DNA of 64,000 bases, taken from positions 62,001 to 126,000 of the forward strand of contig JACOEM010000001.1 in the NCBI GenBank assembly GCA_024998565.1, read 5' to 3'. Source of the DNA: Nitrospira sp. GTDB lineage: Bacteria; Nitrospirota; Nitrospiria; Nitrospirales; Nitrospiraceae. Positions 1-64,000 of the stretch are shown here, piece by piece. The notes under the pieces were generated by a model that was not told the origin of the DNA, did not search any database, and worked only from the letters and a program-made list of their open reading frames with translations. A program made the translations under genes and the position numbers. The number at the start of each line of letters is the position of its first letter. Position 1 is the stretch's first letter.

Positions 1-55
1 TGATTTTGTTTTTCAGTAAGGACGAATTGGTCTCGGACTCTAGCTATTCCGGCTG

Positions 56-316
56 CTAACTAGAAAGTTGCTTCTGAAACGTATCGGCGCAACTACGACT
101 GCAGAAATAATAGGTCTGCCCTCCAATCTCCTCTCTCACCGCATTGCCACGAGGAATGAACACGCGGCACACCGGGTCTTGGATCATTTGATTTCCAGCG
201 ACCTGCCCTTCCTGAAGGCTCACTGCCCCGCCATTCTCTTTGATTTTTCTAATTGCCCTGCGAAGCAGATAGTAGAGTAGCACCAGCAAACCAGAAACCA
301 GCAATAATCTATACAT
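56..316 (-). CDS. Small membrane-anchored Cys protein, PP0621/YHS-like
   Basis: An 86-residue protein with one N-terminal membrane segment (about residues 2-18, Leu/Tyr rich) followed by the basic stretch RRAIRK, so the rest is probably cytoplasmic. The last 40 residues contain DPVCRVFIP and FCSRSCADTF, a Cys plus CxxxC pattern like YHS/PP0621-type small metal-binding domains. I prefer ATG 316 over the in-frame GTG at 340 because GGTGGGA lies just upstream of it. It stands alone at the window edge. Metal binding is inferred from the cysteines; no pathway can be assigned. Confidence 0.6.
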   Translation of the reverse strand: MYRLLLVSGLLVLLYYLLRRAIRKIKENGGAVSLQEGQVAGNQMIQDPVCRVFIPRGNAVREEIGGQTYYFCSRSCADTFQKQLSS

Positions 317-481
317 AGTAGTGCATCCCACCAACGCCACTAAATATTAGGCCATCATTGATGGCGTGAAAACAGTGACGAACCCTACCTCGCCATCTTA
401 CTAGCATGGAACAATCCCGTAAGGGGCAATCTTAGGACCAAATGGCCCAGATGCTTTTGTGTCTATGAGGGGCCTTTTCCC

Positions 482-694
482 ATGCCTATACAGTACTTCA
501 GATGGATGGTTTATCATACAGCGCAATGTTATAAGCCAGGAATGCATAAATGTGACAAATGCCGCGGAACAATGTTGCCTGAACGGGCGGTTGACCTGAA
601 TGCTGGCTTGGCGATCACAGTCCTTGCGTGCCTTAACTGTGGCCGACGAAAAGCAGCTGACGCAGAACCGAGACCGATCACGTCACGACATTAA
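482..694 (+). CDS. Small CxxC zinc-ribbon-like protein
   Basis: A 70-residue reading frame whose core is CDKCRGTM and, 26 residues later, CLNCGRR: two CxxC knuckles as in a minimal zinc ribbon. GAGGGG precedes the start by about 9 nt. A second in-frame ATG at 542 would give a shorter protein starting MHKCDKC, which matches the start style of the related protein at 45238-45426. Function is unknown; it belongs to a group of very short double-CxxC proteins seen four times in this window. Confidence 0.5.
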   Translation: MPIQYFRWMVYHTAQCYKPGMHKCDKCRGTMLPERAVDLNAGLAITVLACLNCGRRKAADAEPRPITSRH

Positions 695-1006
695 CCCGTC
701 GCAACAATAATCCTTCACAGGACGCTCACGTGCGTTGAGCCGAAGGTGGTTCACTCCAACTTCCTCGGGCCTTTTGTCCACTCCGGACTTGATGCCTCTC
801 TCATCGCCGAGCAATCCTCTTCTTCATCCTACTAGCCAATGTGTTGAGCTAACTGCCAGGTCTGCTCAGCTTTTCTATTCAATCCCCCAGTTTTTAGATT
901 TTTACATGGTCAGGAAGTGATCCCGTCGACGAACGCATTCTCAAATCAGGAGCACAAAATCATTCCAGGCGTCTTGGAATAAAAAAGGCGGCCTCGGGGG
1001 GATTTG
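695..1006. other. Intergenic stretch downstream of dapB
   Basis: No convincing gene. Near the dapB stop an inverted repeat ATTCCA/TGGAAT (962-980) is followed on the minus strand by GATTTTG; it could be a weak terminator for the lysine genes, but the stem is only six pairs. A 61-codon open frame at 735-920 has no ribosome site and no recognisable features. Confidence 0.4.
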
Positions 1007-1810
1007 TTACTTGAGGCTCAATACATCCAGCATGTCATAGAGACCGGGTGGCTGCTTCACAACCCAACGGGCGGCACGGAGGGCCCCTCTGGCGAAAGTG
1101 TCCCGGCTACTCGCACGATGAGTGAGCTCAATTCGTTCACCCATCGTTCCAAACATCACGGTATGGTCTCCGACGATGTCTCCGGCTCGAATAGTCTGAA
1201 TTCCGATTTCGCCCCTCTTCCGCTCACCTATTAGTCCTTTTCGCGCGTAGACGCCGACTTGACCAAGGTCTCGATTGACTGCGCGAGCCAGAACCTCCGC
1301 CATTTTGAGCGCTGTACCACTCGGAGCATCCTTCTTCAGGCGGTGGTGGGCTTCGATTACTTCAATATCGTAGTCCTCCCCGAGAGTCTTGGCCATTTCG
1401 GCGATCACCTTGTAAATCACATTAACCCCCACACTCATATTGGGGGAAAACACGCAAGGGATCTGCTTGCTCACACTTCGGAGCTCATCCAACTCTGACG
1501 ATGAAAACCCGGTTGTCCCTACCACAATGCCACGTCGATGTTGAGCCACAATCTTCAAATGCCCAAGTGTGGCCGCAGGCGTTGTGAAATCTACCACGAC
1601 TTCCCCACGCTCCATCACACTGGAAAGATCGTCGACAATCGGCACGCCTGTTCGTCCACAACCAGCCACTTCGCCGGAGTCTTCGCCCACCGCATGATGA
1701 CCCTTGCCCTCCACAGCTCCTGCAAGGGTCAAGAATGCAGAATCCTTTACCAAGGACACGAGGCGAGAACCCATTCGTCCCGCCGCACCAGTAATAACAA
1801 CCTTGATCAT
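1007..1810 (-). CDS. dapB: 4-hydroxy-tetrahydrodipicolinate reductase
   Basis: Reduces hydroxy-tetrahydrodipicolinate with NAD(P)H in the diaminopimelate/lysine pathway in the cytoplasm. The 267-residue length is normal for DapB. The N-terminal Rossmann fold shows GAAGRMG (residues 8-14), VVGTTGF marks the cofactor region, and the catalytic signature HHRLKKDAPSGTA is intact near residue 155. AAAGG lies 8 nt before the ATG. It is the last gene of the minus-strand lysine cluster, 29 nt after dapA. Confidence 0.95.
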   Translation of the reverse strand: MIKVVITGAAGRMGSRLVSLVKDSAFLTLAGAVEGKGHHAVGEDSGEVAGCGRTGVPIVDDLSSVMERGEVVVDFTTPAATLGHLKIVAQHRRGIVVGTTGFSSSELDELRSVSKQIPCVFSPNMSVGVNVIYKVIAEMAKTLGEDYDIEVIEAHHRLKKDAPSGTALKMAEVLARAVNRDLGQVGVYARKGLIGERKRGEIGIQTIRAGDIVGDHTVMFGTMGERIELTHRASSRDTFARGALRAARWVVKQPPGLYDMLDVLSLK

Positions 1811-1839
1811 GGCAACAACCTTTACCAGCAGCAGACCGA

Positions 1840-2712
1840 CTACACCAGTCCGGCCTCTTTCATCACATGCCGAAGTTTTTCTCTATTGTCGGTTCCCATT
1901 TGACATAGCGGCAACCGCATCTCGCGGTCGATCTTGCCCATCATATGCAACGCTTCTTTTACAGGAATGGGGTTGGTCTCATAAAAGAGGGCCGTAAACA
2001 GCGGATAGAGCCGATAATGCATCGCCCGCGCATCATCAACTCGACCGGCTAAAAATGCATTGACCAACTCGGCCATATCACCGGGTACCAGATTGGCCGT
2101 CACCGTGATCACTCCCTTGCCACCCACGGCCATCATCGGCAGGGTCAATGCATCATCTCCCGCCAGCACGGTCAGACGCTCCCCGCAAAGCTGTATGATT
2201 TCGGATGCCTGCTGAACCGAGCCGCTTCCTTCTTTAATGGCAACAATCGTTGGGCACACCGTCAATCGTGAGACGGTGCTTGGCATCATATTTACGCCGG
2301 TTCGCCCAGGAATGTTATAGAGAACAAGGGGTAAATCGACTGCCTCAGCGACCGCCTTGTAGTGCAGAAATAGTCCTTCCTGCGTAGGCTTATTGTAATA
2401 GGGCGTGATTAGCAGGGCGCCATCAGCCCCCGCCGTTTTCGCGTGCTTGGTCAGAGCAATCGCTTCCTGAGTGCTATTTGATCCCGTCCCCGCGATCACG
2501 GGGACTCGTCGCCTGGCAACTTCGACCGTAAACGCCACCACGCGATCGTGCTCGGCATGTGTCAACGTGGCAGACTCGCCGGTCGTGCCGCAGGGGACAA
2601 TCCCTTGCGTACCGCTGGTAATCTGCCATTCGATGAGGTCCCCGAGGGACTTTTCATCGAGCTGACCGTTCTTAAACGGCGTCACAATGGCGACCAGAGA
2701 TCCTGTGAACAT
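1840..2712 (-). CDS. dapA: 4-hydroxy-tetrahydrodipicolinate synthase
   Basis: Condenses pyruvate with aspartate semialdehyde, the first committed step to diaminopimelate and lysine. The 290-residue TIM-barrel keeps CGTTGES near the N-terminus, the Tyr of YNIPGRTG, and the Schiff-base Lys in VAIKEGSG. I place the start at ATG 2712 because GGAG sits 6 nt upstream; the in-frame ATG at 2724 lacks a ribosome site. It lies 36 nt after lysA and 29 nt before dapB, almost certainly co-transcribed. Confidence 0.95.
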   Translation of the reverse strand: MFTGSLVAIVTPFKNGQLDEKSLGDLIEWQITSGTQGIVPCGTTGESATLTHAEHDRVVAFTVEVARRRVPVIAGTGSNSTQEAIALTKHAKTAGADGALLITPYYNKPTQEGLFLHYKAVAEAVDLPLVLYNIPGRTGVNMMPSTVSRLTVCPTIVAIKEGSGSVQQASEIIQLCGERLTVLAGDDALTLPMMAVGGKGVITVTANLVPGDMAELVNAFLAGRVDDARAMHYRLYPLFTALFYETNPIPVKEALHMMGKIDREMRLPLCQMGTDNREKLRHVMKEAGLV

Positions 2713-2748
2713 GGGAGGCTCCATAAGGAAGACAGTTATTACTAAGGC

Positions 2749-4011
2749 CTAGGAAAGAAACGCCGGTATCTGCTCGCCGTGCACCAAGTCGTCGTAACTC
2801 TCCCGCGCGCGAATGACGTGGATCTGCCCTTCATGAACCAGCACCTCCGGCACACGAGGTCGTGAATTGTAATTCGACGACATGACGAACCCATACGCTC
2901 CGGCACTCATCACGGCCATGAGATCACCGGCATTCATTTGCGGCATAACACGGTCTTTGGCCAGGAAATCACCGGATTCACAGACTGGCCCGACCACATC
3001 GACGGTCTCCTTCGCGCCACGCGCCACAGTTTCATACACCGGACGGATATCGTGATGTGCATCATATAGGCTGGGACGAATCAGATCGTTCATGGCCGCA
3101 TCCACGATCAGGAACCGTTTGGTTTCGCCGTCCTTGGTGTACAACACCTTCGTGAGCAACACGCCGGCATTTCCGACAATCACGCGACCAGGTTCCATGA
3201 TCAGGACGCACTTCAGGTCACGCACAAGCGGGAAAATCGCCGCCGCCAAATCTTTCGGTTCCGGAGGGGTCTCGTCCGAATATGTAATTCCCAGACCGCC
3301 GCCGATATTCAGATAGCGAATAGGAATTCCCTGCTCGGCCAGGGTCTGCACCATCGCCAACACTTTCTTCAGCGACTCGACGAAGGGAGCCACTTGCGTC
3401 AATTGCGACCCGATATGTGCGTGTAAACCCACCACCTCGATGTGGCTGAACGCTGCGGCTGCCTTGAATTCCTCAATGGCACGATCCGCCGCGATCCCGA
3501 ATTTACTCTTCTTCAAACCCGTGGAAATATAGGGATGCGTTTTCGGATCGATATCGGGATTGATGCGCAAGGCCACGCGCGCCTTGACGCCCATGGACGC
3601 CGCCACGTCGTTGATGGCCTGCAGCTCCGCGGACGATTCGACATTGAACATCAGAATATCCGCCTTCAAGGCATCGCGGATTTCCTCCGGCTTCTTCCCG
3701 ACACCGGCAAAGACGATCTTGCCGGGAGGCACCCCTGCCTTCAGCGCACGAAAGAGTTCTCCTCCGGAGACGATATCGACACCGCTCCCTTCCTTGGCCA
3801 TCAGACGAAGCACCGCCAAATTGGAATTGGCCTTCATGGCAAAGGCGACAATGTGAGGAATGTTCTGAAAGGCACTATCGTAGACACGGAAGTGCCGGAC
3901 AAGCGTGTGGTGACTATACACATAACAAGGGGTCCCGACCTCTTTCGCAATGCGTGAGAGCGGCACATCCTCGCAATAGAGTTCACCTTCCCGATACTGA
4001 AAGTCATTCAT
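2749..4011 (-). CDS. lysA: Diaminopimelate decarboxylase
   Basis: PLP enzyme that decarboxylates meso-diaminopimelate to lysine. About 420 residues, normal for the family. The PLP-binding Lys is in FAMKANSN; HIGSQ, the glycine loop NIGGGLG and EPGR follow; CESGD near residue 340 carries the dimer-contributed active-site Cys. Starting at ATG 4011 leaves GAGG at a 9-nt spacing, whereas ATG 4020 abuts it. It lies between a small lipoprotein gene and dapA, an arrangement also known from Pseudomonas (lppL-lysA). Confidence 0.95.
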   Translation of the reverse strand: MNDFQYREGELYCEDVPLSRIAKEVGTPCYVYSHHTLVRHFRVYDSAFQNIPHIVAFAMKANSNLAVLRLMAKEGSGVDIVSGGELFRALKAGVPPGKIVFAGVGKKPEEIRDALKADILMFNVESSAELQAINDVAASMGVKARVALRINPDIDPKTHPYISTGLKKSKFGIAADRAIEEFKAAAAFSHIEVVGLHAHIGSQLTQVAPFVESLKKVLAMVQTLAEQGIPIRYLNIGGGLGITYSDETPPEPKDLAAAIFPLVRDLKCVLIMEPGRVIVGNAGVLLTKVLYTKDGETKRFLIVDAAMNDLIRPSLYDAHHDIRPVYETVARGAKETVDVVGPVCESGDFLAKDRVMPQMNAGDLMAVMSAGAYGFVMSSNYNSRPRVPEVLVHEGQIHVIRARESYDDLVHGEQIPAFLS

Positions 4012-4113
4012 GGTGGTCATCCTCGATCAACAATTCTATACCTGCCTCGGAGAATCCGTCCAATAGCCAGAACGTCAACCGGCTGAAACCGCGGCCGCGC
4101 CCCAGACTCACGT

Positions 4114-4416
4114 CTATCGCATCCCCATCGTCCTTAGCGGCGGAGTCGGCAACGGGTCGGGGTCCTGAGGAATCGGAGCTTCTTCAACGGTCACGGCACT
4201 CGGCGCGCTGGGCCTGGACGCAGATCCCCACACACTCGCGCCTGGCGCTAACAGCCCTTCACGTCTCAACTGCCGCTCAATCACCGGTGCCACGCCGACG
4301 TCTTCAGGGGGGATCGGCGCACCCAATACCCCGCATCCGCCCAGCGCCACAACAATCCACATTGCACCGACGGCACCACCCCTGACTCCCAGGCGACATG
4401 CCCTGACGAGCCTCAT
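4114..4416 (-). CDS. Small lipoprotein, LptM/LppL-like position
   Basis: A 100-residue predicted lipoprotein: hydrophobic signal peptide (about residues 14-27) ending in the lipobox ALGGC, then mature CGVLGAPIPPEDVG and a Pro-rich tail. LptM (YifL/LppL) lipoproteins start their mature form with a short C-G-x-x-G-P motif and are encoded directly upstream of lysA or dapF in many proteobacteria. The position here (between argH and lysA) and the CG-x-x-GxP start match, but the protein is longer than usual, so the assignment is tentative. The start codon overlaps the argH stop by 4 nt (ATGA), implying translational coupling. Confidence 0.6.
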   Translation of the reverse strand: MRLVRACRLGVRGGAVGAMWIVVALGGCGVLGAPIPPEDVGVAPVIERQLRREGLLAPGASVWGSASRPSAPSAVTVEEAPIPQDPDPLPTPPLRTMGMR

Positions 4417-5867
4417 CCCTTTAACGCCTTCTCAAGCTCCTTGATCCGCGCCTCCACACGCCGTCTCGCCGTGCCACCGATCTGACCCTTCCGGTCGATG
4501 GCGCCCCGCACAGTGAGGCAATTCAGGGCGTCCTCGCCGAAATGGGCGGAGAAACCTCGCAAGTCTTTCAATGTCAACTGCTGAAGGGGTCGATGCTGTT
4601 CGAGTGAGAATCGCACAATCTGCCCCGTAATCGAATGGGCCTCCCGGAACGGGACACCTCTCGTCACAAGGTAATCAGCCAGCTCCGTTGCCAGCATGCC
4701 GCCGCCTTCGGCCGCCTCAGCCAAAACGGTCTTATTGACGACCAACCTCCGCATCAACTCCGTGCAAAGCGCCAACGATTGCCCCGTCGTATCGACGGCG
4801 TCGAACAACGCTTCTTTATCTTCCTGGAGATCGCGATTGTAACTCAGCGGCAATCCCTTCAGGAGCGTCAGGGTACCCATCAAGTGTCCATAGACCCGAC
4901 CCGTTTTCCCGCGCACCAACTCCGGCACGTCCGGATTCTTTTTTTGCGGCATCATACTGCTGCCGGTGCAGAAGGTATCGGGCAGATCCACGTAACGAAA
5001 TTCCTGCGACGCCCAGAGAATCAATTCTTCGCTCAAGCGTGAGAGATGCATCATGATCAGCGACAAGGCGCTGAGCGTCTCCACCACCGCGTCACGATCC
5101 GAGACGGCATCGAGGCTGTTCTGGGTCACCGCCGGGAATTCCAGGAGTGCCGCGGTGTATCGACGGTCGACCGGATAGTTCGATCCCGCCAACGCACCCG
5201 ACCCCAGAGGCATGGAATTGAGCCGTTGCCGACAGTCGTGAAGTCGACTCCGGTCACGGTCGAACATTTCTACATAGGCCAGGAAATGATGCGCCAGCAG
5301 CACCGGCTGCGCGCGCTGCAAATGTGTATACCCAGGCATGACGACATCCAGATGCGCCCGGGCCTGCCCCACGAGGACTCGGCGGAATTCCTGCAATTGA
5401 CCCATCAGCGTCGAAAGCACATCGCGCAAAAATAGGCGCAGATCCAGAGCCACCTGATCGTTGCGGCTTCGACCCGTGTGCAGCTTTCCTCCCAGCGGGC
5501 CGATCAACTCAGTCAACCGGCGCTCGATCGCCATATGAATGTCTTCATCCTGCGGCGAGAAGGGAAACCGCCCGCCGTCCAATTCCACCTTGACGAATTG
5601 CAGTCCCCGCACGAGCTGCGCGGACTCACGGGCGGTGAGCACCCCCGCGCGTTCGAGCGTCCTGCAATGGGCGATGCTGCCTTGAATGTCATAGGGGTAG
5701 AGCCGACGATCACAGGCCAGGGAGGAGGTGAACTGCTCCACCAACCGGTCGGTTTGTTCGGCAAATCGGCCACCCCAGGCCTTGCCCTTGGGCAAGGCAC
5801 GACGGGACCGTTGCGGAACAGTGACAGATTTGCGGGCACGCGCGCCGGCAGATTGGGACTTCGCCAT
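4413..5867 (-). CDS. argH: Argininosuccinate lyase
   Basis: Splits argininosuccinate to arginine and fumarate, the last arginine step. With ATG 5867 the protein is 484 residues, within the family range with a basic N-terminal extension before the usual WGGRF motif. HTGRSRNDQ, TCTGSSMMPQKKNPD-type signature (here GSSMMPQKKNPDVPE) and the catalytic Ser loop are intact. The frame stays open upstream into argG, but TAATG joins the argG stop and this ATG by one base, so the longer form is rejected. The stop overlaps the next lipoprotein gene by 4 nt. Confidence 0.95.
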   Translation of the reverse strand: MAKSQSAGARARKSVTVPQRSRRALPKGKAWGGRFAEQTDRLVEQFTSSLACDRRLYPYDIQGSIAHCRTLERAGVLTARESAQLVRGLQFVKVELDGGRFPFSPQDEDIHMAIERRLTELIGPLGGKLHTGRSRNDQVALDLRLFLRDVLSTLMGQLQEFRRVLVGQARAHLDVVMPGYTHLQRAQPVLLAHHFLAYVEMFDRDRSRLHDCRQRLNSMPLGSGALAGSNYPVDRRYTAALLEFPAVTQNSLDAVSDRDAVVETLSALSLIMMHLSRLSEELILWASQEFRYVDLPDTFCTGSSMMPQKKNPDVPELVRGKTGRVYGHLMGTLTLLKGLPLSYNRDLQEDKEALFDAVDTTGQSLALCTELMRRLVVNKTVLAEAAEGGGMLATELADYLVTRGVPFREAHSITGQIVRFSLEQHRPLQQLTLKDLRGFSAHFGEDALNCLTVRGAIDRKGQIGGTARRRVEARIKELEKALKG

Positions 5868-7084
5868 TACCGCATCGACCTCTTCTTGCGCTGAGCCCGG
5901 ATCGCCAACCGAAGCGCGTTCAGACGAATGAACCCCTCCGCATCCTTCTGCCGGTACACGTCGTCTTCTTCGAATGTGGCCATGTCCAGCCGATAGAGCG
6001 AGCGAGGAGACTTCCTTCCGACCACCGTACAGGTTCCCTTGTAGAGCTTCACGCGAACAGTGCCCGTGACATCCTTCTGAGCTTCGTCGAGCGCGACCTG
6101 CAACATTTCCCGCTCGGGAGCGTACCAATATCCATAATAGATCAGCTCCGCATACCGTGGGATCAGGCTATCGCGTAAATGCAGCACTTCCCGATCCATC
6201 GTGAGTGACTCCAGGCCTCGATGGGCCGCATGCAGAATCGTGCCGCCGGGCGTCTCGTATACGCCGCGGGATTTCATCCCGACATAGCGGTTTTCAACCA
6301 GATCGACGCGACCGACGCCATGCTCGCCACCCAATTTATTGAGATGGGCCAGCAAGGCGGCCGGGCTCATCTTCTTCCCGTCCACCGCCACCGGGTTACC
6401 CGCCACATACTCGATCTCGACTTCCCGGGCCTTGTTCGGCGCCTTCTCCGGCGAGACCGACATCACGAAGATCTCTTCGGGCGGGGCTTTCCATGGATCT
6501 TCCAGAATGCCACCCTCATAACTCGTGTGGAACAGGTTCATGTCCATGCTGTACGGCTTCGCCTTGGTGGCGGTGACCGGAATGCCGTGCTTCTCCGCAT
6601 ACTCGATCAACTCACGCCGCGAGCGCATCGTCCATTCCCGCCAGGGTGCAATGATCTTGATCTGCGGATGCAACGCCATATAGGTCAACTCGAAGCGGAC
6701 CTGATCGTTGCCCTTGCCGGTCGCGCCGTGGCAGACCGCCTCGGCGCCTTCATCGGCCGCAATTTCAATTTGACGCCGCGCAATCAGCGGACGGGCAATC
6801 GACGTGCCCAGCAGATAGCTGCCTTCATAGATCGCATTGCCGCGCAACATGGGGAACACATGGTCCTTGACGAACACCTCGCGGAGATCCTCCACGTAGA
6901 CTTTTTTCACGCCCAGGGACTGCGCCTTCTTTTTGATGGCCTTCAGATCTTCGCCCTGCCCCAGGTCGGCGCAAAACGCGATGACTTCGCAGCCATAGAC
7001 CTCTTCCAGCCACTTCAGAATCACCGACGTGTCCAGGCCCCCCGAATAGGCCAATACCACTTTCTTGTACGATGACCGACTCAT
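5867..7084 (-). CDS. argG: Argininosuccinate synthase
   Basis: ATP-dependent joining of citrulline and aspartate. The 405-residue protein has the N-type ATP pyrophosphatase loop SGGLDTS near residue 13, and [13 protein letters not shown] for citrulline/aspartate binding. ATG 7084 is chosen because AAAGGGA lies 5 nt upstream; the frame extends five codons further but without a site. It begins 15 nt after argF and overlaps argH by one base, so argF-argG-argH are read from one message. Confidence 0.96.
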
Positions 7085-7099
7085 ACGACTCCCTTTCAC

Positions 7100-8080
7100 T
7101 TACGTGCTCCGTGCAGGTTTCTTTCCGAGGAGCCTGACTAGAATGGCCTTCTGCATATGCAATCGGTTCTCGGCTTGATCGAACACCACCGACTGCGGTC
7201 CATCCAGCACCTCGGCACTGATTTCCTCGCCGCGATGAGCCGGCAGACAATGCATCACCAGCGCATCGGGCTTCGCGCATTTCAATAGTCGCGCGTTGAG
7301 CTGATAGGGCGCCAGGATCTTGAGACGCTTGGCTTGCTCCCGCTCTTGCCCCATACTGATCCACACGTCGGTATACACCACATCCGCATCTTTCACGGCC
7401 ACAAACGGGTCGGCGCCGATTTCAATCACCGCACCGGTCTGCCGGGCTTCCTCCCGGGCTCGATCCACAATGCCCCGATCCGGCTGATAGCCGGGCGGGC
7501 AACCGACGGCGATCGTCATCCCCATCTTCGCCGCCGCCTCAATCAGAGAATTCGTCACGTTGTTGCCGTCGCCGACATAGGCGATCTTGATGCCTTTCAG
7601 TCGCCGCTTCTTTTCCTGAATGGTCAACAGATCGGACAGGGCCTGGCAAGGGTGATTCAAATCGGTCAGCCCGTTGATCACGGGGATGCTCGCCTCGCGA
7701 GCCCATTCTTCGGCAATCGCGTGATCAAAGGTGCGCAGGACAATCGCGTCCAAATACCGTGACAGGACATGCGCCGTATCGGCGACACTCTCGCCGCGCG
7801 ACAACTGGATATCGCCCATGGGCAACACCATCGCCTGCCCACCGAGCTGATTCATTCCCGCCTCAAACGACACCCGCGTCCGGGTCGAAGGCTTCTGAAA
7901 CAGCAGGCCCAACATGCGGCCCTGCAGCAGAGGATGGGACACCCCGCGACGCTGCTTCACTTTCAGCTGCGCAGCCAGGCGCAACAACCCCGTGAGCTCT
8001 GCGACGGGGATCGAGAGCAGTTCCAGAAAATCTTTCCCGAGACCGGCCCGGGAGGATGACCGATGCGGACGCCGCGACAT
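7100..8080 (-). CDS. argF: Ornithine carbamoyltransferase
   Basis: Transfers a carbamoyl group to ornithine to make citrulline. The 326-residue protein has the carbamoyl-phosphate motif KPSTRTRVSFE, NGLTDLNHPCQ for the second substrate contact and the ornithine loop HCLPAHRG, all intact. The first 15 residues are a basic, probably disordered extension before the conserved DFLELL start. It sits 16 nt after argD. Confidence 0.95.
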   Translation of the reverse strand: MSRRPHRSSSRAGLGKDFLELLSIPVAELTGLLRLAAQLKVKQRRGVSHPLLQGRMLGLLFQKPSTRTRVSFEAGMNQLGGQAMVLPMGDIQLSRGESVADTAHVLSRYLDAIVLRTFDHAIAEEWAREASIPVINGLTDLNHPCQALSDLLTIQEKKRRLKGIKIAYVGDGNNVTNSLIEAAAKMGMTIAVGCPPGYQPDRGIVDRAREEARQTGAVIEIGADPFVAVKDADVVYTDVWISMGQEREQAKRLKILAPYQLNARLLKCAKPDALVMHCLPAHRGEEISAEVLDGPQSVVFDQAENRLHMQKAILVRLLGKKPARST

Positions 8081-8096
8081 ACGCGCCCCTACAGGA

Positions 8097-9305
8097 TTAA
8101 TGATGGCTTGATGTAGTTCGCTGACTCAACACCTGCGCAAGCGCGACCAGCAAACGATCGATCTCACGCTCCGTGATGATGAGTGGGGGAACGAAGCGCA
8201 GAACCCGATCGCCGGTGCAGTTGATCAACAACCCGCGGGCCAGACAATCGGCAACAACCGCTTTCCCGTCGATCTCCAATTCCATACCCTGGAGCAGACC
8301 AAGGCCGCGCACGTCCTTTACGCAACGCTGCCGGTCCTTCAGCACGGCCAACCCTTTGGCCAAGGTCTCGCCCATGCGCCGTCCCTGGTCCAGAATTTTC
8401 CCGTCCAGCAGCACTCGCAATACCGCCAGCGCGGCCGCACAGGCCAGAGGATTACCGCCAAAGGTCGAGGCGTGGGTCCCGGGAGAAAAGGCCTTCGCCA
8501 CAGTGTCCGTTGCCAGACAGGCTCCGATCGGAATGCCACCGCCCAGCCCCTTCGCCAGGGTCATGATGTCCGGCTGCATCCCGAACTGCTCATAGCAAAA
8601 TAGCGTGCCCGTGCGCCCCATGCCCGTTTGCACTTCATCGAAAATCAGCAACACATCGCGCTCCCGGCAGAGGTCGCGCAAGCCCTGCATATAGCCCCGA
8701 TCAGCCACATGCACCCCGCCTTCAGCCTGAATGGGCTCCAACATGACGGCGGCGGTTTTCGGCGTGATGGCGCGCTCGACCTCCGAGAGATCGTTGAAGG
8801 TCACATGCGAAAACCCCGGCACGAGCGGAGCGAATCCCTTCTGTACCTTCTCCTGACCGGTGGCGGTCAGGGTGGCCATGGTGCGCCCGTGAAAGGAGTT
8901 CGTCATCGTGACGATCTCGTAGCGGTCTGCTCCGTACTTATCGTACGAATACTTTCGGGCCAGTTTGATCGCCGCTTCGTTCGCTTCCGCGCCGCTGTTA
9001 CAAAAGAAGACTTTCTGCGCAAACGAATGTTCGACCAGGGTCTGAGCAAGCCGCACCTGCGGCTCGGTATAATAAAGGTTCGATGTGTGGATCAGGTGCT
9101 GCACCTGTTTTTGAACCGCCAGCACCAGGTCCGGATGTCCATGACCGAGTAGATTGACCGCAATGCCGGCCACGAAGTCGATGTACTCCCGGCCTTCCAG
9201 GTCGTAGACCTTCGAGCCACGTCCCCGCACGATCGAAATCGGCTGGCGCGTATAGGTGTTCATCAAGTACTGTTCGGCGTTGAGACGTAACTCACCCGTC
9301 GGCAT
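8097..9305 (-). CDS. argD: Acetylornithine aminotransferase
   Basis: PLP aminotransferase converting N-acetylglutamate semialdehyde to acetylornithine; class-III enzymes of this kind can also act in diaminopimelate synthesis. With ATG 9305 (GGGAGAGG upstream at good spacing) it is 402 residues. NSGAEANEAAIKLAR, the IFDEVQTGMGRTG cofactor loop and the PLP Lys in LAKGLGGG are intact. It heads the arginine-lysine gene run; the 172-nt gap to the divergent gene at 9478 must contain its promoter. The dual role with lysine synthesis is inference from gene order. Confidence 0.94.
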   Translation of the reverse strand: MPTGELRLNAEQYLMNTYTRQPISIVRGRGSKVYDLEGREYIDFVAGIAVNLLGHGHPDLVLAVQKQVQHLIHTSNLYYTEPQVRLAQTLVEHSFAQKVFFCNSGAEANEAAIKLARKYSYDKYGADRYEIVTMTNSFHGRTMATLTATGQEKVQKGFAPLVPGFSHVTFNDLSEVERAITPKTAAVMLEPIQAEGGVHVADRGYMQGLRDLCRERDVLLIFDEVQTGMGRTGTLFCYEQFGMQPDIMTLAKGLGGGIPIGACLATDTVAKAFSPGTHASTFGGNPLACAAALAVLRVLLDGKILDQGRRMGETLAKGLAVLKDRQRCVKDVRGLGLLQGMELEIDGKAVVADCLARGLLINCTGDRVLRFVPPLIITEREIDRLLVALAQVLSQRTTSSHH

Positions 9306-9477
9306 GGCACACCTCTCCCATCGTGAGTCGGCGAAGCTACCATAGGGCACAGGTGAAAGCAACCGAACGAACGTCCGTCAGCGGCTCCTGGCGCGGCCGG
9401 CGGTCTGTTTCGAACCCTGGCGCGTGCGGAGGGCCGCCCTTGACGGGGAGAGACGGCGGATGGGATAAGGTGATCGT

Positions 9478-10122
9478 ATGAAATCCTGTTCACAATGCCG
9501 ACAAGAAAACCGGGACGATGCCCGCTTTTGCCACCAATGCGGCGGCGCCTTCGCCGTGGAAAGCCGGGAGACAGTGGTGGAGGCCGACTCGGCACCTTCG
9601 CCGCAGACGGATGCAGAGCTCTGGAAAGCCTTCATCGGCCCCAATGCCGACCGCTACCTGGAGACCTTCAAGAAATTCACGGGGCCGTCCGGGCCCAAAT
9701 TCGCCTTGACCTGGCACTGGCCAGCCTTCGTCTTTGAGCCCTTCCTCTGGTTTCTTTACCGGAAGATGTACGTCTACGCGCTGATCTATGCCATCGGCCC
9801 GGCGATGGCGTTCTATATCACCCAGGACCTCTCCGCCGACATCATCTGGCGTGTCATTGCAGGCGCCAGCGCCAACTATATCTATTTCTGGCATGCAAAA
9901 GAGCAGCTTGCCAAGATCAAAGGCGAACGGGCCACGGGTGGAGAAGCCAGACAGCAGATGTTGGGAGAATTAGGCGGCGTGCAGCCGTACGTCGTGTGGG
10001 TCGGCGTCGGCCTCCTGGTCCTGAAGATCGGCCTGGTCGTCGCCATGTTCAAGGACGGACCGCCTGACGGGTCGAAGAATCCTCCCGCCAAACCCCACCC
10101 CGCCAGCGTCACGCACGTCTAA
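9478..10122 (+). CDS. Zinc-ribbon DUF2628 membrane protein
   Basis: A 214-residue protein that starts with a zinc ribbon (CSQC and CHQC, residues 4-22), followed by an acidic linker and a DUF2628-like region marked by FLWFLYRKMY and HAKEQL. Three hydrophobic segments are visible (about 98-112, 115-135 and 175-192). The AAGGTG site lies 5 nt before ATG. Double-zinc-ribbon plus DUF2628 proteins are inner-membrane proteins of unknown function. It is monocistronic and divergent from argD. Confidence 0.7.
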   Translation: MKSCSQCRQENRDDARFCHQCGGAFAVESRETVVEADSAPSPQTDAELWKAFIGPNADRYLETFKKFTGPSGPKFALTWHWPAFVFEPFLWFLYRKMYVYALIYAIGPAMAFYITQDLSADIIWRVIAGASANYIYFWHAKEQLAKIKGERATGGEARQQMLGELGGVQPYVVWVGVGLLVLKIGLVVAMFKDGPPDGSKNPPAKPHPASVTHV

Positions 10123-10152
10123 ATCGATCGCGACGATCGATCCGCACATTCC

Positions 10153-10986
10153 TTACCCGTCAGAGATTCGCTGCCGCTGCCACTCGATCCAGGACACGAA
10201 CCAGTCAAAGTCCTGCTGGTAGGCGGCCCCGCTGAGATCAGGCGCGGCCTGGGTCTGCTCCAGTTGCGTGTAGGTGCGCGGCCAATTCTTTTGCCACCAG
10301 GACTTGAGCTCGTCCGGGCCGTAGGGCTGCCCGTTGGGATTGGTGATGCCGGCTGCCGCGCAGAGCCCGGCCACAAGCGGCCAGTAGCGATCCTTGCCAA
10401 GACCGACGCTCCGGAAATGTTCGCGGAGCAGGAAGACCACCCAGAGCTCGGCGCTGTTCTTCTTGTTATGTTTGAAAGGCTGCGTTTGTCGCAGTGGAAC
10501 CGGGTCGAAGGTTTTGATGACCGACGTGTAATCCGGACCTCCGTAGCTCCCCGCCGACTCGGCAATCCCCTGCAGCATGTTGGCGAGCTCCACCTCGACG
10601 ACCGGCGAGCGGGCCGGGCTGTGGTCAGGGTCTCCGGTACTCAACGGATTGGCCGCCGTCAGCAATTCAATCAACGGCTTGAGCTCACGCAACCGAACGG
10701 CGGCGGCTTTGAGAATCTGCTCGGACTCGAGCCAGTAATCCGGATCGCCCTTGGAGGCCCGTTCCCGCCCGGGCGGCGGCAACACAACGGGAATCCAGTA
10801 GCGCACCAGCACAAAGAGCACGTATTCAACCTCGCCACCGGCCTGCGCCACACCAGCCAGCGCCTGACTGACCCCGAGCGCCCTCCGAAAAAAGGCTTCG
10901 ACCCTGTCTTCGACCTGCAGGCGCCGTCCCATGGCGCGCCACCACTCCTGCAATGGGGTCCAGTCTGAGGGGGAACGTTCCGTCAT
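10153..10986 (-). CDS. Hypothetical protein, 277 residues
   Basis: I do not recognise the family. The protein is soluble, rich in Trp and Arg, with helical stretches and no signal peptide or clear catalytic motif. Notable segments are EYVLFVLVRYWIPVVLPPP (a short hydrophobic patch), NKKNSAELWVVFLLREHF and YGPDELKSWWQKNWP. Normal codon use and GC argue for a resident gene. It is convergent with the DUF2628 gene and divergent from gpmA, so neighbours do not indicate a role. Confidence 0.6.
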   Translation of the reverse strand: MTERSPSDWTPLQEWWRAMGRRLQVEDRVEAFFRRALGVSQALAGVAQAGGEVEYVLFVLVRYWIPVVLPPPGRERASKGDPDYWLESEQILKAAAVRLRELKPLIELLTAANPLSTGDPDHSPARSPVVEVELANMLQGIAESAGSYGGPDYTSVIKTFDPVPLRQTQPFKHNKKNSAELWVVFLLREHFRSVGLGKDRYWPLVAGLCAAAGITNPNGQPYGPDELKSWWQKNWPRTYTQLEQTQAAPDLSGAAYQQDFDWFVSWIEWQRQRISDG

Positions 10987-11093
10987 CGATGCGCTCCGAC
11001 GTGAGGAGAAACCGGCGGCATGGTACTGACTGCCTGATGTGATTGCAACTCACCACCACGAAGCCACGGCAGGCATAAATGGGCTCATCCCGC

Positions 11094-11122
11094 TTGACAG
11101 GGCGAAGGGGAAATCGCATAAC
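11094..11122 (+). promoter_or_regulatory. Sigma-70-type promoter for gpmA
   Basis: TTGACA at 11094-11099 and CATAAC at 11117-11122 with a 17-nt spacer, ending 46 nt before the gpmA ATG. The -35 is consensus and the -10 matches four of six positions. Confidence 0.6.
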
Positions 11123-11168
11123 CTGTCAGGAAACCGTTCCATCCTTTCGGACAAGGAGACGAGGCACG

Positions 11169-11774
11169 ATGAGCAAACTGGTTCTCATTCGTCATGGCGA
11201 GTCGCAGTGGAATCTGGAAAACCGTTTCACCGGCTGGGTGGATGTCCCCCTCTCCCCGAAAGGCATCGAAGAGGCGAAGGCGGCAGGAAAAAAACTGGCG
11301 GGGTTCACATTCGATCGCGCCTTTTCGTCCGTGCTGGCCCGCGCCAACGAAACGTTGCGCCTCGTCCTCGAAGGGATCGGACAGGCCGGCATTCCCATTG
11401 AAAAAGACAAGGCGCTGAACGAGCGCATGTACGGAGAGCTTCAGGGGCTGAATAAGGCCGAGACCGCCAAGAAGTTCGGAGATGAACAGGTGAAAATCTG
11501 GCGGCGGAGTTACGATGTACGGCCACCGGGCGGAGAAAGCTTGAAAGACACAGCGGAGCGGGTGCTGCCCTATTACGACAGCCGCATCAAGCCCTACGTG
11601 CTCAAAGGAGAAACGATCCTCATCGCCGCCCATGGAAACAGCCTGCGCGCGCTGGTGATGCAGCTCGAGCAGCTGACCCGGGAGCAGGTCCTGGAGCTCA
11701 ACATTCCAACCGGAGCCCCGCTGCTCTATGAGCTCGACAACAACGGGAAGGTGCTGTCACACCGGTATCTCTAA
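11169..11774 (+). CDS. gpmA: 2,3-bisphosphoglycerate-dependent phosphoglycerate mutase
   Basis: Interconverts 3- and 2-phosphoglycerate in glycolysis and gluconeogenesis. The 201-residue form is shorter than the E. coli enzyme but keeps the phospho-His motif [10 protein letters not shown] at residues 5-14, [13 protein letters not shown] and the second His in [10 protein letters not shown]. The start is fixed by AAGGAGA about ten bases upstream; the frame extends 90 nt further upstream but that part overlaps the promoter. Confidence 0.93.
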
Positions 11775-11802
11775 CAGGAAACAGGAGGGCGCGGCCGGCA
11801 GC

Positions 11803-12297
11803 CTACACGCACTGGCTCAGCAACTCCTGGTACTTATCCAGAGGCACCAGATCAGGTAGGAGCACGAGCAACTTCGGCCGATCCTCCGGCTGAATCAGGC
11901 CCTGATTTTCGAGCAGATCTGAGATTTCCTCGGAGGCGGCGATGGCGCCGCCTTCGTAATCCCCCACCGGCGCATAGAGTGCGCGCCGTTCTTCCATTTC
12001 GACCAGGTAGTCCTCCCACTTCACCGACTCAAGCTTAAACGTCGCAGCCCAATCCGCCTGAATCAATTCCAGCACCCGCTGAAACAGGACCTCGCGGTAC
12101 TTCCGTGGAATGTGGGCATTGACGGCCGCATGAACCCAGTAGAGCGTGAAAGAGAGGAGCTCTCGCGTCATCGTCTCCTCATGTTCTTCCTGGCCCTCGA
12201 TGCCATATTCGCTCAACAGCTCAACGGAAAGCCGGCGTGGAATCAGTTTGTACAAGGCGTCGGCAACTTCGGCCGGCGTCATGGCTCCTTTTGGCAT
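11803..12297 (-). CDS. Hypothetical protein, 164 residues
   Basis: A soluble, acidic protein of unknown family. It opens MPKGAMTPAEVADALYKL and contains HIPRKYREVLFQRVLELI; several helices are likely and no membrane segment is present. Two ATGs lie close together: ATG 12303 abuts GGGAGG, while ATG 12297 places the same site six bases upstream and is preferred. It converges on gpmA. No function can be assigned. Confidence 0.6.
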   Translation of the reverse strand: MPKGAMTPAEVADALYKLIPRRLSVELLSEYGIEGQEEHEETMTRELLSFTLYWVHAAVNAHIPRKYREVLFQRVLELIQADWAATFKLESVKWEDYLVEMEERRALYAPVGDYEGGAIAASEEISDLLENQGLIQPEDRPKLLVLLPDLVPLDKYQELLSQCV

Positions 12298-12386
12298 ACT
12301 CATCCTCCCGAAAGGGGTCTCAGCATACTGGAGCCCCGCGCGCATTGACAACCCTGGACGGTGAACTGCCACGCGGCGTCGATTGC

Positions 12387-12415
12387 TTGTCCGCCGGAAA
12401 GGCCTATGCTACATA
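12387..12415 (+). promoter_or_regulatory. Predicted promoter of the outer-membrane beta-barrel gene
   Basis: TTGTCC (12387-12392), a 17-nt spacer, and TACATA (12410-12415). Transcription would begin near 12422, which leaves a short leader only if translation starts at ATG 12444 rather than at GTG 12429. Confidence 0.5.
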
Positions 12416-12443
12416 GAGCCTCATCACCGTGAGACGCAGAACC

Positions 12444-12995
12444 ATGACACCTATGCGACCCGCTCGAGCACTGTTCATTGGCCTCGCCTTCCTAGGCATT
12501 CTCTGGGCTGCACCGGCCACAGCCGCAGAGGTGCAGGAGCCACGCTGGGGCTTCAGCACCGATCTTGGCCTCTGGAGCGGCACCACCAACGACACCACCT
12601 TCGCACTCGGCTTCGGACTCGATTACTACATGGACCAGAATTTTTCGTTCGGCGGGATGGCGCTCTTCACCCCGGTCGGGGACCTGACACAGATCGGCAT
12701 CGCGGGAGTCGCGAAGTATCATCTTCGCCTGAATAGCGGATTCAATCTGGTGCCGTTCGCCGGACTAGGCATTCTCCACGCTGACCTCAATCGAGGCAGC
12801 GGCCCGACCAAAGTCGATCGCAACGACACGAGTCATTTCATTCCCCTGGGCATGTCGCTGGAATATCAGGTCGGTCCCAAAATCGCCTTCTCGACCACCC
12901 TCATGGTAAACCTGCACCACATCACCCTCTCACCACCCGTACTGAACGACAACACCAGCGTGGCACTCCTCTTCGGTATCCGCTGGGGGCCGTAA
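12444..12995 (+). CDS. Exported outer-membrane beta-barrel protein
   Basis: A 183-residue protein with a signal peptide ending near ATAAEV, then alternating polar/hydrophobic strands rich in Gly and aromatic residues (WGFSTDLGLWSG, ALGFGLDYYMDQNFSFGG, VAKYHLRLNSGFNLVPFAGL) and a C-terminal strand LLFGIRWGP. This is the look of a small OmpW/OmpX-size eight-stranded porin-like barrel. The start is chosen from promoter position. Function is unknown. Confidence 0.65.
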   Translation: MTPMRPARALFIGLAFLGILWAAPATAAEVQEPRWGFSTDLGLWSGTTNDTTFALGFGLDYYMDQNFSFGGMALFTPVGDLTQIGIAGVAKYHLRLNSGFNLVPFAGLGILHADLNRGSGPTKVDRNDTSHFIPLGMSLEYQVGPKIAFSTTLMVNLHHITLSPPVLNDNTSVALLFGIRWGP

Positions 12996-13110
12996 CGAGG
13001 CCACAGTGAACGACAGCTCCGGCGAACTGCACTGAGCGTGTCGAAAATTTGAGTACCGCGAGAACGGCGCCAGAAGCACATCCAGCACTTCAGTTTCGGA
13101 CTCCACAGCC

Positions 13111-13227
13111 GCTCAAACGGGTGTCCAGCGAGGCCGCAGCGAAGCGAGGAGGCGAGGCGTACCCTTGCGGTACGTTGAGCCCAGGAGCGAGACGAGAACG
13201 AAGCTGGGGAACCGTTTCAGCAATCCC
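13111..13227 (+). repeat. Dispersed palindromic repeat, copy C1
   Basis: GC-rich imperfect palindrome with ends of the type CTCAAACGGGT and AACCGTTTCAGC, containing GCAGCGAAGCGAG and the central stem GTACCCTTGCGGTAC followed by GTTGAG. It lies in tandem with copy C2 immediately downstream. Similar central stems occur near 22650, 31577 and 32195. Confidence 0.75.
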
Positions 13228-13352
13228 GCGGATGTTCAAACGGGTCTTGCGGCAAGGCCGCAGCATGTGAAGGCCCGAGTCGTACTTGAGCGCAGTACGT
13301 TGAGGGTCTGAGCGAAGCGAGAACGCAGCCGTAAGCCCGTTTCAACATCCGC
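13228..13352 (+). repeat. Dispersed palindromic repeat, copy C2
   Basis: The ends are GCGGATGTT and its exact complement AACATCCGC (13344-13352), continued inward by CAAACGGG and CCCGTTTC. The centre is CGTACTTGAGCGCAGTACG followed by TTGAGG. The right end touches the stop codon of the ATP-grasp gene. It shares arms and centre with C1, so the pair is a tandem of one family. Confidence 0.8.
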
Positions 13353-14374
13353 TAGGCGGCTTGGGCGGGTCGCCATCGCAGGCCGACATGCAACAATTCC
13401 TGCAGCAGGTCTTTGTAGGCGAGGTCGGCTTTTCCAGCCGAGTCGGCAAAATCTTCGCCGCTGGCGATCTGAGGATTGGGATTCGCTTCGAGCACGTAGA
13501 CGTGACCGTCTTTGTCCATTCGCATATCGATGCGGGCGTAACCACTCAGCCCCAATGCACGATAGACGCGCTTGGCCAGGTGCTGGATATGATCAACGAC
13601 TCCGTCCGGAAGATTCCTCGCTTCGCACGAGCAGATGCCGTACTTATCCTGGTATTTGCGGCTCCACTTCACCCGCTCCGTCGCGATGCGGCGGGCCTCG
13701 TCCGGCATCTTATCCATCACCAGCTCCCAGACCGGGAACACTTGCAGGTGCGCATTGCCCATCACCCCGACGTAGAGCTCGCGTCCTTCGATGTACCGCT
13801 CGACCAGGGCTCCGGTGCCGACATTGTCATGGATGAAGGCCACCCGTTCCCGCAGCTTCTCATCGTCATCGACGATCGAGGCCTGCGAAATTCCCAATGA
13901 AGCCTCTTCGCTGATCGACTTCACAATCAACGGGAAGGGCAGGTATTTGGGTCGCCGCACCATGCGATGCAAGGGCACGACCATGAACTCCGGGTATGGA
14001 ATACGATGGTAGGACATCACCTGCTTCGCCAGCGCCTTGTCGCGCGCCAGCATGAGGCCGCGTGGATTGCAGCCGGTATAGGGGATGCGCATCAACTCGA
14101 GGTAGGACACCACGTTCTGGTCATAGACCGCCCGCCCGTCGAACTCCTCCAGCAAATTAAACGCGATATGGGGTTTCCAATCCTCGACGGCCGCACGAAT
14201 CACTTCCAGATCGCTCTTGACCCCGAGCGGCTGCACCTCATGGCCGAGTTTCCGAAGGGTCGACACGACATCGTACTCGGTCTTCCAGGCCGCTCCTTCA
14301 AGATCCTGCCCGTTCAGTTGGTCGGGGGGCACAAGATCCTTGTGCATCAACACAAGCACGCGCAATCGTCTCAT
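13352..14374 (-). CDS. ATP-grasp ligase, D-Ala-D-Ala ligase-like
   Basis: A 340-residue ATP-grasp protein: N-terminal domain with FNLLEEFDG, the middle domain from GLMLARDKALAKQ onward, FPLIVKSISEEASLGI for nucleotide binding, LVERYIEGRELYVGV, and the Mg-binding end YARIDMRMDKDG plus EANPNPQIA. The family joins a carboxylate to an amine through an acyl phosphate; the substrate is not readable. It overlaps the upstream zinc-peptidase gene by 4 nt (ATGA), so the two are translated together. That pairing suggests synthesis and trimming of a peptide or peptidoglycan-like compound, an inference. Confidence 0.8.
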   Translation of the reverse strand: MRRLRVLVLMHKDLVPPDQLNGQDLEGAAWKTEYDVVSTLRKLGHEVQPLGVKSDLEVIRAAVEDWKPHIAFNLLEEFDGRAVYDQNVVSYLELMRIPYTGCNPRGLMLARDKALAKQVMSYHRIPYPEFMVVPLHRMVRRPKYLPFPLIVKSISEEASLGISQASIVDDDEKLRERVAFIHDNVGTGALVERYIEGRELYVGVMGNAHLQVFPVWELVMDKMPDEARRIATERVKWSRKYQDKYGICSCEARNLPDGVVDHIQHLAKRVYRALGLSGYARIDMRMDKDGHVYVLEANPNPQIASGEDFADSAGKADLAYKDLLQELLHVGLRWRPAQAA

Positions 14375-15432
14375 AGTGCCACCTTGTGCCGGCCGCTGTG
14401 CAGATAGTTCATGGTCTGCACCGTCAGGAGAATCGCAAAATCCAGCTTGGCCTGCTCTTTATGCTGGGTCAGATGTAATTTCGACGCCTGACATCGTTCG
14501 ATCATGCCTTCCAACACCTGATCGATGGTGTACTGATATTCGCCGGTCCATTCGGCGACCCGGCGACGGATTTCTTTCCTCGTGCGACGAAGAAATTCGG
14601 CGGCGCTGGGATTTTTCGCATGGGCCGGCCCGTCGGAAAACAGCTTCTTCAAATCCGTATCGTACGACGGCGTGCGGCCGATCCCGTAGTGCTTCCGCTT
14701 CTCCTCGTAGTGATCCCGGAGGGTCTTATAGATGCGCGGGAGCGGATCCAGCAGTTGCCGTCCAGTGACGACCGGTGTCGTCCCCGCCAACTCGCCCATG
14801 AGCCGATCCATGAAATCCAGCTTCTTCATGACCGGCCAGCCTCGATACCGTTCCTTCCAGAGCGAATGCGGATCGAGCCACACGGCAAAGGTTTCCGCGA
14901 AGTCTTCATCCGGATGACTCTGGGCATACCAGACATCCAGATGGCGCACGAAACTCCGGCTATAGGGACGCGGCGTGTAGTATTCGGGGTAGGGCTGGGA
15001 CGAACGTCCGAAGAGTTTCTGTCGACGGCGACGACGACGGAGCAGGTAGGCGTTTTCAATGGCGTGACCAGCCTCGTGCCGGAGGATCCGCATGCACCAG
15101 TCTCTGGTGCCGCCTTCCACTTCCAACATCTGAGTCGCTTCCAGTTTTGCCAGCCGGGGATGCGCAAGATAAAACGGCACGGCAATGCCGGGCACACCGT
15201 CCGGCGTGAACCATTCGTCGGAGATCCAGAAGTGTGGCCGGAAGGTAAGGCTGCGCGCCTCCAGCTCGCGAGAGAGCTGCGCGATGGGCTCTTGATAGAA
15301 CGTGCCTTCGAGGCGCAGGTCCAGATCGCACATGCGTAGATCGAGCAGCTGTTCGTCGCTCCACTCCCCCCAAACCGGGGCAGGCTCGGTCGCACCGATG
15401 CCTTGTCCTCTATGATTCTTTGTCCGCCCCAT
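14371..15432 (-). CDS. Putative zinc metallopeptidase (gluzincin-like)
   Basis: A 353-residue protein with the zinc-binding helix HEAGHAIENAY (about residues 118-128) and, downstream, DEDFAETFAVW (about 175-185), which supplies the third ligand/acidic residue typical of putative zinc-binding metallopeptidases. A run RRRRRRQK follows the zinc helix. The C-terminal third is helical and basic. No signal peptide is seen, so it acts in the cytoplasm. It is the first gene of a two-gene unit with the ATP-grasp ligase. The substrate is unknown. Confidence 0.75.
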   Translation of the reverse strand: MGRTKNHRGQGIGATEPAPVWGEWSDEQLLDLRMCDLDLRLEGTFYQEPIAQLSRELEARSLTFRPHFWISDEWFTPDGVPGIAVPFYLAHPRLAKLEATQMLEVEGGTRDWCMRILRHEAGHAIENAYLLRRRRRRQKLFGRSSQPYPEYYTPRPYSRSFVRHLDVWYAQSHPDEDFAETFAVWLDPHSLWKERYRGWPVMKKLDFMDRLMGELAGTTPVVTGRQLLDPLPRIYKTLRDHYEEKRKHYGIGRTPSYDTDLKKLFSDGPAHAKNPSAAEFLRRTRKEIRRRVAEWTGEYQYTIDQVLEGMIERCQASKLHLTQHKEQAKLDFAILLTVQTMNYLHSGRHKVAL

Positions 15433-15615
15433 CGTCCAATCACCAAAAAGCCCCGATCGGCGCCGTTTTGTTCTGTTTCAACTATAGCAGCTCATGGAAA
15501 TTATGCAGGGTGGTCCCACTCGACTAACGATACGCCACTCAGGGAAAACCCGCGGATGGTCAGCCGGTCGAACCAGCCACCTCATTCTTGGACTGGAGAG
15601 AATGCCGGTTACGGA

Positions 15616-16083
15616 TTACAGGGCGGACAGATGATCGAGCAGCTGGGGCACTCCGGCCCAGATGTGGTTGATAACGAACTGCAGATAATCCCGCGATTGA
15701 TCCGGCTGATCCCGCCAGTCTGGGATGATCTCATGTACGTCCAGAATCGGCTGGTCGATTCCATAACAGACGTGATTGAAGAGAGGGACCTCGCGCCCGA
15801 ATTCCCCGCGAATCCATGCCTGATGGTTCCCGCCCATGGCAATGACGACGGCGGTCTCCTCGATCAAGTCGCGCGTCAGTTTCCGCTGACGGTGACGGGA
15901 CGGATCGACCCCCTTCTCAAGAAGGCCGGCCAGGACCACGGGATGGATCTCCTGCGGTGACGCCTCGATGCCGGCAGAGCCGATCAAGTACCCGGCCCGT
16001 GAGCCGAGATAAGCCTTCAACGCATATTCGGCCACGAGGCTTCTGAAAATATTGCCCGAGCACACGAACAGAATCGACGTCAT
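15616..16083 (-). CDS. Low-molecular-weight protein-tyrosine phosphatase family
   Basis: A 155-residue protein with the phosphate loop CSGNIFRS (C-x5-R-S) at residues 8-15 and the general-acid Asp in IPDWRDQP (about 130). Fold and length fit LMW-PTP, a family that also includes arsenate reductases and protein-arginine phosphatases; which substrate applies cannot be told. It is divergent from ttcA (start 22 nt or more apart) and separate from the peptidase/ATP-grasp pair. Confidence 0.8.
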   Translation of the reverse strand: MTSILFVCSGNIFRSLVAEYALKAYLGSRAGYLIGSAGIEASPQEIHPVVLAGLLEKGVDPSRHRQRKLTRDLIEETAVVIAMGGNHQAWIRGEFGREVPLFNHVCYGIDQPILDVHEIIPDWRDQPDQSRDYLQFVINHIWAGVPQLLDHLSAL

Positions 16084-16161
16084 CGCCTCAACCTGTCAGC
16101 CTGAATGCCTCCGGTAACGGCTATCCCAATCACGGCCCCGGTTGCGCTACAATGCCCGACC

Positions 16162-17037
16162 ATGCAGCCTACAATGATGCCACCATCCGCAAACCCCGTG
16201 CAGCCGACCAGACCCTCCGACGAGATCGAACGCATGCAAACCCGCCTCTGCCGCCTGGTGGGACAAGCCATTGCCGACTACCGCATGATCGAGGACGGCG
16301 ACAAGGTCATGGTGTGTCTTTCCGGCGGGAAAGACAGTTACGGGCTCCTGGAGATCCTGTTGTCGATCCGCAGCCGCGCGCCGATTCATTTCGACATCAT
16401 TGCCGTCAACCTGGATCAGAAGCAACCGGGGTTCCCCGCGCATGTCCTTCCGGAGTACCTGACCAGGCGCGGCGTGCCCTTCCACATTGAAACGCGCGAT
16501 ACCTACTCCGTCGTCAAACGCCTGATCCCCGAAGGTCAGACCACCTGTTCACTCTGCTCGCGCCTCCGGCGGGGCCACCTCTACCGACTGGCCACAGAAC
16601 TGGGCGCCACCAAGATCGCCCTCGGCCATCACCGCGATGACATTCTGGAAACGCTGCTGCTGAATCTGTTGTTCACCGGCAAGATGAAGGCCATGCCGCC
16701 CAAACTGCGCTCCAAGAGCGGCCGACATGTGGTCATCCGCCCCCTGGCCTATGTGAAGGAAGCCGATCTGGCGCGGTACGCCGCATTGCTCCGGTTTCCG
16801 ATTATCCCCTGCGACCTCTGCGGCTCACAGGAAGACCTCAAGCGGAAACAGGTCAAGGCTCTCCTGCAGGACTGGGATCAACGGTTTCCCGGTTCCAACG
16901 ACAGCATGTTCGCCGCTCTGGGAAACATCGCACCGTCGCTGCTGCTGGATCGAAGCCTGTTCGACTTCTCATCCCTCAAGGCAGAGGCCTGCCCGACAGA
17001 TCCAGCCGCGAGTGATTCTGAAGACGATTTACTCTAG
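16162..17037 (+). CDS. ttcA: tRNA 2-thiocytidine(32) synthetase
   Basis: PP-loop ATPase that thiolates C32 of tRNAs with an Fe-S cluster. SGGKDS (ATP loop), [10 protein letters not shown] (CxxC) and a third Cys in CDLCGSQ match TtcA. Also conserved are GHHRDD and [11 protein letters not shown]. The start is uncertain: ATG 16162 gives 291 residues, but in-frame ATGs exist at 16105 and 16174; the conserved region begins only around residue 20. C-terminal acidic tail DSEDDLL. Confidence 0.9.
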
Positions 17038-17184
17038 CCCGACGCGCTGCTGCCTAGAGCAGGCTGTGGAAAAACCCGTTTGGCAGGCGAACACTCAGAT
17101 GATCCACATCGAGTGGCATAGCAGAAGAATACCCCGCAGGATGCGAAACATCACTGGAAGGGATCGCGGGAACAGTACCGGAAG

Positions 17185-17328
17185 TCAGACACGCTGGCGG
17201 AGATGGGTGCGCCGGCCGCAGCGCAAGCACCGATAGGGATAGTAGCCGATCAGGAAGAAGAAAAAATCCAACAGGCCCTGGCGGCGGGAACGTTTCGTAT
17301 ACCCTGAACATTTGCCGCAATACGACAT
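17185..17328 (-). CDS. 47-residue double-CxxC protein (copy 1)
   Basis: A very short gene encoding 47 residues: CGKC at residues 4-7, a basic segment RSRRQGLLD, an aromatic stretch FFFFLIGYYPYRC and a second knuckle CLRCGRRTHLR. The same length, spacing and motifs occur in the gene at 17547-17690, so the frame is conserved between two copies, which is strong evidence that it codes. Probably a minimal zinc-binding protein with a short hydrophobic helix. Function unknown. Confidence 0.65.
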   Translation of the reverse strand: MSYCGKCSGYTKRSRRQGLLDFFFFLIGYYPYRCLRCGRRTHLRQRV

Positions 17329-17341
17329 CGTACACTCTCAC

Positions 17342-17546
17342 TTGGTGAAGATCCGGTCCACTGTTTCCAATGGCCCGTATTTGGAAGGAAATATCCTACT
17401 GAAACATCCTAGGGCCATGCAAGTCTAGTTTGCACGACGCGCCCGTCGTTACTCGGCTACGGCATTCGTCTCAATGTGACACGATCCCGGTTGCTCGATC
17501 AGTGCGCAGTGGTGCCAGACAAGGCAAAGTGCCGGACTCAGCCCGG
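17342..17546. other. Spacer between the two 47-residue genes
   Basis: No gene, repeat or RNA recognised here. The promoter of copy 1 should lie in this stretch, but no clear -35/-10 pair was found. Confidence 0.3.
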
Positions 17547-17690
17547 CTAGGTTCGACGGCGGAGACGAAACCGGTAGACGCAAATGGTGCAGCGAAATGG
17601 GTAGAACCCGATGAGATGCATGAAAAAATCCCGCCAACCATGACGGGTCACTCGCTTGGCCTCACCTGAACACATTGGACAATAGACCAT
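17547..17690 (-). CDS. 47-residue double-CxxC protein (copy 2)
   Basis: Paralogue of the gene at 17185-17328 with identical length. It reads CPMC at residues 4-7, RHGWRDFF, then HLIGFYPFRCTIC and YRFRLRRR. Shared positions include both CxxC pairs, the S-G after the first pair, LIG and YP(F/Y)RC. The two genes lie 218 nt apart on the same strand, so a local duplication is likely. It is divergent from the membrane protein at 17813. Confidence 0.65.
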   Translation of the reverse strand: MVYCPMCSGEAKRVTRHGWRDFFMHLIGFYPFRCTICVYRFRLRRRT

Positions 17691-17812
17691 GGACTGTTGC
17701 GGCGCGCCTTTCTCCGTCGCATCGGGTAAGATGACCGAGGTGCGCGGGGACGTGAGTGTGAATCAGTTTGCTACGGGGACGCAAGTCCCATCGAAGGAGG
17801 CCGGCCGGCGAC

Positions 17813-18250
17813 ATGAAGCGGTCCACACCATCCCGCCGGCCCGGAGCCGAACCCCCGCTGTGGTCGATCGCGGCCGCAGCCGGCGTAATCATCCTCACCC
17901 CGATGTTGTTGTATTCCCTTGCGCCGGAAGGGCCGATTCGTGAGGGTGATACCGTCTTCTCCAGCGGAGCCCACAAGGTATCGCTCTTTGAACCCGACCG
18001 CTACCGGCAGGCAGGCTACGAGGCGACCTGCATGCTCGATCCGAAAGACCCGCTCATTGTGACCCATTCTCCCTCAGAAGATGAGTCGGGCGAGGTGATC
18101 ATCGCCCAGGTCCAAGGCAAAAACACGATCGAGTGGCCGTTTTGCCCGCCGCAAGCGGAGCTACTCGTCAAACGACACCACATCACGCAACAACCCAGCA
18201 TCCTTCAGGACATACGGGACGGACTGCTGCGCCTGTTCAAACCTTCGTAG
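17813..18250 (+). CDS. Single-pass membrane protein, hypothetical
   Basis: A 145-residue protein with a basic N-terminus and one membrane segment (about residues 17-36, WSIAAAAGVIILTPMLLYSL), then a mostly beta, periplasmic-looking domain with three Cys-free strands around GDTVFSSGAHKVSLFEPDRY and two cysteines (TCMLD, WPFCPP). AAGGAGG lies 12 nt upstream of ATG 17813; an ATG at 17768 overlaps that site and is rejected. Family not recognised. Confidence 0.6.
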   Translation: MKRSTPSRRPGAEPPLWSIAAAAGVIILTPMLLYSLAPEGPIREGDTVFSSGAHKVSLFEPDRYRQAGYEATCMLDPKDPLIVTHSPSEDESGEVIIAQVQGKNTIEWPFCPPQAELLVKRHHITQQPSILQDIRDGLLRLFKPS

Positions 18251-18274
18251 CGACAGAACCATACTTGCCCGGCG

Positions 18275-18820
18275 TTACGCCTTGAGCAACGACGCATAGC
18301 GCTGACGAAACTTGGCCACTTTGGGGCCGACGACGTAGGCACAGTACCCCTCAAACGGATTTCGTGCAAAATATTCCTGGTGATAGGCTTCGGCCTCATA
18401 CCACCGGGTCGCCGGCACGACTTCGGTCACAATCGGATTGGGATAGACACGCTCCCGCGTGACGGCAGCAATCACCTCCTGAGCAATCTGCTGCTGCTCC
18501 GGGGAATGATAAAAGATGCCGGATCGATACTGCGTGCCGATGTCGTTGCCCTGCCGATTGAGCGTCGTCGGATCATGAATCACGAAAAATACGTTCAAGA
18601 GATCACGATACGTCACCAACCGCGGATCGAACGTGATCCGCACAGCCTCCGCATGCCCCGTGCGCCCGCTACACACCTGCTCATATGTGGGGGCATCCAC
18701 CTGCCCGCCGATATATCCCGACTCGACCGACTGCACCCCTTTCACCTGGTCGTATACGGCTTCAAGACACCAGAAACAGCCCCCTGCCAATGTGGCGATG
18801 TCCGTCGTTTCCTGCCCCAT
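18275..18820 (-). CDS. msrA: Peptide methionine sulfoxide reductase A
   Basis: Repairs S-methionine sulfoxide in proteins. The active-site GGCFWC is at residues 12-17, and GYIGGQV, GHAEAVRITFDP and EPYHQ-type motif (here EAYHQEYF) follow. At 181 residues it lacks the extra C-terminal Cys pair of some MsrA. ATG 18820 is fixed by GAGG a few bases upstream. It follows zwf by 32 nt on the same strand; coupling of NADPH supply to repair is plausible but inferred. Confidence 0.94.
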   Translation of the reverse strand: MGQETTDIATLAGGCFWCLEAVYDQVKGVQSVESGYIGGQVDAPTYEQVCSGRTGHAEAVRITFDPRLVTYRDLLNVFFVIHDPTTLNRQGNDIGTQYRSGIFYHSPEQQQIAQEVIAAVTRERVYPNPIVTEVVPATRWYEAEAYHQEYFARNPFEGYCAYVVGPKVAKFRQRYASLLKA

Positions 18821-18852
18821 ATTCCACCTCGTCGTTGACTCGCACCGGCAGG

Positions 18853-20382
<1,530 letters not shown>

Positions 20383-20549
20383 CGCTCTGGCCGTTCAATC
20401 AGCATGGGGGCATCCTGCCTGATCCCTGCTACAACCGCAACCTCCTCAGCGGGCTCATGACGGTTCTGCCATTTGAGTAGGCGCCCGGCCTGCCCCGTGA
20501 TACTCATGGAAGGGACGACACACCCGACAACCGGACAGGCACCTCCAAC

Positions 20550-21479
20550 ATGCCGCTGCCATCTCCGCTGTTATCTGCTCCTGCTATCCAAGTCCCGCTT
20601 CGCGGATTGAGACAGTGGTGGACCTTCGCCGCACTCTGCGGCATGCTCGCCATGATGGCTGACGCCGGATTCGTGAGCGGCACGACGCCTCAGCTCACTC
20701 CCCGGGACGTGCACATCGACGTGCCGGCCGAGAGTCTGTTCGGCTCCCTGCCCGTCAACCGGGGGCTGACGGTTTCCATTCAGGTCCCGGAACCACCGGT
20801 CAGTCGCGGAGAACCACTCGTCGCCGTCTTTGAAACTCCGTCCTCGGCACCCTATGTAGTCCCGTTGGAAATCGATCATTCCCGGCATCACTATTCCGCC
20901 ACCGTCGACCTCGGTCGATTGTCAGGCACCATGGGCACTCCCCCGAAAGCGACCGCCCTTCAGGTGGTCATCGGCCGCCGGCAGGGGTTACACGTGGAAG
21001 CCCTTGTGCGTCGCACCGTCGTCGTCACCCTTGCGATTCCGGGATACGCCGATCACCGGCCAACCCGGGCCGATCTCGCCAACCACATGGCCAATGGTTC
21101 AGGGCCTCCCCGAAACCAACCAGCCGACCTGGCGTTGCTGGACGGGCGAGTTGAAGAGGAGGAATTAGTCGGGAACGGAGGACTGCCACGGCAGGACGGC
21201 TATTGGAAAATGCTACAGGAGCTGATCCGCAAACGAATGACGGATGGAGCGACGGCCCAGCGAAGCAGAGATGTCGGGCGGATACCGGGCATCGGGTTCC
21301 GGCTGTATGCCAACGGCGAGGCTCAGTTGATCGAGGTCGAACGTAGTTCAGGGGATCTGGAACTCGATCAGGCGGCGGTGCTGGCCGTCGTCAACGCCCA
21401 TCCCTTTCCTCCGTTTCCCTCCGGAACCAACGACACCCACGTCGACGTGCATGTCGAGATTCCCGGCCTTCCCCGTTAG
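20550..21479 (+). CDS. TonB C-terminal domain protein
   Basis: A 309-residue envelope protein. A hydrophobic N-terminal segment (about residues 28-45) acts as signal or anchor; the middle is beta-rich with GPPRNQPADL and acidic patches; the last 75 residues fit a TonB C-terminal fold, with GIGFRLYANGEAQLIEVER followed by AAVLAVVNAHPFPPFP. It lacks the long Pro-rich spacer of classical TonB, and no ExbB/ExbD genes are near, so a role in energy transfer is not proven. Start weakly supported. Confidence 0.65.
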   Translation: MPLPSPLLSAPAIQVPLRGLRQWWTFAALCGMLAMMADAGFVSGTTPQLTPRDVHIDVPAESLFGSLPVNRGLTVSIQVPEPPVSRGEPLVAVFETPSSAPYVVPLEIDHSRHHYSATVDLGRLSGTMGTPPKATALQVVIGRRQGLHVEALVRRTVVVTLAIPGYADHRPTRADLANHMANGSGPPRNQPADLALLDGRVEEEELVGNGGLPRQDGYWKMLQELIRKRMTDGATAQRSRDVGRIPGIGFRLYANGEAQLIEVERSSGDLELDQAAVLAVVNAHPFPPFPSGTNDTHVDVHVEIPGLPR

Positions 21480-21512
21480 AACGGCACCGGGTCTCAGCGG
21501 ACCCCGGACGCG

Positions 21513-21833
21513 CTAATTATTGTGCGTCCGCTTCAGCCAGTCGATAAAGCGCTGGAGCCTCATCTGCTCCTCGTCGTGCACGTGCACAAACACCAGTCCA
21601 AAGCCTGTGGCATTCGTCCAGCGCACTTCGGCGACCTCGACCGTCATGGGCTCATACGGAGCCGGAAACTCGACGTGGAGGGAGAGACAGGCCCGTGCAG
21701 GGAGCGACTCCTCGCTCACGACATGGCAACCTTCGTTGGACAGACTTGTGACCAACCCGCTTCCGGCAATGGCATTACCCGAAAACGTGAGCGGCACTTC
21801 GATTTCATAGCGGGGACTATCGCGACGCTCCAC
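21513..21833 (-). CDS. Minimal PilZ-domain protein
   Basis: 106 residues covering just one PilZ domain, the cyclic-di-GMP receptor fold. The N-terminus RRDSPRYE provides the RxxxR type motif, SLSNEGCHV replaces the usual (D/N)xSxxG loop, and VRWTNATGFGLVFVH forms the final strands. Start is GTG 21833 with AAAGG 5 nt upstream. The C-terminal helix QMRLQRFIDWL is shared with the PilZ protein at 22864-23226, indicating paralogues. Confidence 0.8.
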   Translation of the reverse strand: MERRDSPRYEIEVPLTFSGNAIAGSGLVTSLSNEGCHVVSEESLPARACLSLHVEFPAPYEPMTVEVAEVRWTNATGFGLVFVHVHDEEQMRLQRFIDWLKRTHNN

Positions 21834-22080
21834 ATGTGCCTTTCAAAAGATCAGGGATCTGGACTCGATCCATAAAAATGTCCGGAAATGGATACGCTGT
21901 TCCGCTCCCGAAATCAACCGTGCTGTCCGGGGTATCACGAGCCTGCGCACCGGCCCTGTTGCCGTTCGAGGCCTGGACGATCAGTCGGTCGGCGTATCGC
22001 TTAGGATACAAGGCCGTATCTCTTGTGACAGCCTGAATCACCCCGCCCATGGCTGAAGCAACCAGGCACCCTTGAACCAT
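21817..22080 (-). CDS. Possible small protein overlapping the PilZ start
   Basis: An 87-codon frame whose end overlaps the PilZ start by 17 nt. The C-terminal part (DSTVDFGSGTAYPFPDIF, DRVQIPDLLKG) has codon use like neighbouring genes, and the overlap suggests coupling, but there is no clear ribosome site and no recognised domain. In-frame ATG at 22050 would give a shorter protein. Treat as tentative. Confidence 0.3.
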   Translation of the reverse strand: MVQGCLVASAMGGVIQAVTRDTALYPKRYADRLIVQASNGNRAGAQARDTPDSTVDFGSGTAYPFPDIFMDRVQIPDLLKGTCGASR

Positions 22081-22211
22081 CGAGAGATCCAGTCCGGCAT
22101 GCCGCCCGCTCCCTGAAAGCCGGTTCCTGCTTCGGCTGGCATGAGGGTTGCTCAGTACAACAGTACCAAAGCTCGCTCGACCCGAACTGACCCCTCAGAG
22201 GGAGACGTCTC

Positions 22212-22334
22212 ATGGAGCACCTATCGGAGATTGTGATTACCGTCGTAGCCTTCGCAGCTTTGATCGGGCAGTGGATGACAGACCTCCGCAGCATGCCGAA
22301 CAGGAACCGCCCTACAAGCCCCGAAGAGCAGTGA
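22212..22334 (+). CDS. 40-residue membrane micropeptide
   Basis: Starts ATG 22212 with GGGAG seven bases upstream. It encodes MEHLSEIVITVVAFAALIG (one hydrophobic helix, residues 6-20) followed by a polar, Arg/Pro-rich tail ending SPEEQ. Too short for a domain match. The good ribosome site and clean membrane helix support it; there is no independent evidence that it is made. Confidence 0.4.
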   Translation: MEHLSEIVITVVAFAALIGQWMTDLRSMPNRNRPTSPEEQ

Positions 22335-22560
22335 GACCGCTTTCCATCACCGCGCAAGGCCTCAGAGGCCGGGACGATAGACCAAGCGCTTCGTCACCCC
22401 GATTGCGCCCCCTTACAGACCCGCCGGTAGCATTCTGGCTGTCATCGCCCTTGTCCTCATCCCGTTCCCTGTGAGCATCCCCCTGTCGCTGTGGCTGACA
22501 GGCCGGCGCCATTTCTCCGACAGTCCTGACCTGCCACCCCCTCCCCACGACCGGACATCC
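22335..22560. other. Spacer with start-less hydrophobic frame
   Basis: A frame between a TAG near 22378 and a TAA at 22561 encodes a hydrophobic stretch (ILAVIALVLIPFPVSIPL) with a basic C-terminal flank, but it has no ATG, GTG or TTG start before the helix. Its stop codon is the first three bases of the MITE-like element. It may be a gene remnant; otherwise nothing is recognised here. Confidence 0.3.
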
Positions 22561-22739
22561 TAACCCGGACTATTCGTGAATGCCGTCGCGAGGCGTTCGA
22601 GACGGAAGCCCGCCGAGGCTGCTCGCACGTAAGGCCGACGCAGGCGTACTGGCAGTCCGTCGAGGAGGCCGAACGAGAACCGCCTCGCCGGGCGACAGGA
22701 TCGGACGCCGGAGCAGGGATTCATGAATAGTCCGGGTTA
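22561..22739. mobile_element. MITE-like element, 179 bp, family copy A
   Basis: Bounded by 21-bp terminal inverted repeats: left TAACCCGGACTATTCGTGAA plus T at 22561-22581, right the complement at 22719-22739, one mismatch. The interior is GC-rich, has no transposase, and holds the central motif GGCGTACTGGCAGTCCGTCGA. Its ends resemble those of the 258-bp element at 32106-32363 (both contain CCCG followed by ATTCATGA). It is probably non-autonomous, moved in trans. Confidence 0.75.
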
Positions 22740-22863
22740 AGAGTTTCCCCGACTCCACAGGGTATTTGGCTCAGTTTGGAGCAGTCCCGCTAAAGTTCAG
22801 GAAAAACCCTGCCGAAAAGGTCCATACGCCCTCAGGAACGAGGGCCAAGGCAAGGAGGCCTTT

Positions 22864-23226
22864 ATGGACATGGATCTTCGTTCATCCACTCGGGTCGCAG
22901 TGACCTACCCTGTTCGCCTGTCGGGCGACTCGATGATCGGCCAGGGAACCCTCATCAACCTCTCCGGACCCGGCTGCGCGGTTGAAACCACGCTGCCCGT
23001 CCAACCGGGCGACTACCTCGAACTCCATGTGATGGCGCCGGATCAGGCGCGACCGCTCACGGTGGGCCTCGCAAAAGTGCGCTGGGCCACCGAGAAAAAA
23101 GCCGGAATTGAATTTATCCGGGTGCGTCGGGATGAGCAGAGCCGCCTGCAACGCCTGATCGGCCAGGTGCTCGAAGAGTCGACCATGGAAGCCAGCACGA
23201 ACGGGCACGAACTGACCGCTGCCTAA
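22864..23226 (+). CDS. Minimal PilZ-domain protein
   Basis: 120 residues, one PilZ domain. RSSTRVAVTYPVRL gives the N-terminal motif, TLINLSGPGCAVE the NxSxxG-like loop, and VRWATEKKAGIEFIRV the last strands, ending in QSRLQRLIGQVLEE. AAGGAGG sits 5 nt before ATG. It is a paralogue of the PilZ protein at 21513-21833, which lies in opposite orientation across the MITE-like element. Cyclic-di-GMP binding is expected for the family but the first Arg motif is reduced. Confidence 0.8.
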   Translation: MDMDLRSSTRVAVTYPVRLSGDSMIGQGTLINLSGPGCAVETTLPVQPGDYLELHVMAPDQARPLTVGLAKVRWATEKKAGIEFIRVRRDEQSRLQRLIGQVLEESTMEASTNGHELTAA

Positions 23227-23296
23227 TCAGAAGACATCGGGCAACTCAGCGAAGAGCGCGATAGGATAAGAAGTCGGGAGATGCGGGGGATAGAGC

Positions 23297-24715
23297 TCAG
23301 TGCCCTGCCGGATCCTTGGCGGAATCGGCCATCCGCTTGACGATAATTTTCCGGCCCACGGTCATGAGGGTGAAGGACGTCGCAAACGCGATCGGAACGA
23401 AGATCGCCGTCGCCACATTCGCATTCTTCAGCCAGCCCATCTCGTAACAGGCCTTCAGCACGTAACTTCCCAAGCCCGTCAGGTAGTAGGTAATCACGAT
23501 CACTGACAGACTCTCGACCGTGCGCTGCAGGATTGCCTGGGCCCGCGTGGTGGAGTCCACACTGATCAGCAGCTTCATGTTCTGATCCTGCAATTGGATA
23601 TTCTGCTCCTGCAGCCGCAGTTCGATATGCGTCCGAAGCACGGCCACCGTCGCTTCAAAATCCTTCTCCATGGCATCGATACGCCGGAGCAACTGCTGGT
23701 AGCCCTCGGTCACGCCGGTGATTTTCCAGCTCACATACTCTGAGATCTGCCGGAGCGGCGGGTAAGGTCGCTCCTGCAACGCCGCGAGGTTGCTCTGCAC
23801 GATGCGGTCGTACGGCACCGAGGCGGAGAGCCTGTACCGCATCGACTCCGCCAGCCGGCTCACCTGTAAGAGGTCTTGGGTCAGGACCGTCAGCCATTTC
23901 TGCATGGTCGGCGGGGTCGTTCCGCCGAGCTGCTCGATCAAGACGGCCCGTTGATAGAGATGTCGCTGCTCATAGTCATGGATTTGATCGACGGCGCGTG
24001 AAAACGCCTTCATCGGCAACATCACGAGGTGGTAATAGTTCTCGATGGCAACGATCGTATCCACGATTTTGGCGACCTGTTGCCGAAGCGCTTGTTCGGA
24101 GGTCGAACAGATCAGATACCGTTCCCGGTCGAACTCGTCCGGCGTGAAACTCGTGACCGCCACGATGTCGTCGCCCAGGATACGGCTGCCATAGACCATG
24201 GCGCCGGGCAGCCGCGCCGGAAGTTCCTGCTCCAGCGGCAGCTCTTGCGGCAAAAATAACAGGTCGAGCGCATTCACGCGGATGCCGAGCGGGCTCAGCG
24301 GCATCATGTAGCCGGGAAACGTGATCGGCCCGAAATCGAGCGGGGTGGTCGCGTCACGGACGACATGCCACACCTGGTAACTGTAATACTCCGTGTGGGC
24401 TTCCCACACGACGACGAGACGGTCACCGTTGGTCGCGACTTTAAACCCGTAGCCGAACCGGTCCTCGATGGCGCCTTCGGAAATCTCCAGGGCCTGCAGG
24501 AGCTGCTGGAACTCCCGGCGGCTATTGGGGCGTTCCACCGGCGGATTGGCCATGCGATACGCCACATGGTGAATATGGGCCGGAACACCGAGCCACTGCG
24601 GGAGATACTGTTTATTGGATTGATGGATCCGGTTCAAAAATCCCGGCGGGCGGGAATCTGTTCCGGAAGGCTCCACGTGATCCGTCATAACACCCGGCGC
24701 TCCGTCACTACTCAT
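23297..24715 (-). CDS. DUF3422 family protein
   Basis: A 472-residue protein of the DUF3422 type: N-terminal domain with HEE-like aromatic region VVWEAHTEYYSYQVW, a central region, a coiled coil (about 340-390, LQEQNIQLQDQNMKLL) and two C-terminal membrane segments (about 402-425 and 432-455). Family members are inner-membrane proteins of unknown role. ATG 24715 lies inside the end of the upstream 54-residue gene (8-nt overlap), so translation is probably coupled. Confidence 0.75.
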   Translation of the reverse strand: MSSDGAPGVMTDHVEPSGTDSRPPGFLNRIHQSNKQYLPQWLGVPAHIHHVAYRMANPPVERPNSRREFQQLLQALEISEGAIEDRFGYGFKVATNGDRLVVVWEAHTEYYSYQVWHVVRDATTPLDFGPITFPGYMMPLSPLGIRVNALDLLFLPQELPLEQELPARLPGAMVYGSRILGDDIVAVTSFTPDEFDRERYLICSTSEQALRQQVAKIVDTIVAIENYYHLVMLPMKAFSRAVDQIHDYEQRHLYQRAVLIEQLGGTTPPTMQKWLTVLTQDLLQVSRLAESMRYRLSASVPYDRIVQSNLAALQERPYPPLRQISEYVSWKITGVTEGYQQLLRRIDAMEKDFEATVAVLRTHIELRLQEQNIQLQDQNMKLLISVDSTTRAQAILQRTVESLSVIVITYYLTGLGSYVLKACYEMGWLKNANVATAIFVPIAFATSFTLMTVGRKIIVKRMADSAKDPAGH

Positions 24716-24872
24716 CTTCCTCTTCAATGTCTTCGATGCCTTCGTAGCTCACATCCCCTTCATGAATGGATGTCGCCATCTTTTCACAGGCCGACTCAAT
24801 GATCTCTTCAGCCTCTTCGGGTGAATCGGCTGAAATCAAGAATTTCACGGTAATTCCAAAGCGCTGGTTCAC
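24708..24872 (-). CDS. 54-residue acidic protein coupled to DUF3422 gene
   Basis: A GTG-started short gene with AGGAG eight bases upstream. The protein begins VNQRFGITVKFLISADSPEE, continues with an amphipathic helix containing one Cys (IIESACEKMATSI) and ends in the acidic EDIEEEDE. The start looks like a beta strand plus helix. The stop overlaps the DUF3422 start by 8 nt. No family recognised; the ribosome site and overlap make it a real gene with fair confidence. Confidence 0.6.
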   Translation of the reverse strand: MNQRFGITVKFLISADSPEEAEEIIESACEKMATSIHEGDVSYEGIEDIEEEDE

Positions 24873-25195
24873 AATCGTACTCCTTCGGCGAATTAGGGGG
24901 CAGAAAGTCTGTCACCTGCTGTGGCTCAATACCATAAGCTCCCGCGTATTGTCACCCTTCTGTCTCACCCCAAGGAAACAGAACCCGGGCGAACGGGACG
25001 ACCCACCCCCCGGAAACTGGTCCGACGGCTGTTGAAGAAGACGCTCGCAACGGTTTTAGAGGTGTGGGCGGCAGATCCGGCTCGGAGGGAAAACAATGCG
25101 GAATCGGGGGCAGGAAGGGGAAGTCGAGCTGGCTACGCGGCGCCTGGAAACCTGGTCCCGACGCCCACTCGCGGGAAGGCGCCGGGACCGCTCGA
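24873..25195. other. Intergenic stretch between pal and the 54-residue gene
   Basis: About 320 bp with no credible gene on either strand and no clear hairpin with a U-run. It must include the promoter of the 54-residue/DUF3422 pair. Confidence 0.35.
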
Positions 25196-25906
25196 TTATT
25201 TACGCAGCAACATGTGGCCGCGCCGATTCTGTTGATGGCAGGCCTCGTCGTGGTCGGCACAGAAGGGGCGATCCTTGCCATACGAGACAATCGCCACCTG
25301 CTTCGCATTGACGCCCAGATCGACCAGGAAACTCTTCGCCGCCTTGGCTCGTTTTTCGCCGAGCACCAGGTTGTAATCGTGGGTCCCACGCTCGTCGCAG
25401 TGCCCGGAGATCTTGAGGAGCGCCTTGGGATTCTCCTTTAGCCAATCGGCGTTGGTGGTCAGGGACGCCACGCCGTCGTTGTCCGACACGCTGTATCGGT
25501 CGTATCCGTAGAAGACATCTTTGAGCCCGGCTTCCATCGCCGCAGCTTCTTCCCGTCGAATCTCGGCATACCACTTCTCATCGCGATCGACCGGCACCAA
25601 CATATTGCCGATATTGCTCCGGCTGAGTCGCTCTTCCCCGGAAATCTGGCCGTTCACCAGCGGCGAGAATCCACGCAGCTTCCCTCCCTCCGACTCCGTC
25701 ATCCCCTCTTCCCGGCCGAGGGAAGGATACTGTCCATCTCGCGCACCGTCGCGCTTCGCATACTCGCTCCCGGAACGGCCCTCCTGAGACATGGACTGAT
25801 CATCGGAGCCCGACTGAAACCACTTCATATTGCTACAGCCTGGTGCCGCTAACAGAACCATTGCCATTCCGCCCATCATCAGTTGCGATGCGCCACGGTA
25901 CTTCAT
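25196..25906 (-). CDS. pal: Peptidoglycan-associated lipoprotein (OmpA C-terminal)
   Basis: A 236-residue outer-membrane lipoprotein. Signal peptide ends at the lipobox LAAPGC (Cys near residue 24). After a Ser/Asp/Gly-rich linker the OmpA/Pal domain (about 130-232) shows FYGYDRYSV, ISGHCDERGTHDYNLVLGE, RAKAAKSFL and VSYGKDRP, the residues that bind diaminopimelate. It tethers the outer membrane to the wall in the Tol-Pal system; no tol genes are next to it. Good AAGGAG-type site before ATG 25906. Its leader carries a palindrome. Confidence 0.88.
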   Translation of the reverse strand: MKYRGASQLMMGGMAMVLLAAPGCSNMKWFQSGSDDQSMSQEGRSGSEYAKRDGARDGQYPSLGREEGMTESEGGKLRGFSPLVNGQISGEERLSRSNIGNMLVPVDRDEKWYAEIRREEAAAMEAGLKDVFYGYDRYSVSDNDGVASLTTNADWLKENPKALLKISGHCDERGTHDYNLVLGEKRAKAAKSFLVDLGVNAKQVAIVSYGKDRPFCADHDEACHQQNRRGHMLLRK

Positions 25907-25930
25907 GAACCTTACTCCTTCACGCTGGGG

Positions 25931-25953
25931 TGTAACGTCTGCCTGACGTTACA
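25931..25953 (-). promoter_or_regulatory. 9-bp palindrome in the pal leader
   Basis: TGTAACGTC, five bases, GACGTTACA: a perfect inverted repeat ending 24 nt upstream of the pal start and just after a TATATT -10-like element. It could be an operator over the transcription start or a 5' hairpin in the message. Confidence 0.5.
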
Positions 25954-26218
25954 AATATAGCACCGGCATAAAATTCCTCAGGATTCCGCATGGGCGAGCC
26001 ATAAATCATCGTCATTTCGTGCAGTTATCTAGCAAACTCCGGGTGACACCCGCCCGTGACAACTGAAATAAATCGCCTATTTTCAGGCATTCTGAGAGGC
26101 AATCGTGCGGAGCGTGGCCAACAACGCGGAAACATGACCTGCTAGGAGAAGCAGGGGATGAACTGAGGACAGTAGGAAGCTATGAATGTGGACGTGAGAG
26201 GAAGATGTCTGTGCTGCT
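25954..26218. other. Chromosomal flank left of the island
   Basis: Upstream promoter region of pal, then noncoding sequence up to the tRNA fragment. No gene recognised. Confidence 0.35.
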
Positions 26219-26263
26219 TGGTGCGCCCGGAGGGACTTGAACCCCCAATCCTCGGATCCGAAG
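26219..26263 (-). repeat. attL-like 3' fragment of tRNA-Arg
   Basis: 45 nt that match the 3' end of the tRNA-Arg at 32474-32518, including the CCA end and T arm, with a single difference (AAT for AAC). The 5' half of the tRNA is missing. Same orientation as the intact gene, so the two form a direct repeat bounding 6.2 kb, the usual trace of integrase-driven insertion into a tRNA 3' end. Confidence 0.85.
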
Positions 26264-26674
26264 GCGGACAAACTACATTAGAGACAGACAGCGATCAGGG
26301 AGGACAGATGGACATGTTCTCTTTATAGAACAAGGGCTTTTGTGTCAGACCATGCGGATGAAGGACGACTGAGGCATACCTGTGATCGTGGCCAAAACCG
26401 GGACCGAACCGTGACCAAAACCGTGACCAGATTCCGCCATTATAGTACGAGCGCGCTCCCTGATCTTTGTCCGTGTGAGACGCTGTAGACAGACAGTAGG
26501 CCAGATGCTAGCAATGCAAATTTACAGCTCGACCGAGGTCCTCAGAGGGGGCAGGGATGACTGCGTTCGCTCCCCCCTGTTGGGACTGCCCAAGATTCCC
26601 GATCGAGAACAAAAGGAGAGGAACCGGTAGCCAGTGAACAGCCACCCACAAGGAGATTTTCGTTGAGATGCCAC
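26264..26674. other. Left end of the island, noncoding
   Basis: No intact gene. It holds a 25-bp direct repeat copy (26406-26430) and a long imperfect inverted repeat between about 26530 and 26611 (GAGGGGG and CCCCCCT cores) that could fold downstream of the protease operon. Confidence 0.4.
26406..26430 (+). repeat. 25-bp direct repeat, left copy (integrase tail)
   Basis: Identical to 32405-32429. In one frame both copies read TVTKTVT, a tail commonly seen at the C-terminus of tRNA-targeting tyrosine integrases, so each is probably the remnant 3' end of an integrase gene. Confidence 0.6.
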
Positions 26675-27598
26675 TTATTCAAGAGGCATCTGCGCCGGCC
26701 CCTGCATCAGTACCTGTTGCGCAACAGACACCGATGCGACGCCTTTATGGTTCTCGATGATCTTAAATGCCCCCGTCCCAGCAAGCGTCAACATGCAGGC
26801 ATGATGAACGGACAGCACAGCATCCTGAAGACGCTGGTCGTCTTCCAGCATGAGTACTTTGAGCCCCATATCTCTACAACGGTTTGGAGATAGATGCCTC
26901 GCATGCGATTTCGTGAGTGCGTGATCCCCTAGTTCTTTAACGATGCGCTCTGATTTCGCGTTTCTGTCGCTGTCACTACTAAGCATTCCCGTGACAAGCC
27001 ACTCTCTCGCCATCTCGTTTGACCATTGGATAGCCTTCTCGCATTCCCCAATGAGGGTCGGCGAGTACTTAGCGATGATAGGTTGCCAAACAAACGCTCT
27101 GCTTTGGTCGGCTTTAATTTCGGCGTGCGCACGGTTGAATTCCTCGACAACTCCATGCGCTGCTATTCCGCCAAATTGAGGATCGATTGGTCCCAGACTC
27201 GAGTGCTTGCCCATAACAATTTCCTTGCACGCACAGGCGATCATTGTACCTGCGGACATCGCAAGCTCAGGCACGATGGCTCGAATATCGGAAGCAAACA
27301 TCGACCGGAGATATACGACAAGAGACTCGGTTGCTGCAGTCTCGCCGCCCGGCGTATGGAGAATGAGATCGAGTCCCTTAGTTCTGTCGAGTCCGTGAAT
27401 CACGGTCATGAAGCCATTCTTGTCGGCATCACTAACCTGGGTCCCGAGGAGCTTTGGCTTTTGAAGCCAGCCAGAATAGTAAATGATGACGTTTCTACGG
27501 GTTACCTTGGAAAGGGTCTTGAGCCTCTCGCGCCGAATAACGTCGAAAGTTGATCCACGTGCTTTGATCTCTTGAAGGAGGCTATGCCAGGTGGGCAT
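26675..27598 (-). CDS. SDH-type Clp-fold serine protease
   Basis: A 307-residue protein of the serine dehydrogenase proteinase (SDH) type, relatives of ClpP/SppA. LILHTPGGE (about residues 80-88) is the oxyanion strand, PELAMSAGTM holds the likely nucleophile Ser, and HSSLGPIDPQ follows, with a His nearby. No signal peptide or membrane segment, so a cytoplasmic protease. Start ATG 27598 has GGAGGAG seven bases upstream and overlaps the preceding 63-residue gene by 17 nt. Last gene of the island operon. Confidence 0.8.
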   Translation of the reverse strand: MPTWHSLLQEIKARGSTFDVIRRERLKTLSKVTRRNVIIYYSGWLQKPKLLGTQVSDADKNGFMTVIHGLDRTKGLDLILHTPGGETAATESLVVYLRSMFASDIRAIVPELAMSAGTMIACACKEIVMGKHSSLGPIDPQFGGIAAHGVVEEFNRAHAEIKADQSRAFVWQPIIAKYSPTLIGECEKAIQWSNEMAREWLVTGMLSSDSDRNAKSERIVKELGDHALTKSHARHLSPNRCRDMGLKVLMLEDDQRLQDAVLSVHHACMLTLAGTGAFKIIENHKGVASVSVAQQVLMQGPAQMPLE

Positions 27599-27773
27599 CG
27601 GTCGTCTCCTCCAAGGGAATGGTCGTCGTTTCAATGCGGATAAAAACCTGCGGAGAGGGCGGCGGGTCTGCGGAGAAACCCATTTCTGATGCTCCTGTAC
27701 GTCCCCAGGTCTCTTTTGTCATACCCATCTCACAGAAGGCTTTCTCGATCTCCTCAATTGTGCGGGTTTTCAT
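27582..27773 (-). CDS. 63-residue protein preceding the SDH protease
   Basis: Starts ATG 27773 with an excellent GGAGGTG site. It begins MKTRTIEEIEKAFCEMGMTK, a likely amphipathic helix, and ends with a beta-like stretch VFIRIETTTIPLEE. The 3' end overlaps the protease start by 17 nt. No family recognised. Strong coupling suggests a partner, adaptor or substrate of the protease, an inference. Confidence 0.65.
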   Translation of the reverse strand: MKTRTIEEIEKAFCEMGMTKETWGRTGASEMGFSADPPPSPQVFIRIETTTIPLEETTDAHLA

Positions 27774-27988
27774 CTCGTCACCTCCGACGTACCCAATTTT
27801 CCCAGCTTATCAGTGCGGGCCTGCATAACACCATCGTCATGCTGCAGAGCATAAAATGATTGTTGGGCTTCAGCAACAATTTGATCGTATTCTCCGAAAA
27901 ATACTGAGACTCCAGGTGAGAAAGACCCTAGAGGGTATCCTGGAGAACAGCGATCAGAGACTCGAAGGCTACACCTTTCACCAAACAA
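27770..27988 (-). CDS. 72-residue hypothetical protein in island operon
   Basis: Lies between the nuclease gene and the 63-residue gene and overlaps both (11 nt and 4 nt). The only suitable start is TTG 27988 with AGGGAA very close to it, so the start is uncertain. The second half is helical (QIVAEAQQSFYALQHDDG). No family recognised. The tight overlaps argue that it is read as part of the operon. Confidence 0.45.
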   Translation of the reverse strand: MFGERCSLRVSDRCSPGYPLGSFSPGVSVFFGEYDQIVAEAQQSFYALQHDDGVMQARTDKLGKLGTSEVTR

Positions 27989-28901
27989 TTCCCTGCATAT
28001 AGTCCGGCAGTAGAAATGTATGCGTTCTAAGAAAATCTATTAGTTTCAATGCATCAATACGCTCAACCTTGTAGTTGGTTGAATGTAAATTTTTAGGGTT
28101 GAGGTCGAACAAAAAAAATTTGTCAACCTCCGTAGGCACGTCGACTGATGCAAGATGAGTTTCCCCGCTCTTTACCTGTACATACGCACGCTTGCCTTCC
28201 GAGTTCCGAAGTACAAATTCTGTAAGTGGGGTTGAGCGTTTGGCTGTACTTGGGACGAGGTACCATCCCATTTCAGCTTGCAGGTACAACGCGACCAAAT
28301 CCTCTAAGTCGTCGTGCCCTATGGCAGAGAGTGACACTTTTGCCGATTTGAAAGCAGAATTTTCAAATGCCTCGCCGGTCAACTTCTCCCAAATGGAAAG
28401 GCTCATATGAATGACAGCATCACGTTCCCTCTGAATTTGAGAAATGGCGGAGCCACGCCCAGCATAGGCATTCTTGACAGGACCAGGAACTGTGTCCGCA
28501 GGCCCAACCTTTTTCCATCGGCATTTTCTCACCTGATAAAGGTCAAACTCTTTAAAATAGCCTGAATTCTGATATCTCCATGGGCCTTCTACTTTGCCCA
28601 ACCAGTAGATATCTCCCTTAGCACGGCACCAAACAAAATCGCCTGGTTGCATTATCACGGCCAAAGCCCTGTGCGCAGAACGGGCTGCGGGACCATTTTT
28701 GGGATCCGTTGTAAGTGCCTCTCCGTAAACCTTAGGATCCTGTAAATTGTCAGATAGTGAGTCGCAGTGCCAGCCAATACCAACCCAAGCATTGACGAAA
28801 CAAAATTCTCTTGCTCGATCGACTTTATGATGGTCCTTGTCGAAATCCTCCCGGCCTGATTTCAAAGGCATTTTCCAGACTCTTCTGTCGTCTACTTCCA
28901 T
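27978..28901 (-). CDS. EVE-like/PD-(D/E)XK nuclease fusion
   Basis: 307 residues in two parts. The first (about 25-145) looks like a PUA/EVE-type base reader: NAWVGIGWHCDSL, then QPGDFVWCRAKGDIYWLGKVEGPW written as a beta barrel with aromatic pocket. The second (about 175-265) resembles a PD-(D/E)XK nuclease: HDDLEDLVALYLQ, TEFVLRN and AYVQVKSGE, giving D/E-x(n)-E...QVK. This is the layout of modification-dependent (type IV-like) restriction enzymes. Start ATG 28901 has GGAG six bases upstream. Fold calls are by eye and need profile searches. Confidence 0.6.
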   Translation of the reverse strand: MEVDDRRVWKMPLKSGREDFDKDHHKVDRAREFCFVNAWVGIGWHCDSLSDNLQDPKVYGEALTTDPKNGPAARSAHRALAVIMQPGDFVWCRAKGDIYWLGKVEGPWRYQNSGYFKEFDLYQVRKCRWKKVGPADTVPGPVKNAYAGRGSAISQIQRERDAVIHMSLSIWEKLTGEAFENSAFKSAKVSLSAIGHDDLEDLVALYLQAEMGWYLVPSTAKRSTPLTEFVLRNSEGKRAYVQVKSGETHLASVDVPTEVDKFFLFDLNPKNLHSTNYKVERIDALKLIDFLRTHTFLLPDYMQGIVW

Positions 28902-28955
28902 ACTAATCTCCAAAACATAGCTAACATTTCGCAGCTTACCCCTAACCGACTACGA

Positions 28956-29924
28956 CTAGAGCCATCTGAGCGGAATGCCGGAACGACTTATTTTTGGAGC
29001 AATGTCTGGATTTAAAGAAAGGAGAAGCAGTTTGACTGACTCTTGATTCAGATCCGCATTTATCGTTGGTCCAATCATTAATTCAACTACAGGAAAAGCA
29101 TAACCATACGTATCTTCGAGAGATAACGCGATCGCCTTGTCGAGCTGAACGGTATAGTACGGGATTATGTTTCCGTCGTAACTCCGAAATTTTGGGAGAT
29201 CATTACCCCTATGAGATGTCGGCGAAGCACTGGCAAAGTGAACTAAGCGCCATTCACGCTCCTCTTTAAAATCTGGATGTTTGAAAGAGAACATCAGCTC
29301 ACCTATGGTTGAACTGAAGGCTTGGCACAGAGCTGGAAGGAATGAACTTTCGGTCTCTTTGAGATTCAATAGTTTATTTTCATCATTATCGAGAACGCGC
29401 AGAAACTCTTTTATGACAGAATCAATCACCGTCACCTGCTCGGATTCACCATACATAACTCTACGCAAAACACAGTGCCTACTCAGAAGACGCAATAGAT
29501 GAAAAAAATCAAACCCAATAGCATAGCCACCACCGCGACCTCTGTATGCTCGCCATTGACTAAGAAGATTCCCTTCCTCGCAGAAGGAAGCCGAAAAGAC
29601 AGAGTACCCAGCGTGAAAAGGATCAAAACTCGTCCCAATCCGTCGAATAAAAGTCTTCTGAATGTCGCTCAACCCTGGAGCCTCCAGCTGCAGGGCCAGC
29701 CTCTTCTCTACGAGTGCTTTAGAATATTGCAATTCCGATAGATCGTTCATGTACCGCAGATCGGTCAGCCAAATACTTTTGCTACTAAGTATTCCGATTA
29801 GTCCATCTGCCGAAGTGTAATGATAGAGCACATGCGGCACCTGCTCATGATGCCGCGACCATGCTCCCAAAACATTTTGGATTAGGTCATCTAACAGCTT
29901 CTGTTCATTTTCAGTTAGCTGCAT
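28956..29924 (-). CDS. DUF2971 family protein
   Basis: A 322-residue protein with the DUF2971 hallmarks: LYHYTSADGLIGIL and IWLTDLRYMNDLSE near the N-terminus, SFCEEGNLLSQWRAYRG with GGGYAIGFD in the middle, and EEREWRLVHF later. Members occur often in defence and phage-related regions and resemble ADP-ribosyltransferase-like folds; the activity is unproven. Start ATG 29924 overlaps the upstream gene by 14 nt and the next gene follows after 54 nt. AT-rich codon use compared with the chromosome. Confidence 0.8.
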   Translation of the reverse strand: MQLTENEQKLLDDLIQNVLGAWSRHHEQVPHVLYHYTSADGLIGILSSKSIWLTDLRYMNDLSELQYSKALVEKRLALQLEAPGLSDIQKTFIRRIGTSFDPFHAGYSVFSASFCEEGNLLSQWRAYRGRGGGYAIGFDFFHLLRLLSRHCVLRRVMYGESEQVTVIDSVIKEFLRVLDNDENKLLNLKETESSFLPALCQAFSSTIGELMFSFKHPDFKEEREWRLVHFASASPTSHRGNDLPKFRSYDGNIIPYYTVQLDKAIALSLEDTYGYAFPVVELMIGPTINADLNQESVKLLLLSLNPDIAPKISRSGIPLRWL

Positions 29925-30483
29925 TGTCTGCCGAGTGCATAATTTCAACGCCTATACGATAATTTTCTATAGCCATACCAAGTAGATACAGCGCACCATT
30001 GTCGAGGCCAATTGCACCTGCGCTGTTACCTGGCTGCGTAGTTAGGGTAAGCATTGATATGTTTGGCGCCTTATTATCGTTCGCCACGCCAAACTTGCTT
30101 CTGTCCGGATGCAGTATGATCGGATATCCAGACTCAGAGAAGAGAAGGCAGGAAACAGAAAGTTCATATTCACGACCGCCTGGTGTGCACTTCAAATCGA
30201 ACCAAATCCTACCGCTTTCCTTATGAACCACTGATGTTCTATTTCTACCTCCCAACGCCACATAGTCTGCAGCATTGTGAAGCGTGACCGCATTGTTGGT
30301 CACACAGGCAATAGGTGATCGGTCCTGCTGGAATAATTCCAGACTTATGCCAAGATGGCCCGTTTCTATATTACGAGCGACGAAAATTATCTGTTTACCA
30401 TTGCACACAATAGGTTGAGCCACATTTCGATACAAGATACCGCCAATCAAGGCCTCATATTGTGCTGCTGGTATCCAAGACAT
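29911..30483 (-). CDS. Hypothetical beta-rich protein, first gene of island operon
   Basis: A 190-residue protein without a recognised family. It is predicted mostly beta, with strands such as IVCNGKQIIFVARNIE and GRIWFDLKCTPGG, and a Gly/Ala-rich loop TQPGNSAGAIGLDNGALYLLG near the end; this GNSAG-like loop recalls trypsin-fold proteases (GNSGG), but the His and Asp partners are not obvious. No signal peptide. It heads the operon and overlaps the DUF2971 gene. Role unknown. Confidence 0.6.
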   Translation of the reverse strand: MSWIPAAQYEALIGGILYRNVAQPIVCNGKQIIFVARNIETGHLGISLELFQQDRSPIACVTNNAVTLHNAADYVALGGRNRTSVVHKESGRIWFDLKCTPGGREYELSVSCLLFSESGYPIILHPDRSKFGVANDNKAPNISMLTLTTQPGNSAGAIGLDNGALYLLGMAIENYRIGVEIMHSADNAAN

Positions 30484-31037
30484 GATGAGCGCCGTCTTCT
30501 AAGGTCGGGACGCAATAATTAAAAGGGAGAAGTTAGTCTAGAATCCTGCTGATCCTGGAAGCCAGACTATAGCGCCCTTAAACATTAATTTCGAGGCGTC
30601 TTACAGCGGAATTTCGTTAATTTAAAGACCAGTCCGCTCTTGATCGATCGGCGAACTTAAGCGAAGTGTCGTCCTACTTTGACCATATAGATCAAGTGAA
30701 GCGGGGGCTGCGCCCCCGATCCCCCCGGCCGTCCGGTCCATTGGTCCGGAACGGCCGGGCGGCCTCGTTGGGCGGAGTCTTTGCGTGACCAATCTCACCA
30801 TGGTTTCAGTATCCCTGTTCTCTTCTCTGTCTGTGTAACCAACAATCACCCCGGACGGCCGCCAAGCTGACGCATCGCCGCCTGGTACAAGGAAGGACCA
30901 TTCTTTCCTCTCACCCGTGACGGACGTGGCCGGGTGAGAGGGCGCGACTGATCTGATCGATTATCGTGAGGCGAGACCGCTCGCACTCCCTCACGTGAGA
31001 GCGAAAGCTAGAGGCGAACACCGAAGAAAGTGATTGC
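30484..31037. other. Hairpin-rich noncoding stretch in island
   Basis: No convincing gene. Four inverted repeats are packed in 300 bp: CGGGGGC/GCCCCCG (30702-30718), CCGGCCGTCCGG/CCGGAACGGCCGG (30725-30758), CCTCTCACCCG/CGGGTGAGAGG (30907-30941) and CGTGAGG/CCTCACG near 30967-30999. The sequence is much more GC-rich than the operon beside it. None is followed by a U-run typical of a terminator. Confidence 0.5.
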
Positions 31038-31081
31038 TGGTGAGTCCGGAGAGATTTAAACCCTCAGCCCCGGATTCGAAG
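31038..31081 (-). repeat. Second, degenerate tRNA 3'-like fragment
   Basis: Aligns with the 3' end of the tRNA-Arg (about 36 of 45 positions by eye, one gap), including the TGG complement of CCA and GGATTCGAAG. It lacks a 5' half. It lies between the operon and the toxin-antitoxin genes and probably marks an older or separate integration. Confidence 0.55.
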
Positions 31082-31261
31082 GGGAACACACTGCTATTGA
31101 AGACTGAACATGAGTAGGAGTGAGGCAGCCATGCTCGCGTGACAAATCCAGAGCTTCACAATGAACCGATGCACTCAGTGGCGGGCGAGAGAGCTCTCTA
31201 CGTAACGGTGTCCAACACCGAGGCCAACACGTTCTCACACATGTGAGACGACCTGACACAA

Positions 31262-31576
31262 TTACTCGAACAGGTCGGCATGTGAGCCGGTACGCTCCAG
31301 GTACAGGAATTCATCATCGGTTCTGTAAATCAGGAGCCAGTCGGGAGCAACGTGGCATTCCCGGTGATGTTTCCAATTGCCGGAGAGGGCATGGTCTCTA
31401 TTTCTGACGGGCAAAACCTTTCGAAATTGTAGGAGGTCAATGATGTCCTCGAGGTCGTCGATATCCTGCCCTCGTTTTTTGGCTAGGAGTCTGTCCGAGG
31501 CATCCTTCGTTGCGAGGCGAAGGAGCGGCTGGTAGATGCGAGGCTGCAGGCGCGAAACAACCGGAGGCGTATTCAC
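31262..31576 (-). CDS. YafQ-type mRNA interferase toxin, altered N-terminus
   Basis: About 104 residues. The YafQ core is intact: LLAKKRGQDIDDLEDIIDLL, then DHALSGNWKHHRECHVAPDW, LLIYRTDD and RTGSHADLF, with His residues of the RelE/YafQ ribonuclease fold. The only in-frame start, GTG 31576, lies inside the palindromic repeat at 31520-31652, so the first 17 or so residues are repeat-derived. The antitoxin gene ends 143 nt upstream instead of overlapping. Expression or activity may be impaired. Confidence 0.75.
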   Translation of the reverse strand: MNTPPVVSRLQPRIYQPLLRLATKDASDRLLAKKRGQDIDDLEDIIDLLQFRKVLPVRNRDHALSGNWKHHRECHVAPDWLLIYRTDDEFLYLERTGSHADLFE

Positions 31577-31652
31577 GGGAATACGTTGAGGATTGTTTCG
31601 GGCCGAGAACGACGCAGATGCCGGCAGCTCGTTTGCCGCAGCAGAATGGCAT
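31520..31652. repeat. Dispersed palindromic repeat, copy D
   Basis: Imperfect palindrome with centre GTATTC-ACGG-GAATAC (31569-31584) followed by GTTGAGG, and inner arms CGAAACAA/TTGTTTCG (31553-31560 and 31593-31600). The outer limits are approximate. It shares the central plan with the copies at 13111-13352 and separates antitoxin from toxin. Confidence 0.65.
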
Positions 31653-31719
31653 GACTCGGACAGACTCCTACCTTCAGGTCTTTGAGAAACCGAGAAGTGG
31701 GCTTGAGGATGAGCAAGGT

Positions 31720-31998
31720 TTATACGCCCGTATGGTTTCTGAGGGCGCGGAAGGTCTTAAAGGAAGGGAGTTTCTCCGGCTTGTTCGTTTCGTCCAGGGC
31801 GGCAATGGTCGTGGCGTTTGGAACGGTGACAGGGAATGGAATTCCCTGATGGAGTTCGACCTGAGCATAGAACAGGCGGATAGCTTCGGCTTCAGTGAGG
31901 CCCAGGCGATCGAAAATCTTCACGGCTCTCTTTTTGAGGCCTCCATCGATACGGGTATTAATCCGGTGTGACTTTGATATGTGTGCAGCCTTTCTCAT
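31720..31998 (-). CDS. RelB/DinJ-type antitoxin
   Basis: A 92-residue protein: ribbon-helix-helix part RINTRIDGGLKKRAVKIFDR followed by LGLTEAEAIRLFYAQVELHQGIPFPV, the typical DinJ/RelB signature ending in FPV, then a toxin-wrapping tail. It pairs with the YafQ-like toxin downstream. ATG 31998 is chosen by similarity to DinJ starts; the frame extends further upstream across a palindrome that is probably its operator. No strong ribosome site is visible. Confidence 0.8.
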   Translation of the reverse strand: MRKAAHISKSHRINTRIDGGLKKRAVKIFDRLGLTEAEAIRLFYAQVELHQGIPFPVTVPNATTIAALDETNKPEKLPSFKTFRALRNHTGV

Positions 31999-32007
31999 GC
32001 GTCCGAA

Positions 32008-32027
32008 TGTACGCCATTTGTCGTACA
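32008..32027. promoter_or_regulatory. Palindromic operator candidate of the antitoxin gene
   Basis: TGTACG-8 nt-CGTACA located 10 nt upstream of the antitoxin ATG. RelB/DinJ antitoxins bind inverted repeats in their own promoter, so autoregulation is likely. Confidence 0.5.
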
Positions 32028-32105
32028 AGTCAATAATGATAGCCGGGAGATCCGCCGCTGGCACCGCGACATTGAGACGACGCTTCGGTATGCCCACCTT
32101 GCCTC

Positions 32106-32363
32106 AGCCCGCATTATTCATGACGGTTCGTCGCGAAATCGCCGAGTCACGTTGGGAGACCGGCGCGCGGAGCCGGGAGGACCCAAGGCGTACTCGTGCA
32201 GTACGTCGAGGGGCGCACGGCGCGATGAATACAGAGCGCCACGTCTGTGCGCGCCGCCGAGTTGGTGAGGCGGCCGGACCGGAGGGGCGAGCCCGCCGGC
32301 CGAAGGCCCGTCGCAGCAGTGAATCGGCGATTGCAGCAGAAGTGCTCATGAATAATGCGGGCT
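32106..32363. mobile_element. MITE-like element, 258 bp, family copy B
   Basis: Perfect 18-bp terminal inverted repeats, AGCCCGCATTATTCATGA at 32106-32123 and its complement at 32346-32363. The GC-rich interior lacks a transposase and contains GGCGTACTCGTGCAGTACG followed by TCGAGG, the same centre as copy A at 22561-22739. It has interrupted the integrase remnant. Confidence 0.8.
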
Positions 32364-32404
32364 ACCACATCTTCGAGACGCAGTGAATCGAGGGAGTCTG
32401 GCTG

Positions 32405-32429
32405 GAACCGTGACCAAAACCGTGACCAG
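32405..32429 (+). repeat. 25-bp direct repeat, right copy
   Basis: Identical to 26406-26430; here it forms the preserved tail of the integrase remnant, 45 nt from the tRNA 3' end. Confidence 0.65.
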
Positions 32430-32473
32430 TGAAGAGGAAGAACGGCAGAGGGAGATGCAATCTATTGATTCTA

Positions 32474-32550
32474 TGGTGCGCCCGGAGGGACTTGAACCCC
32501 CAACCCTCGGATCCGAAGTCCGATGCTCTATCCAATTGAGCTACGGGCGC
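32474..32550 (-). tRNA. tRNA-Arg(TCG)
   Basis: A complete 77-nt tRNA with encoded CCA. The acceptor stem is GCGCCCG/CGGGCGC; the anticodon stem-loop is TCGGA-CTTCGGA-TCCGA, which gives anticodon TCG (Arg, codon CGA); the T arm contains GGTTCAAGTCC. Its 3' end is the island attachment site, and the sequence left of it is the island. Confidence 0.95.
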
Positions 32551-32635
32551 GCGCCGGTATAAGAACCATGTTACCGAGGGGATGTCAAGAAACGCGGAGC
32601 CCAACGGTGACGGACACAGGCAACAAGCTCGATCT

Positions 32636-33154
32636 TCAGCCGGTTGACCCACGGGGTATCAGCTGCAGAATGCGTGAGGCGACCTCGGCAGTCGAGACGC
32701 CGTCGGTGGACACGACGTGGTTGGCGGCCGCCTGATACTTGGGTGTGCGCTCGTTCAACACGTCCCGTATTTCCTCCGTGAAGGACTTCGTGCCCGTCAA
32801 TGACGGGCGCTGGGTATCACCGCCGATCCGACGCGTGATCGTCTCCACGGTCGCGGTGAGCCAGACCAGTGTCCCGGTTCGTCGCAACGCCTCCACATTT
32901 TCCGGCCGCAGAATGGCACCGCCGCCGGTATCGATGATCAGCTGGTCCCGCGCAGCAAAATCACGGCAGACGGCCGACTCCAAGTCGCGAAAATGCTCCC
33001 ACCCGAACTGTTTGACGATCTCAGGCACGGACAGTTGTGCCCGCTTCACGATCTCGGCATCGGTCGACACCACGGTACGACCCAGCTTGCGCGCCAGCAC
33101 CTTTCCGACCGTGCTCTTGCCGGTCCCACGGTATCCGATCAACACGAGATTCAT
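32636..33154 (-). CDS. aroK: Shikimate kinase
   Basis: Phosphorylates shikimate with ATP, fifth step of the chorismate pathway. 172 residues with Walker A GYRGTGKST (residues 7-15), the Asp of STDAEI, the FRDLES segment with Arg, and GGGAILRPENV for shikimate binding. ATG 33154 gives the standard MNLVLIG start; an upstream ATG at 33166 is less likely. It ends about 85 nt before the tRNA-Arg and follows aroE. Confidence 0.94.
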   Translation of the reverse strand: MNLVLIGYRGTGKSTVGKVLARKLGRTVVSTDAEIVKRAQLSVPEIVKQFGWEHFRDLESAVCRDFAARDQLIIDTGGGAILRPENVEALRRTGTLVWLTATVETITRRIGGDTQRPSLTGTKSFTEEIRDVLNERTPKYQAAANHVVSTDGVSTAEVASRILQLIPRGSTG

Positions 33155-33220
33155 GCGAGGATCCATGCCCTGACACGAGGATGTTGTGCGGGTTCCTGCT
33201 GCGGGAGGCCGACCGCTGTC

Positions 33221-34075
33221 CTAACCAAAGCGAGACTCCAGAACCCGTCGCATGACATCGGCCGGGGCCGGCTGCTTCGTCCACAGTTCGAATTGCAACA
33301 CGGCCTGGTTGAGGAACATCTCCAAACCGGAAATCGTCCGGCAGCCGGCCGCCTTTGCTTCCTGCAGCAGCTTCGTTTCGCGCGGATTGTAGACAATGTC
33401 CATCACCGTCAGTTCGGGCCTGAAGAGATTCGTCGGCACACAGGACTCCTCCACCCGAGGCGACATCCCGACCGGCGTGCAGTGGATCAAGGTGCGCACA
33501 TGCGGCACCCAGTTCCGAAGCGTGTCGAGCGTGAGCGGACCATCCTCGATAGGGATGTTCGTCTTCTCTCGCAAATCCTTTACCAATTTCTGCCGCTCAA
33601 CCTCTTCGATTCCCAGGATCGTCAACCCGGCGATGCCCGTCCCGGTCGCCAGCGCGAAGGCAATCGCTCGGGCTGCGCCCCCGGAGCCCAGGATCAAGAC
33701 CCGATGCCCGTCGAGCAACGCCCCGCCTTCTTTCAACGCGCGCAACGCCCCGGACGCGTCCGTGTTGTAGCCCTTGAGCTTGCCCTCTTCCACGACGATG
33801 GTATTGATCGCTCCGATATGCTTGGCGGTGGGCTCGACTTCATCGAGGAACGGAATCGCCGCCACTTTGTGAGGAATCGTCACGCTGAATCCTCGCGCAT
33901 TCCCCAAGGCCCGCACCCCTTTCAGCGCATCGCCGAGGGCTTCCACCCGAAACGCCAGGTAGACCAGATCCAGCCCCATCTTCTGAAAGGCCGCATTGTG
34001 AATCGCCGGCGAGAGGGAATGTTCGACCGGATTGCCGATGATGCCGCACCATTGAGTCTGAGTCGTGATGTCCAT
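33221..34075 (-). CDS. aroE: Shikimate dehydrogenase (NADP+)
   Basis: Reduces 3-dehydroshikimate to shikimate. 284 residues; N-terminal SLSPAIHN binds shikimate, SVTIPHK holds the catalytic Lys, NTDASGA the Asp, and LGSGGAARA the NADP loop. ATG 34075 has AAGG nine bases upstream; the frame continues to a TTG at 34081. Upstream is an exported protein gene, downstream aroK by 66 nt. Confidence 0.95.
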   Translation of the reverse strand: MDITTQTQWCGIIGNPVEHSLSPAIHNAAFQKMGLDLVYLAFRVEALGDALKGVRALGNARGFSVTIPHKVAAIPFLDEVEPTAKHIGAINTIVVEEGKLKGYNTDASGALRALKEGGALLDGHRVLILGSGGAARAIAFALATGTGIAGLTILGIEEVERQKLVKDLREKTNIPIEDGPLTLDTLRNWVPHVRTLIHCTPVGMSPRVEESCVPTNLFRPELTVMDIVYNPRETKLLQEAKAAGCRTISGLEMFLNQAVLQFELWTKQPAPADVMRRVLESRFG

Positions 34076-34088
34076 ACGCAAGAACCTT

Positions 34089-34424
34089 CTACTTCTTGAG
34101 TGCGACGTTCAGGGCCACATACTGAGATCCTTGCACCTGATACATCACCGCCACATGATCGTCTTTCTTCAGATCCTTCACGGCCTTCGCCCCACCGTCG
34201 AAATGGGTTTTTTCATTGGCAACGAAGGTAAACCGGCTTCCTCCGCCGTCTTTCTTGACGGCGAATTTTCCGGATGTCGCATCCACCGACACGATCGTGC
34301 CCACGAATTCCGTCCCACCTTCCGCTCGCACTGGCTCCACGCTTGATTCCAGCAATCCTGACAAGACGGCAGCCAAGAAGAGAGCCGGAACCACAACTGC
34401 GCTCATACGTGACATGCCACTCAT
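34089..34424 (-). CDS. Small exported protein, OB-like
   Basis: A 111-residue exported protein: signal peptide through about residue 34 (VVVPALFLAAVLSGLL, cleavage near VRAEGG), then a mature domain of about 75 residues with beta pattern FVGTIVSVDATSGKFAVKKD, FTFVANEKTHFD and DDHVAVMYQVQG, reminiscent of DUF5666-like small beta barrels. AAGGAGG lies 5 nt before ATG 34424. Function unknown. Sits between the SDR gene and aroE. Confidence 0.7.
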   Translation of the reverse strand: MSGMSRMSAVVVPALFLAAVLSGLLESSVEPVRAEGGTEFVGTIVSVDATSGKFAVKKDGGGSRFTFVANEKTHFDGGAKAVKDLKKDDHVAVMYQVQGSQYVALNVALKK

Positions 34425-34514
34425 GATCGCCTCCTTGCTTCCGGCAACCAGGTGCCACAGCACTCTTCCCGAGTCGTTGCCCTCCGCTGCAGCAGAGCGG
34501 TCGCCTTCTTTTGC

Positions 34515-35276
34515 TTACCCCTTGCTGATGGTCATACCTCCATCGATAGGGAACGTCGCTCCGGTCACCCAGGTGGCCTCGTCGGATGCAAGGTAGAGCG
34601 CCATCTTCGCTACTTCTTCCGGCTTGCCGGGGCGACGGATGGCGTACTGGGCCATGATCGGTTCCAGGCTGGCAGGATCGGCCATTAAGGGCGCTGCCAT
34701 GGGCGTATCCACCAGACCGGGATTCATGACGTTGCAGCGGATGTTGTCCTGTGCATAATCGACCGCGATGGACCGCGTCAACGAGTCCAGGCCGCCTTTG
34801 GACGCGGCATAGGCCGACAGACCGCGGATCCCGACCAGGCTCGCCACGGTGGAAATGTTGATGATCGAACCGCCCCCGCCCTTCAACAGCTCAGGAAGAA
34901 CTGCGCGGGTCATCCGAAAGACCCCCGTGAGATTGATGTCCAGCACCTTCGCCCAGGTGGCATCGTCCATTTCGTGGAGCCGTTTGCCGAAATCACCGAT
35001 TCCGGCGTTGTTCACCAGAATATGCAGCTTGCCGAAGGTACGTATCGTCTGCGCGACCACATCCTGCACATGCGCTTCATCCGTAACGGACCCGGCGACT
35101 GCCAGCGCTCGCCCGCCGTTCACCCCGATGCCTTTCACCACCCGGTCGAGTTCCTCTTTCCGGCGGCCAGTGACGACGACGTGCGCACCTTCGTCCGCAA
35201 ACAACTTGGCGATGGCTTCGCCGATCCCTGCATTGCCACCTGTAATAATGGCCACTTTCCCCTGTAACCGATTCAT
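34515..35276 (-). CDS. SDR family oxidoreductase
   Basis: A 253-residue classical short-chain dehydrogenase: TGGNAGIGEAIA (cofactor loop), NNAGIG, catalytic Ser in INISTVASLVG and YAASK with Tyr/Lys. Arg after the first strand (TGRRKEE) favours NADP(H), by family rule. It overlaps the trmI stop by 4 nt (ATGA), fixing ATG 35276. The substrate cannot be told from sequence. Confidence 0.85.
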   Translation of the reverse strand: MNRLQGKVAIITGGNAGIGEAIAKLFADEGAHVVVTGRRKEELDRVVKGIGVNGGRALAVAGSVTDEAHVQDVVAQTIRTFGKLHILVNNAGIGDFGKRLHEMDDATWAKVLDINLTGVFRMTRAVLPELLKGGGGSIINISTVASLVGIRGLSAYAASKGGLDSLTRSIAVDYAQDNIRCNVMNPGLVDTPMAAPLMADPASLEPIMAQYAIRRPGKPEEVAKMALYLASDEATWVTGATFPIDGGMTISKG

Positions 35277-36151
35277 GCCTGTGCGTCCTCCCCCTCGTGC
35301 GCTTCGTTCTCCTGCTCGCCGGTGGCCTCTGCCTCGACCGTTTTGTTCGGACGAGACCACCAGCCCTCTTCGACCTTTCTTGCGACGGTCAGGAAACCCG
35401 AATGCGCCACCATACGATGATCGGGCCGGACACTCCGCCCCTGAATCGACCAGGTCCGCAACAACGTTTCAAAGGTTTCGATCATGCCGAATACCGACGT
35501 GCGCTCCAGTGCATCCACGGTTTGCATGACCTGGGGGATGGTCGGCACGAAACTCAAATAAATGCCGCCCGAGCGCAGGACTTTCGCCGCATGCGGCACC
35601 ACCTGCCAGGGTTCCGGCAAATCCAGCACCAGACGATCGAACAAGCGGCCGTCTTCCAGCACATCGATGCCCTCGTAGGCATTCTTGCGACAGGGCATGA
35701 GGGTAGACACGGGCCCCATATAGCGTTCGATGTTGGTCAATGCCGTACGGGCAAAATCGTCACGGGCTTCGTAGGTGACGACCAGGCCGGTCGGCCCCAC
35801 GGCGCGCAACAACGCCATGGTGAGCGCTCCGGACCCGGTTCCGGCCTCGAAGACCCGCGCGCCGGGATAGACATCCGCCCACATCGGGATCAACGACAGG
35901 TCTTTGGGATAGAGTACCTGCGCCCCGCGAGGCATTTTCAGGACATATTCCCCGAAGGTCGGCCGGAGCGCGAGAAACCGTTTGCCCTTCGAGAGGGTCA
36001 CCACGGTGCCGTCCGGCTTGCCGATGAGCTCATCGTGCGGAATCGTTTCGCCGCTGAAGTGATAGATATCCCCGGCTTTCAATGTCAGGGCATATTGCCG
36101 GCCCTTTTTGTCGACCAGATGAACACGTTCGCCGTTTTGTAGTTGTGACAT
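35273..36151 (-). CDS. trmI: tRNA (adenine(58)-N1)-methyltransferase
   Basis: Methylates A58 in the T loop of tRNAs using S-adenosylmethionine. 292 residues; N-terminal beta domain, then VFEAGTGSGALT for SAM binding, TYEARDDFA, and VLDLPEPWQV as the catalytic Asp-Leu-Pro motif. The C-terminal 25 residues are an acidic tail not typical of the family. It heads a short run with the SDR gene. Confidence 0.92.
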   Translation of the reverse strand: MSQLQNGERVHLVDKKGRQYALTLKAGDIYHFSGETIPHDELIGKPDGTVVTLSKGKRFLALRPTFGEYVLKMPRGAQVLYPKDLSLIPMWADVYPGARVFEAGTGSGALTMALLRAVGPTGLVVTYEARDDFARTALTNIERYMGPVSTLMPCRKNAYEGIDVLEDGRLFDRLVLDLPEPWQVVPHAAKVLRSGGIYLSFVPTIPQVMQTVDALERTSVFGMIETFETLLRTWSIQGRSVRPDHRMVAHSGFLTVARKVEEGWWSRPNKTVEAEATGEQENEAHEGEDAQA

Positions 36152-36449
36152 AGTCCGGCATTCTAGGAGACTGCCGACGGGTTTTCAACCGAATCACCGG
36201 TGACGCGCTTCCGGCAGGCCGCTTCGCCGCGCCTCTTGACACTGCGAGGAGCGGCCCTATCTCGTCCCATGGGCAATCCGGATTGCCCGCTGTCTCGTAA
36301 TACCACTGAGTGAATGAGTCGAGAGCAGGGACGAACGACGGCGAATCCTTTTCTTACCCCCCTGTCTCTAATGTAGTAGTGGAACAGGCAGCCTCTCCAA
36401 GCTGTACCATAAGCGAACCTCCCCAGGACGGGGAAGAGGGGTGACAACA
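36152..36449. other. Divergent promoter region trmI / sigma factor
   Basis: About 300 bp without a gene. It contains the promoters for both divergent units; no consensus -35/-10 pair was clear. A GC-rich stretch 36230-36300 has no evident hairpin. Confidence 0.35.
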
Positions 36450-37709
36450 ATGAAAGATGCGCTCGCGATTCAAGACGATACAGACCCGACGGTTGCGGCT
36501 GAGGTGGACCCGGATGCCGATGACCCGGAAGCCAGCACGCTGCTGGACAGCATCGTGCAAGGCAACCAGGCGGAGACCGAAGCAGACTCCGAGGACTCGG
36601 CGCCTGAGAAGCCTGCGCGCTCGGCCTCTTCGCCCTTTCTCCTGGAATCCCTCTACTTCCGTTCGTTCGGCGAACGCGCGCTGCTCGAACGGGATGAAGA
36701 GATTGCCCTGGCGAAACAACTTGACCTCGGCACACGCCAAATCCGGCAGACCCTTCAGCAAGCGGTCAAAGCCGGCGGCCGCCTGAAACGAACCGATCGC
36801 ACGGCCGAGTGTCTCGAAACACTCAAAACAGTGCGCCGCCTGAGCGGTCTGTCGGCCACCGTGCTCAATCAGGCCGAACGCGCACTGGAAGAACTTCAAC
36901 TGGACGCCACCACCGGCGGCAGAGTTCCCGTCTCGGTCCGCAGGGAACTGGATGCGGCCTTGACGCAATTGAAAGCCTCGCGCATCACCCTGGAAACGGC
37001 CAAAGACGAGCTGGTGCGCTGCAACCTTCGCCTGGTTGTGAATGTGGCCAAACATTACACCGGACGCGGCCTGACCCTGTTGGATCTGGTCCAGGAAGGT
37101 AATATCGGATTAATGAAAGCCGCTGAGCGGTACCAGCACCGGAAGGGGTTCAAGTTCAGTACCTATGCGACGTGGTGGATCCGGCAGGGCATCACCAGAT
37201 CCCTGGCCGATCAGTCACGCACCATCAGGATTCCTGTGCACCAGACGGAAGCTTCGAACCGCATTCTCAGGGCCTCGCGCCGTCTCGTCCAACAGTTAGG
37301 ACGACAGCCGCGCCTGGAAGAAGTGGCCTCCACCATGCGGATGCGCCCCGATCGGCTGCATGAGACCATTCAGGCCTTCCAGGAACCGGTGGCACTCGAG
37401 CATCGAGTCGGAGATGGCGGCACGGAGCTGGGCGAACTGCTACCGGACCAGCAGGCGGTCCCGCCGGACGCCCATGTGAACCGCACGGAGCTCACCCGTG
37501 AAATGGATCGCATTCTCGGCACCTTGACCCCCAGAGAGCAAACCGTCATCCGGTTACGGTTCGGGATCGGGGAAGACCAGGCGCGTACACTGGAACAGGT
37601 CGGGCAGCATCTGTCGGTCACTCGCGAACGGATTCGGCAGATCGAAGCCAAGGCCCTCAAGAAGCTCAAGACCCCGATGGTCAAGGAGATGTTCGCGGCC
37701 ATCAAATAA
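36450..37709 (+). CDS. Sigma-70 family RNA polymerase sigma factor
   Basis: A 419-residue group 1/2 sigma factor. Residues 1-60 are acidic (DPDADDPEAS, EADSEDSAPE); region 1.2 from about 60; region 2 (about 185-265) has LVVNVAKHYTGRGLTLLDLV and YATWWIRQGITR; region 3 follows, and region 4 ends LSVTRERIRQIEAKALKKL. Length and the short N-terminal part suggest an RpoS-like or alternative housekeeping-type factor, not full RpoD. ATG 36450 has AGAGGGG eight bases upstream. Promoter choice cannot be read. Confidence 0.88.
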   Translation: MKDALAIQDDTDPTVAAEVDPDADDPEASTLLDSIVQGNQAETEADSEDSAPEKPARSASSPFLLESLYFRSFGERALLERDEEIALAKQLDLGTRQIRQTLQQAVKAGGRLKRTDRTAECLETLKTVRRLSGLSATVLNQAERALEELQLDATTGGRVPVSVRRELDAALTQLKASRITLETAKDELVRCNLRLVVNVAKHYTGRGLTLLDLVQEGNIGLMKAAERYQHRKGFKFSTYATWWIRQGITRSLADQSRTIRIPVHQTEASNRILRASRRLVQQLGRQPRLEEVASTMRMRPDRLHETIQAFQEPVALEHRVGDGGTELGELLPDQQAVPPDAHVNRTELTREMDRILGTLTPREQTVIRLRFGIGEDQARTLEQVGQHLSVTRERIRQIEAKALKKLKTPMVKEMFAAIK

Positions 37710-37739
37710 CCACGACCTGTTTCATACGGCAGCGCGATG

Positions 37740-37771
37740 CGGGCGAGGGTGACACCTCGCCCGTGTTGTTT
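37740..37771 (+). terminator. Terminator candidate after sigma factor
   Basis: Stem CGGGCGAGG/CCTCGCCCG with a six-base loop, followed by TGTTGTTT. Begins 31 nt after the sigma-factor stop. Confidence 0.55.
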
Positions 37772-37836
37772 GAGCCGCGCTTTCGCCATGCATCCTATTG
37801 TGAGAGAATGCGGCAACGGAGGAACGGCTCTCCCCT

Positions 37837-38910
37837 ATGCTGACAGCCCCCTATAGTCGCAACGGCGCCCGGCCTGATCGGACACGATGGTTCGCCTGGG
37901 GCCTTTTCTCACTCTCCCTCCTCAGCCTCTGCACGCCGGCGAACGGCGCAGGCCACAATCCCAATGAATCGACCTCGCTCACGGAACTGTCGGTACCCGC
38001 CGTCGTAGCCAAAGTCCGTCCGTCGGTCGTCACCGTGCTCACGCGTGGCATTCCCCAGGGAGGCTCCCAACACGGGGCCCCGCCGGGCTCCGGCTCCGGC
38101 GTGATCCTCGATGCCGGCGGGCACATCTTGACCAATAACCATCTGGTGCAGGGCGTGACCAGCGTCGTGGTGGGACTCTCGACCGGCCGGCTCACACCGG
38201 GGCGAGTCGTCGCTCGTGATTTTCTGCTCGATCTCGCCCTCGTCAGAATCACCGCTCCGGATCTGGTTCCGGCCGAATTCAGCCGGCGCACGTCCTTCGA
38301 AATCGGTGAAACTGTGATCGCTATCGGGAACCCCCTCGCCCTGAAGGGAGGTTCCACCGTCACGGTCGGCGTCATCAGCGCACTCGATCGCTCGGTGCTC
38401 ACGCCGGAGGGAGAGACCCTGTACGATCTGCTCCAAACGGATGCCGCGATCAACCCGGGGAACAGCGGTGGCCCGTTGGTTGATCGATACGGTCAGGTCG
38501 TGGGCATCAATGTCGCGATCGCTCCTTCCGCGCAGGCCATCAGTTACGCCATTGCCATGGAGGCGGTGACGCCCCATCTTCAATCCATGATGGATCGCGG
38601 CTCCGTCCTGCGGCCGGACCTCGGCTTGATACCGCTGACGATCACCCCGAGTGTCGCCGCGAGCTTCGATCTGGAGAGTGACCGGGGCATCCTCGTGCTC
38701 TCGGTGGATCCAGCCAAACCGGCCGGGCGAGCCGGATTGCAATCCGGGGATGTGGTGACCGCCATCGATAACCATCCGCTCTACAACATCGGAGATTTCT
38801 GGCACACCGTGAGTCGCGCAAGCGACCAGATGTCGTTTCAGATCACCACGCAAGGGAAGGCCGGCACGGGCACCATTACTGTGTCACGTCCCGGTCCGGC
38901 TCGGCCGTAA
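37837..38910 (+). CDS. HtrA/DegS-like periplasmic serine protease
   Basis: 357 residues: signal sequence or anchor (about 20-38), a trypsin-like domain with catalytic His in LTNNHLVQGV, Asp in LDLALVRI and Ser in NPGNSGGPL, and one PDZ domain (about 260-350) containing GILVLSVDPAKPAGRAGLQ. One PDZ domain is the DegS layout. Such proteases handle misfolded envelope proteins or release anti-sigma factors; adjacency to the sigma-factor gene is suggestive but no anti-sigma gene is next to it. Confidence 0.88.
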   Translation: MLTAPYSRNGARPDRTRWFAWGLFSLSLLSLCTPANGAGHNPNESTSLTELSVPAVVAKVRPSVVTVLTRGIPQGGSQHGAPPGSGSGVILDAGGHILTNNHLVQGVTSVVVGLSTGRLTPGRVVARDFLLDLALVRITAPDLVPAEFSRRTSFEIGETVIAIGNPLALKGGSTVTVGVISALDRSVLTPEGETLYDLLQTDAAINPGNSGGPLVDRYGQVVGINVAIAPSAQAISYAIAMEAVTPHLQSMMDRGSVLRPDLGLIPLTITPSVAASFDLESDRGILVLSVDPAKPAGRAGLQSGDVVTAIDNHPLYNIGDFWHTVSRASDQMSFQITTQGKAGTGTITVSRPGPARP

Positions 38911-38913
38911 CCC

Positions 38914-39741
38914 ATGAAACTCGATCAGCCCAGCCAGACGGAATCCGCGCAGCCGATCTCGAAGGTGTCTACACAGGCTCAGCCGCCCCGAGCGGGCATC
39001 CTGATACGCTGCGAGCCCCTCCCCTACGAGATAGCCTGGAGTCTGCAGCGTGCCTGCCGGGCCGAGCGTGCGGCCGACCGTTGCGAGGATCTGCTCCTGC
39101 TCCTGGAACACCCTCCCGTGTTTACCGTAGGCCGCACGACGCAAGACCAGCATTGGCCCGGAGAGAGCCGCCTGACGCAGGAATCAGGCATCCCCGTGAT
39201 TCGCACGGAGCGCGGCGGGTCGATCACCTACCACGGACCGGGCCAGTTGATCGGCTATCCCGTTCTCCGCCTTTCCGATTTCTGTGCCGGACCGAAGGCC
39301 TATGTGCATCGATTGGAAGACGTGATCATCAGCACTCTGGCCGAGTGGGGCATTGCCGGACATCGTCGGGAGCGGCTGCCTGGAGTATGGGTCGGAGGGG
39401 ACATCCCGTCGAAAATCGCCTCGATCGGCGTGCGCATTTCGCAAGGCGTCACGACGCATGGTTTCGCGCTGAATGTCTGCTTGGACCTAGCGCCGTTTTC
39501 CCACATCGTCCCCTGCGGAATTGCCGACTGCCGAGTGACGTCTATGGCGGCACTCTTAGGAGAAGCGCCCGAGATGGGCGCAGTCCAGGAAAGGCTGGCT
39601 GCCAATTTTGCTGAACGGTTTCATCTGGCCTGGACAGAACGCATCGGGCCGGATCGGTTTTTGGCTCTGAGCGACGCCTCACCGACGATTGCTCAGGGGT
39701 CTCTCCCTCCGCGCGCTACTCACCAGCAAGGAGTTACGTGA
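38914..39741 (+). CDS. lipB: Octanoyl-[ACP]:protein N-octanoyltransferase
   Basis: Transfers octanoate from ACP to lipoyl domains, the first step of lipoate assembly. 275 residues with a 25-residue N-terminal extension. RGGSITYHGPGQLIGYP is the substrate pocket, and the catalytic Cys lies in IVPCGIADCRVTS, with Lys in SKIASIGVRI. The TGA stop shares its A with the ATG of gdhA, so they are read together. The start has a weak ribosome site. Confidence 0.93.
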   Translation: MKLDQPSQTESAQPISKVSTQAQPPRAGILIRCEPLPYEIAWSLQRACRAERAADRCEDLLLLLEHPPVFTVGRTTQDQHWPGESRLTQESGIPVIRTERGGSITYHGPGQLIGYPVLRLSDFCAGPKAYVHRLEDVIISTLAEWGIAGHRRERLPGVWVGGDIPSKIASIGVRISQGVTTHGFALNVCLDLAPFSHIVPCGIADCRVTSMAALLGEAPEMGAVQERLAANFAERFHLAWTERIGPDRFLALSDASPTIAQGSLPPRATHQQGVT

Positions 39742-40997
39742 TGAACGAATTCGATACCCACACCTTTCGGCTTGCCGTTGCCCAGTTTAATGAAGCGGCA
39801 GAATCCATGCGCCTCGACACCAACCTGCGTGAGCGCTTAAAACTGCCGCAACGCTCCCTGCTGGTCAGCATACCGGTGAAGATGGACGACGGGCATGTGG
39901 AAGTGTTTACGGGATACCGTGTCCAGCACGATTCCGCGCGAGGCCCCTGCAAGGGCGGCATCCGATATCATCCGGACGTGAATCTTGGCGAGGTGGCCGC
40001 GCTGGCCATGTGGATGACCTGGAAATGTGCCGTGGCGGATCTTCCCTATGGCGGCGCGAAAGGCGGCGTGAAGGTGGATCCCCAAAAGCTGTCCCGCGGG
40101 GAACTGCAACGTCTGACCCGACGGTACGCGGCGGAAATTTTCCCATTGATCGGCCCGGACAAAGATGTCCCGGCACCCGATGTGGGGACGGACCAGCAGG
40201 TCATGGCCTGGATCATGGATACCTACAGTCAGCAGGTCGGCTATGCGGTGCAAGGAGTCGTCACAGGCAAGCCGCTTTCGATCGGCGGCAGCCTGGGCCG
40301 GGAGGAAGCGACCGGTCGCGGCGTCTCCTACGTCACACTGGAAGCCTTGCAGCACCTGAAGATTGATATCTCCCAAGCGACTGTCGCCGTTCAGGGGTTC
40401 GGCAATGTCGGCTCGAATACCGCCCTCATCTTGCAACAAGCGGGAGCGCGGATCGTGGCTGTAAGCGACGTCGGCGGCGGATTGTACAACCCCAAGGGCC
40501 TGGACATCGCCGAGGTGCTCCATCGCTATCGCGACAAACACGAACCGTTACGCGAGATCAAGCTGGGCGAATCCATCACCAACGAAGAATTGCTGCAGCT
40601 CGATTGTACGGTGTTGGTTCCCGCCGCGCTCTCCGAACAAATCACCGAAGCCAATGCGTCACAATTGCGCTGCAGAATTCTCGCGGAGGGTGCGAACGGG
40701 CCGACGACGTTGGAGGCCGACCGCATCCTGACCGACAAGGGTGTCTTTATCATTCCCGACATTCTGGCCAACTCGGGCGGCGTGATCGTCTCTTACTTTG
40801 AATGGGTGCAGGACGTGCAGCGCTTTTTCTGGAAAGCCAAGGATATTCAAGACCGGCTGCAGGACATCATCACCAGTGCCTTCCATCGAACCCTGCGTTT
40901 CTCCGTGGAGAAACGGACGACGATGCGTATGGCGGCCTTGATGTCGGGCATCGACAAGGTGGCCCAGGCGCATCTCCAACGCGGGCTCTACCCCTAG
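39741..40997 (+). CDS. gdhA: Glutamate dehydrogenase (Glu/Leu/Phe/Val family)
   Basis: Interconverts glutamate with 2-oxoglutarate and ammonia. 418 residues, the size of hexameric NAD(P) enzymes of this class. The substrate motif GPCKGGIRYHP and catalytic Lys region PYGGAKGG, then GFGNVGSN (cofactor loop) are intact, and the C-terminal domain ends with typical helices. AAGGAG lies 7 nt before ATG 39741. Coupled to lipB by a one-base overlap; cofactor preference is not certain from sequence. Confidence 0.92.
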   Translation: MNEFDTHTFRLAVAQFNEAAESMRLDTNLRERLKLPQRSLLVSIPVKMDDGHVEVFTGYRVQHDSARGPCKGGIRYHPDVNLGEVAALAMWMTWKCAVADLPYGGAKGGVKVDPQKLSRGELQRLTRRYAAEIFPLIGPDKDVPAPDVGTDQQVMAWIMDTYSQQVGYAVQGVVTGKPLSIGGSLGREEATGRGVSYVTLEALQHLKIDISQATVAVQGFGNVGSNTALILQQAGARIVAVSDVGGGLYNPKGLDIAEVLHRYRDKHEPLREIKLGESITNEELLQLDCTVLVPAALSEQITEANASQLRCRILAEGANGPTTLEADRILTDKGVFIIPDILANSGGVIVSYFEWVQDVQRFFWKAKDIQDRLQDIITSAFHRTLRFSVEKRTTMRMAALMSGIDKVAQAHLQRGLYP

Positions 40998-41024
40998 CAG
41001 CATACCGAAGACCTCGCTCATGCC

Positions 41025-41411
41025 ATGACACGGTATATACTCGCGGCGATCGCCGGAATCTGGATGGCCGACGGCCTCGCCTTGCTGACGGTCCCCCTGC
41101 TCGTCATCCAACGAGTTCAGGAGTCCCTCCTGCACAGCCCACAACTGCTCCGCTGGGAAGCCGTCGGTATCGGTCTTGGAGCCATTCTGATCTTCTGGTC
41201 GGGGCCGATTCCCTATCAGCCGCTGTGGTGGATCACCGGCAGCGCCATGATCGTCAAAGGCTGTTTCCTCACATGGGGACCCGACGCATGGCGCACGCCG
41301 CTGCTGGATTGGTGTTTCTCCCGCGAAGCCATCGACTACCGGTTCTTCGGACTGTGGCTGTGCATGCTTGCCGTTCTGTTACTGCATGCGGTAGGGTTGC
41401 TCCACGGGTAA
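41025..41411 (+). CDS. Four-helix membrane protein, hypothetical
   Basis: 128 residues with four hydrophobic segments (about 3-27, 44-60, 68-84 and 108-126), enriched in Trp and Leu. No signal motif or cofactor site. No family recognised. It follows gdhA by 27 nt on the same strand and could be co-transcribed with it. Confidence 0.6.
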   Translation: MTRYILAAIAGIWMADGLALLTVPLLVIQRVQESLLHSPQLLRWEAVGIGLGAILIFWSGPIPYQPLWWITGSAMIVKGCFLTWGPDAWRTPLLDWCFSREAIDYRFFGLWLCMLAVLLLHAVGLLHG

Positions 41412-41448
41412 TTCGTGCTTACAGCCGACCGCGGTCGAGACCATCGTC

Positions 41449-41742
41449 ATGAGTCACCACACCATCGCTTCACTCTGGGAGGAACACAGCCGCGAGGGCT
41501 GGCCCCGTTTTTCCAGCCCGAACGAAGGACAATTGATGACGCTGGATACCGTCATCGGCGGCTGTGCCGTGTTTTACCTCGACGGGCAGGATGAAATGGA
41601 CAGTCAACGCATCGCGATACTCCAGGACTGCATCGCCGACCTGGATAACTTGCTCGATGACCTGGCCGAAGACAGCTTGGGCTATTTTCAACGACTCCGC
41701 CGACTTGCGACCGCCCTCGTCCAGCTGAATCCAGGGACCTGA
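41449..41742 (+). CDS. Hypothetical acidic protein, 97 residues
   Basis: A soluble protein with a central beta-like part (GGCAVFYLDGQDEMDS) and an acidic helix at the C-terminus (DCIADLDNLLDDLAED). No family recognised. The gene follows the membrane-protein gene by 37 nt. Codon use resembles that of the neighbours, so it is likely real. Confidence 0.55.
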   Translation: MSHHTIASLWEEHSREGWPRFSSPNEGQLMTLDTVIGGCAVFYLDGQDEMDSQRIAILQDCIADLDNLLDDLAEDSLGYFQRLRRLATALVQLNPGT

Positions 41743-41761
41743 CCAGCAGCACCGCGAGAAG

Positions 41762-41795
41762 CAGCGGGGACCGACCGGTAGGCCCGCCCCCGCTG
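41762..41795. terminator. Hairpin between convergent genes
   Basis: CAGCGGGG and CCCCGCTG separated by 18 nt between the stops at 41742 and 41804. It could end transcription from both sides, but there is no U-run. Confidence 0.3.
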
Positions 41796-41803
41796 TGGGT
41801 TCC

Positions 41804-42286
41804 CTACGGCACCTCGACGATATCTTTCTTCATCGGACCAAGCAGCCCCAGCAATTCACCTTTCTCACCGGCCGGCACGTTAAACTTGTCGAGCGCGGCG
41901 ACAAGATCCTGAACCAGGGCTCCAAAATCCGCACTGCTGATCTGCATCCCCAGGTGCGTGCTTTTCATGTCGCGGCCGCGATAGCTGCAGGGACCACCCG
42001 TCGCGCCGCACACTTGATCGACCAAGTGCCCCTTCAACTTGGGGATGTCCGTCGTCGCAAAGCGGCTATTGATCCGCCCATCCGCCGCCACATTGGCCAC
42101 AAATTGATCCACCACCGCCGTAATGGCAGGCTTTCCTCCCAACCGGTCATAGAGGGACTTTGTTGCCGTCGCGCCGGCCACCGGGCGCCCGGCTCCTTCC
42201 AGACTCCCGGTATTCGCGCAACCGGCCAGCACCACCAGTGCACTGAGTACCATGGCGCCCATTCCAACACGCTTCGATATCATCAT
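41804..42286 (-). CDS. Lipoprotein group 1 truncated hemoglobin
   Basis: 160 residues: lipoprotein signal (lipobox VLAGC near residue 23) and a truncated-globin domain from about 44. SLYDRLGGKPAI opens helix B, FATTD and LKGHLVDQVCGATGGPC lie in the E region, and MKSTHLGMQIS matches the proximal-His F helix. Family members bind oxygen or NO; this one would sit in an envelope membrane. Two adjacent ATGs (42286, 42283) follow GGGGGGG. Divergent from the LysR gene. Confidence 0.85.
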   Translation of the reverse strand: MMISKRVGMGAMVLSALVVLAGCANTGSLEGAGRPVAGATATKSLYDRLGGKPAITAVVDQFVANVAADGRINSRFATTDIPKLKGHLVDQVCGATGGPCSYRGRDMKSTHLGMQISSADFGALVQDLVAALDKFNVPAGEKGELLGLLGPMKKDIVEVP

Positions 42287-42464
42287 TCGCCCCCCCTTGT
42301 AATAGGTGACCGACTGCTGGCCATCCTCGACCCACCATGAGCCGGGGTTTTCAACCAGCGGCACCGGTTGACCCCAGACGATAGGGGAGATATGATCTAT
42401 TCGTCTAATATATTGTTTTCATATGTCCTATAGCTTTTCCATATAGCGAGAAGTAACAACCATC
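42287..42464. promoter_or_regulatory. AT-rich divergent regulatory region
   Basis: Between the globin and LysR genes. Positions 42390-42450 are unusually AT-rich, with CATATG and CCATATAG boxes about 15 nt apart that could be an inverted LysR binding site overlapping both promoters. By family rule LysR proteins often control a divergent gene; here the globin would be the target. Confidence 0.45.
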
Positions 42465-43412
42465 ATGGAATTGCGTCAAATTGAGTATTTCATGGCCGTG
42501 GCGGCCCACCAAAACTTTAGCCGCGCGGCAGAACATGTCCATGTCTCCCAACCTTCTCTCTCGATCCAAATCGGCGGCCTCGAAAAGGAACTGGGCACAC
42601 GCCTGTTCGACCGGCTCGGTCGGAAAGTCGTCCTGACTCAGGCCGGCGAGCTGTTTCATGTGCATGCGGAGCGGGCCTTGCGGGAGCTGGAGCAGGCTGA
42701 GCAGGTGGTGCAGGAGCTGCTAGGCGCAAAACGGGGCCGCTTGGTGGTGGGCGCACTCTCGACAGTCAACTCCTACCTCATCGCCCCGCTGGTCTCCCGA
42801 TTCAAACAACGCTTCCCCGACATCCACTTGCAAGTACACGCGCAGGCCTCGGCAGATGTCGTGAACGGACTGCTGTCGAATCGCCTCGACATCGGGATCT
42901 GTTTACTGCCGCTGACACATCCGCAACTGACGACCGTTCCGCTGTTCGAAGAACGATTGGCCCTGGTGGCCCCGGCAGGCATGCACATTGGGACACGTCG
43001 TGCACGCATGCAAGACCTCGCTCGGCTTCCCCTGGTCCTGATGCCGGTCGATTATTGTCTGCGCAAAATGGTTGAAGCCGAATGCGCCAAGGCGGGTGTG
43101 CATCCGCAGGTGGTGTTGGAAATGACCTCACCCGAAGGAATCCTTCAGGCTGTGGCCGAGGGAACGGGAGCCACGATTCTTCCCGAACTCTACGTCCGCT
43201 CGCGACTTCCCGGAATGGATCTCCAGGTGATCGATCTCTACGACCCCACTCCCCGTCATGCCGTCGGTTTGGCATATCTCACCTTGCGACACCGCGGACC
43301 GGCCGCTGAGGAGTTTGCCGCGATCTGCCAAACGACGATGCGGGACCTGCAGTCCGACCCCGAACAGTCCCAACGGAACCGGCCGAGAAAGCGGACGGCA
43401 CGACCCAAATAG
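42465..43412 (+). CDS. LysR-type transcriptional regulator
   Basis: 315 residues with the winged helix at the N-terminus (RQIEYFMAVAAHQNFSRAAE, SQPSLSIQIGGLEKELGTRL) and a C-terminal effector domain with LLPLTHPQLTTVPLFEERLAL. Closest in style to the CynR/OxyR/CbbR set, but the ligand cannot be assigned. The last 20 residues are a basic tail (RNRPRKRTARPK). Shares a promoter region with the globin gene. Confidence 0.9.
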   Translation: MELRQIEYFMAVAAHQNFSRAAEHVHVSQPSLSIQIGGLEKELGTRLFDRLGRKVVLTQAGELFHVHAERALRELEQAEQVVQELLGAKRGRLVVGALSTVNSYLIAPLVSRFKQRFPDIHLQVHAQASADVVNGLLSNRLDIGICLLPLTHPQLTTVPLFEERLALVAPAGMHIGTRRARMQDLARLPLVLMPVDYCLRKMVEAECAKAGVHPQVVLEMTSPEGILQAVAEGTGATILPELYVRSRLPGMDLQVIDLYDPTPRHAVGLAYLTLRHRGPAAEEFAAICQTTMRDLQSDPEQSQRNRPRKRTARPK

Positions 43413-43459
43413 CATCCCTCTCATCCGCCGCCACGCCAACTGAAAGACCGGCCTCGACC

Positions 43460-43489
43460 TTGAAAGTCAGACTGCCCGTTGGATAGAAT
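43460..43489 (+). promoter_or_regulatory. Predicted promoter upstream of exported protein
   Basis: TTGAAA (43460-43465), an 18-nt spacer, TAGAAT (43484-43489). The start codon at 43577 would follow a leader of about 80 nt. Confidence 0.5.
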
Positions 43490-43576
43490 GCCGTGTTTGC
43501 TGAGTCATCCCCCCGACATCCTGTACCAACTGTCAGAACGGTGTGAGTTCTGAGGATCTGTTCTAAGGAGGCCTTC

Positions 43577-44107
43577 ATGATGCAGCGCAAGTTGGCGTTC
43601 ACAGCCTTAACGGCGATGATAGGATCCCTGTACCTCGCTGCCATGGTGAGCGCCGGGCCTTATGAACTCAGCAAGGACGACTTGACCGACCCTAAAGGGA
43701 TTGCGAGCCAGGACGTGTCTCTCTTCGGGATCAAGCTGGGGGACGATGAAGGAAAAGCGCTGGATGGGCTGGTGAACGAAAAGATTCCCGGCATCAAGAC
43801 CGAACAAGAGGCGACATTTATTTTCCTGCTCGATCAACGGAAGCCGACCGGCCCGATGGCCGGGGTCAGAGTACAGGACGGAAAAGTCGATCTTATTTTC
43901 ATCAACAACCGCTTTGCCTATAAAACTCGCGGAATCTTTCGCAACGTCCTCAACAGCGAAAGTCCGGATGATGTGCGCAAGCTGCTCGGCAAAGAGGATT
44001 ACGGCGATGAAAACGTCATGGGCGCCATGCTCGCCTATGACAAGCAGGGCTTCCAGGTCAATTATCTCGGAAAAGATGTGAACGTGGAGTTTTCACTCCC
44101 TCGCTAA
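43577..44107 (+). CDS. Exported hypothetical protein, 176 residues
   Basis: Signal peptide to about residue 26 (LYLAAMVSAGPYE); the mature protein looks mixed alpha/beta with GIKLGDDEGKAL and DLIFINNRFAYKTRG, and no Cys. AAGGAGG lies 5 nt before ATG. Family not recognised. It stands alone, convergent with the carboxypeptidase gene. Confidence 0.6.
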   Translation: MMQRKLAFTALTAMIGSLYLAAMVSAGPYELSKDDLTDPKGIASQDVSLFGIKLGDDEGKALDGLVNEKIPGIKTEQEATFIFLLDQRKPTGPMAGVRVQDGKVDLIFINNRFAYKTRGIFRNVLNSESPDDVRKLLGKEDYGDENVMGAMLAYDKQGFQVNYLGKDVNVEFSLPR

Positions 44108-44174
44108 GACAGCCCAGTCGTCGGTTCTGTTCCACCGTGACTTCCCCTCTCACCGCCTGAAACCGTGAAGATCC

Positions 44175-44198
44175 GTGCCCAGCTTGCGACGGGCACAA
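44175..44198. terminator. Weak hairpin between convergent genes
   Basis: GTGCCC and GGGCAC separated by about ten bases, between stops at 44107 and 44263. Short stem, no clear U-run. Confidence 0.25.
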
Positions 44199-44262
44199 CC
44201 TTCCCCCGCTTGCTGCAGCACGCCCGACAGTTGCGAACCAATCCGGGAAGACCTAGAGGTAG

Positions 44263-45192
44263 TTAACGGGCAAGGCCAGCCCGGCTGTCACTAAGCCGCA
44301 GGCCGTAGTTGATGAGGCTCGTCGCCGTGTTCCAGCGACGCTTGGAATTGAGAATGACGAGCAGCAGGTCGCTGCCGTCTTGGGAGACTTTGGCGATGAG
44401 GCATCGGCCTGCCTTGGACGTGAATCCCGTCTTCACCCCTTGCACTCCCGGAATACGCCCCAGAAGCCGGTTGGTCGTGCGCAGGACATACGCTCGATGT
44501 TCATTGATCGGCATGATGATCTCCCGCTCTTCACGCACCAACTCCTTGAAGACGGGGTGGTGCAGGGCGATCTCGCTCAGTTTTGCCAGATCTTCGGCCG
44601 TCGAATAATGTTCCGGCGCATCGAACCCGCACGCGTTGCTGAAATGGGTATTGTGTAATTCAAGCGCCGCAGCCTTGGCATTCATGAGATCGACGAAGCG
44701 GGCCTCATCCCCGCCGACATGCTCACTGGCCGCCAGACAGGCGTCATTCGCAGACACGATCAACATGGCCTTCAATAAATCTTCCAGCCGAAAAATCTGA
44801 CCGGTTCGCAAACGCAGATGCGTCTTGTGTGCGCGCGCGGCCTTGGGGCTGACCGTCACCTCGTCATCCAGATGGCCATACTCCAGGATGACCAGGGCCG
44901 ACATGATCTTGGTCAGACTGGCCGGGGACAGCCGCTTTTCACTTTCAAATTGGTAGAGAGTGGTTCCCGTCTTGAGCTCCTTGAGCAGGATGCTATGCGC
45001 TGGAACGTGCCGCCATCGCAGACTGTGATTCGCTTGCTTGGCGGACGGGACCGGCCGCGGATCGAAAGGCACAGTAATGACTTCATCGTCAACGTCGCTG
45101 TCGACGGCCAGCGCCTGGCCGCTCCAAAGGCCGAACAACAGACCCAGGATTCCGAAGGCACCTATCGAAAGGGTTCGACACGAACGATTCAT
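44263..45192 (-). CDS. D-alanyl-D-alanine carboxypeptidase (peptidase S11)
   Basis: 309 residues, exported by an N-terminal signal peptide (cleavage near ALAVDS). The penicillin-binding motifs are complete: S-x-x-K in SPASLTKIMS, S-x-N in SANDAC and KTG in VKTGFTSKAG. Trims the terminal D-Ala of peptidoglycan stem peptides, like DacA/DacF, but lacks the long C-terminal domain and membrane helix of the E. coli enzymes. Confidence 0.9.
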   Translation of the reverse strand: MNRSCRTLSIGAFGILGLLFGLWSGQALAVDSDVDDEVITVPFDPRPVPSAKQANHSLRWRHVPAHSILLKELKTGTTLYQFESEKRLSPASLTKIMSALVILEYGHLDDEVTVSPKAARAHKTHLRLRTGQIFRLEDLLKAMLIVSANDACLAASEHVGGDEARFVDLMNAKAAALELHNTHFSNACGFDAPEHYSTAEDLAKLSEIALHHPVFKELVREEREIIMPINEHRAYVLRTTNRLLGRIPGVQGVKTGFTSKAGRCLIAKVSQDGSDLLLVILNSKRRWNTATSLINYGLRLSDSRAGLAR

Positions 45193-45237
45193 GGGGTGGG
45201 TCGCACTTTCTTGTGACAGCCAGACAGGGGCTGACGT

Positions 45238-45426
45238 TCACAGGGTATAGGTTTCTCGCACCTTCGTACCACGCAGGCTACTGGAGATCACCTTATGAAA
45301 GAATCGGAGCAAATCGGCGAGGTCGATCCAGAATCCGCAATTCAGGCAACGGGCATAGAGCCGCCGATTCATGAGCGTGTAATGCCGCTCCACCATCATG
45401 AATCCTTTGCATTTCAAGCAGTGCAT
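45238..45426 (-). CDS. Small double-CxxC protein, 62 residues
   Basis: Starts MHCLKCKGFMMVERHY and has a second knuckle CLNCGFWIDLADL, followed by a basic tail. The layout (CxxC, 24-residue spacer, CxxCG) matches the protein at 482-694. Probably a minimal zinc ribbon. Function unknown. It lies between the carboxypeptidase and a small membrane protein on the same strand. Confidence 0.6.
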   Translation of the reverse strand: MHCLKCKGFMMVERHYTLMNRRLYARCLNCGFWIDLADLLRFFHKVISSSLRGTKVRETYTL

Positions 45427-45505
45427 CGCCCAACCCTTGCCCCTTCGAATCGGTGTTATGGTCGGCCCAGTGCATCTCAGGCCGATACCGACGTCGTCAC
45501 TGTAT

Positions 45506-45706
45506 TTAGCGGAGTCGATTGAGGATCAGGGCAAGGCAGCCGGCCAACAACCCGCCCCCGAAGACCGTGGTGCTAAAGGAAAGGATCGCGCTCGAACTTC
45601 CCGCCGGGTTGGTCCCAGAGACCAGATCGCGCACCCCGCCTTGAACCATCAAGACTGCCAGCGTCGTCAGGCAGCCCATGCAAAACCACCAGAGAAACGA
45701 TCGCAC
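45506..45706 (-). CDS. Small two-helix membrane protein
   Basis: 66 residues, GTG start, with hydrophobic segments at about 3-22 and 42-62 (FSTTVFGGGLLAGCLALIL). No family recognised. It is 79 nt upstream of the 62-residue CxxC gene. Confidence 0.5.
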   Translation of the reverse strand: MRSFLWWFCMGCLTTLAVLMVQGGVRDLVSGTNPAGSSSAILSFSTTVFGGGLLAGCLALILNRLR

Positions 45707-45846
45707 GAGCCCCCGCGGTCTAGTAGCTGAACATGGCGCGGATCCTTGTCCGGCAACCTTTTCGAACTCTATCCGAGCCCTATTGAGGTGTCAAGCAAAC
45801 TGCCTATCTCCTCTTCGGTTGATCCGGCGCAAACCTGAATCCGCTG

Positions 45847-47040
45847 CTACTCGCCTGCGCGCCCGGCCGGAGCCTGCCCCTTATGTCCGTGATGCAAAAA
45901 CACCGACACGCTGCCCGCGCCGTTATCCGCCGTTACCAGCCCAGGCTCTTCCATGTTATCGGCAGAGACGCGATAACTCGCCACGGCAAAGGGTCCGTTC
46001 CTCGTACGGTAGTTGCGGGGCGGGTAGTGAAAGGTGCCGTCGCCTCGCCCGAAGAGAATGGAAAGATCGGTCGATTGCAGATTCACTATGGCCACATCCG
46101 CAATATGATCGCCGTCAAAATCGTGAGCCGCCCCGAAATTCGGACTGGCATCCGCTCCGGAATCCTTGCCGGGCTGGAACGTAGCATCCCCATTGCCCAA
46201 GAAGGTCGTGAAACTGTCCCCTTCCCCGTTGATGACTAACAGATCAGGCAGGCGATCGTTGTTAAAATCGGCGAAGCTGACGCCGAGCGGCCGTCGCCCG
46301 GTCTTATAGTCTTTGGGATCTCGAAAGGTGCCATCACCATTGCCGATCCACACGGAGACCGCACTCAACATCGGGCCGCCGTTGGTAACCACCAAATCCG
46401 GTTTGCCGTCCTGGTTGAGATCCTTCAGGGCCACCGACGTGGGGGTATCGCCGTATTCATATTGCACGCCGGGACGAAAGTTTCCACCGGCACTCCCGAG
46501 AAAAATCTTCACTTTGTCGTTACGGAGTGCCACCGCCAGATCGGGATGACCGTCACCGTTTACATCTTCGCTGGACACAGAGACCGGGGTACGGTGGACC
46601 GGATACTGCGGTCCGTCCTCGAATTTTCCGTTGCCTCGTCCGAACAGGATCGAGACTTGATCACTTCCGGAGCAGGCCAGCACCACATCGAGTTGGTCAT
46701 CGTGATTAAAGTCGTTGATGGCCAGGGAGCGGGGCTCTTGGCAGACCTTTACCTGAACCTGATCTCGAAACGTGCCGTCGCCGTTGCCGAACAGCAGCGA
46801 AATCGTATTGCTCGATATATTGGTGGTGATCAGGTCCGTGATTTGGTCGCGATTGAAGTCGGCTGTAGTGACGGTGGTCGGATTCTTACCGACCGGGTAA
46901 CTGGCAAAGTAGTAGAAGGGGTCAGGCGGAATGTAGGGGTCGGCTTTCGAACAGGCAGAAACCATGATCAATCCGGCCGCTAACACCGGGCCGACCCCGA
47001 AGAACGACCGAATCTTGATACCCCGACGGTCGGCGGTCAT
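45847..47040 (-). CDS. FG-GAP/VCBS repeat lipoprotein
   Basis: 397 residues: signal peptide with lipobox MVSAC, then six visible FG-GAP-like repeats of about 55 residues, each with a Ca-binding loop such as DFNRDQITD, DVNGDGHPD, DLNQDGKPD and DFDGDHIAD followed by LLFGxGDGTF-type strands. This builds a beta propeller of the integrin-alpha type, probably surface-exposed. Start 47040 is favoured (GGGA six bases upstream); 47046 is possible. Ligand unknown. Confidence 0.8.
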   Translation of the reverse strand: MTADRRGIKIRSFFGVGPVLAAGLIMVSACSKADPYIPPDPFYYFASYPVGKNPTTVTTADFNRDQITDLITTNISSNTISLLFGNGDGTFRDQVQVKVCQEPRSLAINDFNHDDQLDVVLACSGSDQVSILFGRGNGKFEDGPQYPVHRTPVSVSSEDVNGDGHPDLAVALRNDKVKIFLGSAGGNFRPGVQYEYGDTPTSVALKDLNQDGKPDLVVTNGGPMLSAVSVWIGNGDGTFRDPKDYKTGRRPLGVSFADFNNDRLPDLLVINGEGDSFTTFLGNGDATFQPGKDSGADASPNFGAAHDFDGDHIADVAIVNLQSTDLSILFGRGDGTFHYPPRNYRTRNGPFAVASYRVSADNMEEPGLVTADNGAGSVSVFLHHGHKGQAPAGRAGE

Positions 47041-47230
47041 ATCCATCCCGATGAAAAAGGCATGACATTCCGGCCAAGTCCATGCTTCGCCGCTCCCGGT
47101 TCTGACCCGTTGGGCGGAGTATACAGAGGCCCCTCGGGCTTCGCAACGAATGGCAGGCTCTGAGCACATACCGCCCGGGCGAACACGACGACTTGCCGAA
47201 TGGGCTCTGACATCTAGGCCTTTCGCCCCT

Positions 47231-47260
47231 TTGAAAACTTGGAAAGCGTTAGGCTACAAT
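47231..47260 (+). promoter_or_regulatory. Predicted promoter of the 106-residue gene
   Basis: TTGAAA (47231-47236), 18-nt spacer, TACAAT (47255-47260), then GGAGGAGG before ATG 47287. Confidence 0.6.
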
Positions 47261-47286
47261 GCGGGCCAAGTGTGGAGGAGGTGCCC

Positions 47287-47607
47287 ATGAGCAAGAAAGT
47301 CAATATCCCTTTGTCGATGTATGGTGTCGCGGAAGTGTTGAAGTGGTGTATCGATCGCAATAACGGCCGCGTCGGCGGTGTCGATACGGATGGATTCAAG
47401 AAAATGCAGGCGCTCCTGGCGGAGAAGCCGACGTCGAATGATTATTTAGCGCTGGACCAATTCTGGAAGAAGCAAGTCGTGCTGGAACTCACGGAAGAAG
47501 AGGTGTCGACCATCGACCGTTGCTTGTACGACATCCCGAACTTCGATAACGAACCGCTCCCCCAGATTCGGCACAAATTCTGGCCTGACGCCGTCGGAGC
47601 TCACTAA
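47287..47607 (+). CDS. Hypothetical protein, 106 residues
   Basis: Soluble, with GGAGGAGG seven bases before ATG 47287 and a good promoter. Sequence features: SMYGVAEVLKWCIDRN, LTEEEVSTIDRCLYD and a C-terminal PQIRHKFWPD. No family recognised. It is a single-gene unit with a hairpin downstream. Confidence 0.6.
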   Translation: MSKKVNIPLSMYGVAEVLKWCIDRNNGRVGGVDTDGFKKMQALLAEKPTSNDYLALDQFWKKQVVLELTEEEVSTIDRCLYDIPNFDNEPLPQIRHKFWPDAVGAH

Positions 47608-47640
47608 GCCCCGACTTCCGCAATCGAACACAATCTTCCG

Positions 47641-47673
47641 ACAACCCACAGATCTTCATGTTCTGTGGGTTGT
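47641..47673 (+). terminator. 12-bp perfect hairpin
   Basis: ACAACCCACAGA, nine-base loop, TCTGTGGGTTGT, 33 nt after the stop of the 106-residue gene. Very strong stem but no U-run; it could be a terminator or an RNA-stabilising hairpin. Confidence 0.5.
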
Positions 47674-47797
47674 GCTGGGATTGCACGCACCCATCTCAAC
47701 GCCCGTTCGCAGCCTTCCCTCCGGACGAATCGGGGCGAGTCATCGCCCCAATCGACACTATCCCCAGGCATCTTGAGTTGATTCTAGTCAGGCAATG

Positions 47798-47830
47798 GCC
47801 CGTTCCGCCGCTCGATGGGACGGAACGGGC
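47798..47830 (-). terminator. Hairpin after the PCP_red operon
   Basis: GCCCGTTCCG and CGGAACGGGC with 13 nt between, about 40 nt beyond the stop of the last gene of the aromatic run. No U-run. Confidence 0.4.
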
Positions 47831-47868
47831 TCAGGTCGTCAGGGGGGACAGGGGGTAGCGTTTCTGCG

Positions 47869-48864
47869 CTACAGAGATCCCTCGCCTTTGAGAAACTTCC
47901 GGAAACGCCCCATGAGGTCGGCACCCAGGGTCCCGCCTTCCGGCTTTTTAACCTCGGGATCACTGAAGTGCGAACGGATTTCCTGCAGGCGTTTCTCCGC
48001 CTGGTCATTTCCCTGCAATCGCTTGGTTTTCTGAAGCGCGGTGTCGAAGGCATCGAACGTGAGTTCGTTATAGCCGAACGACCGGATGCGCTTCACCGCC
48101 TTCATCATCGCTTGATTGCGAAATGTCGTGAGGTGCTCGGAGTCGACCTCTTTCAGACCCAACTTGCGGGCTCGACGTTCAGCTGCCTTGCGGATCCCGC
48201 TGCGCACAAAATCCGGTGAGGTTTGCAACCGCTTCCACGCTTCGTCGCTCCAGGCGACACGTTCCTGCGGCGCCTCCCACAACTGCACCGCGATCTGCTC
48301 ATCGATCCTAGTGAAGCCCTTCTCTCGCGCCAACTCTTCGGTATCATGCCGGATCATGTCGCTCACAAAATCCATGGCAATCGGCGGAGACTCCTTGATC
48401 TTCTGCTGCAAGAGCGCCAACGCGCCCTCTGACCATTCCAGTGGAGCCGCCTCCCGCTCTCGAATCTCTCCCAAAGCCTCGACCTTCTCAAAGAGATCGA
48501 CATTGACCTCCATATGGCCGCCTTTGCGGGCGATCTCGTCGGCGATTTGCTTGATCATCCCGCGCATGAACTCCGGCACGGCCGCCAGTCGTTCCTTCGC
48601 GGCCGCGGTCCAAGGCAGCTGTCCCTTGGCCATTTGATCGGCAGCCTCAGCCATGCCGCCCTCACCGCCCATGGTCCCCATCATCTGACCTTTGAACTGA
48701 TCGAGGATTTCTTCGGTGATTTCGGGATAGCCCAACTCTCGCGCCTTTTTCTCAGCCAGGCGGCGGACCATTCCTCGCAAAAACATGGGAGCGCGCTCCA
48801 TTCGCTTGAGCGCGCCGTCACTCCACCGAACCTCTGGGGCTGTTATATTTGAGGACTCTGCCAC
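47869..48864 (-). CDS. Four-repeat PCP_red domain protein
   Basis: 331 residues made of four related units of about 50 residues: VRWSDGALKRMERAPMFLRG, LPWTAAAKERLAAVPEFMRG, LEWSEGALALLQQ and VAWSDEAWKRLQTSPDFVR, each followed by an amphipathic helix with K/R-A-x-E. This is the C-terminal domain of light-independent protochlorophyllide reductase subunit B (PCP_red), here without the catalytic Fe-S part. No photosynthesis genes are present. Last gene of the aromatic-rpsA run, 13 nt after ihfB. Confidence 0.8.
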   Translation of the reverse strand: MAESSNITAPEVRWSDGALKRMERAPMFLRGMVRRLAEKKARELGYPEITEEILDQFKGQMMGTMGGEGGMAEAADQMAKGQLPWTAAAKERLAAVPEFMRGMIKQIADEIARKGGHMEVNVDLFEKVEALGEIREREAAPLEWSEGALALLQQKIKESPPIAMDFVSDMIRHDTEELAREKGFTRIDEQIAVQLWEAPQERVAWSDEAWKRLQTSPDFVRSGIRKAAERRARKLGLKEVDSEHLTTFRNQAMMKAVKRIRSFGYNELTFDAFDTALQKTKRLQGNDQAEKRLQEIRSHFSDPEVKKPEGGTLGADLMGRFRKFLKGEGSL

Positions 48865-48877
48865 GGTATCACTCCTG

Positions 48878-49156
48878 TTACTTATTGAGTAATTCCTTCA
48901 GTTCCTTGCCTGCCTTGAAGAATGGCACACGCTTGGCCGGCACCGCAACGGTCGCACCGGTTTTCGGATTACGACCTTCCTTCATCCGCCGGGCGCGGAG
49001 ACGAAAACTCCCGAACCCTCGGATCTCCGTCTTATTCCCGTTCCGCAGCGAGTCGCGAATACAATCGAATATCGTGTTCACCACGATCTCCGCCTGCCGC
49101 TTCGTCAATGTCGTGACCTGCTCCGATACCCGCTCGATAATCTGCGCTTTGGTCAT
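48878..49156 (-). CDS. ihfB: HU/IHF family DNA-binding protein, IHF-beta-like
   Basis: 92 residues, the usual size. MTKAQIIERV opens the helical base, EIRGFGSFRLR forms the arm base and RNPKTGATVAVPAKRVPFFK the DNA-intercalating arm with Pro. The aroA-cmk-rpsA-ihfB order known from enterobacteria is kept here, with plsC and sppA inserted, which favours IHF-beta over HU. It bends DNA in transcription, replication and recombination. Confidence 0.8.
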   Translation of the reverse strand: MTKAQIIERVSEQVTTLTKRQAEIVVNTIFDCIRDSLRNGNKTEIRGFGSFRLRARRMKEGRNPKTGATVAVPAKRVPFFKAGKELKELLNK

Positions 49157-49229
49157 CGTCCCTCTCCTCGTGGGTGGGGCTTACGCACGGATGAATTGCT
49201 GCGTTGCCTTACCGATGCGCTCCGGCCGT

Positions 49230-50129
49230 TCAGAACGCCATCAGGTATTTCAGTTTGACGCCGGTATTCAACTCCAGCTTCGGAAACACCGACGCCCAAC
49301 GTGACTCGATGATATCCCGAAATGAAAACCGCTTGCGAGGCTCGACCACTTTCGGTTCACCTTCCATACCGGCAATGTCCGCCGCGATGTGGATGGCATC
49401 GTCCAGATCGCCCAATTCGTCGACCAGCCTCGCCTCTTTGGCCTGGCGTCCGGTGTAAATCCGTCCATCCGCCAGCGGCTCCACATCCGACACCTCTAAC
49501 GACCGCCCGTCGGCCACCGCTTGAATGAACTGGTGGTGGACATCGTCCATCACCGACTGCAGGAGCTTGCGCTCCTCATCGCTCATCTTCCGCAACGGGG
49601 ACCCGACGTCTTTGAATCGCCCGCTCTTGATGACCACCCCTTCGACCCCGACCTTTTTCATCAGGCCTTCGAAGTTGGCCATTTCCATGATCACGCCGAT
49701 ACTCCCGGTCAACGTGCCGGGATTGGCAATGATACGGTCCGTGGCCGCGGCGATGTAATAACCTCCGGAAGCAGCAACCGTCCCCATAGAGGCGATCACC
49801 GCCTTATTGCTCTTGTTTTTTACCCGCTTCACCGCATCGTGAATTTCCTGAGACGGCACGACGCCGCCGCCGGGACTGTCTATGCGCAGCACGATCGCCT
49901 TGACCAGCGGGTTCTCGCTGTATTGCTTCAACTCGCTGATGGTCGCTTGTGCATCAAGGATCACGCCCTCGATGCGAATGAGGGCCACACGATCCTGGCT
50001 GGAGAAATCAAGGTCGGGGAGGAGCGCGTTCAAGAGAATCAACGCTCCTCCCCCAATCACGATGGCCCAGAAGATACGTCGCAGCAGGCTCCGCTGTGGT
50101 CTCACCGCCGTGTCTGCTTGTGGCCCCAT
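49230..50129 (-). CDS. sppA: Signal peptide peptidase SppA
   Basis: Membrane protease that degrades cleaved signal peptides. 299 residues: one membrane segment near the N-terminus (about 20-40), then the Clp-like fold with IDSPGGGV, the nucleophile Ser in AASGGYYIA and the catalytic Lys in SGRFKDVGSP, the arrangement of the short SppA type. ATG 50129 has GGGAG five bases upstream and lies 15 nt after the rpsA stop. Confidence 0.92.
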   Translation of the reverse strand: MGPQADTAVRPQRSLLRRIFWAIVIGGGALILLNALLPDLDFSSQDRVALIRIEGVILDAQATISELKQYSENPLVKAIVLRIDSPGGGVVPSQEIHDAVKRVKNKSNKAVIASMGTVAASGGYYIAAATDRIIANPGTLTGSIGVIMEMANFEGLMKKVGVEGVVIKSGRFKDVGSPLRKMSDEERKLLQSVMDDVHHQFIQAVADGRSLEVSDVEPLADGRIYTGRQAKEARLVDELGDLDDAIHIAADIAGMEGEPKVVEPRKRFSFRDIIESRWASVFPKLELNTGVKLKYLMAF

Positions 50130-50144
50130 TCGGTCTCCCGTCAC

Positions 50145-51860
50145 CTAGGCTTCGGAATCGCTCTGGTTCCGCTTCCGGCTTTGCTTGGCCGCGCGACCCA
50201 GGGTCTGATCGATCCCGCCCTGAGAGGCGTGGAACTCATCGACCTGGCGCCGATCGGAATCCATCTGGTGATCGCGCAAGCTGAGCGCAATTTTCCGCTC
50301 ATCGCGATCCACCTTGATGATCTTCGCCGTGACGTCGTCACCCGGCTTGAACTTCTCTTCCATGCGAACGTTCGTATCGAGTCCGACTTCGCTGATATGA
50401 ATCAGACCCTCGACATCGCCATCGAGCTCGATGAAGAGTCCGAAATCGGCGATCTTGCTGACCTTGCCGGTAATGCTATCGCCGACCCGATACTTGTTGG
50501 GAATCTGCTCTTCCCACGGATCGCGTGACAATTGCTTATACCCCAGCGAGAGGCGCTCCTTTTCCTTGTCGATACGAATGACCACCGCATCCACCTTCTG
50601 GCCCTTCTTGAAGAGCTCCGACGGATGCTTGATGTGCTTCGTCCAGGACATGTCGGAAATATGGATCAGCCCGTCGATACCTTCTTCCAATCCGACGAAC
50701 GCGCCGAAATCGGTCAGGCTCTTCACCTTTCCTTCGATCCGCGTTCCAGCCGGGTACTTCGCCTCGATCATGTCCCACGGATTCGGCGCCGTCTGCTTCA
50801 TGCCGAGCGAAATCTTCCGGCTTCCCGGATCGATGTTCAACACGGCGGCTTCCACCTGATCGCCGACGGACACCACGCGCGACGGATGCCGCACTTCGTG
50901 CGTCCAGGACATCTCGGACACGTGGACCAATCCTTCCACGCCGGGCTCTAACTCAACGAAGGCGCCATAATCGGTCAAGCTCACCACTCGACCACGGACA
51001 CGAGTGCCCACCGGGTACTTCGCCGCCACACCGGTCCAGGGATCCGCCGACTTCTGCTTGAGTCCCAAGGAAATACGGCCGGTCTCGCGATCGTACTTGA
51101 GCACGGTGACTTCCACCTTGTCGCTGACCTGGAACAGTTCGGACGGATGGCCCACACGGCCCCAGGACATATCCGTGATGTGCAGCAAGCCGTCGATGCC
51201 ACCGAGGTCGATAAACGCTCCGTAATCGGTGATGTTCTTCACCGTGCCCTGAATCAACTGACCTTCCTTCAACGTCGACAACGTCGTCTGACGGCGACGG
51301 TCACGCGTCTCTTCCAACAAAACCCGTCGGGAGACGACCACGTTGCCGCGGCGATGATTGATCTTGATGATCTTGAGGGGGAAGGTCTTGCCGACCAGGC
51401 CATCGAGATCGCGGACCGGATGCAGATCGATCTGGGAGCCGGGCAAGAACGCCTTGACACCGATATCGACCATCATGCCGCCCTTGATACGGGAAATGAT
51501 CTTGCCTTCGATGCTCTTTTCTTCTTTATGCAGCTTCTCCAATTCCTCCCAGATTTTCATCTTGTCGGCTTTTTCTTTGGAGAGCACGAGATTGCCGTCG
51601 GCATCTTCACATTCTTCGAGATACACCTGGAGGCGATCGCCCACCTTCAATTGCCCCAGTTCCTCATGCGAGAACTGATCGGCGGGAATCATGCCTTCCG
51701 ACTTGTAGCCGATATCGACCACGACTTTGTCTTTGCCGATGGCGACGACCATGCCCTCGGTGATGGTCCCTTCCTCGAAGTTACGGAAGGTTTCCTCATA
51801 CATCGCCGCCAAGGCGTCGCGATCAAGCTTGGGTTCACTTTGCGGTGTGACAGTACTCAT
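50145..51860 (-). CDS. rpsA: 30S ribosomal protein S1
   Basis: Binds mRNA at the ribosome and helps start translation. 571 residues with six S1 (OB-fold) repeats; the last four show the canonical VxxIxDYGAFVxL-type strands (ITDYGAFIDLGGIDGLLHIT, LTDYGAFVELEPGVEGLVHV). The C-terminal 35 residues are basic and disordered. Start ATG 51860 is taken; the frame reaches further into a GAG-rich leader. Between plsC and sppA in the long minus-strand run. Confidence 0.94.
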   Translation of the reverse strand: MSTVTPQSEPKLDRDALAAMYEETFRNFEEGTITEGMVVAIGKDKVVVDIGYKSEGMIPADQFSHEELGQLKVGDRLQVYLEECEDADGNLVLSKEKADKMKIWEELEKLHKEEKSIEGKIISRIKGGMMVDIGVKAFLPGSQIDLHPVRDLDGLVGKTFPLKIIKINHRRGNVVVSRRVLLEETRDRRRQTTLSTLKEGQLIQGTVKNITDYGAFIDLGGIDGLLHITDMSWGRVGHPSELFQVSDKVEVTVLKYDRETGRISLGLKQKSADPWTGVAAKYPVGTRVRGRVVSLTDYGAFVELEPGVEGLVHVSEMSWTHEVRHPSRVVSVGDQVEAAVLNIDPGSRKISLGMKQTAPNPWDMIEAKYPAGTRIEGKVKSLTDFGAFVGLEEGIDGLIHISDMSWTKHIKHPSELFKKGQKVDAVVIRIDKEKERLSLGYKQLSRDPWEEQIPNKYRVGDSITGKVSKIADFGLFIELDGDVEGLIHISEVGLDTNVRMEEKFKPGDDVTAKIIKVDRDERKIALSLRDHQMDSDRRQVDEFHASQGGIDQTLGRAAKQSRKRNQSDSEA

Positions 51861-51917
51861 GAAAAGGTCCTCGTCCTCCGGCTCGCGCCGGGTGCTGATA
51901 GTGAGAAACACCGAGCC

Positions 51918-52613
51918 TTACTCAGCGTTGCAAGACTTGGCTGTTGGTGTGGCCTCAGAATCCTGGGACTGCCCGGCGTTAGCCGGCCATTCCCCCGGCA
52001 TCGGAACCTGTCCGAGCTCCGCGATCTTCGCCATCACCGTCCGACTGACATGTTGGTAAAACGCTTTTCCTTCCAACCGCGTTGCATCCGCGGAAAAATC
52101 CAGCGGCTCTCCATAGGCCACCGTCACGCGACGAAATCTCGGCCACTTGGCGCCGGGCGGCAGGACATCGAACGTGCCGCCGATATGCGCCGGCACAACC
52201 TGACAGCCCGTCTGCGACACGATCACCCCGATCCCCGGCTTGCCGGGCTTCAACGCACCGGTCATCGTCCGCCCCCCTTCAGGGAAAATGGCGACGGCCT
52301 TCCCCTCCTGAATCAACGAGACCGCCTTGCTGAACGCATCGCGGTCGAGACGGCCGATCCGCAAGGGAATCCACCCTAGGGCCTGGAGCAGGCCGTTGAG
52401 CAGCGGCATCGGAAATAAATCGTGCCGCCCCATGTACCAAACCCGGCGAGGGATCCCACACCCGAGCAACGGGATATCCAGATAACTGGCATGGTTCGAG
52501 GCAATCAGGAACCCGCCCTGCCGCGGCACAGTCCCAACGGTCCGATACCGGAAGCACAGCCACCCGATGGTGCGAGAGATGACCCACAACAGGCCATACA
52601 GTGCCGAGCTCAC
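51918..52613 (-). CDS. plsC: 1-acyl-sn-glycerol-3-phosphate acyltransferase
   Basis: Adds the second acyl chain to make phosphatidate. 231 residues; an N-terminal hydrophobic segment, the catalytic NHASYLD (HX4D) at residues 39-45, and FPEGGRT near residue 110 are conserved. GTG start at 52613 overlaps the cmk stop by 4 nt (GTGA). Membrane-associated. Confidence 0.92.
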   Translation of the reverse strand: MSSALYGLLWVISRTIGWLCFRYRTVGTVPRQGGFLIASNHASYLDIPLLGCGIPRRVWYMGRHDLFPMPLLNGLLQALGWIPLRIGRLDRDAFSKAVSLIQEGKAVAIFPEGGRTMTGALKPGKPGIGVIVSQTGCQVVPAHIGGTFDVLPPGAKWPRFRRVTVAYGEPLDFSADATRLEGKAFYQHVSRTVMAKIAELGQVPMPGEWPANAGQSQDSEATPTAKSCNAE

Positions 52614-53308
52614 AATCTCGCCGTGATCACAGCCAGCATGTGCTCAACGACTGCCTCTGCCGGCATACTCGACGTATCGATCCGTTCAGCATCGGGCGCA
52701 GGAATCAGCGGCGCCACGATTCGAGAACGATCGCGATCATCCCGCCCGGTCATATCGCGTTTCGTCTGATCGAATTGAACCGAATGACCCGCCGCCACCA
52801 ACTCACGATGCCGTCGCGTCGCCCGGACCTCCGCATCAGCCTCGAGGAAAAACTTCACATCGGCTTCCGGAAACACGCGGGTTCCGATGTCACGCCCCTC
52901 GGCCACAACGCACCCCTCGGCGCCGATCTGCCGTTGCACCGGCAGCAGCCATTCGCGGACGGCCGGAATCGCCGAGACCATGGACGCCAGTGCCGTCACC
53001 GCAGGCGTGCGCAATTCACCGGTGATGTCGCGACCATCCAGCAACACATGGGATTGCTCGGGACCACAGGCCATATGTAACGTCGTCTTGGGCAGCAGCG
53101 CCGTAATGGCAAGTGGTTCTTCCGGACTCAATCCCGCGTCACGCACCTTCCACGCAATAGCGCGATACAAGGCGCCTGTATCCAGATAGAGGTATCCAAG
53201 CCGCAACGCCAGGAGTCTGGCGACCGTGCTCTTGCCGACCCCCGCCGGACCATCAATGGCGATGATCAACCCGCGCTTCCCGCAGCTGGATGTGCCCGGT
53301 TCACCCAC
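52610..53308 (-). CDS. cmk: Cytidylate kinase
   Basis: Phosphorylates CMP and dCMP. 232 residues with Walker A DGPAGVGKST near residue 20, the substrate segment LDTGALYRA, and RDIGTRVFPEADVKFFL; the C-terminal LID with RDDRDRSR follows. GTG start with AGGA five bases upstream. It sits 12 nt after aroA and overlaps plsC. Confidence 0.94.
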   Translation of the reverse strand: MGEPGTSSCGKRGLIIAIDGPAGVGKSTVARLLALRLGYLYLDTGALYRAIAWKVRDAGLSPEEPLAITALLPKTTLHMACGPEQSHVLLDGRDITGELRTPAVTALASMVSAIPAVREWLLPVQRQIGAEGCVVAEGRDIGTRVFPEADVKFFLEADAEVRATRRHRELVAAGHSVQFDQTKRDMTGRDDRDRSRIVAPLIPAPDAERIDTSSMPAEAVVEHMLAVITARL

Positions 53309-53320
53309 GTAATCCTCGCA

Positions 53321-54649
53321 CTATAGACGTTTCACAGAATCAGTCAACAGTTCCAAGAGCTTACGATCGAAGTTCGGGAACGAAGTCTCGATACAATCTG
53401 TGTCCTGAATCTGCGTCGGCTGCGCAGCAGTCAGGGCACCGATCGCGACGGACATGGCCACGCGGTGGTCGCCGTGACTCGCGCAAGTCGCCCCTGTGAG
53501 CGTGCCGTTCGCACCCTTGCGCCCCAACCCCTGTATCACCATGCCATCCGGCCGTTCTTCGATCCGCGCGCCCATCGCCCGGAGTTCAGTCGCCATCGTC
53601 GCGATACGGTCGCTTTCTTTGACTCGCAGCTCCTCAGCTCCGGTGATCACCGTTTCGCCGTCGGCCACGGCCGCCGCGACACACAGAATCGGGAACTCAT
53701 CGATGGTCTGCGGAATCTGTTCCGGCCCGATCTGTACGCCCCGCAACGGCATGGAACGTACGCGCAAGTCCGCGACCGGCTCTCCGGCCTCTTCACGCGG
53801 ATTGAGCACCTCGATGTGTGCACCCATCTGGCGCAGAATGTCTACGAGCCCGGTCCGGGTTGGATTCATGCCGACCGACAGCACGGTCACATCGGAATCC
53901 GGCACAATTGAAGCACCGACGAGAAAAAATGCGGCTGCGGACAGATCGCCCGGCACCACCACGGTTTTCCCACTCCAGCGTGTGGAGGGGCGCCCTTCGA
54001 TCCGAACCGTACACCCATCGCGGTGAAAAGGAATTCCGAAGTAGGCAAACATACGTTCGGTATGGTCGCGGGAGAGTCGCGGTTCTGAAATGGTCGTCAG
54101 GCCATCGGCATACAGCGAGGCAAAGAGCAGCGACGATTTAATCTGCGCGCTCGCGACCGGGGACACGTACGACATGCCCTTCAACCGGGTTCCGGTGATC
54201 GCCAAGGGCGCTAGCTCCCCGCCCTTTCGTCCGGCAATCGTCGCCCCCATGGCTCGCAAGGGTTTTACGACACGTCCCATGGGACGACGTCTGATCGATT
54301 CGTCTCCGGTCAGGACCGTGAAGAAATCCTGGCCCGCCAACAACCCCGCCATCAGACGAATGCCGGTTCCGGAATTGCCGCAATCGATCGGGCCGAACGG
54401 CTCCGTGAGACCCCACATGCCTTTGCCATGGACCGTCAACCGCTCCGGCGTCTCTTCGATGCGCACGCCCAGCGACTGGAACGCGCGCATGGTATTCAAA
54501 CAATCTTCCCCACGACAATAGTCGGTGACCTGGCTCAGCCCCTCGGCGAGGGCCGTCAGGATAATCGCCCGATGGGTAACGGACTTGTCGCCCGGAACCG
54601 CAATCGTGCCCTTCAGCGAACGGCCCGGCGTAATAGTTAAGGATGCCAT
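53321..54649 (-). CDS. aroA: 3-phosphoshikimate 1-carboxyvinyltransferase (EPSP synthase)
   Basis: Adds the enolpyruvyl group of PEP to shikimate 3-phosphate. 442 residues; GDKSVTHRAI, GNSGTGIRLM (about 90), the Arg motif RRRPMGR and, near the C-terminus, KESDRIA and DHRVAMS. It lies six bases after tyrA and twelve before cmk. Glyphosate sensitivity class cannot be told safely by eye. Confidence 0.96.
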   Translation of the reverse strand: MASLTITPGRSLKGTIAVPGDKSVTHRAIILTALAEGLSQVTDYCRGEDCLNTMRAFQSLGVRIEETPERLTVHGKGMWGLTEPFGPIDCGNSGTGIRLMAGLLAGQDFFTVLTGDESIRRRPMGRVVKPLRAMGATIAGRKGGELAPLAITGTRLKGMSYVSPVASAQIKSSLLFASLYADGLTTISEPRLSRDHTERMFAYFGIPFHRDGCTVRIEGRPSTRWSGKTVVVPGDLSAAAFFLVGASIVPDSDVTVLSVGMNPTRTGLVDILRQMGAHIEVLNPREEAGEPVADLRVRSMPLRGVQIGPEQIPQTIDEFPILCVAAAVADGETVITGAEELRVKESDRIATMATELRAMGARIEERPDGMVIQGLGRKGANGTLTGATCASHGDHRVAMSVAIGALTAAQPTQIQDTDCIETSFPNFDRKLLELLTDSVKRL

Positions 54650-54655
54650 GGCAGC

Positions 54656-55549
54656 CTAGCTCTTCCCCGATGTGCGAGGGGTGAGTTGTTCCCGTTCATA
54701 CTTGGCCTGATCCAGTTGCTTCTCGATCCCAGCGGCGTCACCGGCCGCAATCAACCGTTTGAGCTCGCCGAGATGCCGCTCGTACGTCTCGATCAACGAC
54801 ACCACATTGTCCCGGTTCCACAAAAAAATGTCTCGCCACATCTCCGGGGAACTGGCCGCGATTCGTGTGGTATCGCGCAAGCCGCCGCCGGAATGGCTGG
54901 CCAGATCGAGTTCCGGCAAACCATGGTCACGCACGTCGGCCAGCGCCGTCATCAATGCAAACGCGGCGACATGCGGCAGGTGACTGACGGCACCGAGAAT
55001 CTTGTCGTGCAGAAAGGGATCCATATCCAACACAATCGAACCCGCGAGTTCCCAGAGAACACGAACCGTTTGAAGCGCCTCCGGATCGGTCTTGGCCGTC
55101 GGAGTCAGAATGCAACGCGCCCCCGAGAAAAGACTCTCTGATCCTGCGGCCACCCCGGTCTTTTCCTTGCCGGCAATGGGGTGCGCACCCACGAACCGCA
55201 CCGACGGCGGCAGCAAGGCCTCCGCGCGGGTCACCAGCTCACCCTTGACGCTGCCCACGTCACTGACGATCGCGCCCGGTTGGAGACAATCGGCCCATTC
55301 ACGCAAATGCCGTTCGTAGGTATCCACCGGTGTCGCGAGCAGCACAAAGTCAGCCCCTTCGACACCTTCACGCGGGTCCGACACATATCGGTCGATGGCG
55401 CCCACTTCGACGGCGGTCTTGAGGTTTTCGACGCGTCGCCCGATCCCGACGACGGAATCCGCCAGCTTCTGACGGCGCAGGATCATCCCCAGCGAGCCAC
55501 CGATCAGCCCGACCCCGACAATGGCTACCTGTTTGAAATGTGGTTTCAT
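54656..55549 (-). CDS. tyrA: Prephenate dehydrogenase
   Basis: Oxidatively decarboxylates prephenate (or arogenate) on the tyrosine branch. 297 residues; VGVGLIGGSLG cofactor loop, VGAHPIAGKEKTG with the catalytic His, and SHLPHVAAFAL in the helical dimer domain. No chorismate mutase fusion (that activity is in pheA). Sits between aroF and aroA. Confidence 0.93.
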   Translation of the reverse strand: MKPHFKQVAIVGVGLIGGSLGMILRRQKLADSVVGIGRRVENLKTAVEVGAIDRYVSDPREGVEGADFVLLATPVDTYERHLREWADCLQPGAIVSDVGSVKGELVTRAEALLPPSVRFVGAHPIAGKEKTGVAAGSESLFSGARCILTPTAKTDPEALQTVRVLWELAGSIVLDMDPFLHDKILGAVSHLPHVAAFALMTALADVRDHGLPELDLASHSGGGLRDTTRIAASSPEMWRDIFLWNRDNVVSLIETYERHLGELKRLIAAGDAAGIEKQLDQAKYEREQLTPRTSGKS

Positions 55550-55611
55550 CGTTCAGTGACTGCCGGACTTCCGGCAGCAAGGACACCGGCCCCGGCCTAC
55601 AGACACACCGC

Positions 55612-56625
55612 TCACAACGTCCGGTCGACGGCGGCGGCGATCTTCCGCAGATCTCCCATCAATTCTTTGAATTTCGACGGCCGGATCGACTCCTCGCCAT
55701 CGCAGAGCGCACATTCGGGATTGGAATGCACCTCGATTAACAGTCCGTCGGCACCGGCTGCGATTGCCGCTTTCGACATGGGCGCCACCAAATCCCACTT
55801 GCCCGTCGCATGACTGGGGTCCACGATAACCGGCAGATGTGACAGGCTCTTGAGCGTCGGAATGGCGGCCATATCCAACGTATTTCGATATTGGGTTTCA
55901 AACGTGCGGATACCGCGCTCGCACAACATGACATTCCGGTTGCCGCGAGACATGATGTATTCAGCGGAGAGGAGGAATTCCTTGATCGTGGCAGAGAGGC
56001 CGCGCTTCAACAACACCGGCTTATCGTAGGCCCCGACCTCCTTGAGCAACTCGAAGTTCTGCATGTTCCGGGCGCCGATCTGGATGATGTCGGCCTTCTC
56101 GAGAAACAGCTCGATGTCGCGGGTGTCCAGAATCTCGCTCACCACCGGCAGGCCGGTTTGTTTTTTGGCTTCGACCAAATAATCCAGGCCTTCACGTCCC
56201 AATCCCTGAAAGGAATAGGGCGAGGTGCGTGGTTTGTACGCGCCGCCGCGGAGGACGGTGGCGCCTGCCGATTTGACCTCGTGGGCGATACCGACGGTCA
56301 GTTCCAACCGCTCGACCGCGCAGGGACCGGCCATGATCGTGATTTTCTTATCGCCGATTTTGACGCCGTTCACGTCAATGATCGTGTTCTCTTTCTTGAA
56401 CTCCCGGCTGACCAGCTTCCAGGGAGCCAAAATCGGCAGAACACTTTCGACCCCGGGCAATGCGGTCAACGGTTGATTGTGCAAAATACGATCGTCCCCG
56501 ATCACCCCGATAATGGTCCGCTCCTGCCCGGCAGAAATATGCGACTTCAGTCCCAACTCGCGAAGCCGGTCGATAATGTGATCGACTTCCCGCTCCGACG
56601 CGTCAGGCTTCAAGACAATAATCAT
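55612..56625 (-). CDS. aroF: 3-deoxy-7-phosphoheptulonate synthase (DAHP synthase)
   Basis: First step of the shikimate pathway. 337 residues: an N-terminal ferredoxin-like (ACT-type) regulatory domain (1-70, with [12 protein letters not shown]) and the barrel with [23 protein letters not shown] and VDPSHATGK, the type I-beta (AroA(Q)/AroF) form. The extra domain suggests feedback control, by family knowledge. 18 nt after hisC. Confidence 0.94.
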
Positions 56626-56643
56626 GATCTCGTCTCACTTTCC

Positions 56644-57729
56644 TTATCGAGCGGCGCGCGTCACGTCCGCCAGCGCGCTCAGGAACAGTTGGTTTTCTTC
56701 CGGAAGGCCGATGGTCACCCGCAGCATTCGCCCGTCGATGTGGCGGACAATGATGCCCTTCCGCAACAGCGCGTCGAATACGTCTCGACCGTCTCTCCCG
56801 ACATCGAAATAGAGAAAATTCGTTTCACTGGGCAAGGCCTCGAAGCCCAAGGCCAACAAGCCGGCCCGGACCTTATCCATTTCCGCATGGTTGAGGGCCC
56901 GACTCGCGCCCACATGCGCTTCATCGTCCAACGCCGCCAACGCGGCGCGTTGCGCCATGCTGTTCGCATTGAAGGGCGGACGGATTCGATTCAGGTAGTT
57001 CGTAATCTCCGGAGTGGTAATCCCGTATCCGATCCTGAGCCCGGCCAAGCCGTAGATCTTGGAGAACGTCCGCAGCACGATGACATTGCGGCCCGCGTTG
57101 ACATAGCTGAGCGATTCCGGGAATTCCGGATGCCGGACATATTCGTAATAGGCCTCGTCGAACACGACCACCACATGATCGGGCACGCGCGCCATCAACG
57201 CCGCCACCTCAGCCTTGGTCGCCATGGTACCGGTGGGATTATTCGGATTGCACACAAACAACAAGCGAGTCTTGTCGGTGATGGCTGCCGCCATGGCCGG
57301 CAAATCGTGGTGCCAATTCTTCTGCGGCACTTCCACCGCCACACCGTGCGCGGCCTGCACCTCCATCTTATAAATCACGAAGGTGTGCTCGGCCATCACG
57401 GCCTCATCGCCCGGGGACAAGAAGGTTCGCGCAAGCAGGCCGAGGATTTCGTCGGAGCCGTTTCCGAGAATGACCTGATCCGGCATGACGTTCCACCGTT
57501 CGGCCAAGGCGCCGCGCAAACGGAACGCCCCGCCGTCCGGGTACCGATGGAGAGTCGGAGCGGTTTCACCCAAGACGGCGAGCGCTTTGGGCGACGGGCC
57601 GATCGGGTTTTCATTGGATGCCAATTTGATGGCGCGCGGGAGCCCTAACTCTCGCTGCAGCTCTTCGATAGGCTTTCCAGGAACGTACGGGACAAGGGAG
57701 GCGATATCGGGATGCACCTTCAATGGCAT
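56644..57729 (-). CDS. hisC: Histidinol-phosphate/aromatic aminotransferase
   Basis: PLP aminotransferase of fold type I, 361 residues. NENPIGPSP, GNGSDEIL, CNPNNPTG, FDEAYYEY and the PLP Lys in FSKIYGLAG are in place. Position between pheA and aroF, rather than with his genes, suggests that its main substrate is an aromatic oxo-acid, as in several bacteria where HisC serves both pathways. Confidence 0.85.
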   Translation of the reverse strand: MPLKVHPDIASLVPYVPGKPIEELQRELGLPRAIKLASNENPIGPSPKALAVLGETAPTLHRYPDGGAFRLRGALAERWNVMPDQVILGNGSDEILGLLARTFLSPGDEAVMAEHTFVIYKMEVQAAHGVAVEVPQKNWHHDLPAMAAAITDKTRLLFVCNPNNPTGTMATKAEVAALMARVPDHVVVVFDEAYYEYVRHPEFPESLSYVNAGRNVIVLRTFSKIYGLAGLRIGYGITTPEITNYLNRIRPPFNANSMAQRAALAALDDEAHVGASRALNHAEMDKVRAGLLALGFEALPSETNFLYFDVGRDGRDVFDALLRKGIIVRHIDGRMLRVTIGLPEENQLFLSALADVTRAAR

Positions 57730-57745
57730 GGCGTGACTCGGACCT

Positions 57746-58822
57746 CTAGGAATAGGCGGGATACGACCCGAGAATCTTCATAAAGAGACAGCGGCTCTTC
57801 ACTTCTTCGGCCGCCTTCTTGACCCGTTCTTCATCGATGTGCCCCTCGATATCGACAAAGAAAATGTATTCCCAGGCCTTCCGGCGGGAGGGACGCGATT
57901 CGATCTTGGTCATGTTGAGCCCATGGGAGGCAAACGGACGCAGCAAGTCATACAGCGCGCCGACTTTATCTTTGACCGACAACATCAGAGAGGTTTTGTC
58001 GCGTCCAGTCCGTTCCGGAGCCTTCTGCGAGAGTACCAGGAATCGCGTGAAGTTGTTGATGTTGTCCTCGATCCGAGCGGTGATGACCTTCAGTCCGTAC
58101 AGCTGGGACGCCAGTTCGGACGCGATGGCTGCGGCCGATGGATCGTCGACAGACAGTTCGGCCGCCCGGGCCGTGCTGGCCACTTCGGACACGGGTACGT
58201 GCGGCAGATTCGTTTCCAACCAATTGCGGCATTGGGCAATGGCATGCGGGTGCGAATAGATCCGCTTAATATCGCCCGCGACTCCGCTCTTGGACATCAG
58301 GTGATGGGCCACTTCCTGCAACACTTCTCCGTAAATGAGCAGGCTGGAGTCGACGAACATATCCAGGGTGTGATTGACTACGCCTTCGGTGGTGTTTTCG
58401 ATGGGCACGACACCGAAATGGGCTCGCCCACGCTCGACTTCGCTGAACACATCTTTGATGCTGTTGACGGGAATGTATTGGGCGGACGACCCGAACTTCT
58501 GCATACAGGCCATGTGGGTAAAGGTCGCTCGCGGACCGAGATAGGCGACCTTCTGAGGCCCCTCAAGGGACAACGAGGCCGACATGATCTCTCGATACAC
58601 CGCCCGGATGGCATCGGTGGGAAAGGGACCGGTATTTTGCTTGCTGAGACGCTCAAAAATCGCCGCCTCCCGGGCCGGCGTGTGCAGATGCGCCTCCGCA
58701 TCTCTCTGTTTCTTGAGTTTTCCGATTTCAATCACGGACTTCGAGCGCTCGTTCAAGAGGCGCAAAATCTGATCGTCGATCCGATCGATTTCCTGGCGAT
58801 GTCCTTGTAGGTCATCAGACAT
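57746..58822 (-). CDS. pheA: Chorismate mutase/prephenate dehydratase (P-protein)
   Basis: Bifunctional enzyme of phenylalanine synthesis, 358 residues. Chorismate mutase part at the N-terminus (about 5-90, DRIDDQILRLLNERSKSVIEI); dehydratase part with TFTHMA, IENTTEGVVNHTLDMFV and the TRF motif in NNFTRFLVL; C-terminal ACT domain with the GLNMTKIESRPSR effector loop. First gene of the long run; its promoter must be in the 139 nt upstream. Confidence 0.95.
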   Translation of the reverse strand: MSDDLQGHRQEIDRIDDQILRLLNERSKSVIEIGKLKKQRDAEAHLHTPAREAAIFERLSKQNTGPFPTDAIRAVYREIMSASLSLEGPQKVAYLGPRATFTHMACMQKFGSSAQYIPVNSIKDVFSEVERGRAHFGVVPIENTTEGVVNHTLDMFVDSSLLIYGEVLQEVAHHLMSKSGVAGDIKRIYSHPHAIAQCRNWLETNLPHVPVSEVASTARAAELSVDDPSAAAIASELASQLYGLKVITARIEDNINNFTRFLVLSQKAPERTGRDKTSLMLSVKDKVGALYDLLRPFASHGLNMTKIESRPSRRKAWEYIFFVDIEGHIDEERVKKAAEEVKSRCLFMKILGSYPAYS

Positions 58823-58961
58823 GACGGGGGGACTCCCTCCTCGCGAAACCTGCCTTTAGAGAGACGAGGCCGCGAAACGATTCCAAGCTAACGGGCTGAA
58901 CTTGGACAAGTGAGTATCCTACAGGAGCCGGCGAGGGCATTGCAAGGATAGGTGTGGGGAT

Positions 58962-59999
58962 TCAAGGAGTTGTGACGGATGTGTCGTCACCGGAAAGCGA
59001 CAGAAGGTCTTTTTGTTTTTTGAAATGGTCGAAGGCCAGCCTAGTCGCCTGCCGGCCACGGCCGGTGCGCTCCAAAAACCCCGCCTGGATCAGATACGGC
59101 TCATAGACGTCCTCCAGCGTGCCCTTGTCCTCTTGCACCGCCGCTGCCAGTGAATCCACCCCGACCGGTCCGCCATTGAACTTCTCAATGACGGTCAGGA
59201 GGATGCGCCGATCCATCTCATCCAATCCGGCGGCGTCAACCGCCAACCAGACCAACGCATCCTTCGCCACCTGCTTAGTGATACGTCCACCGGCCTTGAT
59301 CTCGGCATAGTCCCTGATGCGCTTAATCAGCCGATTCACGATGCGCGGCGTGCCGCGTGCCCGGCGAGCAATTTCCGCAGCACCTGCCTCGTCGATCGGA
59401 ATATTCAGCAGCCCTGCCGACCGTGTAACGATCGACGTAAGTTCCTGTGACGAATAAAACTCCAGCCTGTGGACCAAGCCGAACCGGTCTCGCAACGGCG
59501 ACGTCAATGCCCCGGCCCTGGTCGTGGCGCCCACCAGCGTAAACCGCGGCAATTCCAGCTTCACTGTCCTCGTTGAGGCCCCTTGGCCGACCACCAGATC
59601 CAGTTGGTAATCCTCCATGGCCGGATACAGGGCCTCCTCGACGGAAGCCGGGAGGCGGTGGATTTCGTCGATGAACAACACATCCCGTTCCTGCAAATTC
59701 GTCAAAATCGCCGCCAGATCCCCGGCATGGCTCAGGACTAAGCCTGAGGTCGAGCGAATCGCCGATCCCATCTCCCGCGCAATGATATGCGCAATCGTGG
59801 TCTTTCCGAGCCCCGGCGGCCCGTAAAAAATGGCATGATCCAGCGCCTCACCACGGCGTTTCGCCGCCTCGATACAAATCTCCAGGGATTCCTTCATCCG
59901 TGACTGGCCGACATACTCCTGCAAGCTGTGTGGGCGCAGCGCGGCTTCAAGGCCACGTTCGTCGTCGGTCAATTGATTGCTTACCGTGCGGTCAGACAT
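58962..59999 (-). CDS. ruvB: Holliday junction DNA helicase RuvB
   Basis: AAA+ motor that drives branch migration with RuvA. 345 residues; Walker [11 protein letters not shown], Walker [10 protein letters not shown], sensor 1 in GATTRAG, the Arg finger region LRDRFG, and the C-terminal winged helix. It follows a Cys-rich protein gene that separates it from ruvA. Confidence 0.96.
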
Positions 60000-60029
60000 G
60001 GGACGATCCTGTTCGACGATGCGTCGGCA

Positions 60030-60533
60030 TTATCTGGCCTCGGGTGAGGGCCTGAATTTCGGCGGCGGCGACACGGCCCCTTGACCTGGCGCAGCCGTAC
60101 TGCCGCAATCAGGCGGGCACCTGACTCCACCCTGACCGGGATCGGGCATGGTTGATCCCATGTTCTGTAACTGGCATTGCGACACCAGCCCACCATCTCC
60201 AGAGCCGCAACGCGAAGGGACGTTCGAGCGCCCCACGTCCACATATCCTTCGGGACAGGTCCCGCAGACGGAGAGCATGTTGCCCCCGAGCGGCACGCAC
60301 TGCACGAGGGTGGGCTCGCCGTCTTTGCACAGCTCCGGGGCATGGGTCACACCGGTTGTGGCATAGCCATCCGGGCACGCTCCACAAGTCTTGCGGATGC
60401 TCTTCGGCTCCTCCAGCCCATCCGCCGCGCCGACTAACCCGGCTGATCCCGAGAATATCAACAAGGCCAACAGAACCGCCCCTACCGCCCCAATCCGACG
60501 ACTCTTCCACCGCCCGTGCAAAGATTTCATCAC
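60030..60533 (-). CDS. Secreted Cys-rich protein with duplicated motif
   Basis: 167 residues. Signal peptide through about residue 37 (AVLLALLIFSGSAGLVGAAD). The mature part carries two repeats of a Cys motif: CGACPDGYATTG...C...C and CGTCPEGYVDVG...C...C, each about 40 residues, with ten cysteines in all, then a Pro-rich tail. Disulfide-bonded periplasmic or secreted protein of unknown role. It sits between ruvA and ruvB, four bases from the ruvA stop. Confidence 0.65.
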   Translation of the reverse strand: MMKSLHGRWKSRRIGAVGAVLLALLIFSGSAGLVGAADGLEEPKSIRKTCGACPDGYATTGVTHAPELCKDGEPTLVQCVPLGGNMLSVCGTCPEGYVDVGRSNVPSRCGSGDGGLVSQCQLQNMGSTMPDPGQGGVRCPPDCGSTAAPGQGAVSPPPKFRPSPEAR

Positions 60534-60536
60534 GCG

Positions 60537-61145
60537 TCACCCCTTGGCCAGGTCTTTGAGTGCCTCACGAATCACGCCTTCCAGTCCCTGCGCCATGGCG
60601 CCGGACTTCTCAATCCTTCTCAACGCGTCTTTCACATCCGGCTGGCGATACCCCAGATTCACAAGGGCCGACAGGGCATCCTCGTAGAGCGGATTCGCAG
60701 GCTGCCCGCTCCCCGACGCGGCCTGTTCGCCCGCTGGATGCAACCGCGCGACCTTGTCCTTCAATTCCAGCGCAATCCTGGCTGCAGACTTTTTGCCGAT
60801 GCCCGACACCGTACCGAGCTTCTCAATATCGCCGGCCTGGATGGCGGAAAAGAGATCGCGAACCGAGAGGGTGGACAGGACGCTCAGTCCCAATTTTGGT
60901 CCTATGCCGGAGATCCCCGTCAGCAACAGAAAGGCTTCCTTCTCCGCGGCGGTCAGGAACCCGTAAAGCTGAATCGCATCTTCACGCACATGGGTATGGA
61001 TGCTGAGCGTCACCTGCTCATGCTGATTGGGGAGAGAATAGTAGGTGCTGAGGGGAATTAATACTTCGTAGCCGACGCCATGCACATCGAGCGTGACTTG
61101 CGAAGGCGCCTTAAAGGCCATGAGGCCCGTCAGTAAGGCGATCAT
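60537..61145 (-). CDS. ruvA: Holliday junction DNA helicase subunit RuvA
   Basis: Binds four-way junctions and loads RuvB. 202 residues: N-terminal OB fold with IALLTGLM, helix-hairpin-helix region (LTGISGIGPKLGLSVL and VSGIGKKSAARIALEL) and the C-terminal RuvB-binding domain. ruvC is usually between yebC and ruvA but the 81-nt gap here has no room for it. Confidence 0.95.
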   Translation of the reverse strand: MIALLTGLMAFKAPSQVTLDVHGVGYEVLIPLSTYYSLPNQHEQVTLSIHTHVREDAIQLYGFLTAAEKEAFLLLTGISGIGPKLGLSVLSTLSVRDLFSAIQAGDIEKLGTVSGIGKKSAARIALELKDKVARLHPAGEQAASGSGQPANPLYEDALSALVNLGYRQPDVKDALRRIEKSGAMAQGLEGVIREALKDLAKG

Positions 61146-61226
61146 GTGAGCAACAGGGGAGTGTGATGCGAAGGGCCTGATAGGCTGGCTGCGTGCGCTT
61201 CGATGCGCGGCGCCACTCCTTTAGAA

Positions 61227-61982
61227 TCAGGCGGTAGCGGCAGCCACCTTCTCCATGACCTCGTCGGAGATGTCAAAGTTTGCATGAACTTTCTGCACAT
61301 CGTCGTGCTCATCCAGAATTTCCATGAGCTTTAACATCTGCTCAGCAGCCTTCTCCTCCAGCGCGATCGTATTCTGCGGGATGAAGTTCAATTCGGCAAG
61401 CGTGCACTCGATTTTGGCATCGCTGAGCGCTTTTTTGACCGCTTCGAAATCGTGGGTATCGGTATAGATTTCAAAGGCCTTGTCGGTCACTTTCACGTCT
61501 TCGGCGCCGGCTTCCAGGGCGAGGCTCAGCAGCGCATCCTCTTCTACCTTGCCCTTCTCGACGACCAACACCCCTTTTTTATGGAACTGCCAGGCCACCG
61601 CGCCCGCCTCCGCCATATTGCCGCCGTTCTTCGTCAGCAAACTGCGGATTTCCGCCACGGTCCGGTTGCGATTATCGGATGTGATCTCCATGAGCACCGC
61701 CGTACCACCGGGGCCATAGCCCTCGAGCGTAAACTCTTCGTACGTCACGCCGGGCAATTCACCTGTCCCGCGCTGGATGGCCTTCTTCATCGTATCGCCG
61801 GGCATGTTGGCTTCTTTGGCCTTCGCAATCGCCAACCGCAAACGTGGATTGCCATCGGGGTCCCCGCCTGAGCGGGCCGCAATCGTCAACTCACGAATAA
61901 TACGGGTAAAAACCTTCCCCCGTTTCGCGTCGACCGCTGATTTATGCCGCTTGATTGTTGCCCAATGACTGTGGCCACCCAT
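61227..61982 (-). CDS. yebC: YebC/PmpR family protein
   Basis: 251 residues, the usual size. GGHSHWATIKRHKSAVDAKRG at the N-terminus and the three-domain YebC layout (ITSDNRNRTVAEIR, GAVAWQFHKKG) are conserved. Members act as DNA-binding regulators or, as shown for related TACO1/YebC, aid translation of proline stretches; which applies here is not known. Upstream of ruvA as in many bacteria. Confidence 0.93.
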   Translation of the reverse strand: MGGHSHWATIKRHKSAVDAKRGKVFTRIIRELTIAARSGGDPDGNPRLRLAIAKAKEANMPGDTMKKAIQRGTGELPGVTYEEFTLEGYGPGGTAVLMEITSDNRNRTVAEIRSLLTKNGGNMAEAGAVAWQFHKKGVLVVEKGKVEEDALLSLALEAGAEDVKVTDKAFEIYTDTHDFEAVKKALSDAKIECTLAELNFIPQNTIALEEKAAEQMLKLMEILDEHDDVQKVHANFDISDEVMEKVAAATA

Positions 61983-62095
61983 GGCGACTCCTCATGGCCT
62001 GAACCGACCGTCCAACCGGTCAAATTCAGCGCTCGTTCAAAAGCTGATTAAAAATGTAGAGCTAACACAGTCCCGACAGGAGTGTCAACGCGAGG

Positions 62096-62116
62096 CCGGC
62101 CCCCTTTGCGGGCCGG
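62096..62116 (-). terminator. Hairpin after the His-rich membrane gene
   Basis: CCGGCCC, seven-base loop, GGGCCGG just beyond the membrane-protein stop at 62126. No U-run on the minus strand. Confidence 0.35.
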
Positions 62117-62125
62117 TGAACAATC

Positions 62126-62845
62126 TTACTCTGAATAAATGAGGAGCTGAAGACCAATGACGACGACGAGGGTCGCCCAGAGCAACTCCCAATACGAACG
62201 CTCGGCAATGAAGGTCCGCGTTCGCCAGCCAGAGACCAACTTGGAAGATCCCGCGGTGATGGCCATCATGCCCATGATCACGTGATGAAGCGCAATTTTG
62301 CCGGCGGCAGGATGGTCTCCGTGCGAGTGGCTGAATAACATCAGTCCGCCGACGATCGCAAAGAGTGGAAGGGGCACAGTCCACACCGCATGGGCAAACC
62401 ATCCGGTCCGCCGCAGGAATTCAACGACACCGACGGCGCAAGCCAGCACTCCATAGATCTTGTGCTGGAGCACTTCTTCATCGCTGCCGAAGAACGTCTG
62501 GGCGAACGTCATCGACCCGATCGGCCATGAGTCATGATCGCTCCAGATGAGCAGAAACACTCCCCCCACTGTTAGGGCGCCGGGGAGTAAAAACTTTGTC
62601 CAAACCAATGCCGGCCATCCCAGGGCCTGACGGACTTCACTCATCCCGATCAGCAACAGAAAGATACCCGCCATGTGATGATTGAATTCGGAATAGGCAA
62701 TGCCCTTTCGAGAGCCCTCCCACAACTCTCCCGAGACAGGCGCATGATGATGTCCCTGCTCCTGAACCGTCGCGCCATGTCCGTGACCGGCAGTCTCCGC
62801 CATCACAAACGACACGCTCCACAGCAGGACAGCCAGACACAACAT
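62126..62845 (-). CDS. His-rich multi-helix membrane protein
   Basis: 239 residues from ATG 62845. After an N-terminal helix comes a His-rich stretch GHGHGATVQEQGHHHAP, then six more hydrophobic segments, with HHMAGIF, LMLFSHSHGDHPAAG and LHHVIMG placing many His near membrane faces. This looks like a metal (copper) resistance or transport membrane protein, not a named family. The frame is open to 62968, but a terminator lies at 62917-62949, so a longer start is unlikely. The true start could also be a CTG near 62881 adding LRFLSPCFPLLG. Confidence 0.6.
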   Translation of the reverse strand: MLCLAVLLWSVSFVMAETAGHGHGATVQEQGHHHAPVSGELWEGSRKGIAYSEFNHHMAGIFLLLIGMSEVRQALGWPALVWTKFLLPGALTVGGVFLLIWSDHDSWPIGSMTFAQTFFGSDEEVLQHKIYGVLACAVGVVEFLRRTGWFAHAVWTVPLPLFAIVGGLMLFSHSHGDHPAAGKIALHHVIMGMMAITAGSSKLVSGWRTRTFIAERSYWELLWATLVVVIGLQLLIYSE

Positions 62846-62916
62846 CCCTAGAAGCGGGAAGCATGGACTTAGAAATCTCAGACAATGAATCGGTCGAGAG
62901 GGAAACACCGGCAGGA

Positions 62917-62949
62917 ATCGAAAGGCCCATCCGGATTGCCGGATGGGCC
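62917..62949 (-). terminator. Intrinsic terminator after PCP_red zinc-ribbon gene
   Basis: Perfect 11-bp stem GGCCCATCCGG/CCGGATGGGCC with a 4-nt loop, followed on the minus strand by TTTCGATT, 31 nt after the gene stop at 62980. Confidence 0.8.
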
Positions 62950-62979
62950 GTGCACTCGTCTCATGCATGCATTCGTCGG

Positions 62980-63735
62980 CTACATGAACTTCATGAACTT
63001 CTCTTTGGCTTCATCCATCACTTGCGCCGTGATTTCGACCAGGCCGCGCTCCTTGGCGATCCGCTCAATTTCACGGCGGGCCATCGGGCGAATGAAGTCA
63101 GGAATGTTGTCCATACGCTGTTCGGCATCCTTCGTCCATGCGATCCCGTTGGGCGAATCATTCTTGGAATCATCCATGACCTGCAGCGTAATATTCTTAT
63201 AGCCATGCTTCCGCGCATAGGCCTCCACACTGCTCTGAACCATCGGCTTCACAAAAGACGGCAAGCGCTCCAACTTCTCCTTGGCGTCTGCAGTCCATGT
63301 GAATTCGCTCGTTCCGTTTCCATTCTGCGGCTTGCCGCCTGAAGTTAATCCCATCTCCGCAACCATAGCCGAGAAGGGGCAACCGCCGGACGTCTTCTCT
63401 CCACCGGCATCCGGCGCGCTGAGCTTCGCAGAAGCCGCGACCGGTTGCCCGCCCTGAATCTTCTCGTTGAGATAGGCGGCCATCTGCCCTGCGCCGGCCT
63501 GTGCTTCCTCTTTCAGCGTCCCGCGAGTCATCTCGAACGGTTCTGCCGTCTCCGTGCGGCCTCCGAGCTTTACACCGAGCGAGGCAACCATTTGGGTCTC
63601 TCCCGGATTCGTCACCATGGAAAACTTCGCCTCGCAGGATGGACAGCCGAAGAACACGCCGAGTGAGCCCTCACCGGGTTTTTCGACCTTCTGAAACGTC
63701 ATGTAGGTCTCGCAGTTCAGGCAAACGAACTTCAT
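62980..63735 (-). CDS. Zinc-ribbon PCP_red domain protein
   Basis: 251 residues. Zinc ribbon at the N-terminus (CLNC, CPSC; residues 5-34), a linker with KLSAPDAGGEKTSGGCPFSA, then two PCP_red repeats: FTWTADAKEKLERLPSFVKP and IAWTKDAEQRMDNIPDFIRP, each followed by an alpha helix with KH/RG-x-x-I/L. Related to the four-repeat protein at 47869-48864. It follows the truncated Mrp-type gene by 26 nt and ends in a strong terminator, so the pair is an operon. Confidence 0.8.
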   Translation of the reverse strand: MKFVCLNCETYMTFQKVEKPGEGSLGVFFGCPSCEAKFSMVTNPGETQMVASLGVKLGGRTETAEPFEMTRGTLKEEAQAGAGQMAAYLNEKIQGGQPVAASAKLSAPDAGGEKTSGGCPFSAMVAEMGLTSGGKPQNGNGTSEFTWTADAKEKLERLPSFVKPMVQSSVEAYARKHGYKNITLQVMDDSKNDSPNGIAWTKDAEQRMDNIPDFIRPMARREIERIAKERGLVEITAQVMDEAKEKFMKFM

Positions 63736-63761
63736 AGGATCCCCCCTCCGGGTCGGTGCGC

Positions 63762-64000
63762 TTACAGCTTTTCCGCCAGGACTTTTTTGTAATCCAGTAA
63801 CGCTTGAATCCGTCCGACGATATCTTGATATTTCTGGATCGTCGGATATTCAGGATCGAGGAGCGGCTGCCCCTTATCGAATGTTTTGGCAAACTTACGA
63901 TCGAACGGGACACGGCCGAGTAAGGGCAAATCCAGCACCTCGCACATCGCCTCCGTGTTCCCCTCGAATAACTCATTTTCCGCACCGCAGGATGGACACC
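63762..64000 (-). CDS. Mrp/ApbC-type P-loop ATPase, C-terminal part (truncated by window)
   Basis: The window holds only the last 78 residues. They begin CPSCGAENELFEG (the CxxC iron-sulfur motif of Mrp/ApbC/NBP35 carriers), then LDLPLLGRVPFDRKFAKTFD and a C-terminal helix. The family hydrolyses ATP and transfers Fe-S clusters to target proteins; the Walker motifs lie beyond the window. Directly upstream of the zinc-ribbon PCP_red gene. Confidence 0.75.
   Translation of the reverse strand, partial: CPSCGAENELFEGNTEAMCEVLDLPLLGRVPFDRKFAKTFDKGQPLLDPEYPTIQKYQDIVGRIQALLDYKKVLAEKL

Follow-up and report, generated by a model that had tools for sequence, protein, structure and literature searches.

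Within a window of 64,000 nucleotides from a Nitrospira genome (contig JACOEM010000001.1, positions 62,001 to 126,000), six minus-strand reading frames, here called A to F, are a patchwork of three separate, probably antiviral gene modules in the cargo slot of an integrative element. The history that we consider likely is that this mosaic cargo (A-B, C and (D)E-F) belongs to an element that entered tRNA-Arg(tcg) and afterwards lost its integrase and rep-like genes. The structure is mosaic: in sister loci the same site and core carry other cargo, and the A-B and E-F pairs are conserved, recurring elsewhere beyond chance.

The six reading frames of the original prediction are present at 26675-30483 (Table 1), in an island that is, as had been described, AT-richer than its surroundings (GC 0.478 versus 0.596 and 0.607 in the flanks) and bounded by a tRNA gene and a copy of the 3' end of that gene. 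Overlaps of 14, 11, 4 and 17 nt between the genes were confirmed, but the run does not overlap or abut throughout, as a gap of 54 nt lies between B and C; GC content also shifts within the putative operon, from 0.45-0.475 in A-D to 0.52-0.54 in E-F. Derivation of the island from an integrase holds in part, in that only C-terminal scraps of such a gene are left, the best being 20 aa at 80% identity (E 2e-4) and a second 18 aa at 61% (tblastn, E 0.006). An Rfam search of the island found the tRNA alone. The third, degenerate copy of the tRNA 3' end may be what a tandem element left behind. The RelB-YafQ pair sits outside the A-F cargo.

Table 1. Features of the island (positions in the window)
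Feature	Position	Strand	Description
Distal att, copy of the tRNA-Arg 3' end	26219..26268	-	50 bp, 94% identity
Gene F	26675..27598	-	ATG 27598, 307 aa, Clp-fold serine protease, phrog_11747
Gene E	27582..27773	-	ATG 27773, 63 aa, small protein preceding F
ORF D	27770..27988	-	TTG 27988, 72 aa, orphan, spans recombination junction
DNA homology block with L008	27959..28914	.	covers gene C only
Gene C	27978..28901	-	ATG 28901, 307 aa, PADLOC PDC-S02, C-terminal E...E...QxK nuclease-type motif
Gene B	28956..29924	-	ATG 29924, 322 aa, DUF2971, predicted ADP-ribosyltransferase fold
Gene A	29911..30483	-	ATG 30483, 190 aa, all-beta, partner of B
126-bp hairpin core	30665..30790	.	common to the element family
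Third, degenerate tRNA 3'-end copy	31038..31087	-	62% identity
YafQ toxin	31262..31576	-	PF15738 E 3.2e-29; 78-83% copies in 5 sister loci
RelB antitoxin	31720..32097	-	PF04221 E 5.4e-13; 82-88% copies in 5 sister loci
Integrase C-terminus scraps adjoining the tRNA	32062..32427	+	tblastn with intact element integrases
tRNA-Arg(tcg)	32474..32550	-	proximal end and integration target

In ten related genomes this tRNA-Arg(tcg) site is occupied by an element that shares the 126-bp hairpin core and the end but has other cargo. Flanks, core and att are common to these ten sister loci, which were selected for their position at this tRNA, and the window's cargo interval (26441-30661) is matched at the DNA level only by gene C in one of them, L008. 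In intact relatives the gene order is tRNA-integrase-rep-like gene-core-cargo-att, the hairpin core thus lying between the rep-like gene and the cargo. An integrase (partial in some cases) was found in 33 and the rep-like gene in 37 of 40 loci, a set made up of 34 of the stronger core matches outside the window's own genome, four loci from that genome, L008 and the window. One intact relative (L188) encodes a tyrosine integrase (PF00589, E 1.4e-30) and a helix-turn-helix ORF that, by eye, we take to be AlpA-like. The rep-like protein of 237 aa matched nothing in plasmids, phages, Pfam or PHROGs; the motifs of a rolling-circle Rep were sought by eye and were unconvincing, and for that reason the label was kept at “rep-like”. 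The core itself scores z -3.66 when folded as single-stranded DNA (30670-30790, minus strand), and is present in 31 of the 100 genomes searched and in 24 of the 28 genus members searched besides its own; at least six matches lie in its own genome, copy numbers per genome being lower bounds (at most eight candidates scored for each). Elements of this family are common across the genus, and the one in the window is a decayed member in which the integrase and rep-like genes have been lost. Among the Nitrospira papers screened on integrative elements, tRNA, anti-phage functions, genomic islands, defence or integrases, none concerns such elements judging by title and opening lines of the abstract.

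That the island is mobile and carries defence genes, as had been suggested, is supported by the share of sister cargo recognised by PADLOC and by the standing of C itself as a PADLOC candidate. Sister cargo includes Upx, a defence reverse transcriptase, SIR2 and PADLOC candidates, and another element at tRNA-Arg(tcg), L197, has a divergent PDC-S02 protein among its cargo. A PADLOC-recognised gene was found in at least 7 of 19 delimited elements, a lower bound because just 10 of the 81 cargo ORFs were chosen for comparison. At E<=1e-8, PADLOC profiles matched seven of these ten proteins, which were mostly large ones and not a random choice, versus at most 3 of 100 flanking ORFs that were not length-matched (106 minus 6 lying inside elements). 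A PADLOC profile match is not equivalent to a complete defence system, and the count of 107 PADLOC families is inflated because two proteins match about 60 families each. Non-defence cargo occurs too: Pfam identified RelB five times and a Na/H exchanger twice among the 81 ORFs, along with single matches to FBPase, CheB methylesterase, TauE, HSP20 and transposase-type domains.

Gene A belongs to no Pfam, PADLOC or NCBIfam family. Its AF2 model (pLDDT 84.2) is all-beta; Foldseek searches of PDB and BFVD returned nothing at E<=0.001, the best VIA score was Z 2.7, and a search of PDB by sequence gave nothing below E 0.04. Full-length homologues of A adjoin B in two further genomes, G231 and G306, so that A, where full-length, adjoins B in all 3 genomes that have it; the pair is rare, occurring in 3 of the 395 genomes sampled from the phylum, and is spread over three families. 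In G231 its neighbours are a BamHI-type endonuclease, a methyltransferase and an integrase remnant that scores below threshold. The copy in G306 was the sole match to A in the wider genome-contig search; A was absent from 22 short loci fetched for distant DUF2971 matches and had no homologues in plasmids and phages, and none of 24 matches in a pattern-based scan of viral contigs was confirmed.

The assignment of B to DUF2971 was correct (PF11185, E 1e-12, 49.6 bits versus a cut-off of 22), and its AF2 model (pLDDT 83.5) leads us to predict an ADP-ribosyltransferase (ART) fold. The best structural neighbours by VIA-align were DarT, at a Z of 7.5 that falls in the range this program calls common, and tRNA 2'-phosphotransferase at Z 6.4; the top 15 rows are all DarT or KptA/Tpt1 (tRNA 2'-phosphotransferase), with Z from 7.5 to 4.7, and row 16 is unrelated (Z 4.0). 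Foldseek found no match at E<=0.001, the best again being DarT (E 1.7e-2, prob 0.93). The top PDB matches by sequence, to TAL-effector repeats, span about 30 residues and were taken as spurious. No homologues of B were detected in phages at E 1e-5.

A-B likely pairs an ADP-ribosylating toxin with a partner protein, and as such a module is the potentially undescribed part of the cargo. The pair could instead be a plain toxin-antitoxin addiction pair that stabilizes the element and has no antiviral role, to which the modelled ART-like fold of B, the overlap of B with an upstream partner, and the recurrence of toxin-antitoxin genes such as RelB-YafQ in the same elements would all be suited. We find this doubtful, as the copy in G306 lies between genes read as lipoamide-metabolism genes and no element was noticed around it, a setting in which addiction has no obvious use, and as defence genes are frequent among the examined sister cargo proteins. 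It is less likely still that B, despite an ART-like fold, is no enzyme and functions by binding: the weak Foldseek score, the middling Z and the replacement of the histidine of its H-Y-T segment by tyrosine in several DUF2971 members point that way, but a tyrosine, an arginine and two glutamates (Y36, R125, E222 and E224) are invariant across 23 of 23 diverse members, and a weak match to Tox-ART-HYD1 covers the HYT segment (E 0.19). If DUF2971 proteins are ADP-ribosyltransferases, there would be a testable activity for a family that is matched on 132 plasmid records.

Gene C matches the PADLOC single-gene candidate PDC-S02 (PDLC04816, E 5.2e-58, 194.9 bits, profile positions 2-288 of 299). The core motif of PD-(D/E)XK nucleases is E...E/D...(E/Q)xK, and the proposal of such a domain in C is supported by residues E200, E228, Q242 and K244, invariant in 9 of 9 homologues, as a motif and with no family match. 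The EVE-like domain proposed for its N-terminus yielded no Pfam match, and a search of PDB by sequence found nothing below E 0.04. Among the ten sister loci C recurs in one, L008, as an 84% homologue without A, B, D, E or F, and the ends of the DNA homology block shared with that locus are module junctions. Integron cassettes were considered behind these sharp boundaries; no attC-like site was seen by eye in the sequence. Elsewhere, homologues of C in viral contigs adjoin a gene read as a lysozyme, and one on a plasmid lies beside type I restriction and SIR2 genes.

ORF D was found in 1 of 100 genomes, its own, and in 0 of the 99 others; it is doubtful as a gene because it has no homologue, starts with TTG, and has the L008 homology ending inside it, at 27959. 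Gene E has a 56% homologue in another locus (L069), ahead of a fragment of F. The description of F as an SDH-type Clp-fold protease was upheld (PF01972, E 3.9e-20, 72.5 bits versus a cut-off of 31.3), and the protein matches phrog_11747 nearly over its full length (E 2.1e-95), with S127, H93 and P95-G97 (numbered from the TTG start at 27634) invariant in 11 of 11 homologues. It scores below the NCBIfam Clp_like_SDH equivalog NF047768 (83.9 bits versus a cut-off of 250), and gives weak matches by sequence to ClpP and NfeD proteases in PDB. A small ORF lies upstream of F in 73 of 92 F loci (98 minus 6 skipped at a contig edge or for want of a start) versus 37 of 188 control ORFs, a comparison in which the choice of start codon differed between F and control ORFs and in which 19 of the 92 loci have no small ORF as defined. 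Pairs of the E-F type are common in viral contigs. One might suspect from this, from the orphan D and from the decay of the element itself that the modules are phage- or element-derived relics with no present function; this is improbable, given that the ORFs of A, B, C, E and F run without interruption and that A, B, C and F retain the alignment columns that their homologues conserve.

The claim that the six genes are one operon and one undescribed system did not survive. Co-occurrence had been named beforehand as its test, and the claim fails because the genes are not found together: they do not co-occur as a set, and the six-gene run was not refound. When 18 genomes were searched again, C was present in G015 and G003 alone, both included as known carriers, and in 0 of the 16 selected because of A, B or F; neither G231 nor G306, which have A-B, belongs to the 86 genomes that the phylum search found positive for F; and tblastn detected not one of A, B, D, E and F in the 39 other element loci. 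As a counter-signal, three genomes with distant matches to C (G094, G097 and G208) also contain Clp-type matches that are remote and partial and lie on different contigs. The supposed “base reader-nuclease next to a protease” combines two separate modules. A single six-gene defence system, newly assembled as one operon from parts co-opted from other modules, would explain the shared strand, short spacings and translational overlaps of genes that all lie behind one core element, but island genes may overlap on one strand without belonging to a single system, and with no second genome found to have the set, C at the same site without the others, a GC step between D and E, and D an orphan, we regard it as highly improbable.

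Returning to the mosaic cargo, the context of each module suggests that it serves defence or upkeep of the element. B would use NAD+ to ADP-ribosylate a target, either nucleic acid or protein, and A would bind B, restraining or aiming it; phage infection or loss of A would then release B, and the phage or the host would be stopped. In C, the N-terminal domain would recognise nucleic acid, perhaps modified, for cutting by the C-terminal QxK nuclease, and the small protein E could regulate the protease F. A broader proposal, possible and put forward tentatively, is that the genus carries an undescribed family of small tRNA-targeting integrative elements in which a swappable defence slot is joined to a chassis that stays the same (integrase, AlpA-like gene, rep-like gene and 126-bp hairpin core), and that A-B is a new ADP-ribosylation defence module, with a DarT-like effector of the DUF2971 family that an all-beta partner, not a macrodomain, guards or aims. 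The conserved core and fixed ends provide an address by which genomes of the genus can be queried for the cargo behind the core, giving a list of candidate defence genes; since at least 7 of 19 delimited elements carry a PADLOC-recognised gene, unrecognised cargo such as A-B makes up a ranked list for testing.

The closest known systems differ from module to module. DarTG is a toxin-antitoxin and anti-phage system (PMC5179494, PMC9503650), and the macrodomain of its DarG has a beta sheet placed between helices (PMC5179494). A-B resembles it in being a two-gene pair with a partner, and in that the best structural neighbour of B, from a predicted model and at moderate scores, is DarT with its ART fold. 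However, B is a DUF2971 protein with no DUF4433 row in Pfam up to E 1, and its partner is all-beta in the model and without a Pfam family, whereas the partner in DarTG is a macrodomain; DarTG performs NAD+-dependent DNA ADP-ribosylation, and for B the ART fold alone is predicted. PDC-S02, a phage-defence candidate from guilt-by-embedding (PMC10855318), matches C along its length and differs in nothing essential, and C is a member. F is likewise a near full-length match to the SDH-type Clp-fold phage proteases of phrog_11747, with the same small upstream ORF, but sits in an integrative element. As for the element family, PICMI are described as phage satellites with an integrase, an AlpA regulator, a DUF3987/DUF5906 primase, a fis site and helper-phage packaging (PMC10803314). 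Judged by its genes, the family is likewise a small integrative element with an integrase, an AlpA-like gene (by eye) and a defence slot behind a replication-type gene; by the same comparison, it uses tRNA sites instead of fis, has a 237-aa rep-like gene without a Pfam or PHROG family in place of the DUF3987/DUF5906 primase, and is set apart by its conserved hairpin core.

The six minus-strand ORFs at 26675–30483 (A to F) are real in their parts, but the single six-gene defence operon put forward in the original prediction does not stand. The expected overlaps were recovered between A and B, C and D, D and E, and E and F, whereas B and C are separated by 54 nt. The island is indeed bounded by a tRNA gene and, at the other border, by a stretch 94% identical to the tRNA 3′ end (att), and its cargo is AT-richer as proposed (GC 0.478, against about 0.60 in both flanks), with A–D at 0.45–0.475 and E–F at 0.52–0.54. 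A third, degenerate tRNA 3′-end copy (62%) at 31038–31087 may be a scar left by an element once in tandem and a deletion between the two. Inside the integrase-remnant zone, an 18-bp perfect inverted repeat (32106–32123 and 32346–32363, 222 bp apart) is perhaps a small insertion.

Features of the tRNA-bounded island, in window coordinates
Feature	Position	Strand	Basis
A, ORF	29911–30483	-	no family found
B, DUF2971 protein	28956–29924	-	Pfam
C, PADLOC PDC-S02 protein	27978–28901	-	whole-length profile match
D, ORF	27770–27988	-	no family found
E, ORF	27582–27773	-	no family found
F, SDH-type Clp-fold protease, phrog_11747	26675–27598	-	Pfam + PHROG
tRNA-Arg(tcg), island border	32474–32550		
att, other island border	26219–26268		94% copy of the tRNA-Arg(tcg) 3′ 50 bp

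Recurrence of the six genes together was not borne out, as C stands at the same site without the other cargo genes in genome G015. The element there has the same core (a 126-bp hairpin-forming stretch) and att as the window, and its DNA matches 28914–27959, that is, gene C and no other cargo, before resuming at the att region and left flank. Three different ORFs without a Pfam family replace A-B upstream of C (L008:1001–2616), one of them with a weak PDC-M32A match (E 1.1e-5). None of A, B, D, E or F is encoded in the 39 other element loci (tblastn, E 1e-3), and D was confined to its own genome among the 100 searched. Re-searching C in 18 genomes returned only G015 and G003, both included as known carriers; it was absent from all 16 genomes chosen for A, B or F. 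Distant C matches and remote Clp matches co-occur in G094, G097 and G208, and a good F with a distant A domain in G359, in each case on different contigs.

The repeat upstream of A occurs in five other places in its own genome, and the core was matched in 31 of 100 related genomes: its own, 24 of the 28 further members of the genus and 6 of the 71 outside it. Some genomes have at least six copies. Seven aligned copies share a nearly invariant block, and as single-stranded DNA the core folds better than shuffled versions (z −3.66). The layout around 40 copies is rigid, comprising a tRNA, a tyrosine integrase (33/40, some partial), a 237-aa rep-like gene (37/40), the core and the cargo, with a second tRNA-end copy in 20. 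The elements target tRNA-Arg(tcg), Arg(tct), Gln and Cys; core copies beside tRNA-Asn gave no tyrosine-integrase match, and a serine recombinase is present in L189, the only such copy inspected. The rep-like protein (L188:6281–6991, L190:5798–6508) is 85–98% conserved in five aligned copies and had no match in Pfam, PHROG, plasmids or phages. The family, made up of integrative elements that target tRNA genes and carry exchangeable cargo, was located at 30640–30942 of the window and in loci L188, L189, L190, L191 and L197–L230. Ten loci at tRNA-Arg(tcg) were compared with the window: all ten share its left flank, shifted by some 1.4 kb (L212) and 4.4 kb (L216) in two of them, and nine share its right flank, the tenth, L008, lying at a contig end. 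In the window copy the integrase is reduced to scraps and the toxin-antitoxin pair RelB-YafQ (31262–32097) lies between tRNA and core; this pair recurs in five sister loci at that tRNA (78–88% identity), twice in L200 of G023, where a similar decayed arrangement carries different cargo.

Sister cargo comprised 81 ORFs in 19 delimited elements, from which ten proteins were chosen for individual PADLOC matching. Seven, spread over seven elements, matched at E ≤ 1e-8: a defence reverse transcriptase (5.9e-198), Upx (2.6e-151), PDC-S06 (7.5e-63), SIR2/PDC-S65 (7.2e-54), PDC-M41A (3.1e-24), an AriA/OLD-type ATPase (7.7e-20) and PDC-S02 (1.5e-10). Two others reached no better than 4e-7 to 4e-6, and the last had no match. 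All 81 ORFs gave 107 PADLOC families, a count inflated by many families per protein. In 100 flanking control ORFs that were not length-matched, three families were matched (all RtcR type, one member each). Non-defence cargo includes Na/H exchangers, a sulfite exporter, FBPase, CheB, HSP20 and transposase-type domains. The cargo of one tRNA-Gln element (L190:7546–11847), which includes a GDSL-type enzyme (Pfam), reads as transport and metabolic in place of defence genes. The element family is a genus-wide carrier with a slot where defence genes are frequent. On balance, an antiviral role for A-B and C is supported, though not proven, by this context.

Gene C was found in 9 of 390 genomes, three marginally. 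Residues E200, E228, Q242 and K244 are kept in its nine-sequence alignment and fit the QxK variant of the PD-(D/E)XK pattern. PDC-S02 is matched along the entire protein (E 5.2e-58), whereas Pfam offered no family with a meaningful score. PMC10855318 describes PDC-S02 as a candidate found through guilt-by-embedding; in a panel of 100 P. aeruginosa strains it was predicted in 39, of which 59.0% were resistant.

F, which matches above all phrog_11747, has matches in 86 of 395 genomes, many being remote Clp relatives. Viral contigs contain many of its homologues (139 were confirmed, of which the best 80 were retained), and there are others in 7 phage and 35 plasmid records, four of the latter covering 80% of F. 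A fast-changing small ORF (55–80 aa, ending at most 90 nt from the F start) precedes F in 73 of 92 loci or, after clustering at 80% identity, in 41 of 53 clusters; among the other long ORFs of representative loci, 37 of 188 have one. The closest E-F pair found, in G030, has an E of 56% identity and an F match stopping at residue 79. Since S127 and a glycine-rich segment are kept in 11/11 sequences, F is likely an active protease; E, by its position alone, would be a regulator of F.

A was matched in 10 of 395 genomes of the phylum sample, at full length in three including its own. B follows A in all three, with 55–56% identity to the window B in the other two. In G231, A-B adjoins a BamHI-type endonuclease, a methyltransferase and an integrase remnant that scored below threshold. 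No A was found in 22 loci fetched, with short flanks, for distant DUF2971 matches. Small proteins with the N-terminal beta domain of A were seen at L036, L037, L038 and L030–L033, with no DUF2971 within the fetched stretches. Profile searches (Pfam, PADLOC, NCBIfam, PHROG) placed A, D and E in no family.

The B model (pLDDT 83.5, built on a 23-sequence alignment) has DarT as its best structural neighbour (Z 7.5, 147 residues, 4.0 Å) and also resembles tRNA 2′-phosphotransferase (Z 6.4, 110 residues, 3.1 Å); the first 15 rows of the comparison all belong to these two ADP-ribosyltransferase (ART)-fold groups, and Foldseek taken alone gave weak support for the fold. Invariant in the 23 DUF2971 sequences are, among others, Y36 of an H-Y-T segment, R125, E222 and E224, the H-Y-T histidine being tyrosine in several. 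These residues suit an NAD+-using ART, a putative catalytic assignment from sequence conservation. A-B is possibly an ART-type pair undescribed so far. Together, this candidate pair and the carrier in whose slot defence genes are frequent lift the island above the ordinary. DarT is described in PMC5179494 and PMC9503650 as an anti-phage toxin restrained by a macrodomain. The B model resembles DarT in fold, but the A model is all-beta (pLDDT 84.2) and structure searches gave it no convincing neighbour, so A is not a macrodomain; we therefore propose that A-B is a toxin/partner pair that would act like DarTG without being DarTG.
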